Positions 1 through 29,996 of a DNA stretch of 29,996 nt are shown here, piece after piece. The stretch is from a virus. The translations under genes were made by a program, and so were the position numbers. Where the stretch lies: positions 1 through 29,996 of the IMG/VR virus record IMGVR_UViG_3300042367_000535; one strand, given 5' to 3'. The stretch's first letter is position 1. The number at the start of each line of letters is the position of its first letter. The notes beneath the pieces were generated by a model. The model did no database searches and was not told the DNA's origin. It worked only from the letters and a program-made list of their open reading frames with translations.

Positions 1-21
1 CTCAAAAGCGATCTTGTTCAT
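1..21 (-). CDS. 5' end of an unidentified gene, cut by window edge
   Basis: Only the first seven codons (MNKIAFE) lie in the window. The ATG is exactly 6 nt downstream of the -10 element of the promoter at 28-56, so the transcript probably begins at or beside the start codon and no Shine-Dalgarno sequence can be seen. Too little remains to say anything about function. A start further inside the gene cannot be excluded. Confidence 0.5.
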
Positions 22-27
22 AATCCC

Positions 28-56
28 ATAATACGAAGTGTGGTTATTATGTACAA
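28..56 (-). promoter_or_regulatory. Phage-type promoter (TTGTAC-17-TATTAT)
   Basis: Reading the minus strand, a TTGTAC -35-like box (51-56) and a TATTAT -10 box (28-33) are separated by 17 nt. The same architecture recurs about sixteen times in the window. It serves the gene leaving the window at position 1. It lies just beyond the end of the preceding small gene, so it also starts a new operon. Confidence 0.8.
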
Positions 57-59
57 TCT

Positions 60-164
60 TTAATGCGTATGAGGAGCAAAAGGTCCTAAGAGCCACATGA
101 AGAAGCGACCTAGGTAGCCGATATCAACTCCACACGTTTGGCATTGGAATGAGGCGTGTTTCAT
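60..164 (-). CDS. 34-aa small protein with CxxC motif
   Basis: A short frame of 34 codons starts at an ATG that overlaps the TGA of the upstream membrane-protein gene in an ATGA junction, suggesting translational coupling. The product has a CQTC pair near residues 8-11 that could be half of a zinc-binding site, followed by a hydrophobic stretch (GRFFMWLLGPF). It stops just before the next promoter, which fits an operon-terminal gene. There is no independent Shine-Dalgarno and no family match, so the call rests on the junction and position. Confidence 0.5.
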   Translation of the reverse strand: MKHASFQCQTCGVDIGYLGRFFMWLLGPFAPHTH

Positions 165-358
165 TCTTTGTAGTTAGGAGACAGGCTGGGGAAAATGACA
201 CAGTATACAAAAGCAGAAACCCAGCCGACCCAAAAATGCGATAGCCCGGTCAGAGGTTCCGTGACAACCGCAATCAGTGACAAAACAACAGCGACTAAGA
301 TCATAACCAGCCATCTAATGAAAATTCGAAGTGTGGTTGGTTGAATTGAATCAAACAT
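161..358 (-). CDS. Small two-helix membrane protein
   Basis: The 65-residue product has two hydrophobic segments, roughly residues 10-32 and 40-57, separated by a short loop around TEPLTGLSHF, so it is probably an inner-membrane hairpin protein. ATG at 358 is chosen over the in-frame TTG one codon upstream because GGAG lies about 9 nt before it. The start overlaps the upstream gene by 8 nt and its stop overlaps the next start. I do not recognise a family. Small membrane proteins of this kind in phage early operons often act on the host envelope, but nothing here proves that. Confidence 0.7.
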   Translation of the reverse strand: MFDSIQPTTLRIFIRWLVMILVAVVLSLIAVVTEPLTGLSHFWVGWVSAFVYCVIFPSLSPNYKE

Positions 359-614
359 CAAGCTTAACTCCTAGAGCCGCCAGATCATTCTCGATTTGAG
401 AGATTTGCGAAGATAGAATAGTATGCAAGAGCGTTTCAATCGATGGTTGCATCTCCTTAGAGATTTCAACAATAACACCAACTCCGGCATTGGTTATATA
501 TTCCACGCTTGCGTGCGGAAATCCGCCAGCTTGCCCTAGCCGCTCCAGCTGTTTTTGCAGGTCTTCACGCCTGCCAATTAAGCGCGTAGCTCTTTTAACG
601 TCATCAAAGTTCAT
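351..614 (-). CDS. Hypothetical 87-aa helical protein
   Basis: The product begins MNFDDVKR and is predicted to be largely helical and charged at both ends, with a glycine- and valine-rich middle (AGVGVIVEIS). The start at 614 is preferred to an ATG four codons upstream because GGAGAG sits 5-6 nt before it. It overlaps the preceding gene by 11 nt and the following one by 8 nt. I recognise no domain. Confidence 0.7.
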   Translation of the reverse strand: MNFDDVKRATRLIGRREDLQKQLERLGQAGGFPHASVEYITNAGVGVIVEISKEMQPSIETLLHTILSSQISQIENDLAALGVKLDV

Positions 615-1140
615 TTTGCTCTCCATGCCATACGTAGTTAGCCCACGCAGGCGGGTTAGTGTTGGTCCATTTAGGACGTTTCTTGTCCAGCGCCCAGCGA
701 GCGTTTAGATACGCTCTGTAAGCATCATGGACAGGAAGATGGGTAAAGTCAAGGTCCAAGTCTGTGCGACGAGCACAGTTGGCAAACGGCGTCATGTCCT
801 CTTTAGTGTTCTCATGAACGGAACAGAACGCAGCAAAAAGAGATGCTTGATCACCAAGGACCTCACCGGATTTATGAGTTTTGCCAAACCTGGTAATGGA
901 CTCGTAATGCAGCAACAGGCCGTAGTCAATCAACCACTGCAGGTTTCCGGTCGATTCACGCGCCCACACGTTACATGGGTGATTCTTGTGGGTGGACTTG
1001 TATTGCGTGTCTAGCTGAAAGCGCTCACGCAAGGCAGTGGCCACAAGCTGAGCAGTCTCCAAGATCATCTTACGAAGACGTACGTCGTCAAGATCTCTGG
1101 CTGCTACTGTGTCGTAGGGAGACGTAGCGAAAATGTTCAA
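604..1140 (-). CDS. Conserved T4-type/cyanophage-like protein of unknown function
   Basis: The 178-residue product begins MNIFATSPYDTVAARDLDD and contains the block HPCNVWARESTGNLQWL followed by RFGKTHKSGEVL. This pattern I associate with a conserved family seen in T4-like phages of cyanobacteria and other bacteria. No catalytic role is established to my knowledge. The start is a TTG overlapping the upstream TGA as TTGA. It is supported because the family's conserved N-terminus begins right there and the next methionine is at residue 25. The tail includes several tryptophans (KWTNTNPPAW). Confidence 0.75.
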   Translation of the reverse strand: MNIFATSPYDTVAARDLDDVRLRKMILETAQLVATALRERFQLDTQYKSTHKNHPCNVWARESTGNLQWLIDYGLLLHYESITRFGKTHKSGEVLGDQASLFAAFCSVHENTKEDMTPFANCARRTDLDLDFTHLPVHDAYRAYLNARWALDKKRPKWTNTNPPAWANYVWHGEQNEL

Positions 1141-1502
1141 GGGGCTTTGACCAAGTCTGGGAATTCTTTGGCCAGACGCTGCAGATCATAGATCGCTTTA
1201 TCTCGCCGGAACTCGGCTGCTTGGCGCGCTTGATCGGCTTCCCGGCGTTTGCGTCGCTCGGTCACACCATCAATATAATCAGTGATGCTGACCGTATCAG
1301 ATTCAGTTTGGACGAGTTCGTAGGTCACGACTTCGCAGCCCTGCCGAATGTAATCAGACTGGCCATGCTTACCCAACTGAGCGAGGTGGTTAGATAGGTG
1401 ACCACGATGCGACCACGATTTCCCGCGCGCATTGAAGTTGGGGTAGGATCCGCCTGTTGAGAACAGACCTTCGGCGTTTCTGATCTTGTAAATCTCAGGC
1501 AC
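1137..1502 (-). CDS. Conserved phage hypothetical protein (YKIRN...LFSTGG type)
   Basis: The 121-residue product starts MPEIYKIRNAEGLFSTGG and has GKSWSHRGHLSNHL. I have seen this combination in small T4-like phage proteins of unknown function. The C-terminal third is highly charged (ERRKRREADQARQ) and is likely a single long helix or coiled coil. It starts with GTG at 1502, with GGAGAG upstream, and overlaps the previous gene by 8 nt. It ends in a TTGA junction with the next gene, so it sits in one operon with its neighbours. Confidence 0.75.
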   Translation of the reverse strand: MPEIYKIRNAEGLFSTGGSYPNFNARGKSWSHRGHLSNHLAQLGKHGQSDYIRQGCEVVTYELVQTESDTVSITDYIDGVTERRKRREADQARQAAEFRRDKAIYDLQRLAKEFPDLVKAP

Positions 1503-1692
1503 CGTCGTGCTCTCCCCAGCTGCGAAGTGCGGCTTCTTCGCGGTGCCGCTTCAGCTCAATCGCCATGTGTTTAAGTCGACGCTGCAGGACAACGCTCAAC
1601 CCTGACCCACCGACCTCGTTATCGATCCAATAGTCAAGGTACGAGTCCTCAACTGGCTTATAGGCATTCGGATCTTCAATAGGCTTTTTCAC
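1495..1692 (-). CDS. Hypothetical 65-aa protein
   Basis: A short acidic-then-basic protein (MKKPIEDPNAYKPVEDSYLDYW), with a predicted helix in the C-terminal half (LQRRLKHMAIELKRHREEAALR). It starts at GTG 1692, one base after the stop of the 197-aa gene, with GAGG about 5 nt upstream. It overlaps the next gene by 8 nt. No family is recognised. Confidence 0.65.
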   Translation of the reverse strand: MKKPIEDPNAYKPVEDSYLDYWIDNEVGGSGLSVVLQRRLKHMAIELKRHREEAALRSWGEHDGA

Positions 1693-1693
1693 G

Positions 1694-2287
1694 TTATCCT
1701 CTAAGAACGTTGCTGAAATTCATGGCGTCCGTCTTGTTGACATAGCCGTTTTCACGGAAGGCCGACTTCGGCAGAGCTCGCTTGTACCAGGCATCGATCA
1801 GACGATGATCGACAACCATAGAACACGGGTCAACGAACAGGATGAGTTGTCCATCGATAGTGGCTTTGAAAAGGCTAATGCAAACCGGCATGCCGTCGAG
1901 CTCACCGACTTTTTCCATCATGCCGAGACGACCATCCACCCAATCAAGTTTACGATGGTCGAGTTCGACTGCCTTGTAATGGTTTTCTACCCAGATCATA
2001 TGTTTCCCGTAGTTGTCACACTCAACAACGCCGACAACCCCGTCTAGAAACTTTGTCATCTCTTCATCGATCACAAAGGGAACGATTTCTGCCACCTCCT
2101 TTGCGAAGAAGAGGTGGGTCGAGGTGTCATCTGTGGTTCTGAACGCCGTCTCTAGCACGGCTGGAATAAAACTGCCGACGTCACTGTCACCGTTTACGAC
2201 AACAAAAACAGTGTCAGCAGTTTCATTTTTACTCCAGGCACTCGTCTTGAAGCGTGTGCCAGGGGTAAGTTCGCTGCGTGTGATCAT
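1694..2287 (-). CDS. Hypothetical 197-aa protein, first gene of its operon
   Basis: First gene after the promoter at 2314-2342. ATG 2287 has AGGAAA 7 nt upstream, giving a well-formed leader of about 20 nt. The product is rich in beta-type segments (TVFVVVNGD, GQLILFVDPCSMVV) with a central DGVVGVVECD stretch. It resembles no family I can name. It drives a downstream run of small overlapping genes to about position 60. Confidence 0.75.
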   Translation of the reverse strand: MITRSELTPGTRFKTSAWSKNETADTVFVVVNGDSDVGSFIPAVLETAFRTTDDTSTHLFFAKEVAEIVPFVIDEEMTKFLDGVVGVVECDNYGKHMIWVENHYKAVELDHRKLDWVDGRLGMMEKVGELDGMPVCISLFKATIDGQLILFVDPCSMVVDHRLIDAWYKRALPKSAFRENGYVNKTDAMNFSNVLRG

Positions 2288-2313
2288 GTTTCATTTCCTA
2301 TCTCAATATCCAC

Positions 2314-2342
2314 AATATACAACATTTGATATTCTTGTACAT
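2314..2342 (-). promoter_or_regulatory. Phage-type promoter (ATGTAC-17-TATATT)
   Basis: Minus-strand -35-like ATGTAC at 2337-2342 and -10 TATATT at 2314-2319 with a 17-nt spacer, one of the repeated promoter family. It is followed by a short leader with AGGAAA before the ATG at 2287. Confidence 0.75.
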
Positions 2343-2364
2343 TAAATAATGTGGCGAGACCTTA

Positions 2365-2553
2365 TTATTCTGTCTCAGGAGCCTTAGCCGCGTCCATCAA
2401 TGCGGCCATAGCACCACAGATCTTTTGTGCTGCCTCAAGAACTTCAACCGGGATGGTATCGAGTGGAGCTTTCAACAACAGAAGCATCGCTTCCCTCATA
2501 GATTCGCTATGTGCCATAACGGCATCGTGAAGACCTGAGGTTTGCTTATCCAT
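2365..2553 (-). CDS. Hypothetical 62-aa helical protein
   Basis: Small helical protein (MDKQTSGLHDAVMAHSESMREAMLLLLKAPLDT) with a second helix rich in alanine and methionine. ATG 2553 is chosen over one eight codons upstream because AGAGA lies 5-9 nt before it. It stands slightly apart: about 90 nt separate it from the gene upstream and the next promoter follows it. No family recognised. Confidence 0.65.
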   Translation of the reverse strand: MDKQTSGLHDAVMAHSESMREAMLLLLKAPLDTIPVEVLEAAQKICGAMAALMDAAKAPETE

Positions 2554-2645
2554 GTGATTTCTCTCTAAATCGAGCATTAAAAGATGTTGATATTCAATGC
2601 TGTAGTTCTTAGCTTTTAGAATAAGATGCTGGTGACCTCACAGAC

Positions 2646-2846
2646 CTAAAAGCTGTCTGCAGATTCATCGTATTTGAGCTTCTGGTGAGCACGGACACCC
2701 GCAGCCGCCATCTCTAGCGGTCCGCTCCAAACAGTACCCCATGGGAGCTCACGGCCAATATCATCGAGATACTTCCAAAACAGCCCATTACGAACCTGCG
2801 GCGCAAAGAAGGCTATGTCCCTCTCAATGATACGATAGCGACTCAT
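2646..2846 (-). CDS. Hypothetical 66-aa protein
   Basis: Starts MSRYRIIERDIAFFAPQVRN at the ATG of an ATGA junction with the upstream gene, with GGAG about 9 nt before. This is preferred to the in-frame ATG six codons earlier. The sequence has aromatic clusters (GLFWKYLDDI, LPWGTVWSGPLE) that look like a compact folded protein. Function unknown. Confidence 0.7.
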   Translation of the reverse strand: MSRYRIIERDIAFFAPQVRNGLFWKYLDDIGRELPWGTVWSGPLEMAAAGVRAHQKLKYDESADSF

Positions 2847-3241
2847 TTGCCGTACTCCATCCATTCAGGTTCAATCGTGAACTGCACATAGAAGTCGTCG
2901 ATCCCTGCAGCTTCTGGGGTTTGGCGCATCCCGCTACGCAGACGCCAGCCTTTGCTGGTCGAACCATCGGTATCCGGTTCTTCGGGATATTCCAAAGAAT
3001 CCAGTAGAGCCAGGATAACCGGAACCATCATCTCAGCCGTATGAGGAACAATCATAGGTTGTCCGCCCATGGATTCATGCCATCCACAATACACGACGTT
3101 GTCAAAAAGAGCCCATTGTTTAATGGTCGGCTCTTTTTGGTTAACGTATTGAAGGTGGTATTTCATGGCCAGTTCGATGGCCAGCTTCAAGTGGAACGCG
3201 CCTTCAGAGGACACGTCTACTTTGGTGTCACCGTTGCTCAT
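2843..3241 (-). CDS. Hypothetical 132-aa protein
   Basis: The product has a long helix at residues 15-35 (HLKLAIELAMKYHLQYVNQ), an HTAEMMVPVILALLDSLE segment and an acidic loop (YPEEPDTDG). It starts two bases after the upstream stop and ends in an ATGA junction, so it belongs to the operon that begins near 4608. I recognise no domain. Confidence 0.7.
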   Translation of the reverse strand: MSNGDTKVDVSSEGAFHLKLAIELAMKYHLQYVNQKEPTIKQWALFDNVVYCGWHESMGGQPMIVPHTAEMMVPVILALLDSLEYPEEPDTDGSTSKGWRLRSGMRQTPEAAGIDDFYVQFTIEPEWMEYGK

Positions 3242-3242
3242 G

Positions 3243-3512
3243 TTATCCAGCGATCATGTTGAAGTTGGTGGATTGATCTTGACGGAAGCAGATGATTCGC
3301 GTCAGTGGCTTGATGGGCTTTGAGCTGGCCATCTGCGAACGAGCATTGACCGTCTTGTAGACAATCAGAGTGCTTCCATTCTCGATGGACGTGGCCGATT
3401 CCACTTCGTAGGAATAATCCAGACCTTGAGAAAGGATAATCTCCTTGGCCATGACTTCGGTGAGGATCTTTTTGACAGACCCGCGGGCCTTGATGAGGCT
3501 GAGATAGTTCAT
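3243..3512 (-). CDS. Hypothetical 89-aa protein
   Basis: The real start is taken as ATG 3512 (MNYLSLIKARGSVKKILTE), 4 nt after the TAA of the upstream gene. The upstream extension of the open frame is a basic shadow of the neighbouring gene. The product contains MAKEIILSQGLDYSYEVES, and the neighbour upstream contains the similar QAKEIILSEEDLSLL. The two may share a short related segment. No function can be assigned. Confidence 0.65.
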   Translation of the reverse strand: MNYLSLIKARGSVKKILTEVMAKEIILSQGLDYSYEVESATSIENGSTLIVYKTVNARSQMASSKPIKPLTRIICFRQDQSTNFNMIAG

Positions 3513-3516
3513 GCTC

Positions 3517-3915
3517 TTAGTTCTCCAAAGCAGACGGCAGCGAAATCGAAAGAAGAGACAAATCCTCTTCAGAGAGGATAATCTCTTTGGCCTGGCAGTC
3601 AACACCGACAGCGCAGTTGAACTGCTTCAGAAGATTTGTCGCGTTTTCCAGCTTCTGCTCATACCAGCCATAGTTCTTCGGGCGGAACTTATAGAACATC
3701 TCATAGCATTCAAAAGCGTCGCCGATCTCACCATTTGCATAGCGAGTCCAATACGCCTCAGACCGTCTGAACCAGTCTTTTTTGACCTTCTCAGCGATCC
3801 AGTTTTTTCGACTGGCAGCTTCAATGTTCTTCGCTTCATCGAGGCGCATGCGAAATACGCTCACGGCGTACTCAATGAGTCCACGAGTGGCTTCAAAGTC
3901 AGTTACAGCTTGCAT
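3517..3915 (-). CDS. Hypothetical 132-aa protein
   Basis: Starts at ATG 3915 (MQAVTDFEATRGLIEYAVSV), with GGAG 8 nt upstream, rather than at the ATG ten codons earlier. It is aromatic and lysine-rich in the middle (KKDWFRRSEAYWTRYANGE, MFYKFRPKNYGWYEQKLE), a composition seen in helical nucleic-acid or protein-binding proteins. The C-terminal QAKEIILSEEDL resembles a segment in the next gene. Not identified. Confidence 0.7.
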   Translation of the reverse strand: MQAVTDFEATRGLIEYAVSVFRMRLDEAKNIEAASRKNWIAEKVKKDWFRRSEAYWTRYANGEIGDAFECYEMFYKFRPKNYGWYEQKLENATNLLKQFNCAVGVDCQAKEIILSEEDLSLLSISLPSALEN

Positions 3916-3916
3916 A

Positions 3917-4192
3917 TTATCGCTCCGAAATAAAAACTGAGCCAAAAATACGATCTAAAGTTGCCGTATCGCCCCAGACTGAGAATCGATTGTATTTCTG
4001 GCTTCCCTTGTAGTCCCAGATAGCAAACAGCTTGCCATCAGACTCGCCGGCCCAAGAATTGACCACCTTGTCGGGGTCATCTTGAACATTCGGCTTGAAC
4101 CCAAGAATCTCAGAAATTTGTTCGGCGGTGATGCCGTCAAGGCCGCCGATCCGGTGTGTGCCAGAGATATGGCCGACTGGAGTGATTGTCAT
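3917..4192 (-). CDS. Hypothetical 91-aa protein
   Basis: Begins MTITPVGHISGTHRIGGLDG and continues with a predicted helix AEQISEILGFKPN and a beta-rich tail (KLFAIWDYKGSQ, RFSVWGDTATLDRIFG). The overall layout (ISEILGFKPN...DPDKV...WAGESDG...WDYKGS) suggests one compact domain. ATG 4192 is preferred to GTG 4204. Function unknown. Confidence 0.7.
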   Translation of the reverse strand: MTITPVGHISGTHRIGGLDGITAEQISEILGFKPNVQDDPDKVVNSWAGESDGKLFAIWDYKGSQKYNRFSVWGDTATLDRIFGSVFISER

Positions 4193-4200
4193 ATTCTTTC

Positions 4201-4608
4201 TCACTTTGTCAGGGAATAAACGACGTGGAAGCGGCCAAGGCTCTCACGCTTGCGCTTGGCATTCAGCAGAGTCAGACCACCGTTCTTGGCGATCGCGATG
4301 TGCCGACGGTCGCGGCAGTAAATCGAAGCCGCCGAATCTTCATCACCAATCAGACCAGTCTCGATGGTCACGTAGGTGGTGGACATGCCTTTGTGATGAC
4401 ACATCTCGAAAGTCTTGACCTCGTCCAGCGTGTAAGGCTCTTCACGAGTCTCATTAACCTCCATCTTGTGGCGGTTATGCTTGTGGAGGATTTCCATGAT
4501 GAGGCGGAGGGCGATTTCTTCGTGCTCGGGCTTTGCAGCACCGGCAACCTGGACAATCCCGATGGAGGCCATCAGTTCGTCAACGGACATTTCAGTGTTC
4601 TCTCTCAT
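4201..4608 (-). CDS. Hypothetical 135-aa protein, possibly leaderless
   Basis: The ATG at 4608 is exactly 6 nt after the -10 box of its promoter, so the mRNA may begin at that codon. A second in-frame ATG at 4590 has GAGAG about 9 nt upstream and could be the start instead, giving 129 residues. The protein has a helix EEIALRLIMEILHKHNRHKMEV and a C-terminal region with CRDRRHIAIAKNGGLTLL. No family recognised. First gene of the operon running down to about 2646. Confidence 0.7.
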   Translation of the reverse strand: MRENTEMSVDELMASIGIVQVAGAAKPEHEEIALRLIMEILHKHNRHKMEVNETREEPYTLDEVKTFEMCHHKGMSTTYVTIETGLIGDEDSAASIYCRDRRHIAIAKNGGLTLLNAKRKRESLGRFHVVYSLTK

Positions 4609-4614
4609 AATCCC

Positions 4615-4643
4615 ATAATACGATGTGGGGATATTAAGTACAC
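4615..4643 (-). promoter_or_regulatory. Phage-type promoter (GTGTAC-17-TATTAT)
   Basis: -35-like GTGTAC at 4638-4643 and -10 TATTAT at 4615-4620 on the minus strand, spacer 17 nt. The downstream ATG begins 6 nt after the -10, so this belongs to the leaderless subset. Confidence 0.8.
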
Positions 4644-4656
4644 AAGAAAGTGTCGC

Positions 4657-5025
4657 TCAGTACGTATGATAAAGCAACCGAACGAACTCGGCTTCTTCCT
4701 CTGCAGCTCCGCTGGGATCATCAGCAACAGCCCACGACCATTGATCATGGGCCGCTTGAAGCCAGGTGATTTCAGCAACATCCTCTTCAGGAATAGAGAC
4801 GAACCCCCGGCGAGCCAGATCACCGATTCCCATTTCGTTTCGGCCGTTATCTCTGAGGCTGTCCAGAGTCTCAACCGTCATAGCCGCACCTACCACACAT
4901 GGACAGTCTTTGTTATCGCGATAGGTGCAATAACTCTCCCCACCATTCTGGGCCTGAAGTCGCTTTTCTTCATAGGCTTTACGTCCCACAGCGAGGACCT
5001 CGGCCAGAGTAATTTTCTGCAGCAT
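4657..5025 (-). CDS. Hypothetical 122-aa protein, cysteine-containing
   Basis: Starts MLQKITLAEVLAVGRKAYEE with AAGG 7 nt upstream. The middle has CTYRDNKDCPCVVGAAM, where three cysteines lie within 11 residues. The wider arrangement (CPCVVGAA, helix, LARRGFVSIPEED, HDQWSWA) looks like a conserved phage protein also seen in other large phages, but I cannot name it. It ends just before the promoter at 4615-4643 and is the last gene of the operon starting near 5653. Confidence 0.7.
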   Translation of the reverse strand: MLQKITLAEVLAVGRKAYEEKRLQAQNGGESYCTYRDNKDCPCVVGAAMTVETLDSLRDNGRNEMGIGDLARRGFVSIPEEDVAEITWLQAAHDQWSWAVADDPSGAAEEEAEFVRLLYHTY

Positions 5026-5028
5026 GAT

Positions 5029-5283
5029 CTACCTTCCGTGTTTCAGTTTGAGTCGAGCCGAAACCATAGCTCGATGTCCAGCCAGAAAATTGGCCCGCAC
5101 ATATTCGATGTTCTTGAGCTCTTGTCGAGCGATGGCCTCACGTTCTTTCAGGTGGTCCAGAAAAACGTCGGCGAGATCTGGCGCGGCGACCATGATTCGA
5201 CGACCATGGATTTGAAGTGCACCGACCGGTTGTTCGTACAGCCGACGCAATGTGGCCTTCATGCCTTCTTTAGTTAAGGACAT
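5029..5283 (-). CDS. Hypothetical 84-aa protein
   Basis: The C-terminal two-thirds (VFLDHLKEREAIARQELKNIEYVRANFL) is a probable long helix. The start is uncertain. ATG 5283 (MSLTKEG) has a GGAAC 8 nt upstream and overlaps the previous gene by 14 nt. ATG 5262 lies just after that gene's stop but has its purine run too close. No family recognised. Confidence 0.65.
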   Translation of the reverse strand: MSLTKEGMKATLRRLYEQPVGALQIHGRRIMVAAPDLADVFLDHLKEREAIARQELKNIEYVRANFLAGHRAMVSARLKLKHGR

Positions 5284-5653
5284 AAGGCTTGTTCCATTCA
5301 CCGATGGAGAGGTCGACGTACCAACCCACATCGAAGTAGTCGGTCATGCTGTCGGACCGGTCGTGGTTGCCGACCATCATGGCCTGGGCCAGCTCGGTCA
5401 GCGCCTCCCGGGCTTGTCCGGTCCAGCCAGTGGCGATGTAGTAGTGGTTGACCCGAGCAGCGAAGCCCTCATTCGAGGTCGACCGCTCACCCTGATAGGC
5501 AGCGGCAAAGTCCAGCGAACCGGAGGTGATCTTGAGAACGAGGGTAGAGTGGTTGCGCACGCCGAGCGAGCCCTTCAGGCCATGCTTCTTCAGAATGGCC
5601 TTGATGGCGGGGGCGAGGGCCTTCTTATTCTCTTGCGACATATAAGCCACGAC
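5270..5653 (-). CDS. Conserved phage protein (SQENKKALAPAIKAIL family)
   Basis: The 127-residue product begins MAYMSQENKKALAPAIKAIL and has KKHGLKGSLGVRNHSTLVL. I recall this signature from small proteins in several large tailed phages, with no established function. GTG 5653 is chosen because AAGGAG lies 8 nt before it and follows directly on the promoter at 5675-5703. ATG three codons on is too far from that site. The C-terminus (MTDYFDVGWYVDLSIGEW) is acidic and aromatic. First gene of a four-gene operon. Confidence 0.75.
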   Translation of the reverse strand, partial: VVAYMSQENKKALAPAIKAILKKHGLKGSLGVRNHSTLVLKITSGSLDFAAAYQGERSTSNEGFAARVNHYYIATGWTGQAREALTELAQAMMVGNHDRSDSMTDYFDVGWYVDLSIGEWNKPYVLN

Positions 5654-5674
5654 GTCTCTCCTTGTTACTATCCC

Positions 5675-5703
5675 AATATACGACACCAGAATAATATGTA
5701 CAA
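5675..5703 (-). promoter_or_regulatory. Phage-type promoter (TTGTAC-17-TATATT)
   Basis: -35-like TTGTAC at 5698-5703 and -10 TATATT at 5675-5680, spacer 17 nt. It is followed by GGGATAGTAA and an AAGGAG ribosome site for the GTG-started gene at 5653. Confidence 0.8.
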
Positions 5704-5716
5704 TGAAAAGATGCGG

Positions 5717-5929
5717 CTATTTGCCCAGAATCTCTTTTAAGATCTCGGCATCAATCTCTTTACGAATCTCTTCGGCCAGAATGTCAGCAAGCACGTCTTC
5801 AACAGTGGCTAGGCGATTCCACGGAAGGAAAGCCAGGACCTTCTTCCACCATGGAATGTTTGGAAAGTCCTTTGTACCCAAAACCCGTCTAGGATCAATG
5901 GGAATATTGTAGATCATGTTGATATTCAT
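5717..5929 (-). CDS. Hypothetical 70-aa protein
   Basis: N-terminal half is rich in proline and aromatic residues (IPWWKKVLAFLPWNRL). The C-terminal half is a strongly acidic amphipathic helix (VEDVLADILAEEIRKEIDAE). It starts 3 nt after the upstream stop with no obvious Shine-Dalgarno, so it may depend on coupling. A second ATG four codons later is possible. Function unknown. Confidence 0.65.
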   Translation of the reverse strand: MNINMIYNIPIDPRRVLGTKDFPNIPWWKKVLAFLPWNRLATVEDVLADILAEEIRKEIDAEILKEILGK

Positions 5930-5932
5930 GCG

Positions 5933-6340
5933 TCAGTCGATGATCAGGCCGTTGAACTCGGCAATGATAAGCTTGGTCAGCTCCTCATAGGAGAGATCTT
6001 GCATGTTCTTAGCTGCACAGAGGCGATAGACGATCTCATCCATTCGGGCTCGTTGAACGCTGCGTTCCTTTTTCTTCCAAAGAAGCCAAGAGGGAAAATT
6101 TATGGCCCACTCAGGAATACCCGCGAACCGCCGAATCGCATTACGCATCTGCAGATGACATTTGTCCAGCCGGCGCTCCTTGTCGTAGTGCATCCGCCAG
6201 AGCATCATATTGTATTGGCGGAGAGCCTCTGCGGAGGTACAACCCACCGCAACGTGCTCCGGATACTCCGGACAGACCGCCGACCACTCCTTAGAGCCAG
6301 CCGGACAGGTCAGGACGATCGTTTGATCCTTTTCAGCCAT
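5933..6340 (-). CDS. Hypothetical 135-aa protein
   Basis: The N-terminus reads MAEKDQTIVLTCPAGSKEW followed by VCPEYPEHVAVGCTSAEAL, which looks like a small beta domain with spaced cysteines. The remainder is helical and basic (MRNAIRRFAGIPEW, LLWKKKERSVQRARMDEIV). Its ATG overlaps the end of the lipoprotein gene by one base. Not recognised. Confidence 0.7.
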   Translation of the reverse strand: MAEKDQTIVLTCPAGSKEWSAVCPEYPEHVAVGCTSAEALRQYNMMLWRMHYDKERRLDKCHLQMRNAIRRFAGIPEWAINFPSWLLWKKKERSVQRARMDEIVYRLCAAKNMQDLSYEELTKLIIAEFNGLIID

Positions 6341-6693
6341 CAGATGGCCTTCCCTTGAAGAGGAGTCGGGCTGATGATCTCAACGATGTTCGGAGACATC
6401 GACAGGAACGGAATACGCCAGCCGGTCGTGCGGACCGTGTAAGTCTGACCAACCTGCAGACGAGCCTGGAAGGTCCGGCTGTTAAACTTACCGTTGAAGA
6501 TGTCATCCTCATTGGTGTAGGCACGACCGTCCGTGGCCAGAACCACGTAACGGCATGTTACGGTTTCTCCGCCAGTGCACTCACGGTCCTTACTCTCCAC
6601 CGTGAACGTTTCGGTATCCTGATCGAGCTGTGCACAGCCAGCAGTGGAAAGGGCCAGGATCGCAGCGGTCAGCAGCATTGCAGTTTTCATCAT
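6340..6693 (-). CDS. Putative lipoprotein
   Basis: A 20-residue lipoprotein signal (MKTAMLLTAAILALSTAGC) ends in a lipobox LSTAGC, so the cysteine is probably lipidated after export. The mature part has two more cysteines close together (KDRECTGGETVTCRYVV), likely a disulfide, and a tail RIPFLSMSPNIVEIISPT reminiscent of small exported phage proteins. It starts at an ATGA junction with GGAG 8 nt upstream. A second ATG follows at once. A role in the host envelope, for example against superinfection, is inference only. Confidence 0.8.
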   Translation of the reverse strand: MMKTAMLLTAAILALSTAGCAQLDQDTETFTVESKDRECTGGETVTCRYVVLATDGRAYTNEDDIFNGKFNSRTFQARLQVGQTYTVRTTGWRIPFLSMSPNIVEIISPTPLQGKAI

Positions 6694-6983
6694 TTCAGTT
6701 CTCCATCATATTTCTCTCTTACCCAAACAGATTGGGATTCCGCACGATCGCGGTTCCAGCGAAGACGAGCTGCACGGCGTTCCTCAGCAGGGAGGTTATT
6801 CCCCACGGAGATGGCGTACCCATCAGCCAGAATATACAGAAGACCCTTCAGCGAGTCGCCACCGAACAGTTCGTTGGCAGGGGCAACAGCCTTCTTACAG
6901 ACCTCGAGACCAGCGCCGCAATCATAGTGGTAGTTGGTATCACGAACGTCCTGCAGAGTCGTCTCTAGGGAAGGGGATACCAT
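6690..6983 (-). CDS. Hypothetical 97-aa protein
   Basis: Contains DCGAGLEVCKKAVAPANEL with two cysteines, then GGDSLKGLLYILADGYAIS and a basic tail (EERRAARLRWNRDRAE). ATG 6983 forms a TGATG junction with the upstream gene and has GAGG 8 nt before it. A GTG one codon upstream is an alternative. Function unknown. Confidence 0.7.
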   Translation of the reverse strand: MVSPSLETTLQDVRDTNYHYDCGAGLEVCKKAVAPANELFGGDSLKGLLYILADGYAISVGNNLPAEERRAARLRWNRDRAESQSVWVREKYDGELK

Positions 6984-7444
6984 CACAGGACCTCAATCTC
7001 CGTGATCAGCATGTCGAAACCGAGGTACTCGCCCGAAGGCCCACGCAGCTCGTAGCTTGCGACGAAGCCGTCAGCATTGGGCTCAGCGACAGCGTTGGCC
7101 CAGCTGTTCTTCATATAGTTGTCCAGAGACTCAGGCGTGGCGAAGACGCCAATATACTGGCAAGAGTCATCCTTCTCGTTCCACAGCTGGGCCACGAGAA
7201 CCTTCTGCTTGGATTCCACGTACTCCACGAAGTGTTCCTTGCCGGAACCCCAGTAGCAGGTCTTCCCGGCGTCGCACGAGACAATGCCCAATGTTTGCGA
7301 TGTACTCGAGCCGGCTTTGGTATAAACATTTCCCTTGGTCAGACGTCTGACGGTCGACCATGTCGGACCGTCCTCAGGCCCGTGAACAAAGTCCTTGATA
7401 CAGAGAAGCTTGGTGCCCCCAGGCAGATCACAGAGTTTGGTCAT
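6983..7444 (-). CDS. Hypothetical 153-aa protein
   Basis: The N-terminal part (TKLLCIKDFVHGPEDGPTW...LTKGNVYTKAG) resembles the small SH3-like or KOW-like fold of phage proteins whose pattern is a conserved basic strand followed by LTKGKxY. This is a loose impression. The C-terminal part (VAQLWNEKDDSCQYIGVFATPESLDNY) is mixed alpha/beta. ATG 7444 follows the upstream stop by one base, with GGAG 10 nt before. Not identified. Confidence 0.7.
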   Translation of the reverse strand: MTKLCDLPGGTKLLCIKDFVHGPEDGPTWSTVRRLTKGNVYTKAGSSTSQTLGIVSCDAGKTCYWGSGKEHFVEYVESKQKVLVAQLWNEKDDSCQYIGVFATPESLDNYMKNSWANAVAEPNADGFVASYELRGPSGEYLGFDMLITEIEVL

Positions 7445-7445
7445 G

Positions 7446-7640
7446 TTATGCAGCTCCAAAGGCGTTAAGGATAATGGCCGTCAGGGTTAGCACGAGACTA
7501 ACCGCAGAGAAGGCGGTTGAAACATTGGCCAGCCAGATGGCATGGGCTCGACGAGCCAAGGTGGTCATCAGCGCAAGAAACGCGAACACCAAGGCAACGA
7601 GCAAGGCATATAGGCCGGCGTCAAGCAGGATTTCAAACAT
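7446..7640 (-). CDS. Small two-helix membrane protein
   Basis: The 64-residue product is nearly all hydrophobic, with segments at about 4-27 and 38-62 around a short basic loop (TTLARRAHAIW). It is therefore probably a membrane hairpin. It starts at a TGATG junction with the gene upstream. No family recognised. Confidence 0.7.
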   Translation of the reverse strand: MFEILLDAGLYALLVALVFAFLALMTTLARRAHAIWLANVSTAFSAVSLVLTLTAIILNAFGAA

Positions 7641-7882
7641 CAGGTTGCCGTATAGGTAAGTTCAATGGCAACGTCGATGTTTTCCACAACCGTCGTCGTC
7701 AGTTCCTCGAACCGGTAAACATAAGCCCCATACCGAAGATACTCATGTGGAATGACGGTCATGGAATCACACGTGATGATCAGACGGCGACCATCATCAG
7801 CCAGGTATACCTCGAAATGTCGGCCTGGACGAATGCCGGGTTGCAACGGGAAGCCGTTCAGTTCTTCTTTGGTCAGTTTCAT
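7640..7882 (-). CDS. Hypothetical 80-aa protein
   Basis: A compact beta-rich protein beginning MKLTKEELNGFPLQPGIRPG, with strands HFEVYLADDGRRLIITCD and VVENIDVAIELTY. GGAG lies 9 nt before ATG 7882. It overlaps the end of the preceding open frame by 86 nt, unusual for this region, where overlaps are normally 1-14 nt. The composition of this frame is the better of the two in the overlap. Confidence 0.65.
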   Translation of the reverse strand: MKLTKEELNGFPLQPGIRPGRHFEVYLADDGRRLIITCDSMTVIPHEYLRYGAYVYRFEELTTTVVENIDVAIELTYTAT

Positions 7883-8054
7883 TGAAATTTTCTCCGCAGG
7901 AGCACAGCTTGGTTTGAAAAGTATAGGACGGCCGAAGGCATTCCTCCTCGGTCATCAGAGATAGGCCGACATGGAGGTACTGCATACGGATATTGGCCGC
8001 TGCGCCATCAAAGGCCTCGGCTCGGGCTTCTCGCAGGGCGGCTTCATCAGTCAA
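7797..8054 (-). CDS. Hypothetical 85-aa protein with doubtful C-terminus
   Basis: Starts with TTG in a TTGA junction with the upstream gene. The first 57 residues (TDEAALREARAEAFDGAAAN...LMTEEECL) look like genuine helical protein sequence. The last 28 run inside the next gene in another frame and are arginine-rich and shadow-like. The gene may be shortened or frameshifted near 7880, or the overlap may be real. No family recognised. Confidence 0.5.
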   Translation of the reverse strand: MTDEAALREARAEAFDGAAANIRMQYLHVGLSLMTEEECLRPSYTFQTKLCSCGENFNETDQRRTERLPVATRHSSRPTFRGIPG

Positions 8055-8278
8055 AACGATTCTTCCAGTTGGGTCATACGCTCCAGGAGGATACGGGTCA
8101 GCTCGGCATCAGCCCAATCGCTGTTCGGATACTCTTCTTCGAGCTTCGGCCATTCGAAACGGCTCTGGTAGTCCTGAAGCCACATGTTGATCTCAGCGGC
8201 CGTAGTGTATTTCGGCGCTTCCTGAGCCACCCAGCGCTTGGCTTGGGCCATGGTCATGTCATCAGCTGCGATAGTCAT
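8051..8278 (-). CDS. Hypothetical 75-aa protein
   Basis: Starts at ATG 8278 (MTIAADDMTMAQAKRWVAQE), one base after the upstream stop. The longer open frame is a shadow of the neighbour. Predicted mostly helical, with an acidic tryptophan-containing middle (SRFEWPKLEEEYPNSDWADAE) and a terminal helix. No clear ribosome site, so probably coupled. Function unknown. Confidence 0.65.
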   Translation of the reverse strand: MTIAADDMTMAQAKRWVAQEAPKYTTAAEINMWLQDYQSRFEWPKLEEEYPNSDWADAELTRILLERMTQLEESF

Positions 8279-8279
8279 A

Positions 8280-8483
8280 TCAGTAATCCATGGCCAGAGT
8301 GAGGCGACGATACCGAGCACCTTCTTCTTCAGCAGCTTCCGCAGCCGAATAGATGCGCTTGATCCGACAGTCCGGATAGGACTCTTCGAACTCGATCCGA
8401 GCGTCTGCATGGGTATCGGCCCAACACTCAAAGACGGTTTCCATCCGGTCTTCGGTCAGCGCGTCAGCATAGAACAGGGTCAT
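8280..8483 (-). CDS. Hypothetical 67-aa protein
   Basis: Small acidic protein (MTLFYADALTEDRMETVFECWADTHADA) with probable strands at YPDCRIKRIYSA and a helix AAEAAEEEGARY. ATG 8483 is preceded by AAGGAAA at a good distance, and the promoter stands directly upstream. It leads a run of at least seven overlapping genes down to 5933. Confidence 0.75.
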   Translation of the reverse strand: MTLFYADALTEDRMETVFECWADTHADARIEFEESYPDCRIKRIYSAAEAAEEEGARYRRLTLAMDY

Positions 8484-8507
8484 AGCAGGTTTCCTTCTTA
8501 CTATCCC

Positions 8508-8536
8508 ATAATACGATGATGTGGATTTAAGTACAA
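8508..8536 (-). promoter_or_regulatory. Phage-type promoter (TTGTAC-17-TATTAT)
   Basis: -35-like TTGTAC at 8531-8536, -10 TATTAT at 8508-8513, spacer 17 nt. The 40 nt from the -10 region to the start codon are identical to those at 9077-9116, so this promoter and leader have been duplicated. Confidence 0.85.
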
Positions 8537-8546
8537 CGAAAAAGGC

Positions 8547-9083
8547 TCAGGCACCGTGTGCCCAAGCCTCCAGAACCGGAGCAGGAGAGCCCCGACGATA
8601 AAATTCAGCCTTCTCAGCGGCCGCAGCCTCTTCCTCGGCCCGATACTTGGCCTCCAGGATAGCGTCCTGAGCCTCACGCTGGTCGTAGTAGGACATCCAG
8701 GTGGTGGCCTCAATGCCATGGGCCTCACAGGCCGCAGCCAGCGCCTGAGCATCTTCCTCAGCAGCTTCAGCGAACAGCCGCTCGGCATCATTCCAGAAGC
8801 CAGCTACATACTCGGGGCTGTTGACGTACTCACCGCGGGGCCGATACCCATAGACGTCCTTGAAGGCGTCCGAGTAGCACCAGTCATCCGTGCAGCCAGC
8901 GGCCACCTGAATCGCCGTGACCGTGGCCGCAGCAATCTGGTCCCGGGGTTGAAACGTATCCAGGTACGCAACCAGGGCCTGACGACCAGCGTCGTCCTGG
9001 GCTTCGGCCCAGTCATAATATTGATCCTTGGTCAGGAACGACTGGCCAGCGAAGGTGCTCAGTTGGGCGAGGGTCGGGGTCAT
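8547..9083 (-). CDS. Hypothetical 178-aa alanine-rich protein
   Basis: ATG 9083 is preceded by AAGGAAA from the promoter leader. The longer open frame upstream includes the promoter and is not real. The product starts MTPTLAQLSTFAGQSFLTKD, has a central part with DDWCYSDAFKDVYGYRPRGE, and ends in a long alanine/glutamate helix (AEEDAQALAAACEAHG, YRAEEEAAAAEKAEFYRR) likely to be coiled coil. Single-gene transcript between two promoters. No family recognised. Confidence 0.75.
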   Translation of the reverse strand: MTPTLAQLSTFAGQSFLTKDQYYDWAEAQDDAGRQALVAYLDTFQPRDQIAAATVTAIQVAAGCTDDWCYSDAFKDVYGYRPRGEYVNSPEYVAGFWNDAERLFAEAAEEDAQALAAACEAHGIEATTWMSYYDQREAQDAILEAKYRAEEEAAAAEKAEFYRRGSPAPVLEAWAHGA

Positions 9084-9107
9084 AGCAGGTTTCCTTCTTA
9101 CTATCCC

Positions 9108-9136
9108 ATAATACGACAACCCCATATTATGTACAA
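9108..9136 (-). promoter_or_regulatory. Phage-type promoter (TTGTAC-17-TATTAT)
   Basis: -35-like TTGTAC at 9131-9136, -10 TATTAT at 9108-9113, spacer 17 nt. It shares a 40-nt leader with the promoter at 8508-8536. Confidence 0.85.
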
Positions 9137-9144
9137 TAAAAAGA

Positions 9145-9312
9145 TCAGCGTTCGAAGGTAACAGTTCCCTCAACCTGACCAAACTGGTCGGTCCTGGTAA
9201 AGACTTGCACGTTGGACTTGATCGGTCGGCCTTCAGCCGTGAGCTTACGATTCACATACTGGGCAAGGGCATCAGCCACTTCCTGTGAATTCAGCTTGTA
9301 TTGCTCTTGCAT
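9145..9312 (-). CDS. Hypothetical 55-aa protein
   Basis: A clear frame starting MQEQYKLNSQEVADALAQYV, with AGGAG 6 nt before the ATG. It ends just before the next promoter. The protein has an N-terminal helix and a beta-type end (SNVQVFTRTDQFGQVEGTV). It fills what would otherwise be a 240-nt gap and shares the operon with the 79-aa and 64-aa genes. Function unknown. Confidence 0.75.
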   Translation of the reverse strand: MQEQYKLNSQEVADALAQYVNRKLTAEGRPIKSNVQVFTRTDQFGQVEGTVTFER

Positions 9313-9321
9313 GCTATTCTC

Positions 9322-9561
9322 CTAGGAAGAAAAGGCGTGGACGACGAAGTGCCCACCATCCGTGATCACAGAACCGATATGGCGAAGTCCCGTGTCATCG
9401 AACTCGGCCCCGGTCGTAATCAAATGCACGATGTGTTGAACGGCGGGCTCAGTCTTGGCCCAGACAAAGAACTCTCCGTGCTGCTCACCGAAATGGAGTA
9501 GTTCCCCACAGAAAAGGCTGGTTCCTGACCCTGGGATCGGGTACTTAAAGATGGCGTTCAT
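9322..9561 (-). CDS. DUF7352-like phage protein
   Basis: The 79-residue product starts MNAIFKYPIPGSGTSLFCGE and continues with FFVWAKTEPAVQHIVHLITTG and ends RHIGSVITDGGHFVVHAFSS. The order IYKYPI, a strand with W-A, a TG, and a terminal YIGT-like then VxHxF is what I know from the small DUF7352 proteins of many phages, whose function is not established. It starts at an ATGA junction with the 64-aa gene. Confidence 0.75.
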   Translation of the reverse strand: MNAIFKYPIPGSGTSLFCGELLHFGEQHGEFFVWAKTEPAVQHIVHLITTGAEFDDTGLRHIGSVITDGGHFVVHAFSS

Positions 9562-9752
9562 ACAGGAGTAGCCCATGCACGAGCTTGGAACCGGTTGGCC
9601 ATGGCCAGAGAGAGGTCGGCCACCTTGTCATAGAGGCCTTCCTGTTCCCCAGGAGTCAGGCTGTCCAGATTTTCTGCCCCAATCATGACCTTGGTAAAGA
9701 TCTCGCGGGCCATGGCATCACGCGCCTCACGGTTATAGGGGGAAGTTGTCAT
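9558..9752 (-). CDS. Hypothetical 64-aa protein
   Basis: Small helical protein (MTTSPYNREARDAMAREIFT...LTPGEQEGLYDKVADLSLAMANRF). AGGAC lies about 5 nt before the ATG. The pattern of an N-terminal basic helix followed by an amphipathic helix is common in phage early proteins. No family recognised. Confidence 0.65.
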   Translation of the reverse strand: MTTSPYNREARDAMAREIFTKVMIGAENLDSLTPGEQEGLYDKVADLSLAMANRFQARAWATPV

Positions 9753-9760
9753 AATAAGTC

Positions 9761-10051
9761 CTATTCAACAGAATCGAGGATGGGGAATTCACCAGCAGCA
9801 GCTTCGACCACGTGGCGGCTCATGCCGTACGGGTCCAGATCACAGGTAGCCCAGCCGCCGGGAATCTTGGAGATCGTGGCGGTCCACAGCGGGACGTTGT
9901 ACTCGCTGACCGGGCTGTCCGGATGCTTCCAGTACTCACGGCTTCCATAGGCATAGTCGCCGGCCTGGCCGACACCTTCCTTGATGGTGTATCCGGCGGC
10001 GATGACGCCAGCACGGGCAGCGATCAGGTTCGGGAACTCGGTCATATGCAT
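9761..10051 (-). CDS. Hypothetical 96-aa protein, first gene of operon
   Basis: Starts MHMTEFPNLIAARAGVIAAG with AAGGAAA about 9 nt before ATG 10051. The second ATG two codons later is an alternative. The sequence holds many aromatic residues (YAYGSREYWKHPDSP, YNVPLWTATISKIPGGW) and is probably a compact beta-rich fold. Not recognised. Confidence 0.7.
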   Translation of the reverse strand: MHMTEFPNLIAARAGVIAAGYTIKEGVGQAGDYAYGSREYWKHPDSPVSEYNVPLWTATISKIPGGWATCDLDPYGMSRHVVEAAAGEFPILDSVE

Positions 10052-10077
10052 GAGAAGTGTTTCCTTGTTACTATCTC

Positions 10078-10106
10078 AATATACAACGATGGGAAAATAG
10101 GTACAA
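10078..10106 (-). promoter_or_regulatory. Phage-type promoter (TTGTAC-17-TATATT)
   Basis: -35-like TTGTAC at 10101-10106, -10 TATATT at 10078-10083, spacer 17 nt. The leader has AAGGAAA before the gene at 10051. Confidence 0.8.
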
Positions 10107-10134
10107 CAAAAAGATCAGGCCGTGAGGCGCTGAT

Positions 10135-10383
10135 CTATGGTTGCCAGTTGATGGACTTGTTCACGTCTATCCAGGCGGCCCGCGGATCTCGCGATGCCTT
10201 GAGGACAGTATCCTTGATTCGGAATTCATAGATCGAACCTGAGCTGCCCTTATAGCGCTCGATCCAGGACCCAGCATCTTCATACGAAGTGGTCGTGTAA
10301 ATCGTGGCCCAGGCCGGCTTAACATAGCCACCGCCATGAAGGATCTGGACAACGTAGCCAGGAACTTCCCGAGACTTACTCAC
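10135..10383 (-). CDS. Hypothetical 82-aa protein
   Basis: Starts with GTG in a GTGA junction with the upstream gene (VSKSREVPGYVVQILHGGG). Looks like a small alpha/beta domain: strand YVVQIL, a helix at SYEDAGSWIERYK, and a strand SIYEFRIKDTVL. The central AWATIYTTTSYEDAGSWIERY resembles small phage domains that cap a strand with T-x-x-E-A, but I cannot name the family. Terminal gene of its operon. Confidence 0.65.
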   Translation of the reverse strand: MSKSREVPGYVVQILHGGGYVKPAWATIYTTTSYEDAGSWIERYKGSSGSIYEFRIKDTVLKASRDPRAAWIDVNKSINWQP

Positions 10384-10571
10384 AGGAAGATCACCGGGCA
10401 AACACACTGCTCCGAGCAGTACACCAGTCGGCCGTCAGCCAGCCGGAGGCCGATGTCCTGAATGTATTCCTCAGGATCATCAGTGGTGAACTCGTACTTC
10501 CCGATGACGATGACTTCCTCACCGTCCTCCGCATAGGTCTCGCCTTGAAGCAGCTGGCCAACCGTGTACAT
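10380..10571 (-). CDS. Hypothetical 63-aa protein
   Basis: Starts MYTVGQLLQGETYAEDGEEV with GAGGAG before ATG 10571. The longer frame crosses the promoter and is rejected. Beta-rich, with strands EVIVIGKYEF and RLVYCSEQCVCPV. The CSEQCVC triplet of cysteines near the end could bind metal. Function unknown. Confidence 0.7.
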   Translation of the reverse strand: MYTVGQLLQGETYAEDGEEVIVIGKYEFTTDDPEEYIQDIGLRLADGRLVYCSEQCVCPVIFL

Positions 10572-10594
10572 CGTGTCTCTCCTCTTACTATCCC

Positions 10595-10623
10595 ATAGTA
10601 CGAAGATCCACAATTATGTACAC
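10595..10623 (-). promoter_or_regulatory. Phage-type promoter (GTGTAC-17-TACTAT)
   Basis: -35-like GTGTAC at 10618-10623, -10 TACTAT at 10595-10600, spacer 17 nt. A GAGGAG ribosome site follows for the gene at 10571. Confidence 0.8.
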
Positions 10624-10625
10624 AA

Positions 10626-10871
10626 CTATCTTGCGGCCAGATACTCGCAGCAGGACTGCCAAGCCTCCCTAGGCGTCTTACATCTCAGGCTGATGATCAT
10701 AGGAGAGGTATAGCCATGTCCTTGGTTCTTCCACGACTCCACCCAGAAATCATAGCCATCTGTCAGGAGGACCGCATTTGAAAAGCCGCCCTCCACACGA
10801 ACCAGCCGCCGAAGCCTGTCCAGTGGCTCCGGATCAAAAGCAAGCAGCGCGTCAATCACTTTATCGGTCAT
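10626..10871 (-). CDS. Hypothetical 81-aa protein
   Basis: Begins MTDKVIDALLAFDPEPLDRL with GAGG upstream. The second half (GYDFWVESWKNQGHGYTSP, LRCKTPREAWQSCCEYL) has a strand and a closing helix. Overlaps the 41-aa gene by an ATGA-type junction, continuing a series of such junctions up to 11,409. No family recognised. Confidence 0.7.
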   Translation of the reverse strand: MTDKVIDALLAFDPEPLDRLRRLVRVEGGFSNAVLLTDGYDFWVESWKNQGHGYTSPMIISLRCKTPREAWQSCCEYLAAR

Positions 10872-10993
10872 GCGTATCCATCCTCATCATAAACCTGCTG
10901 CTTGGCGTCTTTCAGGATCAGCCGCACTCGCTCCTTATAGGCCATAGGAGCAAGCGCCCAGGCCAGCTCCAAGGCAATTATAAAAACATTCAC
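10868..10993 (-). CDS. 41-aa small protein with hydrophobic N-terminus
   Basis: A frame from a GTG in a GTGA junction with the upstream gene to a TGA overlapping the next ATG. The two coupled junctions on either side strongly suggest a real gene. It begins with a hydrophobic stretch (MNVFIIALELAWALAPMAY) that may insert in the membrane, followed by a charged helix (KERVRLILKDAKQQVYDED). Unrecognised. Confidence 0.7.
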   Translation of the reverse strand: MNVFIIALELAWALAPMAYKERVRLILKDAKQQVYDEDGYA

Positions 10994-11196
10994 AGTTCCA
11001 CTCCCCATACACCTTCATGGAAGGTTACAGTCTCACCAGGAGCAACCCCTGGTCCACCGATAATCTGCAGGCAGTCACCAATGTACCTTCCATTGCCTCC
11101 GAGGCGGCCAAACCATTCCTCAAACTCGATGATTTGATCGATGTTACTGACACTAACGTGCTGGGTGGAAATCCCAGGCCAGATCTTCTTGTTCAT
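10990..11196 (-). CDS. Hypothetical 68-aa protein
   Basis: Starts MNKKIWPGISTQHVSVSNID at the ATG of an ATGA junction with the tiny upstream membrane-protein gene, rather than at TTG 11223. It is glycine-rich in the middle (WFGRLGGNGRYIGDCLQII), with turn-rich PGVAPGETVTF, probably a small beta fold. Function unknown. Confidence 0.7.
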   Translation of the reverse strand: MNKKIWPGISTQHVSVSNIDQIIEFEEWFGRLGGNGRYIGDCLQIIGGPGVAPGETVTFHEGVWGVEL

Positions 11197-11279
11197 GGCT
11201 GCCGCCTCATCAGGGCCTTCCAAATCATCCGGCCGGCGACCATGGCCACCAGGATCCAGATAACAAACTCAGGACTCAT
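11193..11279 (-). CDS. 28-aa single-helix membrane microprotein
   Basis: The frame MSPEFVIWILVAMVAGRMIW is a single predicted transmembrane helix followed by basic residues (KALMRRQP), the classic layout of a small inner-membrane protein with its C-terminus inside. It overlaps the preceding gene by 11 nt and the following one by ATGA. Length alone makes the call tentative, but both junctions and the composition fit a gene. Confidence 0.6.
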   Translation of the reverse strand: MSPEFVIWILVAMVAGRMIWKALMRRQP

Positions 11280-11409
11280 CGATTGCATCCTGGATCCGCT
11301 GCAGGGCTTCATTGAGAAGCCAGGCATCTGCGTCCGTAGAGACCGTGGCCAGAACTTCCTTGATGTGCTCAATAGCCTCTCTTAGGGGCTCTTCAATCTT
11401 ACGATTCAT
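11269..11409 (-). CDS. 46-aa helical protein
   Basis: The frame MNRKIEEPLREAIEHIKEVL has AGGAG 6 nt before its ATG and an ATGA junction with the lipoprotein gene. The whole protein is acidic and helical (DADAWLLNEALQRIQDAID), possibly a helical hairpin. It fills the space between two other small genes. No family recognised. Confidence 0.7.
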   Translation of the reverse strand: MNRKIEEPLREAIEHIKEVLATVSTDADAWLLNEALQRIQDAIDES

Positions 11410-11633
11410 CGAACTCTCCTGTGGTCCACGATCCACTTCTCGACCTCTGGTGTGCAGGGAACTTCGCCGGCCGTGCCAGAGTCGAGCATGCCGTCGCTGT
11501 TCCAGTCCTCGCCAAAGAAGCAGAGTCCCGTGGAATCATGCTTGGCGAAGACGTAGAGGTTATCCAGATCTCTGGGTCCATACCCACAGCCGGCCAGAAC
11601 GATGGCCATCACGGCCAATAGGGTGATTCTCAT
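11406..11633 (-). CDS. Putative lipoprotein
   Basis: Starts MRITLLAVMAIVLAGCGYGP, a short lipoprotein signal with lipobox VLAGC. The start at 11633 is one base after the upstream stop and has AAGGAAG nearby. The mature part of about 57 residues contains two further cysteines (TGLCFFGED, EVPCTPEVE) and an aspartate/asparagine run (DWNSDGMLDSG) like a calcium-binding loop. Probably anchored in the cell envelope. Role unknown. Confidence 0.8.
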   Translation of the reverse strand: MRITLLAVMAIVLAGCGYGPRDLDNLYVFAKHDSTGLCFFGEDWNSDGMLDSGTAGEVPCTPEVEKWIVDHRRVR

Positions 11634-11634
11634 G

Positions 11635-12090
11635 TCAGTCTTCTTCCTTATAAGGGGCATAGCCTACGGTTCGGATCAGCTCGTGGATCAGCTCGTCAAA
11701 GGTTTCCCGGACATCGTCGTACAGGGCGATGACCTCACCATCCCATACATTGTTCTCATCACGCCACTTGGTTACGATGTCGTAAAGCTTGTCCTTCTGG
11801 GCCTGGATCTCATCTGGCTTCACATTCGGCACCACAATGTCAGGAGCCGAATAATCAATTCCCTTGCCATACAGAGGCGGTTCACCATCGATGACCTCCC
11901 AGTCAGATTGCTGGAAGATGAAGACGAAGGATCCATCCAGAGCCGTATACCCCAGAGATCCGTACGGCTTGGTGATATCGACGAGTTCCGGATTTGGCTC
12001 GGTCGGATCCAGGCAACACTTGGTTATGAAGCCAGTAGGAGCCCAGGAATATGGGTCCTTGACTCGTTTGATGGTGTCACCTGGTTTCAT
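11635..12090 (-). CDS. Hypothetical 151-aa protein
   Basis: Starts MKPGDTIKRVKDPYSWAPTG. The first half is beta-rich, with GYTALDGSFVFIFQQSDWEVI resembling a KOW/SH3-like barrel. The second half is an acidic helical segment (KDKLYDIVTKWRDENNVWDG, DDVRETFDELIHELIRTVG). It overlaps the gene upstream by 14 nt and is coupled to the lipoprotein gene. No family named. Confidence 0.7.
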   Translation of the reverse strand: MKPGDTIKRVKDPYSWAPTGFITKCCLDPTEPNPELVDITKPYGSLGYTALDGSFVFIFQQSDWEVIDGEPPLYGKGIDYSAPDIVVPNVKPDEIQAQKDKLYDIVTKWRDENNVWDGEVIALYDDVRETFDELIHELIRTVGYAPYKEED

Positions 12091-12349
12091 TTCGAACCCT
12101 CAACATTTCATCTGCTTTTTGATAAGCCAGCTGCGCATGAGCGTGCAGCGGATTGCTAGCCAGCATCCCCTGAAGGGCGGCTGCAGCAAAGTAGTCTCGT
12201 AGGGTCATAGAGGTCGCCACCTCACCACCGCCGTAAGGCCTAACCGGTAGACTAACTGGCTCAGCGCTTCCAGCTGGGCGCTGCCACGGAACATCTGCCG
12301 CCGTCGGATTTCGGATAATTGCATCCACAAGGGGGTCTCGAACTGTCAT
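12077..12349 (-). CDS. Phage protein with DYFAAAALQG motif
   Basis: The C-terminal part (MTLRDYFAAAALQGMLASNP followed by AYQKADEMLRVR) matches a small domain widespread in phages and prophages, in which a short helix with AAAALQG is followed by AYxxADxML. Its function is unknown. The N-terminal 45 residues are proline-rich and variable. Starts at an ATGA junction with a 21-codon frame and has GGAGAAA upstream. Confidence 0.75.
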   Translation of the reverse strand: MTVRDPLVDAIIRNPTAADVPWQRPAGSAEPVSLPVRPYGGGEVATSMTLRDYFAAAALQGMLASNPLHAHAQLAYQKADEMLRVRNETR

Positions 12350-12411
12350 AGTTTCAGTTTCTCCACTAGAGCTTCCTCCAGGACTTCGCGATCAAAGGAG
12401 ACTGTATTCAT
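12346..12411 (-). CDS. 21-aa microprotein or leader peptide
   Basis: The frame MNTVSFDREVLEEALVEKLK begins 6 nt after the -10 box of the promoter at 12418-12447, so its mRNA would be leaderless. It ends in an ATGA junction with the next gene. It may be a tiny helical protein or mainly a translational primer for the gene below. Its short length leaves real doubt. Confidence 0.5.
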   Translation of the reverse strand: MNTVSFDREVLEEALVEKLKL

Positions 12412-12417
12412 TTATCT

Positions 12418-12447
12418 ATCATACTTCCTAGAGGAAATCAAGTACAC
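12418..12447 (-). promoter_or_regulatory. Phage-type promoter (GTGTAC-18-TATGAT)
   Basis: -35-like GTGTAC at 12442-12447, -10 TATGAT at 12418-12423, spacer 18 nt. The -35 lies against the stop codon of the 53-aa gene. Leaderless subset. Confidence 0.65.
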
Positions 12448-12599
12448 AGTTTAATGATCACCCTCTTCCACAATGGTAGAGCAGCGAACTCAGCATCCCA
12501 TTCAGCTTGAGCCTCTGTGATACGACGAACATCATCCTCCAGATCCCCACCCGCATAGTCATCAGGACCATAGAAGTCCAATGGACGTTTACGCATCAT
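12438..12599 (-). CDS. Hypothetical 53-aa protein
   Basis: The frame MMRKRPLDFYGPDDYAGGDL begins in an ATGA junction with the 284-aa gene and ends inside the next promoter, whose -35 box overlaps its last codons. The middle is acidic and helical (EDDVRRITEAQAEWDAEF), the end basic. Function unknown. Confidence 0.7.
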   Translation of the reverse strand: MMRKRPLDFYGPDDYAGGDLEDDVRRITEAQAEWDAEFAALPLWKRVIIKLCT

Positions 12600-13450
12600 A
12601 CACCTCGTGCAGCAGAGAGAACAGAAGCGCCCTCAGGCAATGGTAGATTCATGGGAGTGGTGTATGGTGGAACAGCGTAGCCAGCCTGCTGCACCTTATC
12701 CACAGCCAGTGCACCGACGTCGATGTATTCCAGCAGGGTATCCACTTCCCCTTTGGTCAGGACGATGTTGTGCCCCTTGCCATGCAGCAGGACCTCATGG
12801 AGTCTGTTCACCCGCTTCATCAGATCCTCCATCCACAGGTCCCGGGTAATGCCGGTCTTGCGTTCAGTGTAGCGGGCATTGATGTCCATGGCTTTCAGCA
12901 GAGCAGGTTGTTCTTCCTTCATACGTTCAATGGCATCAACGTTCTCACGGCTGGACGCAGCGGTAGTGTTGAGTGGAGACGACACTTCGAATGTCGTGGG
13001 TTCTTTCAGGGTACGGCTCTTGGCCAGAGCCGCAGCCGAAGCAAGATCTTCACTCAGAGGGTTACCCGACGGCCCCTGCCACTTCATACCCACCCACAGC
13101 GCATTATCAATCTGTCGCTGGCTCAGACCCGGCGTGGCAGGTGGGTTGAGCCGGACGATCTCCTTGATGTTGGGTGGAGCGAAGTCGGTGGGGGTGGATA
13201 GTTCTTCCCGGAACGTGATCGTGGCGGTCGGTCGGAGTTCTCCGGTGGCTGGGCAGCGTTCATCGGGCCCGTCGATAAAGAGGTCGATGCCGGAGAAACC
13301 GGCTGGCCGGGCCTGATCAAATCCGAGGAGGCGGAGGCCATGGTCTATGAGCGCCTGGCGGATCTCACGAGTACCCAGGGTTATCGTATGCTGGCGACGA
13401 TGGGTCTCTGTGGTCACAATGGATTCCGGCATCTTTCCTTGGGCGTACAT
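12596..13450 (-). CDS. Hypothetical 284-aa protein
   Basis: The longest gene of the small-gene region. ATG 13450 has GGAGAG 4 nt before it. The sequence includes GIDLFIDGPDERCPATGELR, a linker rich in serine and threonine (SPLNTTAASSREN), and a helical C-terminal half (LWMEDLMKRVNRLHEVLLHG, TLLEYIDVGALAVDKVQQ). The tail is proline-rich. A TCTAAATA late-like box lies 22 nt upstream. I recognise no domain. A virion-associated or late-expressed role is possible but unproven. Confidence 0.75.
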   Translation of the reverse strand: MYAQGKMPESIVTTETHRRQHTITLGTREIRQALIDHGLRLLGFDQARPAGFSGIDLFIDGPDERCPATGELRPTATITFREELSTPTDFAPPNIKEIVRLNPPATPGLSQRQIDNALWVGMKWQGPSGNPLSEDLASAAALAKSRTLKEPTTFEVSSPLNTTAASSRENVDAIERMKEEQPALLKAMDINARYTERKTGITRDLWMEDLMKRVNRLHEVLLHGKGHNIVLTKGEVDTLLEYIDVGALAVDKVQQAGYAVPPYTTPMNLPLPEGASVLSAARGV

Positions 13451-13659
13451 GTCTCTCTCCGACTCGCAACATATTTAGAATCGATATTAAATCGAATTTA
13501 ATGTTGTTTTGCTATCTGTGGTATACGGGTGAATGGTTATGATACAACTAAAGGTTAGGTGCACTTATTAGTGTTGGCGAGTGAGCACATAATCTAAAGT
13601 TATGTTCGGTCGAATGATATAGATGATCTGAAAGGTGACTGGGCTGAGGGTAAAGCTAA
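13451..13659 (-). promoter_or_regulatory. 209-nt non-coding gap with late-like box and inverted repeat
   Basis: No credible gene is seen here. On the minus strand a TCTAAATA box (13472-13479) lies 22 nt before the ATG of the 284-aa gene, close to the T4 late consensus. At 13486-13502 there is a 7-bp perfect inverted repeat (ATTAAAT and ATTTAAT around CGA), together with a direct AATCGA repeat, which could be an operator. No copy of the TTGTAC-type promoter is present, unlike the other operon heads. Confidence 0.4.
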
Positions 13660-13986
13660 TCATGGGGCGATACCGATGTCGTAATCGTACTCAAATCCCT
13701 CGGCTTCGTGGTCCCACGGTCCTTGCATATCTACTACCCACATGAGGTATTCTAGTGATGCAGGACCTGTGCTGAAGGTGATCTCTTCCTGTCCATTGTC
13801 CCAGCGTTTCATGAAACTTATCACTGGAGTTCCATGAAGGATTCGTGCTACCTGATCCAGTACCCATGCCTTATGGTGTGCACCATCTATCTGTCCATAA
13901 GAACTGATGAACTCCATTGCCCAGTCTGTAGGAGAATAAGCATGATACTTACTGTCTGGTGGAAGGGGGAACTCGCCTAGATACAT
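13660..13986 (-). CDS. Hypothetical 108-aa protein
   Basis: Starts MYLGEFPLPPDSKYHAYSPT with AGGAC 6 nt before ATG 13986. The longer frame is a shadow. Contains a helical segment DWAMEFISSYGQIDGAHHKAW and VLDQVARILHGTPV. The end is acidic and aromatic (WDHEAEGFEYDYD). This arrangement suggests a small enzyme-like or binding fold, but I recognise none. Terminal gene of the operon beginning near 16,796. Confidence 0.7.
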   Translation of the reverse strand: MYLGEFPLPPDSKYHAYSPTDWAMEFISSYGQIDGAHHKAWVLDQVARILHGTPVISFMKRWDNGQEEITFSTGPASLEYLMWVVDMQGPWDHEAEGFEYDYDIGIAP

Positions 13987-14216
13987 GATATGTCCTTTGC
14001 TCTGCATAGAACTTGAGCCATCGATGGTGAGCCGAAGCCAGGTCGAATGTGGTCGTGTGGTTCTATCCAGAAGATCTGATGACATGTATGGCGGTGTGTG
14101 ATCGCCTCGCCTCTTGGTCCACAATGCATGACACGAAGATCTAGCCAACCGAGGTTCGGGCTGATGTTGTGAGCATTAGTGTATGTGGCAATGAAGTTGA
14201 TACCTTCGTACTTCAT
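13977..14216 (-). CDS. Hypothetical 79-aa protein rich in His and Cys
   Basis: Begins MKYEGINFIATYTNAHNISP and has a cluster HRHTCHQIFWIEPHDHIRPG with five histidines and a cysteine, which could bind metal. Two more cysteines occur near the end. ATGA junction at the start and a 10-nt overlap at the end. No family recognised. Confidence 0.65.
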   Translation of the reverse strand: MKYEGINFIATYTNAHNISPNLGWLDLRVMHCGPRGEAITHRHTCHQIFWIEPHDHIRPGFGSPSMAQVLCRAKDISCI

Positions 14217-14536
14217 GTCTGGCTCTTAATGGCTGCGTCTAGAGCTTTAAGGATGTCTTCATGGGTGGTCGATGGACGATCATTGAACACTGGGATGGCG
14301 TTATCGATGACCTTATCCAGCTCGTCCATGGCCTCATACGCCGGAACTCTGTCATTAGGATCGATGTTCATGGCGGCACGGTTGATTGCACCCATCAGAC
14401 AGAAGCACACGGCTTCAGAGTCGTTCCAAGCGCATGCGGCGCCCGTGCTGTCCCTTGCTTGGAACTCTCGGGTCCATCGGTTAGGGTCATTCAGGATCTC
14501 TCTGGCGCCTACGAGGGTTTCGGTTACCTTGCTCAT
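14213..14536 (-). CDS. DUF6197-like phage protein
   Basis: The 107-residue product has the layout I associate with DUF6197. It has an N-terminal helix, then DPNRWTREFQARDSTGAACA, a cysteine pair with glycine-alanine (AVCFCLMGAINRAA), then AIPVFNDRPSTTHEDILKAL and a final helix. That family is frequent in phages and has no known activity. ATGA junctions lie on both sides, in the long operon of region A. Confidence 0.8.
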   Translation of the reverse strand: MSKVTETLVGAREILNDPNRWTREFQARDSTGAACAWNDSEAVCFCLMGAINRAAMNIDPNDRVPAYEAMDELDKVIDNAIPVFNDRPSTTHEDILKALDAAIKSQT

Positions 14537-14814
14537 GCGTTAAAGCTCTGAACTTTAACGCCGTCAAAGCTCCGATAGACCCGGTCTCGCTGTTCACGTG
14601 TGTTGAAGAAGAAGACTACGTCTTGTGGATTGATAGGAACGTTGTCATCATCACTCAGGAATGCTGGGCGATTAGTCTCATCGATTGGGCCTGGCCGGTT
14701 CTCTTGGCCGGTGTCCTTGAAGATGATGTAGAAAGCCTTGAGCTTTGTTTCCGGGTCTTCATGTTCACCCAGTCCAAGGAAGGTGGAACCGTATCCGAAT
14801 ATCATCATGCTCAT
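14533..14814 (-). CDS. Hypothetical 93-aa protein
   Basis: Starts MSMMIFGYGSTFLGLGEHED. Glycine-rich N-terminus, an acidic middle (SDDDNVPINPQDVVFFF) and a short helix-strand tail (NTREQRDRVYRSFDGVKV). It overlaps both neighbours by 4 nt. The first or third codon may be the start. Unrecognised. Confidence 0.65.
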   Translation of the reverse strand: MSMMIFGYGSTFLGLGEHEDPETKLKAFYIIFKDTGQENRPGPIDETNRPAFLSDDDNVPINPQDVVFFFNTREQRDRVYRSFDGVKVQSFNA

Positions 14815-15086
14815 GTGAATCTCTTTCTTCCAATGATTTCTTCACCGACTTCTACTGCGGTGGATAGTTCTGCTAGATCTAATGCCACACAGGTCACATG
14901 GCAGGGTTTCATGATCCCTCTCTTCCGATAAGATAATGCAAGATTTGCACTCTCTTGTAGGTTCAGGAGGGGGAGGGAGATGTGTTCATCGAGTAGCCGC
15001 TGCTCATTCTTTGAGTTGGCAAGTGCGTCTTGAACACGGACCTGAAGCTTCTCGAAGTCACGTAGGACGATGTCGATCGGTCTCAT
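14811..15086 (-). CDS. Hypothetical 91-aa protein
   Basis: Starts MRPIDIVLRDFEKLQVRVQD at an ATGA junction with the cREC gene. The upstream extension of the frame is a shadow. It is helical with charged heptad-like spacing (DALANSKNEQRLLDEHISL) and ends in a short domain with HVTCVALDLAELSTAVEVGE. The name of the family, if any, is not known to me. Confidence 0.65.
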   Translation of the reverse strand: MRPIDIVLRDFEKLQVRVQDALANSKNEQRLLDEHISLPLLNLQESANLALSYRKRGIMKPCHVTCVALDLAELSTAVEVGEEIIGRKRFT

Positions 15087-15451
15087 TGAATGGCTCCTGC
15101 CTTCCGTGCGTTCTCGATGAATGAGGTGATGTTGGCTCGGCCGATCGGGTTCATTGAGTGAACCGTGTATTGTGGGAACGGGCAACGCTCGCCGCAATGA
15201 AACACCAACCATTTGGCTGCATCATAGCCAGTTTTGGTGTCACCGTAATCATGTGAGCCGGCAAAGTAGGCCGAATAGTGTTCATCACATAGATCGTGGT
15301 CGAAGCTCACGCGATCTGGGATACCATTCTTCTTGATGTAATCACGGAACTCTTCATAGGACCGGACGATGACCCATGGTCCGAGACCGATGGCGCACCA
15401 CACTACGTCTGATGGCTTGCGCTCATCATCAAGGAACAGGTTGTAGGTCAA
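15083..15451 (-). CDS. Cyclic-phosphate-processing receiver (cREC) domain protein
   Basis: The 122-residue product is a divergent receiver-type domain. It begins NLFLDDERKPSD with an acidic pair at residues 8-9, then SFDHDL (49-54), TGYDAAKWLV (74-83) and HSMNPIGRANI (98-108). This motif order is typical of the cREC family, which has been proposed from genome comparisons to process 2',3'-cyclic phosphate ends of RNA or related nucleotides. The biochemical role is inferred, not shown. The start is TTG 15451 with GAGGAG 8 nt upstream, giving a 23-nt overlap with the previous gene. It may cooperate with the polynucleotide phosphatase/kinase at 25062-26006. Confidence 0.85.
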   Translation of the reverse strand: MTYNLFLDDERKPSDVVWCAIGLGPWVIVRSYEEFRDYIKKNGIPDRVSFDHDLCDEHYSAYFAGSHDYGDTKTGYDAAKWLVFHCGERCPFPQYTVHSMNPIGRANITSFIENARKAGAIQ

Positions 15452-15707
15452 TCGGTGCGCTCCTCAGTTTCAGCAGGTTCTCGATGAGTCGGTCGATATC
15501 CTCATCGGTCTTGAAGCTGACGATGACCCCACCGTAATCACGATAAGAGAAGTCATCTGGCTCCTTCTTAATAGTATCACCGGGCTGATGGCCATCTTCC
15601 GTTGGATACCAGACGATAGCTTTCGTCCTGTCTGGTTCAGTGAGAGTGCAGCCCTCAACGATGACGTTGCCGTAACCCAAGTTTATTTGTACGAATAGTG
15701 GTTGCAT
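15429..15707 (-). CDS. Hypothetical 92-aa protein
   Basis: Starts MQPLFVQINLGYGNVIVEGC one base after the upstream stop. Beta-rich N-terminal half, then HQPGDTIKKEPDDFSYRDYG and a terminal helix DEDIDRLIENLLKLR. Its last 23 nt also encode the start of the cREC gene in another frame. Not recognised. Confidence 0.65.
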   Translation of the reverse strand: MQPLFVQINLGYGNVIVEGCTLTEPDRTKAIVWYPTEDGHQPGDTIKKEPDDFSYRDYGGVIVSFKTDEDIDRLIENLLKLRSAPIDLQPVP

Positions 15708-15708
15708 G

Positions 15709-16011
15709 TTATGCCTCTGCCTCTTCGTAGCCGATCAGCTCCTCACGGTATTCGAAACCATGTCGACGACCACAGAAGATATCATAAGCGATTTGTTTTG
15801 CCTCATCACCATCGATGAGTCGAGACATAACCGGACCACCATATTCCTCGATCAACTTCTTGCCAACGGCAGCCATGGCACGCTTCTTTTGAGCCTCGCA
15901 GACTTTGTCATCAGAGGTTCCATAGAGCGTAAATCGATCGAAGTCAGTGGCGGTTACGGCAACCTTACCATCAACAAGAATGATAGCGAGAACACCTTTA
16001 GGTGTGGTCAT
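15709..16011 (-). CDS. Hypothetical 100-aa protein
   Basis: Starts MTTPKGVLAIILVDGKVAVT at an ATGA junction, with AGGA 9 nt before. The protein reads as a small alpha/beta domain (strand AIILVDG, strand KVAVTATDFDRFTLYG, helix EAQKKRAMAAVGKKLIEEYGG) with a closing acidic helix. The VCEAQKKRAMAAVGKKL stretch is basic. The longer frame is a shadow. Function unknown. Confidence 0.7.
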   Translation of the reverse strand: MTTPKGVLAIILVDGKVAVTATDFDRFTLYGTSDDKVCEAQKKRAMAAVGKKLIEEYGGPVMSRLIDGDEAKQIAYDIFCGRRHGFEYREELIGYEEAEA

Positions 16012-16208
16012 TTCAAATATTCCTTGTGAACTTGTACGGCGATATAGCCGAGAAGAATGAGGCTTGATGCCATGAACACGTAGTTGAACAGGTTCACGAG
16101 AACGTATGCAGCCCCGAGAAGCACTGCGAATACAGCTGCCCCGATCCAGAAATAGGCGATGAGCTTCATGAGCACATCGACGATTTTGACAGAAAGTTCG
16201 AGCATCAT
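16008..16208 (-). CDS. Small two-helix membrane protein
   Basis: The 66-residue product has two hydrophobic segments (about residues 14-34 and 40-58, KLIAYFWIGAAVFAVLLGAA and VFMASSLILLGYIAVQV) and ends in a short charged tail. GGAG lies 5 nt before ATG 16208 and 8 nt before the next ATG at 16205, so either may be used. No family recognised. Confidence 0.7.
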   Translation of the reverse strand: MMLELSVKIVDVLMKLIAYFWIGAAVFAVLLGAAYVLVNLFNYVFMASSLILLGYIAVQVHKEYLK

Positions 16209-16372
16209 TTAATCTCCAAGAGCTTCTGAACATCATCAAATGTGGCATCCCGCCACACGTAATATGGATCCTCGTCGAAGGTATGAGGGCAGGTATAGAT
16301 GCGCTCCTCTTGAACCACGAGGATCATCTTACCTGTAAATGAACGACGATATTTGGTTTTACCAGTGAGCAT
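16205..16372 (-). CDS. Hypothetical 55-aa protein
   Basis: A frame beginning MLTGKTKYRRSFTGKMILVV in a TGATG junction with the previous gene, with AGGAAAGG about 9 nt upstream. It ends by overlapping the start of the membrane-protein gene. Beta-rich first half and acidic second half (HTFDEDPYYVWRDATFDDV). It fills an otherwise unexplained 160-nt gap. Function unknown. Confidence 0.7.
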   Translation of the reverse strand: MLTGKTKYRRSFTGKMILVVQEERIYTCPHTFDEDPYYVWRDATFDDVQKLLEIK

Positions 16373-16626
16373 CAGCCGGCCTTTCCTGCGAGAAGCGCTT
16401 CCATGTAGCCCATGCCGGTCCGCGCTTCAACCTGCTGGCGGTGCTTGAAGCGGTTGGCAGCGGCGATGAGGCCGTCGGCATATGCCACAGCCAGAGCCGG
16501 ATCACTCGGGATCTCAGCGTTGCGGTGCCGTCCCTGGTTGTTCAGGATCAGGTCGACAAAGTCAGCGTCGCCTGCCATAGTCGCCTCACCTATAGGGCCG
16601 GTGAGATAGTGTGTAACTTTGCTCAT
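16372..16626 (-). CDS. Hypothetical 84-aa protein (phage DPALAVAYADGLI type)
   Basis: Starts MSKVTHYLTGPIGEATMAGD at an ATGA junction with the 57-aa gene. The central DPALAVAYADGLIAAANRF is a predicted helix typical of small phage proteins of unknown function. The end (GMGYMEALLAGKAG) is helical. No activity can be assigned. Confidence 0.7.
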   Translation of the reverse strand: MSKVTHYLTGPIGEATMAGDADFVDLILNNQGRHRNAEIPSDPALAVAYADGLIAAANRFKHRQQVEARTGMGYMEALLAGKAG

Positions 16627-16796
16627 TCTTCGTATCCAATCGAGGCTAGGAACTCATCGAACAGATAACCATCCTCCATTGCTTCGAGGAGCATGTCCCC
16701 GTTGCAGATTGGACGGTCATCAGGATGATCCATGATGAAGTTAGCGTAGGCATCAGATTGATGCAGTTCGTCGAGGGTATATTTGTTGCTATTCAT
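16623..16796 (-). CDS. 57-aa acidic protein, leaderless
   Basis: The frame MNSNKYTLDELHQSDAYANF starts exactly 6 nt after the -10 box of its promoter, so the mRNA probably begins at the ATG and has no ribosome site. The protein is acidic (EDGYLFDEFLASIGYEE) and ends in an ATGA junction. It heads the long operon that runs to about 13,660. Function unknown. Confidence 0.75.
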   Translation of the reverse strand: MNSNKYTLDELHQSDAYANFIMDHPDDRPICNGDMLLEAMEDGYLFDEFLASIGYEE

Positions 16797-16802
16797 ATTG
16801 TC

Positions 16803-16831
16803 ATAATACGATGTATGGATATTAAGTACAT
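16803..16831 (-). promoter_or_regulatory. Phage-type promoter (ATGTAC-17-TATTAT)
   Basis: -35-like ATGTAC at 16826-16831, -10 TATTAT at 16803-16808, spacer 17 nt. It stands between the ssb terminator and the small-gene region. Leaderless subset. Confidence 0.8.
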
Positions 16832-16836
16832 ACTAA

Positions 16837-16860
16837 AGAGGGTCCCCGAAGGGACCCTCT
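16837..16860 (-). terminator. Strong UUCG-tetraloop terminator after ssb
   Basis: A perfect 10-bp stem (AGAGGGTCCC and its complement) closes a TTCG tetraloop on the minus strand, an exceptionally stable hairpin. The run after the stem (TTTAG) has only a weak U-tract. It lies 38 nt beyond the ssb stop codon and before the next promoter, so it most likely ends the ssb transcript. Confidence 0.8.
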
Positions 16861-16897
16861 CGAGTGAGGCTTAAACCCCGAACCACACAGGTGTGGC

Positions 16898-17794
16898 TTA
16901 GTTTTCTTCCTTGAGACGTGCAAAGAATGCTAGATCGTCATCATCGTCATCGGCCATGGCCGATGGAGCAGACTCAGCTGCACGCTCCTTAAAGTTTGGA
17001 GCAGCGGCATAAGACTCAGCAACCGCCTCACGCTTCTCAGCGCTGACAGGCGTAGCCGAACCGAGGACCTTCTCAAGACGAGCCTTGAGCTCGGCATAGC
17101 TCTTGAATTCTTTTGGATCGATGAACGCCTGCAGAGGATACTCGGACTTCCAGATGGCTTCGAGTTCGTCATCAGACTCACGAAGAGCTGAAGCTTTGTC
17201 GAACTCTGACTTGTCGTAGTTCCGATAGCCTTCGAACTTGCGGATGCGAAGACGGAAGTTGGCGCCTTCCCACAGGTCGAATGGGTTAATGGCGGTCTCA
17301 TCGGCGAACGATGGGTTCATCAAGTCGTTGAGCTTGTCAAAGATCTTCTTGCCGTAGCTGTAAAGGAAGACCTTGCCTTCGTTGGCCGGATTGCCGGGGT
17401 CCTTGACCACGTAAATGTTCGAGATGAACTTCAGACGGCGCTTCTGGCTTGAGGCAATCTTCTTGTCATCTTCGTTACCGGTTGCCCATAGAGCCGAGTT
17501 GTATTCGGACACGGGGTCATCCTCGCCAATAGTCGTGCGAGACTTCTCGATGTACCAGCCACCTGGTCCTTGGAAACCGTGATCCCAGACGCGAACGAAT
17601 GGAACAGTCTCATTTTCTGGGGAGGGGAGGAAGCGGATGATGGCCATGCCATTACCTTCCTTATCGATGGTCGGCGTCCAGAAGCGTGTATCCTCTGACC
17701 CTTTACCGCCACCCTTCTGTGCAACCTTTGCCAGTTCACTGGTCAGGTCCGACAGGGCGTTTGCTCTTTGTTTGCGTAGATCTGCAAAAGACAT
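16898..17794 (-). CDS. 32: T4 gp32-like single-stranded DNA-binding protein
   Basis: The 298-residue product coats ssDNA during replication, recombination and repair. It has the basic N-terminal LAST-type tail (MSFADLRKQRANAL), an OB-fold core with GMAIIRFLPSPEN, VRVWDHGFQGPGGWYIEK, NIYVVKDPGNPANEGKVFLY and DLWEGANFRLRIRKFEGY, and an acidic C-terminal tail (a run of six aspartates near residue 280) used to contact partner proteins. The zinc-binding cysteines of T4 gp32 are absent. At the matching place the protein reads GEDDPVSEYNSALW, as I recall for cyanophage-type gp32. It lies after gp33- and gp59-like genes, the T4 gene order. ATG 17794 has GGAG before it, and a strong terminator follows. 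Confidence 0.93.
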   Translation of the reverse strand: MSFADLRKQRANALSDLTSELAKVAQKGGGKGSEDTRFWTPTIDKEGNGMAIIRFLPSPENETVPFVRVWDHGFQGPGGWYIEKSRTTIGEDDPVSEYNSALWATGNEDDKKIASSQKRRLKFISNIYVVKDPGNPANEGKVFLYSYGKKIFDKLNDLMNPSFADETAINPFDLWEGANFRLRIRKFEGYRNYDKSEFDKASALRESDDELEAIWKSEYPLQAFIDPKEFKSYAELKARLEKVLGSATPVSAEKREAVAESYAAAPNFKERAAESAPSAMADDDDDDLAFFARLKEEN

Positions 17795-17896
17795 TGTATT
17801 CTCCGTATGAATGTGTTCGATGTATGTTTGGATGTGTAACCGAAGCTACCATCTATATATGAGTTTGTGGTGGCATGACCTGTTAGGTCTTCGTAA
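17795..17896 (-). promoter_or_regulatory. Leader of the ssb gene
   Basis: 102 nt separate the gp59-like gene from ssb, unusual in this compact region. The stretch includes a CATATATA box at about 17855 that is one mismatch from CATAAATA-type late boxes, and a GGAG ribosome site. T4 gene 32 is autoregulated through its leader, and this space could hold a comparable operator, but I see no convincing pseudoknot. Confidence 0.3.
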
Positions 17897-18475
17897 TCAA
17901 TCAGACATTTCGTCGATGACTGATTTGAAAATCTTCTTGTACTTGGCACGATCGAAATCAAAGAACTGTGCGAGCTTGTTCAGCTTGAACTTGACCTCTG
18001 GCCACTGATATGTCTCAGTGATCTTGGCATCCCAAGAGTCAAAGAAGCCACCGAGACTGTTGAGGATGATCATCGTCTCTGGTCCAATCTTACCACGCAG
18101 ATAAGCCTTGAGCAAAGGTGGGTGTTGACCGTCTACGACAGTGAATGAGTCCTTGAAGTTGTCTAGTGACAGCAGCTGATCCTTGAAGGTATACGAGAGA
18201 GTCTCTCGCCTCTTCTTCATGGATGTGTAGACACGCTGCGATTCATCATCGAACAAGTCGCCAACCCACTTTGAGGTGTCCTCGAATAGGTTGGCGACTG
18301 CTAGTCCGAATGGATCTGGCTGTTTAGCCAGCTTGTGGAAAGAGTATTTGTCTCGTCTCTTCTCGAGAGATGCAACCGAAACATTTACACGTCCCTTATA
18401 TTTGACATAGTCATAAGAAGAGGAAAAGTGTCTCTTCAGTGCTATGTACATCACGTAAGCATCAAACGAATTCAT
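17897..18475 (-). CDS. 59: T4 gp59-like helicase loader
   Basis: The 192-residue product matches the pattern of T4 gp59, which loads the replicative helicase onto gp32-coated ssDNA. The conserved N-terminal block reads DAYVMYIALKRHFSSSYDYV followed by KGRVNVSVASLEKRRDKYSF and HKL, as in gp59, and the remainder is helical and lysine-rich (KFKLNKLAQFFDFDRAKYKK). Length is close to the usual about 217 residues, slightly shorter. It lies between gp33- and gp32-like genes, as in T4. ATG 18475 is 3 nt from the upstream stop, with only a weak ribosome site. Confidence 0.88.
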   Translation of the reverse strand: MNSFDAYVMYIALKRHFSSSYDYVKYKGRVNVSVASLEKRRDKYSFHKLAKQPDPFGLAVANLFEDTSKWVGDLFDDESQRVYTSMKKRRETLSYTFKDQLLSLDNFKDSFTVVDGQHPPLLKAYLRGKIGPETMIILNSLGGFFDSWDAKITETYQWPEVKFKLNKLAQFFDFDRAKYKKIFKSVIDEMSD

Positions 18476-18478
18476 CGA

Positions 18479-18721
18479 TTAGACTGGCAACCTCGATGTT
18501 TTCGTCATGTAGTTGAGGTCCTCGGCGCTCTCTTGCAAGAATGCTTTGGCTTTGGTGCTGGTTTTGATCATTGCAGCAGCCGTCTCAATTTCAATGCCCT
18601 TAAGTCCTGCAACGTGGATGACTGCGTCCATGTAACCACATGAAGTGGTACGGCTGAACTGGTCAACCTCTTGCAAGAACTGAGTCGTATCGACCATTTT
18701 TTCAGGCTTAATCAATGACAT
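18479..18721 (-). CDS. 33: T4 gp33-like late transcription co-activator
   Basis: The small product (80 residues) occupies the gp33 position upstream of gp59 and gp32. It carries the central pattern SCGYMDAVIHVAGLKGIEIE followed by a helix and ends AEDLNYMTKTSRLPV, which resembles cyanophage gp33. In T4, gp33 connects RNA polymerase to the sliding clamp, and its C-terminal tail binds the clamp. Here the end is RLPV rather than an acidic hydrophobic tail, so clamp binding is less certain. ATG 18721 with AAGGA 9 nt upstream is chosen over TTG 18727. The TATAAATA-like boxes in the window fit a gp33-dependent late system. Confidence 0.75.
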   Translation of the reverse strand: MSLIKPEKMVDTTQFLQEVDQFSRTTSCGYMDAVIHVAGLKGIEIETAAAMIKTSTKAKAFLQESAEDLNYMTKTSRLPV

Positions 18722-18733
18722 ATACAAGTATCC

Positions 18734-19309
18734 TTAAGTGCGATAGAAGGCGTGACCTCCGATCGTAGTTGTGCGTTTGAACCTATTTGCCCAGCTAGGA
18801 CGAACCCTGAATGCATGGAAATAAGTCGCGCCGTGCGTATTGTCCGATGCATCTTGCCCGGTATATACACGCTCGGCTATTTCTTGTGCTCGGGCCCATA
18901 GAGGACCACGAGGTGGTGCGTATCCTTGCCTCACCCAAGAAAACTGGGATGGCTGATGGACCACACCGCAGATTGTGTTACGAAACTGCCCGTCGTGCAT
19001 GCGATTCATGGTAACGTGAGCAACAGCACGCATGCCGTCGACTCCCTCACCGCGAGCCTCATAGTAGATGTTTCGAGCTAGACAGTTGATTTCAGCGCTG
19101 TTGGCTGATCTTGTGTTGACTGGTTCCCTAGAAGCTTCAGCTTCCTCCCTCAATACCTGCTCATATGGGACCGGGACCGTCTGTTGACTCACCTGAGCAG
19201 GGGGTGAGATGATAAGTTCTTGCGAACTCTGTGGACTTGCTGAAAATCCAGCAAGTAGTAGAGACGCACAAATAACGCCTCCAAGTAGAGTGTTTGTATT
19301 TGACAACAC
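18734..19309 (-). CDS. SleB/CwlJ-type cell-wall hydrolase with export signal
   Basis: The 191-residue product has an N-terminal hydrophobic segment (LLGGVICASLLLAGFSAS, residues 8-25) that acts as a signal or anchor, a proline- and glutamate-rich linker, and a C-terminal Hydrolase_2 (SleB) domain of about 120 residues. The domain shows CLARNIYYEARGEGVDGMRA with the catalytic glutamate at about E84, VAHVTMNRM, QFSW and THGATYFHA. Such enzymes cut peptidoglycan, so this is a good endolysin or lysis candidate that could reach the periplasm by itself. AAAAGGAGG precedes the start. Either GTG 19309 or TTG 19306 may be used, the latter at better spacing. It is the gene following the tmRNA. Confidence 0.88.
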   Translation of the reverse strand: MLSNTNTLLGGVICASLLLAGFSASPQSSQELIISPPAQVSQQTVPVPYEQVLREEAEASREPVNTRSANSAEINCLARNIYYEARGEGVDGMRAVAHVTMNRMHDGQFRNTICGVVHQPSQFSWVRQGYAPPRGPLWARAQEIAERVYTGQDASDNTHGATYFHAFRVRPSWANRFKRTTTIGGHAFYRT

Positions 19310-19412
19310 CTACCTCCTTTTGTTGTTGATTGAGTTGAGTATCAAGAGCGAATCTCTTGACCCCACACCTTAATGCATCATTAGGTGGTACGGCGGATCT
19401 TACTTTGATCCT

Positions 19413-19435
19413 ATCTTGCATGATCGGTGCAAGAT
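19413..19435 (-). terminator. 8-bp hairpin at the end of the tmRNA gene
   Basis: A perfect stem (ATCTTGCA and TGCAAGAT) with a 7-nt loop follows the tmRNA coding half, with no U-tract. It may end the transcript or mark the processing boundary of the coding RNA. The SleB-like gene lies just downstream, so read-through is possible. Confidence 0.5.
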
Positions 19436-19482
19436 TAGTGGGTCCGTTCTGTTGCTAGGAGGAACCCATTCCCCGAAGTAAC

Positions 19483-19527
19483 TTAGGCCGCTAGGGCGTA
19501 AGAAACCTCATTGTTGTCATTAGCTGC
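19483..19527 (-). other. tmRNA tag-peptide reading frame
   Basis: The frame GCA to TAA encodes AANDNNEVSYALAA followed by a stop. It opens with the AND that most proteobacterial tags start with and closes with ALAA, the degradation signal recognised by ClpXP and related proteases. GTC precedes the presumed resume codon GCA, as in known tmRNAs. If GCA is the resume codon, one extra alanine is encoded compared with usual tags. GCT at the next position would give the more usual spelling. The exact resume codon cannot be fixed from sequence. Confidence 0.85.
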
Positions 19528-19616
19528 GACATTTACAGTGTTTGCGCATTTGACCGGTGCTTCCATCCGGATTCTCCACACACTTTGCCTTCGGTAGTCG
19601 AAACTAGTTCGGCCCC

Positions 19617-19688
19617 ATCAAAAACAGATACTCTGGAATTCTACCAGACTTCTAGAATGTAGAGGGTCAACAACCCTATATCTGTTTT
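19617..19688 (-). other. Spacer joining the tmRNA halves, processed out
   Basis: 72 nt lie between the CCA end of the acceptor half and the 5' end of the coding half. Its ends form an 11-bp stem stacked on the acceptor stem. Inside, ATTCTA/TAGAAT and AGGGT/ACCCT arms form two further hairpins. In two-piece tmRNAs this loop is removed by RNases, leaving the mature 5' and 3' ends. Confidence 0.8.
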
Positions 19689-19774
19689 TGGTGGAGCCGT
19701 CGGGTACTGCCCCCGAGTGTTACCTAAACTAATGGCTTCATCGAATATCGTACAGCGATTTCTCACTGGTAGCT

Positions 19775-19806
19775 TATTTATACCTCGCCGGTATAATAAT
19801 GTACAT
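19775..19806 (-). promoter_or_regulatory. Promoter of tmRNA: early-type box overlapping a perfect TATAAATA
   Basis: -35-like ATGTAC at 19801-19806 and -10 TATAAA at 19777-19782 with an 18-nt spacer give the phage early architecture. The -10 is embedded in TATAAATA (19775-19782), the exact T4 late consensus. The tmRNA could therefore be made both early and late. The alternative -10 TATTATA at about 19791-19797 is too close to the -35. Confidence 0.7.
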
Positions 19807-19853
19807 AGGCAGATGGAACCATTTCGTGTTCATATCTTGCCCTGATCTTGTTC

Positions 19854-20987
19854 TTAGCCCCTGAACTCTAGGCTCTCGTGCCATCCATAAGCAACACCGA
19901 AGCGTGGGATCCCAGCCGGAGTCTTGATGAAGGAACGAATGGTCACGCCTTCATACTTTCTCCAGGTGGCCAGCAATTCTTTAGCGAACTCCTTAGTTCC
20001 CTTGATGCTAGCCTTCGGGTGTTCACCGTTTTCAGTCAGGCGACCATCAGGCATTCTGAAGGTCACAGCCTTAGCGTGACCTGCCCAGTTGCCCTTGCCT
20101 TCATGAACCTCGATAACTTCGTATTCCTCATCAAAGAACTCCTTGCGCTTCATGAGACCCTTGGACCGTTTGCCGTTGCCCTCGTAGAGAGTGTTTAGAC
20201 GAACCATTTGCCCTTCATAGCCATCTTCCATGTAGCTGGCATACAGTTCGTTGAGTTCGTCTTCAGATCCTATCTGATCGGTCTTGACGAATTTGACAGG
20301 AGACTCATCGCCTAGCTCATCCAGAATCTCACGCAGCACGTGGATGCGCTCAATGAATGCGCCTGGATGACTCAGAATGTCGTAGACATGATACTGCACG
20401 ACTTCACGAGTCTTGGCGTCTTGCTCAGGCGTTCTCTTATCCTTCTTGATAAGGCTGCCGAGCTCATTGAAATCATCTTTGAGATCGTGGTTGTACAGCT
20501 CACCGTCGAGCACGATTCCAGGGAATGCAGCAAAGACAGGAGCCAGCGCATCCAGAATATGGTCATGGCGCCACGGTTTGCCTTGACGGCTCAACAAACC
20601 TGCGGTGGCATCAGCAGTAGAACGATAACCATCAAGCTTCGGCTGCGAATAGCACATGCCCGGGAAGCTCTCATACTTCGTAGCGAGCATCGGACCTTGG
20701 AACTTATAGCCGGCAGAAGATCCAGCAGCCTTGAAGTCCTCGGCAGTGTGATATTTGCGATCCAGCTTTTTGGTGTAGAGACTCAGGATCTCAGCCGAGC
20801 ATTGCTCTTCGGCGGTGGTGGCATTGGCACGACCAACGTTCTTCGGGAAGCACTCGGTCCACTCAGACTCGACAGCCTTGCCATCGAGGAGACCGGAGAC
20901 TGTACGGAACCTCGAACCGTTTTGTTCCATCTTCCACCAACGGGTCTTACCCTTGGAGTCTGTCGTATAGAGCGTCGAACCGATCAT
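19854..20987 (-). CDS. ATP-dependent DNA ligase with WGR-like N-terminal region
   Basis: The 377-residue enzyme seals nicks in duplex DNA. The adenylation motif is KLDGYR with nucleotidyl lysine K117, followed by SRQGK (133-137), VLDGELYN with E163, EGQMVR with E259, and the motif V lysines in LMKRKEF (K280, K282). An OB-fold region occupies roughly the last 90 residues (VIEVHEGKGNWAGHAKAVTF). The N-terminal about 95 residues (RWWKMEQNGSRFRTVSGLLD) resemble a WGR domain, a nucleic-acid-binding module known fused to ligases in phages. ATG 20987 has AAGGAA 6 nt upstream. It follows a 135-aa gene and ends just upstream of the tmRNA promoter. Confidence 0.93.
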   Translation of the reverse strand: MIGSTLYTTDSKGKTRWWKMEQNGSRFRTVSGLLDGKAVESEWTECFPKNVGRANATTAEEQCSAEILSLYTKKLDRKYHTAEDFKAAGSSAGYKFQGPMLATKYESFPGMCYSQPKLDGYRSTADATAGLLSRQGKPWRHDHILDALAPVFAAFPGIVLDGELYNHDLKDDFNELGSLIKKDKRTPEQDAKTREVVQYHVYDILSHPGAFIERIHVLREILDELGDESPVKFVKTDQIGSEDELNELYASYMEDGYEGQMVRLNTLYEGNGKRSKGLMKRKEFFDEEYEVIEVHEGKGNWAGHAKAVTFRMPDGRLTENGEHPKASIKGTKEFAKELLATWRKYEGVTIRSFIKTPAGIPRFGVAYGWHESLEFRG

Positions 20988-20996
20988 AATGTTTCC

Positions 20997-21404
20997 TTAC
21001 AGTGTGCGGTTGTCGAGGTGTGGTTTGAAGGCTGGCATGAGAATCTCGCCTGCGATTTGTGTCGCCATCTTGTCGATGAGACCACGGATTGCAGCGATAC
21101 GCTCCTCTGTTACTTCAAGCTCTGGGCGCAACCAATCCTTTTTGTGGACATAGTCAGTCGTGTGTCTAACACCATTGAGGTCGTAGATAGCCCTGAACAT
21201 GGTATCATACGAAACTGGGTCGAGGTTGATGTGCAATACGGAATTGAAACCGTTGCCCTCGACCCGAACCGCCTTGATGATCTCTTGCTCAGCAGTCTTT
21301 TTAATCTCACCATGAAGGCGAGCAGCATCCGCTGCATCGTTGGGTTGTTGAACCACGTCGACGTGCGTATTGTTATGTGTTGGGGCATATGTGGAATTGA
21401 ACAT
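20997..21404 (-). CDS. Conserved phage hypothetical protein (135 aa)
   Basis: The product begins MFNSTYAPTHNNTHVDVVQQ and then helix-forms through KKTAEQEIIKAVRVEGNGFN, with a strand SVLHINLDPVSYDTMFRAIY. A basic region and a terminal helix complete it (ERIAAIRGLIDKMATQIAGE). AGGAC lies about 10 nt before ATG 21404. An out-of-frame ATG nearer that site opens a shadow. It is 9 nt from the ligase gene and probably co-transcribed, but its function is unknown. Confidence 0.75.
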   Translation of the reverse strand: MFNSTYAPTHNNTHVDVVQQPNDAADAARLHGEIKKTAEQEIIKAVRVEGNGFNSVLHINLDPVSYDTMFRAIYDLNGVRHTTDYVHKKDWLRPELEVTEERIAAIRGLIDKMATQIAGEILMPAFKPHLDNRTL

Positions 21405-21429
21405 ATCATGGTAGTCCTAATATAAGAGT

Positions 21430-21457
21430 CGGTGGGGTCCCGTTAAGAACCCCACCG
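21430..21457 (-). terminator. Terminator hairpin after the beta-barrel protein gene
   Basis: A 9-bp stem (CGGTGGGGT and ACCCCACCG) with a 10-nt loop lies 11 nt beyond the stop codon of the beta-barrel gene. Only a weak T-run follows (CTCTTATATT). It probably separates this transcript from the hypothetical gene and ligase. Confidence 0.65.
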
Positions 21458-21468
21458 CTCATGTAGTC

Positions 21469-21927
21469 TTAGAAGCGGGCGACGAAACCAACAGTCGAAA
21501 CCGTAAAGGCGTCGGTGTTACTGTCGAAGGCTTCGACCTCACGGACACGTGCATCGAGACGCAGGTTGTCAGTCAGATCATACGAAACGCCGGCACCATA
21601 CGTATAGGTGGCACGGTCTTCAACGTTAGTCCACGCATAGCCAACGCCGCCGAGGCCGTAGACAGCCAGGCGATCAGTCAGGTTAACGACCTTGACCAGG
21701 TTGACACCGACGAGGTCAGCATCAAACGAGTTGTCGCCAACCAGCGTGTCATAGGTGAACTCGACCTGCGTGTTGAAAGGTCCAGTGACAGCCGGCGAAT
21801 AGCTGGCGGATGCGACAGTGTCACGACCTTCAACTGAACCGACAGACAGGCCGATTTCTTGAGCCGAGGCAGCCGAAGCCATCAGGGCAACAGCGACGGC
21901 TGCACCAAGCATTGTGAGTTTATTCAT
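21469..21927 (-). CDS. Secreted outer-membrane beta-barrel protein
   Basis: The 152-residue product has a Sec signal peptide (MNKLTMLGAAVAVALMASAASA, probably cut before QEIGLSV). It then shows alternating hydrophobic and polar strands (TQVEFTYDTLVG, LVGVNLVKVVNL, LAVYGLGGVGYAW, YTYGAGVSYDLT, TVGFVARF) and a terminal phenylalanine, the recognition signal for barrel insertion. Length fits an eight-stranded OmpX/OmpA-like barrel. GGAG precedes ATG 21927. It could change the host surface, for example to block superinfection, but this is inference. Confidence 0.82.
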   Translation of the reverse strand: MNKLTMLGAAVAVALMASAASAQEIGLSVGSVEGRDTVASASYSPAVTGPFNTQVEFTYDTLVGDNSFDADLVGVNLVKVVNLTDRLAVYGLGGVGYAWTNVEDRATYTYGAGVSYDLTDNLRLDARVREVEAFDSNTDAFTVSTVGFVARF

Positions 21928-21979
21928 AGTCTCTTCTCCATTGTTACAAATATTCGGGCCCAGCAGTGCACGAATGGGG

Positions 21980-22198
21980 TTAAACGTCAGTCGCCTTACG
22001 ATGATTGACGTGATTGCGCTCGTTGTCTCGAATCACAGACTCAGGCTGAGTGCCGTAGGTCTCTGCAATTGACCAAAAATCGTTCTCAGGTTTTACTTCG
22101 ACAAACCCACCAACAAGAGCGCCACGGGTGGGAATCCACGAGATCTGAGTTGCTCCTGTCGGTGAAATGAGTTTGCATTGGGTATATGTTTCGGTCAT
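21980..22198 (-). CDS. Conserved phage hypothetical protein (RKATDV-tail type)
   Basis: The 72-residue product has SWIPTRGALVGGFVEVKPEN and ends VNHRKATDV. The combination of a WxP motif, a glycine turn and a terminal HRKAxD is common in small phage proteins of unknown function. It begins after the lipoprotein gene with AAGGAAA before its ATG. Confidence 0.75.
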   Translation of the reverse strand: MTETYTQCKLISPTGATQISWIPTRGALVGGFVEVKPENDFWSIAETYGTQPESVIRDNERNHVNHRKATDV

Positions 22199-22199
22199 G

Positions 22200-22472
22200 T
22201 TATTTCCTTGAGGGTTTACAAACCCCGTTAGTGCTACTGGACTGTCGAGTTACAACTGACATTGCAGTGCTATGTGATGGTCTAAGGAAGATGAGATATT
22301 GGCACCCACCTGGGTCCTCATAGACCCCAACAGAGACGCCGCCGCTGTTTGGAACATCAGACCAAGTTACCGCACCTGCTACCGGCTCTGGCGCCACTGG
22401 TTCTGGCCGATCGGCCTGTATGCAACCGGCGAGGGCAACACACATTGCCCCAGCCGTGAAGATCTTCCGCAT
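22200..22472 (-). CDS. Putative lipoprotein
   Basis: Starts MRKIFTAGAMCVALAGCIQA, with lipobox ALAGC. A short proline-rich linker (PEPVAPEPVAGA) leads to a mature domain with two cysteines (GGCQYLIFLRP, TNGVCKPSRK). Probably anchored in the outer membrane or the inner leaflet of the envelope. GGAGG lies about 8 nt before the ATG. It is the second envelope gene in this cluster beside the beta-barrel protein. Function unknown. Confidence 0.8.
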   Translation of the reverse strand: MRKIFTAGAMCVALAGCIQADRPEPVAPEPVAGAVTWSDVPNSGGVSVGVYEDPGGCQYLIFLRPSHSTAMSVVTRQSSSTNGVCKPSRK

Positions 22473-22553
22473 CAGACGGCCTCCGCCATCAAAATAATGA
22501 ATGTCATAGTGTTAAAGAGTCCTTTTTGATAAATAGAATAGGAGGAACACATC
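22473..22553. other. 81-nt gap between divergent genes
   Basis: Only an 11-codon frame (MTFIILMAEAV) ending in a TGATG junction with the lipoprotein gene is visible on the minus strand, too short to call. On the plus strand lie the late-like box and ribosome site of the endonuclease gene. Confidence 0.5.
22528..22535 (+). promoter_or_regulatory. Late-like promoter box for the endonuclease gene
   Basis: GATAAATA, one mismatch from the T4 late consensus, stands 18 nt before the ATG at 22554, with AGGAGG between them. It is the only expression signal seen for this plus-strand gene. Confidence 0.5.
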
Positions 22554-23285
22554 ATGGCTTCATACACATATCTTATCGGATGGTCAGATCTCGACAAATG
22601 GTACTACGGATCTCAATACGGCAAGAAAGCAAACCCCAAAAATCTATGGGATCCATATAAAACGTCTTCAAAAAGAGTAAAGGCGTTTATAAGAATACAC
22701 GGTGAGCCAGACGTTATCAAAGTTAGAAAGGTTTTTGATGATAATGATCACGCCAGACTGTGGGAACACAGGGTTTTGCAGCGAATGAATGTCTCAAAAG
22801 ATGATAGATTCTTGAACCAAACCACAAACGTAGGTATCAAACCTGGATTTGTGGTTGACCCACATAGAAAAGAAGCCGCCATTGCTAGCATGAAACTCAA
22901 ACTAACTGGCAAGAAGAGATCCGCTGAATCTTCATACAAAACCAAAATAGGTCTCGTTGGAAAAGTGTGGTGGAATGATGGTGTAACCGAAACCAAATCT
23001 GCAAATCAACCTGTAGGGTTTAATCGAGGTAGACTATGGAAGCCGTCTGATCAACATAAAGCTGCTAATGCTTTAGCTTCAACAGGGCGGCCCTGCCCAA
23101 CAGCAGGTAGACCACAATCAGCTGCTTCCAATCAACTCCGTAGTAATGCTCTAAGGGGTAAACAAAAACATCTTCAAGGCAAGATGTGGTTTCATAATGG
23201 CCAAACCATGGTAGCAGCCACATCTTGCCCTAAAGGATTTGTACGCGGAAGACTTAAGAAGCCATCTCAAGAGCTTCGTGAATAG
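22554..23285 (+). CDS. Probable GIY-YIG homing endonuclease
   Basis: The 243-residue product opens with a GIY-YIG-like domain (YTYLIGWSDLDKWYYGSQYG, residues 4-23), where YLI and YYG stand for the two signature tripeptides. A conserved stretch follows with SSKRVKAFIRIHGEPDVIKV and LWEHRVLQRMNV. The C-terminal half has two copies of a W-W/F-x-x-G repeat (WWNDGVTETKSANQPVGFNR at about 139-158 and WFHNGQTMVAATSCPKGFVR at 212-231), a motif typical of phage homing-endonuclease DNA-binding tails. It is AT-rich, oriented against its neighbours, and its 3' end overlaps the DUF932 gene by 32 nt, all signs of a mobile gene. AGGAGG lies 8 nt before the ATG. It likely cuts a related phage locus to spread. 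Confidence 0.85.
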   Translation: MASYTYLIGWSDLDKWYYGSQYGKKANPKNLWDPYKTSSKRVKAFIRIHGEPDVIKVRKVFDDNDHARLWEHRVLQRMNVSKDDRFLNQTTNVGIKPGFVVDPHRKEAAIASMKLKLTGKKRSAESSYKTKIGLVGKVWWNDGVTETKSANQPVGFNRGRLWKPSDQHKAANALASTGRPCPTAGRPQSAASNQLRSNALRGKQKHLQGKMWFHNGQTMVAATSCPKGFVRGRLKKPSQELRE

Positions 23286-24210
23286 CCTTGATGTTGAGGT
23301 TCTTGTTAGCGCCATACCAAAGGCTTTGAACACGATTGTCTCGTGACCGGCCCATGACGTGGTTGGTCATGAAGGTGACCGCATTTACGGCCGACCAAAA
23401 CGTCCCCGGTGCGTACTGGAAGCCGGGCTGTTGCTCGAGCAGTTCGAGGGCGATGCCGGCATTCTTCGACAGAACCTTCTTGCCACCGTCCTCCTTCGAG
23501 GACAGAACCGGGAATACACGCTGGAAGTACTCGACAATGTTCTCCTTGTCATAGCGCTTCGAACCGAGGAACTCAGCCATCTCCTTGTAGTCAGACAGCT
23601 TGCGGCTCGAGATAGCCATCGTCTCCTTGACTGCATCTGCATCGAACTCGTTGCGGTGAGTGATGCGAGCCATGTTCGAGCTGGCGCTGTTCAGCGACAG
23701 GGTCAGCGTGTTGTTGCAGACCACTCGAGTGTTGGTGAATCGAACGTCGATCGACTTGCCGAACTGGTGGGGGTTGGTGAACAGGAGATAGCTCTCGACC
23801 GTATCACCGTTGAAGAGACTGAAGGATTCCTTGGTTTTGGCAAGAGCCCAGACGATACGACCACCCTTCAGGCTGCCGGCCGTGTGCATCTCCATGTCAC
23901 CGGCAACAATGTACTCGTTGAAGAACTCGAATGCCTGAGCATTCTGCAGCGGCTCCCAGTCATTGGTAACGACATCAAGGACTCGCTCATCCGTGTCACG
24001 CACGAGGGCCGAACGGCCGATATCGATACGCTTGCCTTCCAGTTCGATGAAGGCCGGTTCCTTGCGAACTGACCAGTCAACGCCGGCCGCTTCCATCATC
24101 TCATCAGGAGTGAGGTCCGGATCAACCTTGGTGCCGAGGCCGTGCCAAGGAACCTGACCAACCCATGCCATTTGGGCTTTACCGTCTTGGAATTCAATTT
24201 CGTGGGACAT
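23254..24210 (-). CDS. DUF932 / phage-plasmid-like protein (TIGR03299)
   Basis: The 318-residue product matches the DUF932 family: MSHEIEFQDGKAQMAWVGQV at the start, PWHGLGTKVDPDLTPDEMMEA, the VVTNDWEPLQNAQAFEFFNE block, TNTRVVCNNTLTLSLNS, and a C-terminal YAPGTFWSAVNAVTFMTNHV with the helix NVxSLWYG-like RVQSLWYGANK. The family is common in phages and plasmids and its function is unknown, often near recombination genes. The start is ATG 24210 with GGAG before it. A longer frame from TTG 24246 lies inside the promoter. Confidence 0.9.
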   Translation of the reverse strand: MSHEIEFQDGKAQMAWVGQVPWHGLGTKVDPDLTPDEMMEAAGVDWSVRKEPAFIELEGKRIDIGRSALVRDTDERVLDVVTNDWEPLQNAQAFEFFNEYIVAGDMEMHTAGSLKGGRIVWALAKTKESFSLFNGDTVESYLLFTNPHQFGKSIDVRFTNTRVVCNNTLTLSLNSASSNMARITHRNEFDADAVKETMAISSRKLSDYKEMAEFLGSKRYDKENIVEYFQRVFPVLSSKEDGGKKVLSKNAGIALELLEQQPGFQYAPGTFWSAVNAVTFMTNHVMGRSRDNRVQSLWYGANKNLNIKAIHEALEMAS

Positions 24211-24237
24211 GATATAATCTCCGTTACAGTTATTCTC

Positions 24238-24267
24238 ATAATACAAAGATCAGGAAAATAGGTACAC
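24238..24267 (-). promoter_or_regulatory. Phage-type promoter (GTGTAC-18-TATTAT)
   Basis: -35-like GTGTAC at 24262-24267, -10 TATTAT at 24238-24243, spacer 18 nt. It serves the DUF932 gene through a 24-nt leader with GGAG. Confidence 0.75.
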
Positions 24268-24272
24268 AACTA

Positions 24273-24764
24273 TTATAGACGATGAGCAAAATGTTTGTGA
24301 TATAGCATCTCAGCACGCTCATACGCTTCTTGTTCCCAAGGAAGAGCTTTATAAGCGTCTTCAGACCTAGCGTGGGCTACTGCGTCTTGGATCAACACTG
24401 ATTGTTTCCAATAGATCTCTCCGCCATGGAATACAATGTCACCACGATCCCATTGTTCAGCGTGGACATATTCATGGATGAGGGTCTCAATAGCTTCAGC
24501 AAGCTTTAGACGAGCGTCTATCATGAGTACGGGAGGATTCCAGGCCCCGTAAAACATGCCTGTGTTCCAGCGTATGTGACATACGCGAACAGTCGGTTCT
24601 CTCTTTAAGGTTGGGAAGAGCGCTCTTATCTCTTGCAAGAAGGGAGTGGCCTCCTCTAGAAATAGTGTCGTCTCGTCTTTGAATGATCGGTACATGGAAG
24701 AGGCTGACACCACGAGATGCGGTGATAGCCATTTGTCCGTCTGAAACGGATGTGTCGGCTGCAT
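24273..24764 (-). CDS. SprT-like zinc metallopeptidase-like protein
   Basis: The 163-residue product has the zinc-binding helix LIHEYVHAEQWDRG with HExxH at residues 97-101, preceded by the strand MIDARLKLAEAIE. A WKQS motif and HARSEDAY follow. This is the SprT-like layout. GAGGAA lies 5 nt before ATG 24764. A host- or phage-protein protease role is plausible. A structural, non-catalytic role cannot be excluded. Confidence 0.78.
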   Translation of the reverse strand: MQPTHPFQTDKWLSPHLVVSASSMYRSFKDETTLFLEEATPFLQEIRALFPTLKREPTVRVCHIRWNTGMFYGAWNPPVLMIDARLKLAEAIETLIHEYVHAEQWDRGDIVFHGGEIYWKQSVLIQDAVAHARSEDAYKALPWEQEAYERAEMLYHKHFAHRL

Positions 24765-24790
24765 TCACTTCCTCATAATAAGAGAGGCTA

Positions 24791-25012
24791 TTAGCCTCGA
24801 CGGCGATCAGCGTCTCGCCCTGCCTCATGGTATCCAGAGTAGTCCGGAGCCTTGAGCTTCGTTCCTTGCTTCTTCCTGATCGCAACAATCTGAGCTTCAA
24901 GTTCTGCGTGGAGCTTGTGATGTGCTGCCAAAGAAGCTGCCTGGCGAGCCCTTAGCTCTTTGATAGAACCGGTAGCAACGGCTTCAGACAGGACAATTTT
25001 GATAGGACGCAT
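24791..25012 (-). CDS. Hypothetical 73-aa coiled-coil-like protein
   Basis: Begins MRPIKIVLSEAVATGSIKEL and then a long helix (RARQAASLAAHHKLHAELEA), ending in a basic, glycine-containing tail (PDYSGYHEAGRDADRRRG). AAGGAA lies 6 nt before ATG 25012, and a CATAAATA late-like box stands 29 nt upstream. Followed in the operon by the SprT-like gene. Function unknown. Confidence 0.7.
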   Translation of the reverse strand: MRPIKIVLSEAVATGSIKELRARQAASLAAHHKLHAELEAQIVAIRKKQGTKLKAPDYSGYHEAGRDADRRRG

Positions 25013-25030
25013 TGTGGATTCCTTGGAAGA

Positions 25031-25057
25031 GGTGGTGACCTATTTATGATCACCACC
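25031..25057 (-). promoter_or_regulatory. Hairpin whose loop holds a CATAAATA late box
   Basis: A perfect 8-bp inverted repeat (GGTGGTGA and TCACCACC) encloses an 11-nt loop with CATAAATA (25041-25048). The hairpin follows the stop of the phosphatase/kinase gene and could be its terminator. The box in the loop may start the downstream gene late in infection. Confidence 0.5.
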
Positions 25058-25061
25058 AGTT

Positions 25062-26006
25062 TCAACGCTTCTTACGCGTGTCTTCCACGACGATGTGGCC
25101 GAAGCCATCCGCCTTCATGACATCCTTCAGAGCCGACTTCATGGCCTGATGGTGCTTGTCGATCAGAGCCACAGGACGCCAATCACGGTCCTTGATCTTC
25201 TCGTCATAGTCACGGTCGACCACGACATAGCGAACCAGATACCCATGAGGAACCAGTTCCAGAACCGACAGGCGGTCCTTACGGCGCAGTCCAGTCGAGT
25301 CCAGAACGGTGAACAGACCACACTCCATCCGAGCCTGAACCAGCTTGTGGGTGTAAGCCCACGTCAGAGCCAGGTTGTCAGGGTTGTGGACATGGGCAGC
25401 GTCATGCGAACCGAACAGATCACGGCGGACTTGGTCAGACGAGACCACGTCCTCAGGACGGTAACGCTGCTTGATCAGAGTCGACTTACCGGCGCCCGAA
25501 GGGCCAATCATCATGTGCAGCATTTCCTTGCCCTGATTGTCACGCACGTAACGCGACTGGCGGTTGTCGAAGTCGCCCTCGTTCACCTGCATGCAGGGGA
25601 TACCCATCTCGCGCCACATGGCAACGACCTGATTGCGGTCATCCAGCGCCATCACCGGCTCATACCCATCGTTCAGCAAATCCATCAGGATTTCCTTCTT
25701 GACGATATTGTCCTTGCGATAGTCGCCGCCCTTGCGCATGTAGATGGCGTCGTAGGTGAACCCATGACGGTTCAGCCAGTCGACCGACTTGGCACGATAG
25801 TCATTCTCATCCGGACGAGCCGTAACGATTACGATGGCGTAACCTGCAGCATGCAGGGCGAACACGACCTCGCGGGTATGTTCGAACACGCCATCTTCAT
25901 GCATGCCCTCGAAGAAGGCAGGCCAGTTTCCAGTGTCGACGTGGTGTCTGCGATGCTCGCAGTCGGCAATCGTGCCGTCCATGTCGACGATTACAGTCTT
26001 TTTCAT
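25062..26006 (-). CDS. pnk: Polynucleotide 3'-phosphatase / 5'-kinase, domains in reverse T4 order
   Basis: The 314-residue enzyme has two domains. The N-terminal HAD phosphatase has DMDGT (residues 8-12), VTARPD (61-66), the conserved lysine near K104, and LDDRNQV (121-127). The C-terminal P-loop kinase has GPSGAGKST (168-176), SSDQVRRDLFG and a later VLDSTG. Together they remove 3'-phosphates and add 5'-phosphates to RNA or DNA ends before ligation. T4 Pnk has the kinase first. Here the phosphatase is first, as in eukaryotic PNKP. It starts in a TAATG junction, and a TATAAATG box lies about 20 nt upstream. Its likely task is repair of nicked tRNA or DNA during host defence. No RNA ligase lies in the window. 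Confidence 0.92.
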   Translation of the reverse strand: MKKTVIVDMDGTIADCEHRRHHVDTGNWPAFFEGMHEDGVFEHTREVVFALHAAGYAIVIVTARPDENDYRAKSVDWLNRHGFTYDAIYMRKGGDYRKDNIVKKEILMDLLNDGYEPVMALDDRNQVVAMWREMGIPCMQVNEGDFDNRQSRYVRDNQGKEMLHMMIGPSGAGKSTLIKQRYRPEDVVSSDQVRRDLFGSHDAAHVHNPDNLALTWAYTHKLVQARMECGLFTVLDSTGLRRKDRLSVLELVPHGYLVRYVVVDRDYDEKIKDRDWRPVALIDKHHQAMKSALKDVMKADGFGHIVVEDTRKKR

Positions 26007-26290
26007 TATTTAGCTTTCTGTCCACATTTATAATGGTCGGCCTTCCGGCCCGGAAGCAGATGCTCACCTGCTTCTTTATGGCGAACAGTCCAAACCGTGG
26101 TTCTCCACGACCGGACTTTTGACTCACGGAATGCTCTCTTAGCGGCATCGTCATAGCCGGTAGCCATCACGTGAACCTGTTCCTGCTTGATCCCCTCGAA
26201 CATGTCGTACGTAGGATCAGACATGTATGGGTGGTGGCCGCTATGAAGCAGCTCAACGACGTACGGATATTTTTTGCCAAATCCGAACAT
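26006..26290 (-). CDS. Hypothetical 94-aa protein
   Basis: Starts MFGFGKKYPYVVELLHSGHH at a TGATG junction with the 52-aa gene. The longer frame is a shadow. It has DPTYDMFEGIKQEQVHVMAT, a basic helical tail and one cysteine (HYKCGQKAK). The order of strand, HSGHH loop, and helix could be metal-binding. Ends in a TAATG junction with the phosphatase/kinase gene, so it may be co-translated. No family recognised. Confidence 0.7.
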   Translation of the reverse strand: MFGFGKKYPYVVELLHSGHHPYMSDPTYDMFEGIKQEQVHVMATGYDDAAKRAFRESKVRSWRTTVWTVRHKEAGEHLLPGRKADHYKCGQKAK

Positions 26291-26448
26291 CACAGGAGAC
26301 TCGCCAGAACCGAAGAACCCCACAGTTCGACAACGCGGACTTTGGCATTCTTCTGACCGAAGAACTCCTTGACTTTGGCGATTTCGCCGACTTTGGTCGG
26401 CAGTTTTCCACCGACAAAATCCTTGGCAAGAAACTTAGCATCAAACAT
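26290..26448 (-). CDS. Hypothetical 52-aa protein
   Basis: The frame MFDAKFLAKDFVGGKLPTKV continues with GEIAKVKEFFGQKNAKVRVV and ends with a hydrophobic LWGSSVLASLL. It lies directly behind the promoter at 26473-26501, has only a weak GGA upstream, and runs into a TGATG junction with the next gene. The coupling and operon position support it. Function unknown. Confidence 0.7.
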   Translation of the reverse strand: MFDAKFLAKDFVGGKLPTKVGEIAKVKEFFGQKNAKVRVVELWGSSVLASLL

Positions 26449-26472
26449 TTTTCGTATCCAGGTTATATTCCT

Positions 26473-26501
26473 ATAATACGAAGTCCTGCATTTATGTACA
26501 C
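26473..26501 (-). promoter_or_regulatory. Phage-type promoter (GTGTAC-17-TATTAT)
   Basis: -35-like GTGTAC at 26496-26501, -10 TATTAT at 26473-26478, spacer 17 nt. It drives the 52-aa gene, the 94-aa gene and the phosphatase/kinase gene. Confidence 0.8.
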
Positions 26502-26508
26502 ACTTATT

Positions 26509-26730
26509 TTAGAGGTCGAACAGGAACTCTTCGCCGTCCGGATGAAGGTCGAGCAGCCGACGCATGCTCCGCTCTTTGGCGACCAACATCTTTTTATGGA
26601 TGTTGGGACCCTTCACCTTCACCTTCGACATTTTCTTATGATACTCAAGCTCTTTCAAGAGCATGGTGATCTCGTCTTCAAGGACATCGACGATGTCCGT
26701 TCCGTACGGATTGATGTCAGCTTCGACCAT
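26509..26730 (-). CDS. 73-aa helical protein with clamp-binding-like tail
   Basis: ATG 26730 (MVEADINPYGTDIVDVLEDE) is chosen because GAGGAG lies 7 nt before it. The ATG nine codons upstream falls in a late-promoter region. The middle is a charged helical segment (LLKELEYHKKMSKVKVKGPN), and the C-terminus is PDGEEFLFDL, a hydrophobic-acidic tail of the kind that T4 gp33, gp55 and DNA polymerase use to bind the sliding clamp. Whether this protein binds a clamp is inference. Function otherwise unknown. Confidence 0.7.
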   Translation of the reverse strand: MVEADINPYGTDIVDVLEDEITMLLKELEYHKKMSKVKVKGPNIHKKMLVAKERSMRRLLDLHPDGEEFLFDL

Positions 26731-26756
26731 ACGTGCACTCCTCGGTTGACTGAGCA

Positions 26757-26764
26757 TATTTATG
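26757..26764 (-). promoter_or_regulatory. Late-like promoter box CATAAATA
   Basis: CATAAATA on the minus strand stands 26 nt before the ATG of the 73-aa gene at 26730. It is one mismatch from the T4 late consensus TATAAATA and is not in a hairpin. Confidence 0.5.
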
Positions 26765-26769
26765 GTCTC

Positions 26770-27627
26770 CTAGCGGCAGCAGCTGACCTTAGCCGCACGT
26801 TCCCACTTGGGGTTGACCTTACGGAGAGTGGCGACCTTCAGCAGGATGCGGACCGACAGTTCGCGCAGACGGTCAGCGTTCTCGTTGATGAAGCCGATCA
26901 CATCGTTCTGCTCTTCAGCTGACAGTTCCATCTCATCGAGAGCGCCGTCTTCGATGACGTGCTTGATGCGGATGAGAAGGTCACGCTTCGTCTTCAGACC
27001 GAGATCGATGTAGTGCGAACGGCTGATCATGGCGCCGAGGTGCGGAGCCAGCTTCGAGCCCTTGTCGACTTGGGCATCCCAGTCGATGTTCGAGATGAAG
27101 ATGATTGTGCCTTCGAACTGGAACTCGCGGGGAATGTTCTCGCCGCCTTCCTCGTCGAACATGTCATATTCAGCCGAGTAGCTGATGATGCGTTGTGCCG
27201 AGGTATCGCAGGCGGCCTTCAGGAAGTTGAGAGCTGTCTCGTCGAACAAGACCGAGTCACAGTCATCAAAGCAGATGACTTGGCCGGGAGCGCGGTGCTT
27301 CCAGAGCAGGCGATAGAGGCCGGTGGCCTTGCAGTAACCCTTGGTGACCGAGTGGTTCTGCTTGCGAGCATCCCAATCCTTCAGGGCCTTGTGAGTCCGG
27401 AAGGACTTGCCGAGGCCGCCAGGACCCGAGACGATCAGGCTGGTCACATCGCCGTTGATCGAGTCTTGAACGAACTCGTCCAGAACCTCGAAGCGCTCGC
27501 GGATGCGGAGCTCGGCTTGCTCGAACGTCTCGACATTCTCAAAGGTGTCCGGAACGCTCGTAGTGGTGGTTGCGGCACGCCGGTTCTTCGTGTTACGATA
27601 GCCGGCTTTGGGGACGCCACGGGGCAT
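26770..27627 (-). CDS. AAA+ ATPase
   Basis: The 285-residue product has Walker A GPGGLGKSF (68-76), Walker B VICFDDCD (117-124) and a sensor-like FISN (177-180), with a C-terminal lid region (SAEEQNDVIGFINENADRLR). The N-terminal 25 residues are basic and proline/glycine-rich (MPRGVPKAGYRNTKNRR), and the last residues read VSCCR. The substrate cannot be named. Comparable phage AAA+ proteins act on nucleic acids or protein complexes. AAGGAA precedes the ATG, and the promoter at 27659-27687 drives it as a single-gene operon or together with the 73-aa gene. Confidence 0.85.
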   Translation of the reverse strand: MPRGVPKAGYRNTKNRRAATTTTSVPDTFENVETFEQAELRIRERFEVLDEFVQDSINGDVTSLIVSGPGGLGKSFRTHKALKDWDARKQNHSVTKGYCKATGLYRLLWKHRAPGQVICFDDCDSVLFDETALNFLKAACDTSAQRIISYSAEYDMFDEEGGENIPREFQFEGTIIFISNIDWDAQVDKGSKLAPHLGAMISRSHYIDLGLKTKRDLLIRIKHVIEDGALDEMELSAEEQNDVIGFINENADRLRELSVRILLKVATLRKVNPKWERAAKVSCCR

Positions 27628-27658
27628 GTTAGTTTCCTTGTTGCTGTCTTACGTTCTT

Positions 27659-27687
27659 ATAATAAGCAGTTGTGCAAATAAGAACAC
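27659..27687 (-). promoter_or_regulatory. Phage-type promoter (GTGTTC-17-TATTAT)
   Basis: -35-like GTGTTC at 27682-27687, -10 TATTAT at 27659-27664, spacer 17 nt, the -35 being the most divergent of the family. It serves the AAA+ gene with a 31-nt leader containing AAGGAA. Confidence 0.7.
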
Positions 27688-27699
27688 TAAAAAGTGCGG

Positions 27700-28494
27700 T
27701 CAAGCAGCTTTTGCCATAACCGCACGATCATAGTCAATACGGAGACCATGTTGTCGAGCAGTGCGCTCGAGGAAATCACGATCGACACTCAGATAGCGAA
27801 CGAGAAGGTCGATGTAGATACCGATGAACTTCGGACCATGACCTGCCTCAGCAGCACGGTTCCGGCCACGCGACGAGTCGATGATGTGAGCCAGCTCGTG
27901 GATGATCGTATCTACGGCAACCTTGTTATCCGAGTTGACGAGAAACTTGAGTTTCCAATCACCCCAAGCGCACGAGGTGCTACCACGCTTGGTATATTTG
28001 ATCTCGGGGATTTTGGTGACCCCTTCCTTTTGCAGGATGATCTCTACATACTTGGCACAGTTCTCGATCGTGGTGAAGCCATGGTGCTTGCCAGTGGTCT
28101 CCAGCATCTCGTGGTGGAAGGCAGCCTCCCAGCGGTAGCAGGACAGCCGCTGACTGTCAACCACCTTCGGAACATAGTGAAAGGCACGGTGATCGTTCAC
28201 GGCCATCATAAACTCACGCTGAGCCTGACGAGTCAGGCGGCCATCACAGTCGAGAACTTCAGAACGGTCGAGGTTCACCTGCAGCACGTTAGATTCACGA
28301 ATCTGATTCTTCGTGTAAAGTCGGATGATGTAGGGAGCGCCATAGCGCCACGGGGTGATCAGATAATAGTGACCGTTGTGGCCTTTAAGATAGGCTACTG
28401 CGTGATGCGCCATTTCATGGCGAGGCATCAGTTCGTTCCGGTTCCGATCAGTGATCGGGATGATGGAATCGATGGGTGCGAATCGTCTGGTCAT
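27700..28494 (-). CDS. Zinc metallopeptidase-like protein with HExxH and HGPKF
   Basis: The 264-residue product has the zinc helix TIIHELAHIID with HELAH at 199-203, followed by GHGPKF (218-223) and a helical end, a gluzincin or SprT/WSS1-like signature. An unusual second HEMAHH (26-31) occurs near the N-terminus, which may or may not be functional. The start is ATG 28494, 6 nt after the promoter's -10, so the mRNA is likely leaderless. The longer frame crosses the promoter. It is expected in the cytoplasm, as no signal peptide is seen. Confidence 0.8.
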   Translation of the reverse strand: MTRRFAPIDSIIPITDRNRNELMPRHEMAHHAVAYLKGHNGHYYLITPWRYGAPYIIRLYTKNQIRESNVLQVNLDRSEVLDCDGRLTRQAQREFMMAVNDHRAFHYVPKVVDSQRLSCYRWEAAFHHEMLETTGKHHGFTTIENCAKYVEIILQKEGVTKIPEIKYTKRGSTSCAWGDWKLKFLVNSDNKVAVDTIIHELAHIIDSSRGRNRAAEAGHGPKFIGIYIDLLVRYLSVDRDFLERTARQHGLRIDYDRAVMAKAA

Positions 28495-28500
28495 ACTCTT

Positions 28501-28529
28501 ATAGTACGACATTCCATATTCTTGTACAA
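28501..28529 (-). promoter_or_regulatory. Phage-type promoter (TTGTAC-17-TACTAT), divergent pair
   Basis: -35-like TTGTAC at 28524-28529, -10 TACTAT at 28501-28506, spacer 17 nt. It faces away from the plus-strand promoter at 28539-28567, the two -35 boxes being 9 nt apart. Leaderless subset. Confidence 0.85.
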
Positions 28530-28538
28530 CGAAAAGAT

Positions 28539-28567
28539 GTGTACTTAATTGCCACACTTCGTATTAT
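28539..28567 (+). promoter_or_regulatory. Phage-type promoter (GTGTAC-17-TATTAT), plus strand
   Basis: -35-like GTGTAC at 28539-28544, -10 TATTAT at 28562-28567, spacer 17 nt. A GTG codon lies 6 nt after the -10, as in the leaderless class. Confidence 0.85.
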
Positions 28568-28609
28568 GAAAAAGTGAGAGGCGGGGAGTCTGCCTCATTG
28601 GAGATGACA

Positions 28610-28984
28610 ATGGTTAAGACCGTTCAAGTTATGAAGACCGCGTTCCAATCGGACGACGGCAAAACCTACGACAACGAGATTGACGCGCTGCGGGCCGATG
28701 AGGCATTCCGCGCCAAATCGGACCACGTGTTTCACTTCGGCCGCACTTACAGCGGCAAGCGGCTGCTCGAGAAGTACGATCTCTCGAAATATGGCGTCTG
28801 GTGTGTCAAGGGTGAAGACTCCAACTGTGACATGGGTGGATACCACCACCAACCGCTTCTCGGCTACTTCGAGGGAACCCTTGAACAGGTCATCAACAAG
28901 GCTTACACCCTTGAGCGCTGGATGACTTGGGGTGGTGGTGGTTCAATCACTCTGGCCGAGCCTGAGAAAATCACCAAGCTCTAG
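28610..28984 (+). CDS. Hypothetical 124-aa protein
   Basis: Starts MVKTVQVMKTAFQSDDGKTY with GGAG 6 nt before ATG 28610. A leaderless GTG at 28574 with the same frame is the alternative. The product has a short helix EIDALRADEAF, a glycine-rich end (WGGGGSITLAEPEKITKL) and aromatic strands. One of only two plus-strand genes. Its end overlaps the exonuclease gene by 4 nt in convergent orientation. Its composition is like its neighbours, so not obviously foreign. Function unknown. Confidence 0.7.
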   Translation: MVKTVQVMKTAFQSDDGKTYDNEIDALRADEAFRAKSDHVFHFGRTYSGKRLLEKYDLSKYGVWCVKGEDSNCDMGGYHHQPLLGYFEGTLEQVINKAYTLERWMTWGGGGSITLAEPEKITKL

Positions 28985-29655
28985 TTGGTGCGCCTGCCGG
29001 CGTGATACGCTTTGAACATGTGAAGGGCCCGTGGCATATAGTCCATTGGGTCCTTCACAAACAATTGGGGCTGGTCATGCTCCACGGCGATCAGGACGGC
29101 GATCTGTTCGACCTTGATACCGTAGATCTCCCACAGACACATCACGTAGATGGTCGCTTGGATAAAGTAACCCTCGATCCAATCTTCACGTTTGGCTTTC
29201 GATGATGTCTTGAAGTCGAGCACGGTCTTCTTACCGTCCCACTCACAAAAGAAGTCGACGGTGCCTGCAGTCTTGAGCTTGTGGGAATAGACGGGGAACT
29301 CGATGCCATGGACCTTTGTCACGTGTGCATCTAGGAGTGGCCGGATTGACTCGAACATCTCTCGGTTCAGACCGAGCATGTGTTCGTCCTTCTCGACGGC
29401 CAGATTGGCAAGATATTCCTCGCACATCTTGTGCATGGCTGAGCCGCGCTTGGCGGCCTGCTGGCCTATCTTGATGGATTCGGCATAACCGACTCTCTTG
29501 CGCCATTCATCTAGGCCAGACTTGTCTGACATGGCGCCAATGACCGTGGTCACTGATGGATAGCGTTCACCGGTAGGAGTTTCATACTTCCTACCGGTGT
29601 TGCTGTTTATTTGTGTGAGCTTCTGAAACTCAAATAGTTCATGATGAAAGATCAT
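28981..29655 (-). CDS. PD-(D/E)XK nuclease, RecB/MGME1-like exonuclease
   Basis: The 224-residue product has the nuclease core GTVDFFCEWDGKKTVLDFKT, with D134 and D147-x-K149, preceded by GSAMHKMCEEYL (71-82) and followed by the QxxxY-type residues Q166 to Y170. This is the Cas4/RecB-like exonuclease arrangement found in T4-like phages. It probably degrades or trims DNA ends during host-DNA breakdown or recombination. The start overlaps phoH as ATGA. The N-terminal part (TPTGERYPSVTTVIGAMSDK) is the usual family N-terminus. Confidence 0.87.
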   Translation of the reverse strand: MIFHHELFEFQKLTQINSNTGRKYETPTGERYPSVTTVIGAMSDKSGLDEWRKRVGYAESIKIGQQAAKRGSAMHKMCEEYLANLAVEKDEHMLGLNREMFESIRPLLDAHVTKVHGIEFPVYSHKLKTAGTVDFFCEWDGKKTVLDFKTSSKAKREDWIEGYFIQATIYVMCLWEIYGIKVEQIAVLIAVEHDQPQLFVKDPMDYMPRALHMFKAYHAGRRTN

Positions 29656-29996
29656 TTTGTCCTTAGGTAGCGATCCTTGGCGATCAGGTATTCCTTGACC
29701 AGGTCGCTTCGTACGATGTCTTCTTCTTCAAACTCAATGTGAGAGAAAGACTTCATGCGGTCGACAATACGGATGAAGTCTCCGAGGCCAGCACGTTCTT
29801 GCTCCCTCGTCAAGTCTGATTGTCTCATATCACCACAAATAAGTAAACGACAATTTTTGCCGGGTCTTGTGATGATAGAATCGATTTCGTGGAAGGTGCA
29901 GTTGTTGACCTCATCGAGAATGATGATAGAATCCTGAATGGTCACACCGCGAACGAACGAGGTTGGGATGAACTCGATCACACCCTTACTCTTAAG
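29652..29996 (-). CDS. phoH: PhoH-like ATPase, C-terminal part (cut by window edge)
   Basis: Only the last 114 residues are in the window. They include SFVRGVTIQDSIIILDEVNN, with a Walker B, and LLICGDMRQSDLTREQERAG, the sensor region of PhoH-family P-loop proteins. PhoH-like proteins are frequent in marine and soil phages and have RNA-helicase-like folds. Their role in phage is unsettled. The ATP-binding Walker A lies beyond the window. The exonuclease gene begins in an ATGA overlap with its stop. Confidence 0.85.
   Translation of the reverse strand, partial: LKSKGVIEFIPTSFVRGVTIQDSIIILDEVNNCTFHEIDSIITRPGKNCRLLICGDMRQSDLTREQERAGLGDFIRIVDRMKSFSHIEFEEEDIVRSDLVKEYLIAKDRYLRTK

Follow-up and report, generated by a model that had tools for sequence, protein, structure and literature searches.

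Permuted, two-piece tmRNAs carried by phages have been described before. Phage Melnitz (2022; MZ577097) was annotated with a two-piece ssrA by authors who proposed early expression of its tmRNA, and an ARAGORN survey recovered 53 two-piece phage tmRNA structures (PMC9004378); the Rfam tmRNA_permuted model derives from tmRNA database work listing 79 phage sequences (PMC11915505), a 2017 paper described the tmRNA of a sphingomonad phage (PMC5648845), and Bradyrhizobium phages also carry tmRNAs (PMC12656738). A first, sequence-only reading of the DNA analysed here had supposed that permuted tmRNAs were uncharacterised in phages, a supposition that the Melnitz annotation and the survey of two-piece structures correct. 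In the literature searched, where subscription papers were sparsely covered, we found no report of a late or composite early/late promoter for a tmRNA, of a general linkage to gp33, or of module swaps; because two-piece phage tmRNAs are published and these features were not found reported, we regard the regulation of the gene as the new part, the permuted phage tmRNA itself being already known.

The window, a 29,996-base virus record with the gene content of a T4-like myophage, holds a full-length permuted tmRNA on its minus strand at 19807-19437 according to Rfam covariance models. The match to RF04321 (tmRNA_permuted; 19746-19483) scored 84.4 bits against a gathering threshold of 47 (E 4.9e-15) and spanned model positions 1-213 of 213. 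RF01849 (alpha_tmRNA), the model by which the sequence-only reading had proposed to check its call, matched 19807-19437 with 82.7 bits against a cut-off of 50 (E 3.3e-21; model 1-355 of 355). With two models matching at full length, the permuted tmRNA claimed by that reading was recovered together with every element it had described, the acceptor half with T arm and CCA, the stem-forming spacer, the TTTCGAC motif and the tag frame all lying in the place indicated. ARAGORN, which had been proposed as a further check, detected no tmRNA at the window locus; it detects 32 of 56 Rfam-positive viral loci and misses 23 of the 55 others besides the window's, so its miss was dismissed as an argument against the tmRNA and not counted against the gene.

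In the gene, the acceptor half lies upstream of the coding half (all features that follow are on the minus strand). The precursor carries a 5′ leader hairpin (CAGUGA-GAAA-UCGCUG, 19753..19768) that aligns with the alpha_tmRNA 5′ hairpin and in which a G-C pair has become G-U in one relative. The acceptor half, that is, the 3′ tRNA-like half (19689..19735; RF04321), comprises the T arm (19716-19700) and the acceptor 3′ strand with CCA (19699-19689), and an intervening spacer of exactly 72 nt (19617..19688) separates it from the coding half (19436..19616; RF04321 and RF01849). The latter begins with the acceptor 5′ strand GGGGCCG (19616-19610) and contains the D-loop TTTCGAC (19603-19597), the tag reading frame GCA...TAA (19527-19483) and a distal region (19473-19436). 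The tag translates as AANDNNEVSYALAA followed by the stop, with both a resume codon and, at its end, an LAA degron. As had been claimed, the two halves form a 7-bp acceptor stem with a G·U pair: GGGGCCG/CGGCUCC-ACCA has its G·U at pair 3 (G3·U70) and the CCA is present. The spacer ends CAAAAACAGAUA and UAUCUGUUUUUG zip together next to the CCA, joining two predicted cut sites, and the 72 nt fold at -24.9 kcal/mol (z -4.8; matched by none of 200 shuffles).

The gene agrees with the alphaproteobacterial two-piece tmRNA (RF01849; Caulobacter model) in gene order, in its T loop, in having G3·U70 in the acceptor stem, in its intervening segment, and in a tag that carries ANDN close to the start and finishes in AA. 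The window gene differs from it in being phage-borne, in having a T4-late box in place of the host -10, and in having no close bacterial donor among the 119 loci compared, where short blastn with either tRNA-like allele or the tag returned generic T-arm and tag matches only. Judged by these sequence features, the gene is a complete and probably functional permuted ssrA of the alphaproteobacterial kind, its two-piece form likely being that of the phage's probable hosts.

Immediately 3′ of the tmRNA lies a hairpin, AUCUUGCA..UGCAAGAU (19413..19435, minus strand), which is the first of several ahead of the lysin gene and for which relative L210 has compensating changes in both arms, pairing being kept. 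The region 19440-19310 folds with a z of -3.6. Running from the end of the tmRNA towards the lysin gene, this row of hairpins (19435-19342) has no U run and may help to process or stabilise the lysin mRNA.

The gene is part of a phage genome, as the sequence-only reading had held. Genes of the window include ligase, endolysin, gp33, gp59, gp32, PhoH and polynucleotide kinase, with the DNA ligase among those that flank the tmRNA, and the tmRNA is followed on the minus strand by the endolysin as the next gene downstream (18734..19309; phrog_938, 9e-27), a gp33-like late promoter transcriptional regulator (18479..18727; phrog_254, 3e-9), gp59 (18475-17897; phrog_269, 3e-51) and gp32 (17794-16898; phrog_224, 2e-113), the nearest named gp32 being that of Sinorhizobium phages. 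A relative, the 198,633-base phage contig G001, is 99.5% identical to the window over the tmRNA region and carries homologues of gp18, gp19, gp22, gp23, gp55 and gp45; its gp55 has 58% identity over 139 aa to a Melnitz protein (Melnitz gp55 is the phrog_234 late sigma) and its gp45 42% identity over 218 aa. An integrase was looked for in G001 and Melnitz and found in neither, and SmpB was absent from G001 and from 8 phages of this kind. Because phage core genes flank the tmRNA, and the matching 198.6-kb contig has T4 genes and no integrase, contamination by host chromosome was ruled out and an attachment-site remnant is unlikely; the window is, by its gene content, a fragment of a T4-like myophage genome.

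The closest described counterpart is the Melnitz gene, likewise a permuted tmRNA in a T4-like genome; it too precedes gp33 and gp59 and has a TATAAATA box. The two differ in several respects: a glutamine riboswitch has been reported in the 3′ domain of the Melnitz tmRNA, whereas the window has no Rfam riboswitch match; the window has an endolysin between tmRNA and gp33; its -35 is of its own TTGTAC type rather than the TTGACA of Melnitz; and its phage belongs to a separate lineage, the one with a gp32 nearest, among named ones, to that of Sinorhizobium phages.

The phage-type promoter claimed by the sequence-only reading was found in sharper form. Upstream of the tmRNA stands the exact octamer TATAAATA (19775..19782, minus strand), a T4-type late promoter box that also stands where the -10 of a sigma70-like promoter would be and is identical in all five close relatives. 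In G001 it occurs 9 times on the plus strand and never on the minus strand (expected about 1.3 and 0.9), at sites before tail sheath gp18, tail tube gp19, scaffold gp22, major capsid gp23, tRNA arrays and the tmRNA. We take it as the T4 late promoter box of this phage because it is one-stranded and placed before late structural genes; the late-promoter machinery is also encoded, with gp33 in the window and gp55 and gp45 homologues in G001. A -35-like hexamer, ATGTAC (19801..19806, minus strand), lies 18 bp upstream of the box, with one mismatch to the phage's early -35 TTGTAC, and the tmRNA's is the sole one of the 9 late boxes of G001 with an early-like -35. Early promoters of the form TTGTAC-N16-18-TATNNT number 17 in G001, all on one strand. 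With one mismatch and 18-bp spacing the -35 is weak, so the early half of this phage's promoter is uncertain. Early-type promoters also stand in the window upstream of 4608, 5686, 8431, 10051 and 24246; their -35 reads TTGTAC or TGTGTAC, and a -10 resembling TATTAT follows some 17 bp later.

Across viruses, the same octamer recurs at tmRNAs and is frequently coupled to a better -35. The viral set was drawn by a T-arm pattern, and its frequencies apply among the matches listed rather than to all phages. Among these matches, 58 of 112 distinct viral tmRNAs have an exact TATAAATA within 110 nt upstream, nearly all at one distance, and the late box is missing from about half of the viral permuted tmRNAs; the corresponding figure for random viral stretches is 1.9%, and none of 118 bacterial tmRNAs has the exact octamer upstream. 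Where the box is in register (54 viral tmRNAs), a -35 TTGACA (≤1 mismatch) lies at 16-18 bp in 45 (2% when shuffled), and in 41 of those 45 the spacing was exactly 17 bp. Since the bacterial control is far richer in GC (61% vs 39% in the viral set), a control within the same contigs was preferred: exact TTGACA-N17-TA promoters use TATAAATA as their -10 in 34 of 41 cases at tmRNAs vs 2 of 221 elsewhere (Fisher 2e-33), the -10 of the others being TATAAT or further variants, and non-tmRNA TATAAATA boxes have a -35 in only 5 of 167. When redundancy was handled by clusters of similar upstream sequence, the 92 viral clusters (among the matches listed) divided into 31 composite, 11 late-only and 50 with neither, and composite or late boxes were found in 0 of 62 bacterial clusters. 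Melnitz itself has a perfect composite, TTGACA-N17-TATAAATA, at its tmRNA, and one other near-perfect example among its 25 late boxes. The phages phiCbK, RpoS-V10, RcXuper, XM05, Cp1R7A-A1, Phosso and Bajun resemble the window's phage in exceeding the RF04321 cut-off, but differ in that the 120 nt upstream contain no exact TATAAATA; the nearest form in Phosso is TGTAAATA, one mismatch from TATAAATA. We read the sigma70 -35 joined to TATAAATA at viral tmRNAs as a composite early/late promoter, an arrangement of sequence that suggests low early and high late tmRNA output.

The position of the gene is also shared. In the window, gp33 lies about 1 kb downstream of the tmRNA, beyond the endolysin; among the matches listed, T4 replication markers were found at 48 viral tmRNA loci, and in these gp33 comes after the tmRNA on the same strand, mostly within 2 kb; in Melnitz it also follows the tmRNA. 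Random placement in a genome of 150-200 kb would not give this linkage, and we read the position upstream of gp33, from gene order, as old and inherited. One of the named phages closest in gp32, Sinorhizobium phage phiM12, carries gp33-gp59-gp32 but gave no tmRNA match.

Base-pair covariation across homologues, to which the sequence-only reading had pointed as a check, was found in the T stem and the acceptor stem. T-stem pairs 1 and 2, whose bases the T-arm search pattern leaves free, are paired in 100% of 114 viral homologues (among the matches listed) and show all four Watson-Crick types; in 106 viral sequences, pairing at acceptor positions 5 and 6 reaches 98.6%, compared with 64% (max 70% in 1000) when strands are shuffled between sequences. 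The G·U pair of the viral set was imposed by the search patterns and, being constant for that reason, carries no weight as evidence there.

Close relatives offer a clearer natural test of selection on the fold, and their differences fall by module. Between the window and L217, the tRNA-like halves are 65% and 80% identical, vs 95% for the spacer, 100% for the tag, and 99-100% for the flanks, with promoter, leader, spacer, tag and 3′ flank together at 95-100%; acceptor pair 5 is exchanged from C-G to G-C with its partner matched, and the T-stem changes are matched too. One tRNA-like allele (A) occurs in the window and L221 and another (B) in L217, L210, L211 and L212, of which the last three combine allele B with a different tag, ANDNEATVAYALAA, and with different spacers of 71 nt or 160 nt that are unrelated to the window's, in flanks nearly unchanged. 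Both tag types retain ANDN...YALAA. Given this distribution, the gene has a mosaic build of three modules: to judge from the aligned sequences, tRNA-like domain, spacer and tag are exchanged among close relatives, and the two separated tRNA-like halves switch together. That one spacer can stand in for another between relatives lends indirect support to the predicted processing into two mature RNAs. As to tags more generally (loci L002-L121; L260-L378), 88 of 104 viral tags among the matches listed end in LAA vs 48 of 110 bacterial ones, with mean lengths of 13.5 aa (viral, among the matches listed) and 11.9 aa (bacterial), a bias that could stem from which hosts were sampled or from selection for rapid breakdown of tagged products.

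From gene, fold, tag, box and position, all read from the sequence, we infer expression and rescue, and consider it probable that this is a phage-owned ssrA of a T4-like myophage, transcribed weakly early and strongly late and used to rescue ribosomes. Under this model, host RNA polymerase would make a single precursor, weakly with host or early sigma via the -35 element and strongly at TATAAATA through the phage's late sigma (gp55) together with its co-activator (gp33) and its clamp (gp45). The folded spacer would be cut out by RNase P and CCA-end nucleases to leave two RNAs held by the acceptor stem, which AlaRS would charge with alanine through G3·U70. Host SmpB would be used, the phage being without its own; ribosomes stalled on broken messages would be released, and the added tag ending in LAA would send the product to ClpXP. 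The likely benefit would be that ribosomes are kept free in late, high-output translation while messages are cut. T4 leaves host SsrA intact in infection (PMC9697503), and why a phage should need its own copy is thus not obvious.

Transcription might instead be early only, by host sigma70 RNA polymerase, with the tmRNA tagging and recycling host proteins early and TATAAATA being merely a -10 box. A good -35 does lie 17 bp from the box in most late-box tmRNA promoters, and early expression was the reading of the Melnitz authors for their phage; yet the other TTGACA-N17 promoters of the same contigs turn to TATAAT or other hexamers and all but 2 of 221 avoid the octamer, G001 has that same octamer before gp18, gp19, gp22 and gp23, and the window's own -35 is poor, which makes early-only expression unlikely. 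A different role, that of a decoy or competitor altering host tagging (e.g. by occupying SmpB) rather than a rescuer, has a precedent in the tag-less tmRNA of phage DS6A, which inhibits endogenous tmRNA (PMC11915505), and counteraction of host tagging was suggested by the authors of the Lacusarx paper. The window's tag frame, however, is present and ends in a degron, LAA prevails among the viral tags listed (88 of 104), and the tags of near relatives differ yet keep ANDN...YALAA, so that we hold a decoy role to be quite improbable.

Finally, integration at ssrA is common, and the phage could have acquired a functionless host ssrA, whole or in part, by chance, through imprecise excision or at an attachment site; gene exchange with a temperate phage was raised by the Melnitz authors (PMC9004378). 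Against this, the gene is complete and its stems covary, the late box is absent in 117 bacterial homologues, no integrase was found in G001 or Melnitz, the location upstream of gp33 is repeated across diverse contigs, and both halves change in concert among near relatives. An attachment-site fragment was rejected on completeness and the lack of an integrase, and we regard chance acquisition as a whole as very improbable. Returning to a phage-owned ribosome-rescue gene, we lean towards a broader reading: T4-like phages that infect alphaproteobacteria, along with marine relatives, would have a lineage-conserved tmRNA fixed upstream of gp33, with a purpose-built composite promoter giving phage control of ribosome rescue early and late, and with modules swapped by recombination, possibly to fit hosts.

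Homologues, which the sequence-only reading had proposed to seek in phage genomes, proved numerous. RF04321 exceeded its cut-off in at least 67 virus contigs (17 of 50 ligase-relative contigs and 50 of 50 picked by T-arm pattern) and in 8 isolate phages, phiCbK among them. Phage tmRNA thereby ceases to be an oddity and looks like a component of many T4-like genomes with a set position and timing, which yields the testable hypothesis that late infection requires ribosome rescue. Phage tmRNAs also appear widely overlooked, given the ARAGORN detection rate and the records themselves: Melnitz and Bajun have a tmRNA annotation and most others do not, and over-cut-off permuted tmRNAs without annotation lie in JX100813.1 (103283-103601), MH015255.1 (9203-9506), OP186293.1 (3259-3561), PV416404.1 (149931-150218), MT188704.1 (58735-59021) and PV764938.1 (349596-350198). 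The phiCbK gene (71.4 bits) is among these. Its host, Caulobacter, is the organism in which two-piece tmRNA is chiefly studied as a model, and the pair offers a ready laboratory system for a phage two-piece tmRNA.

Two further observations concern other phages. At 603 bases, the tmRNA match of Phosso (L400, a Sinorhizobium phage; PV764938.1) is roughly double the normal length, which points to a spacer that is exceptionally long or has an insertion in it. G001 has 38 tRNA genes, in arrays at 91.5-98.0 kb and 103.5-115.8 kb (L383 11536-18026, L384 3511-15804), with exact late boxes 22 nt upstream of the second array and about 200 nt upstream of the first; one of these tRNAs has a CTA (amber) anticodon, yet TAG ends 26 of 137 ORFs of at least 150 aa.
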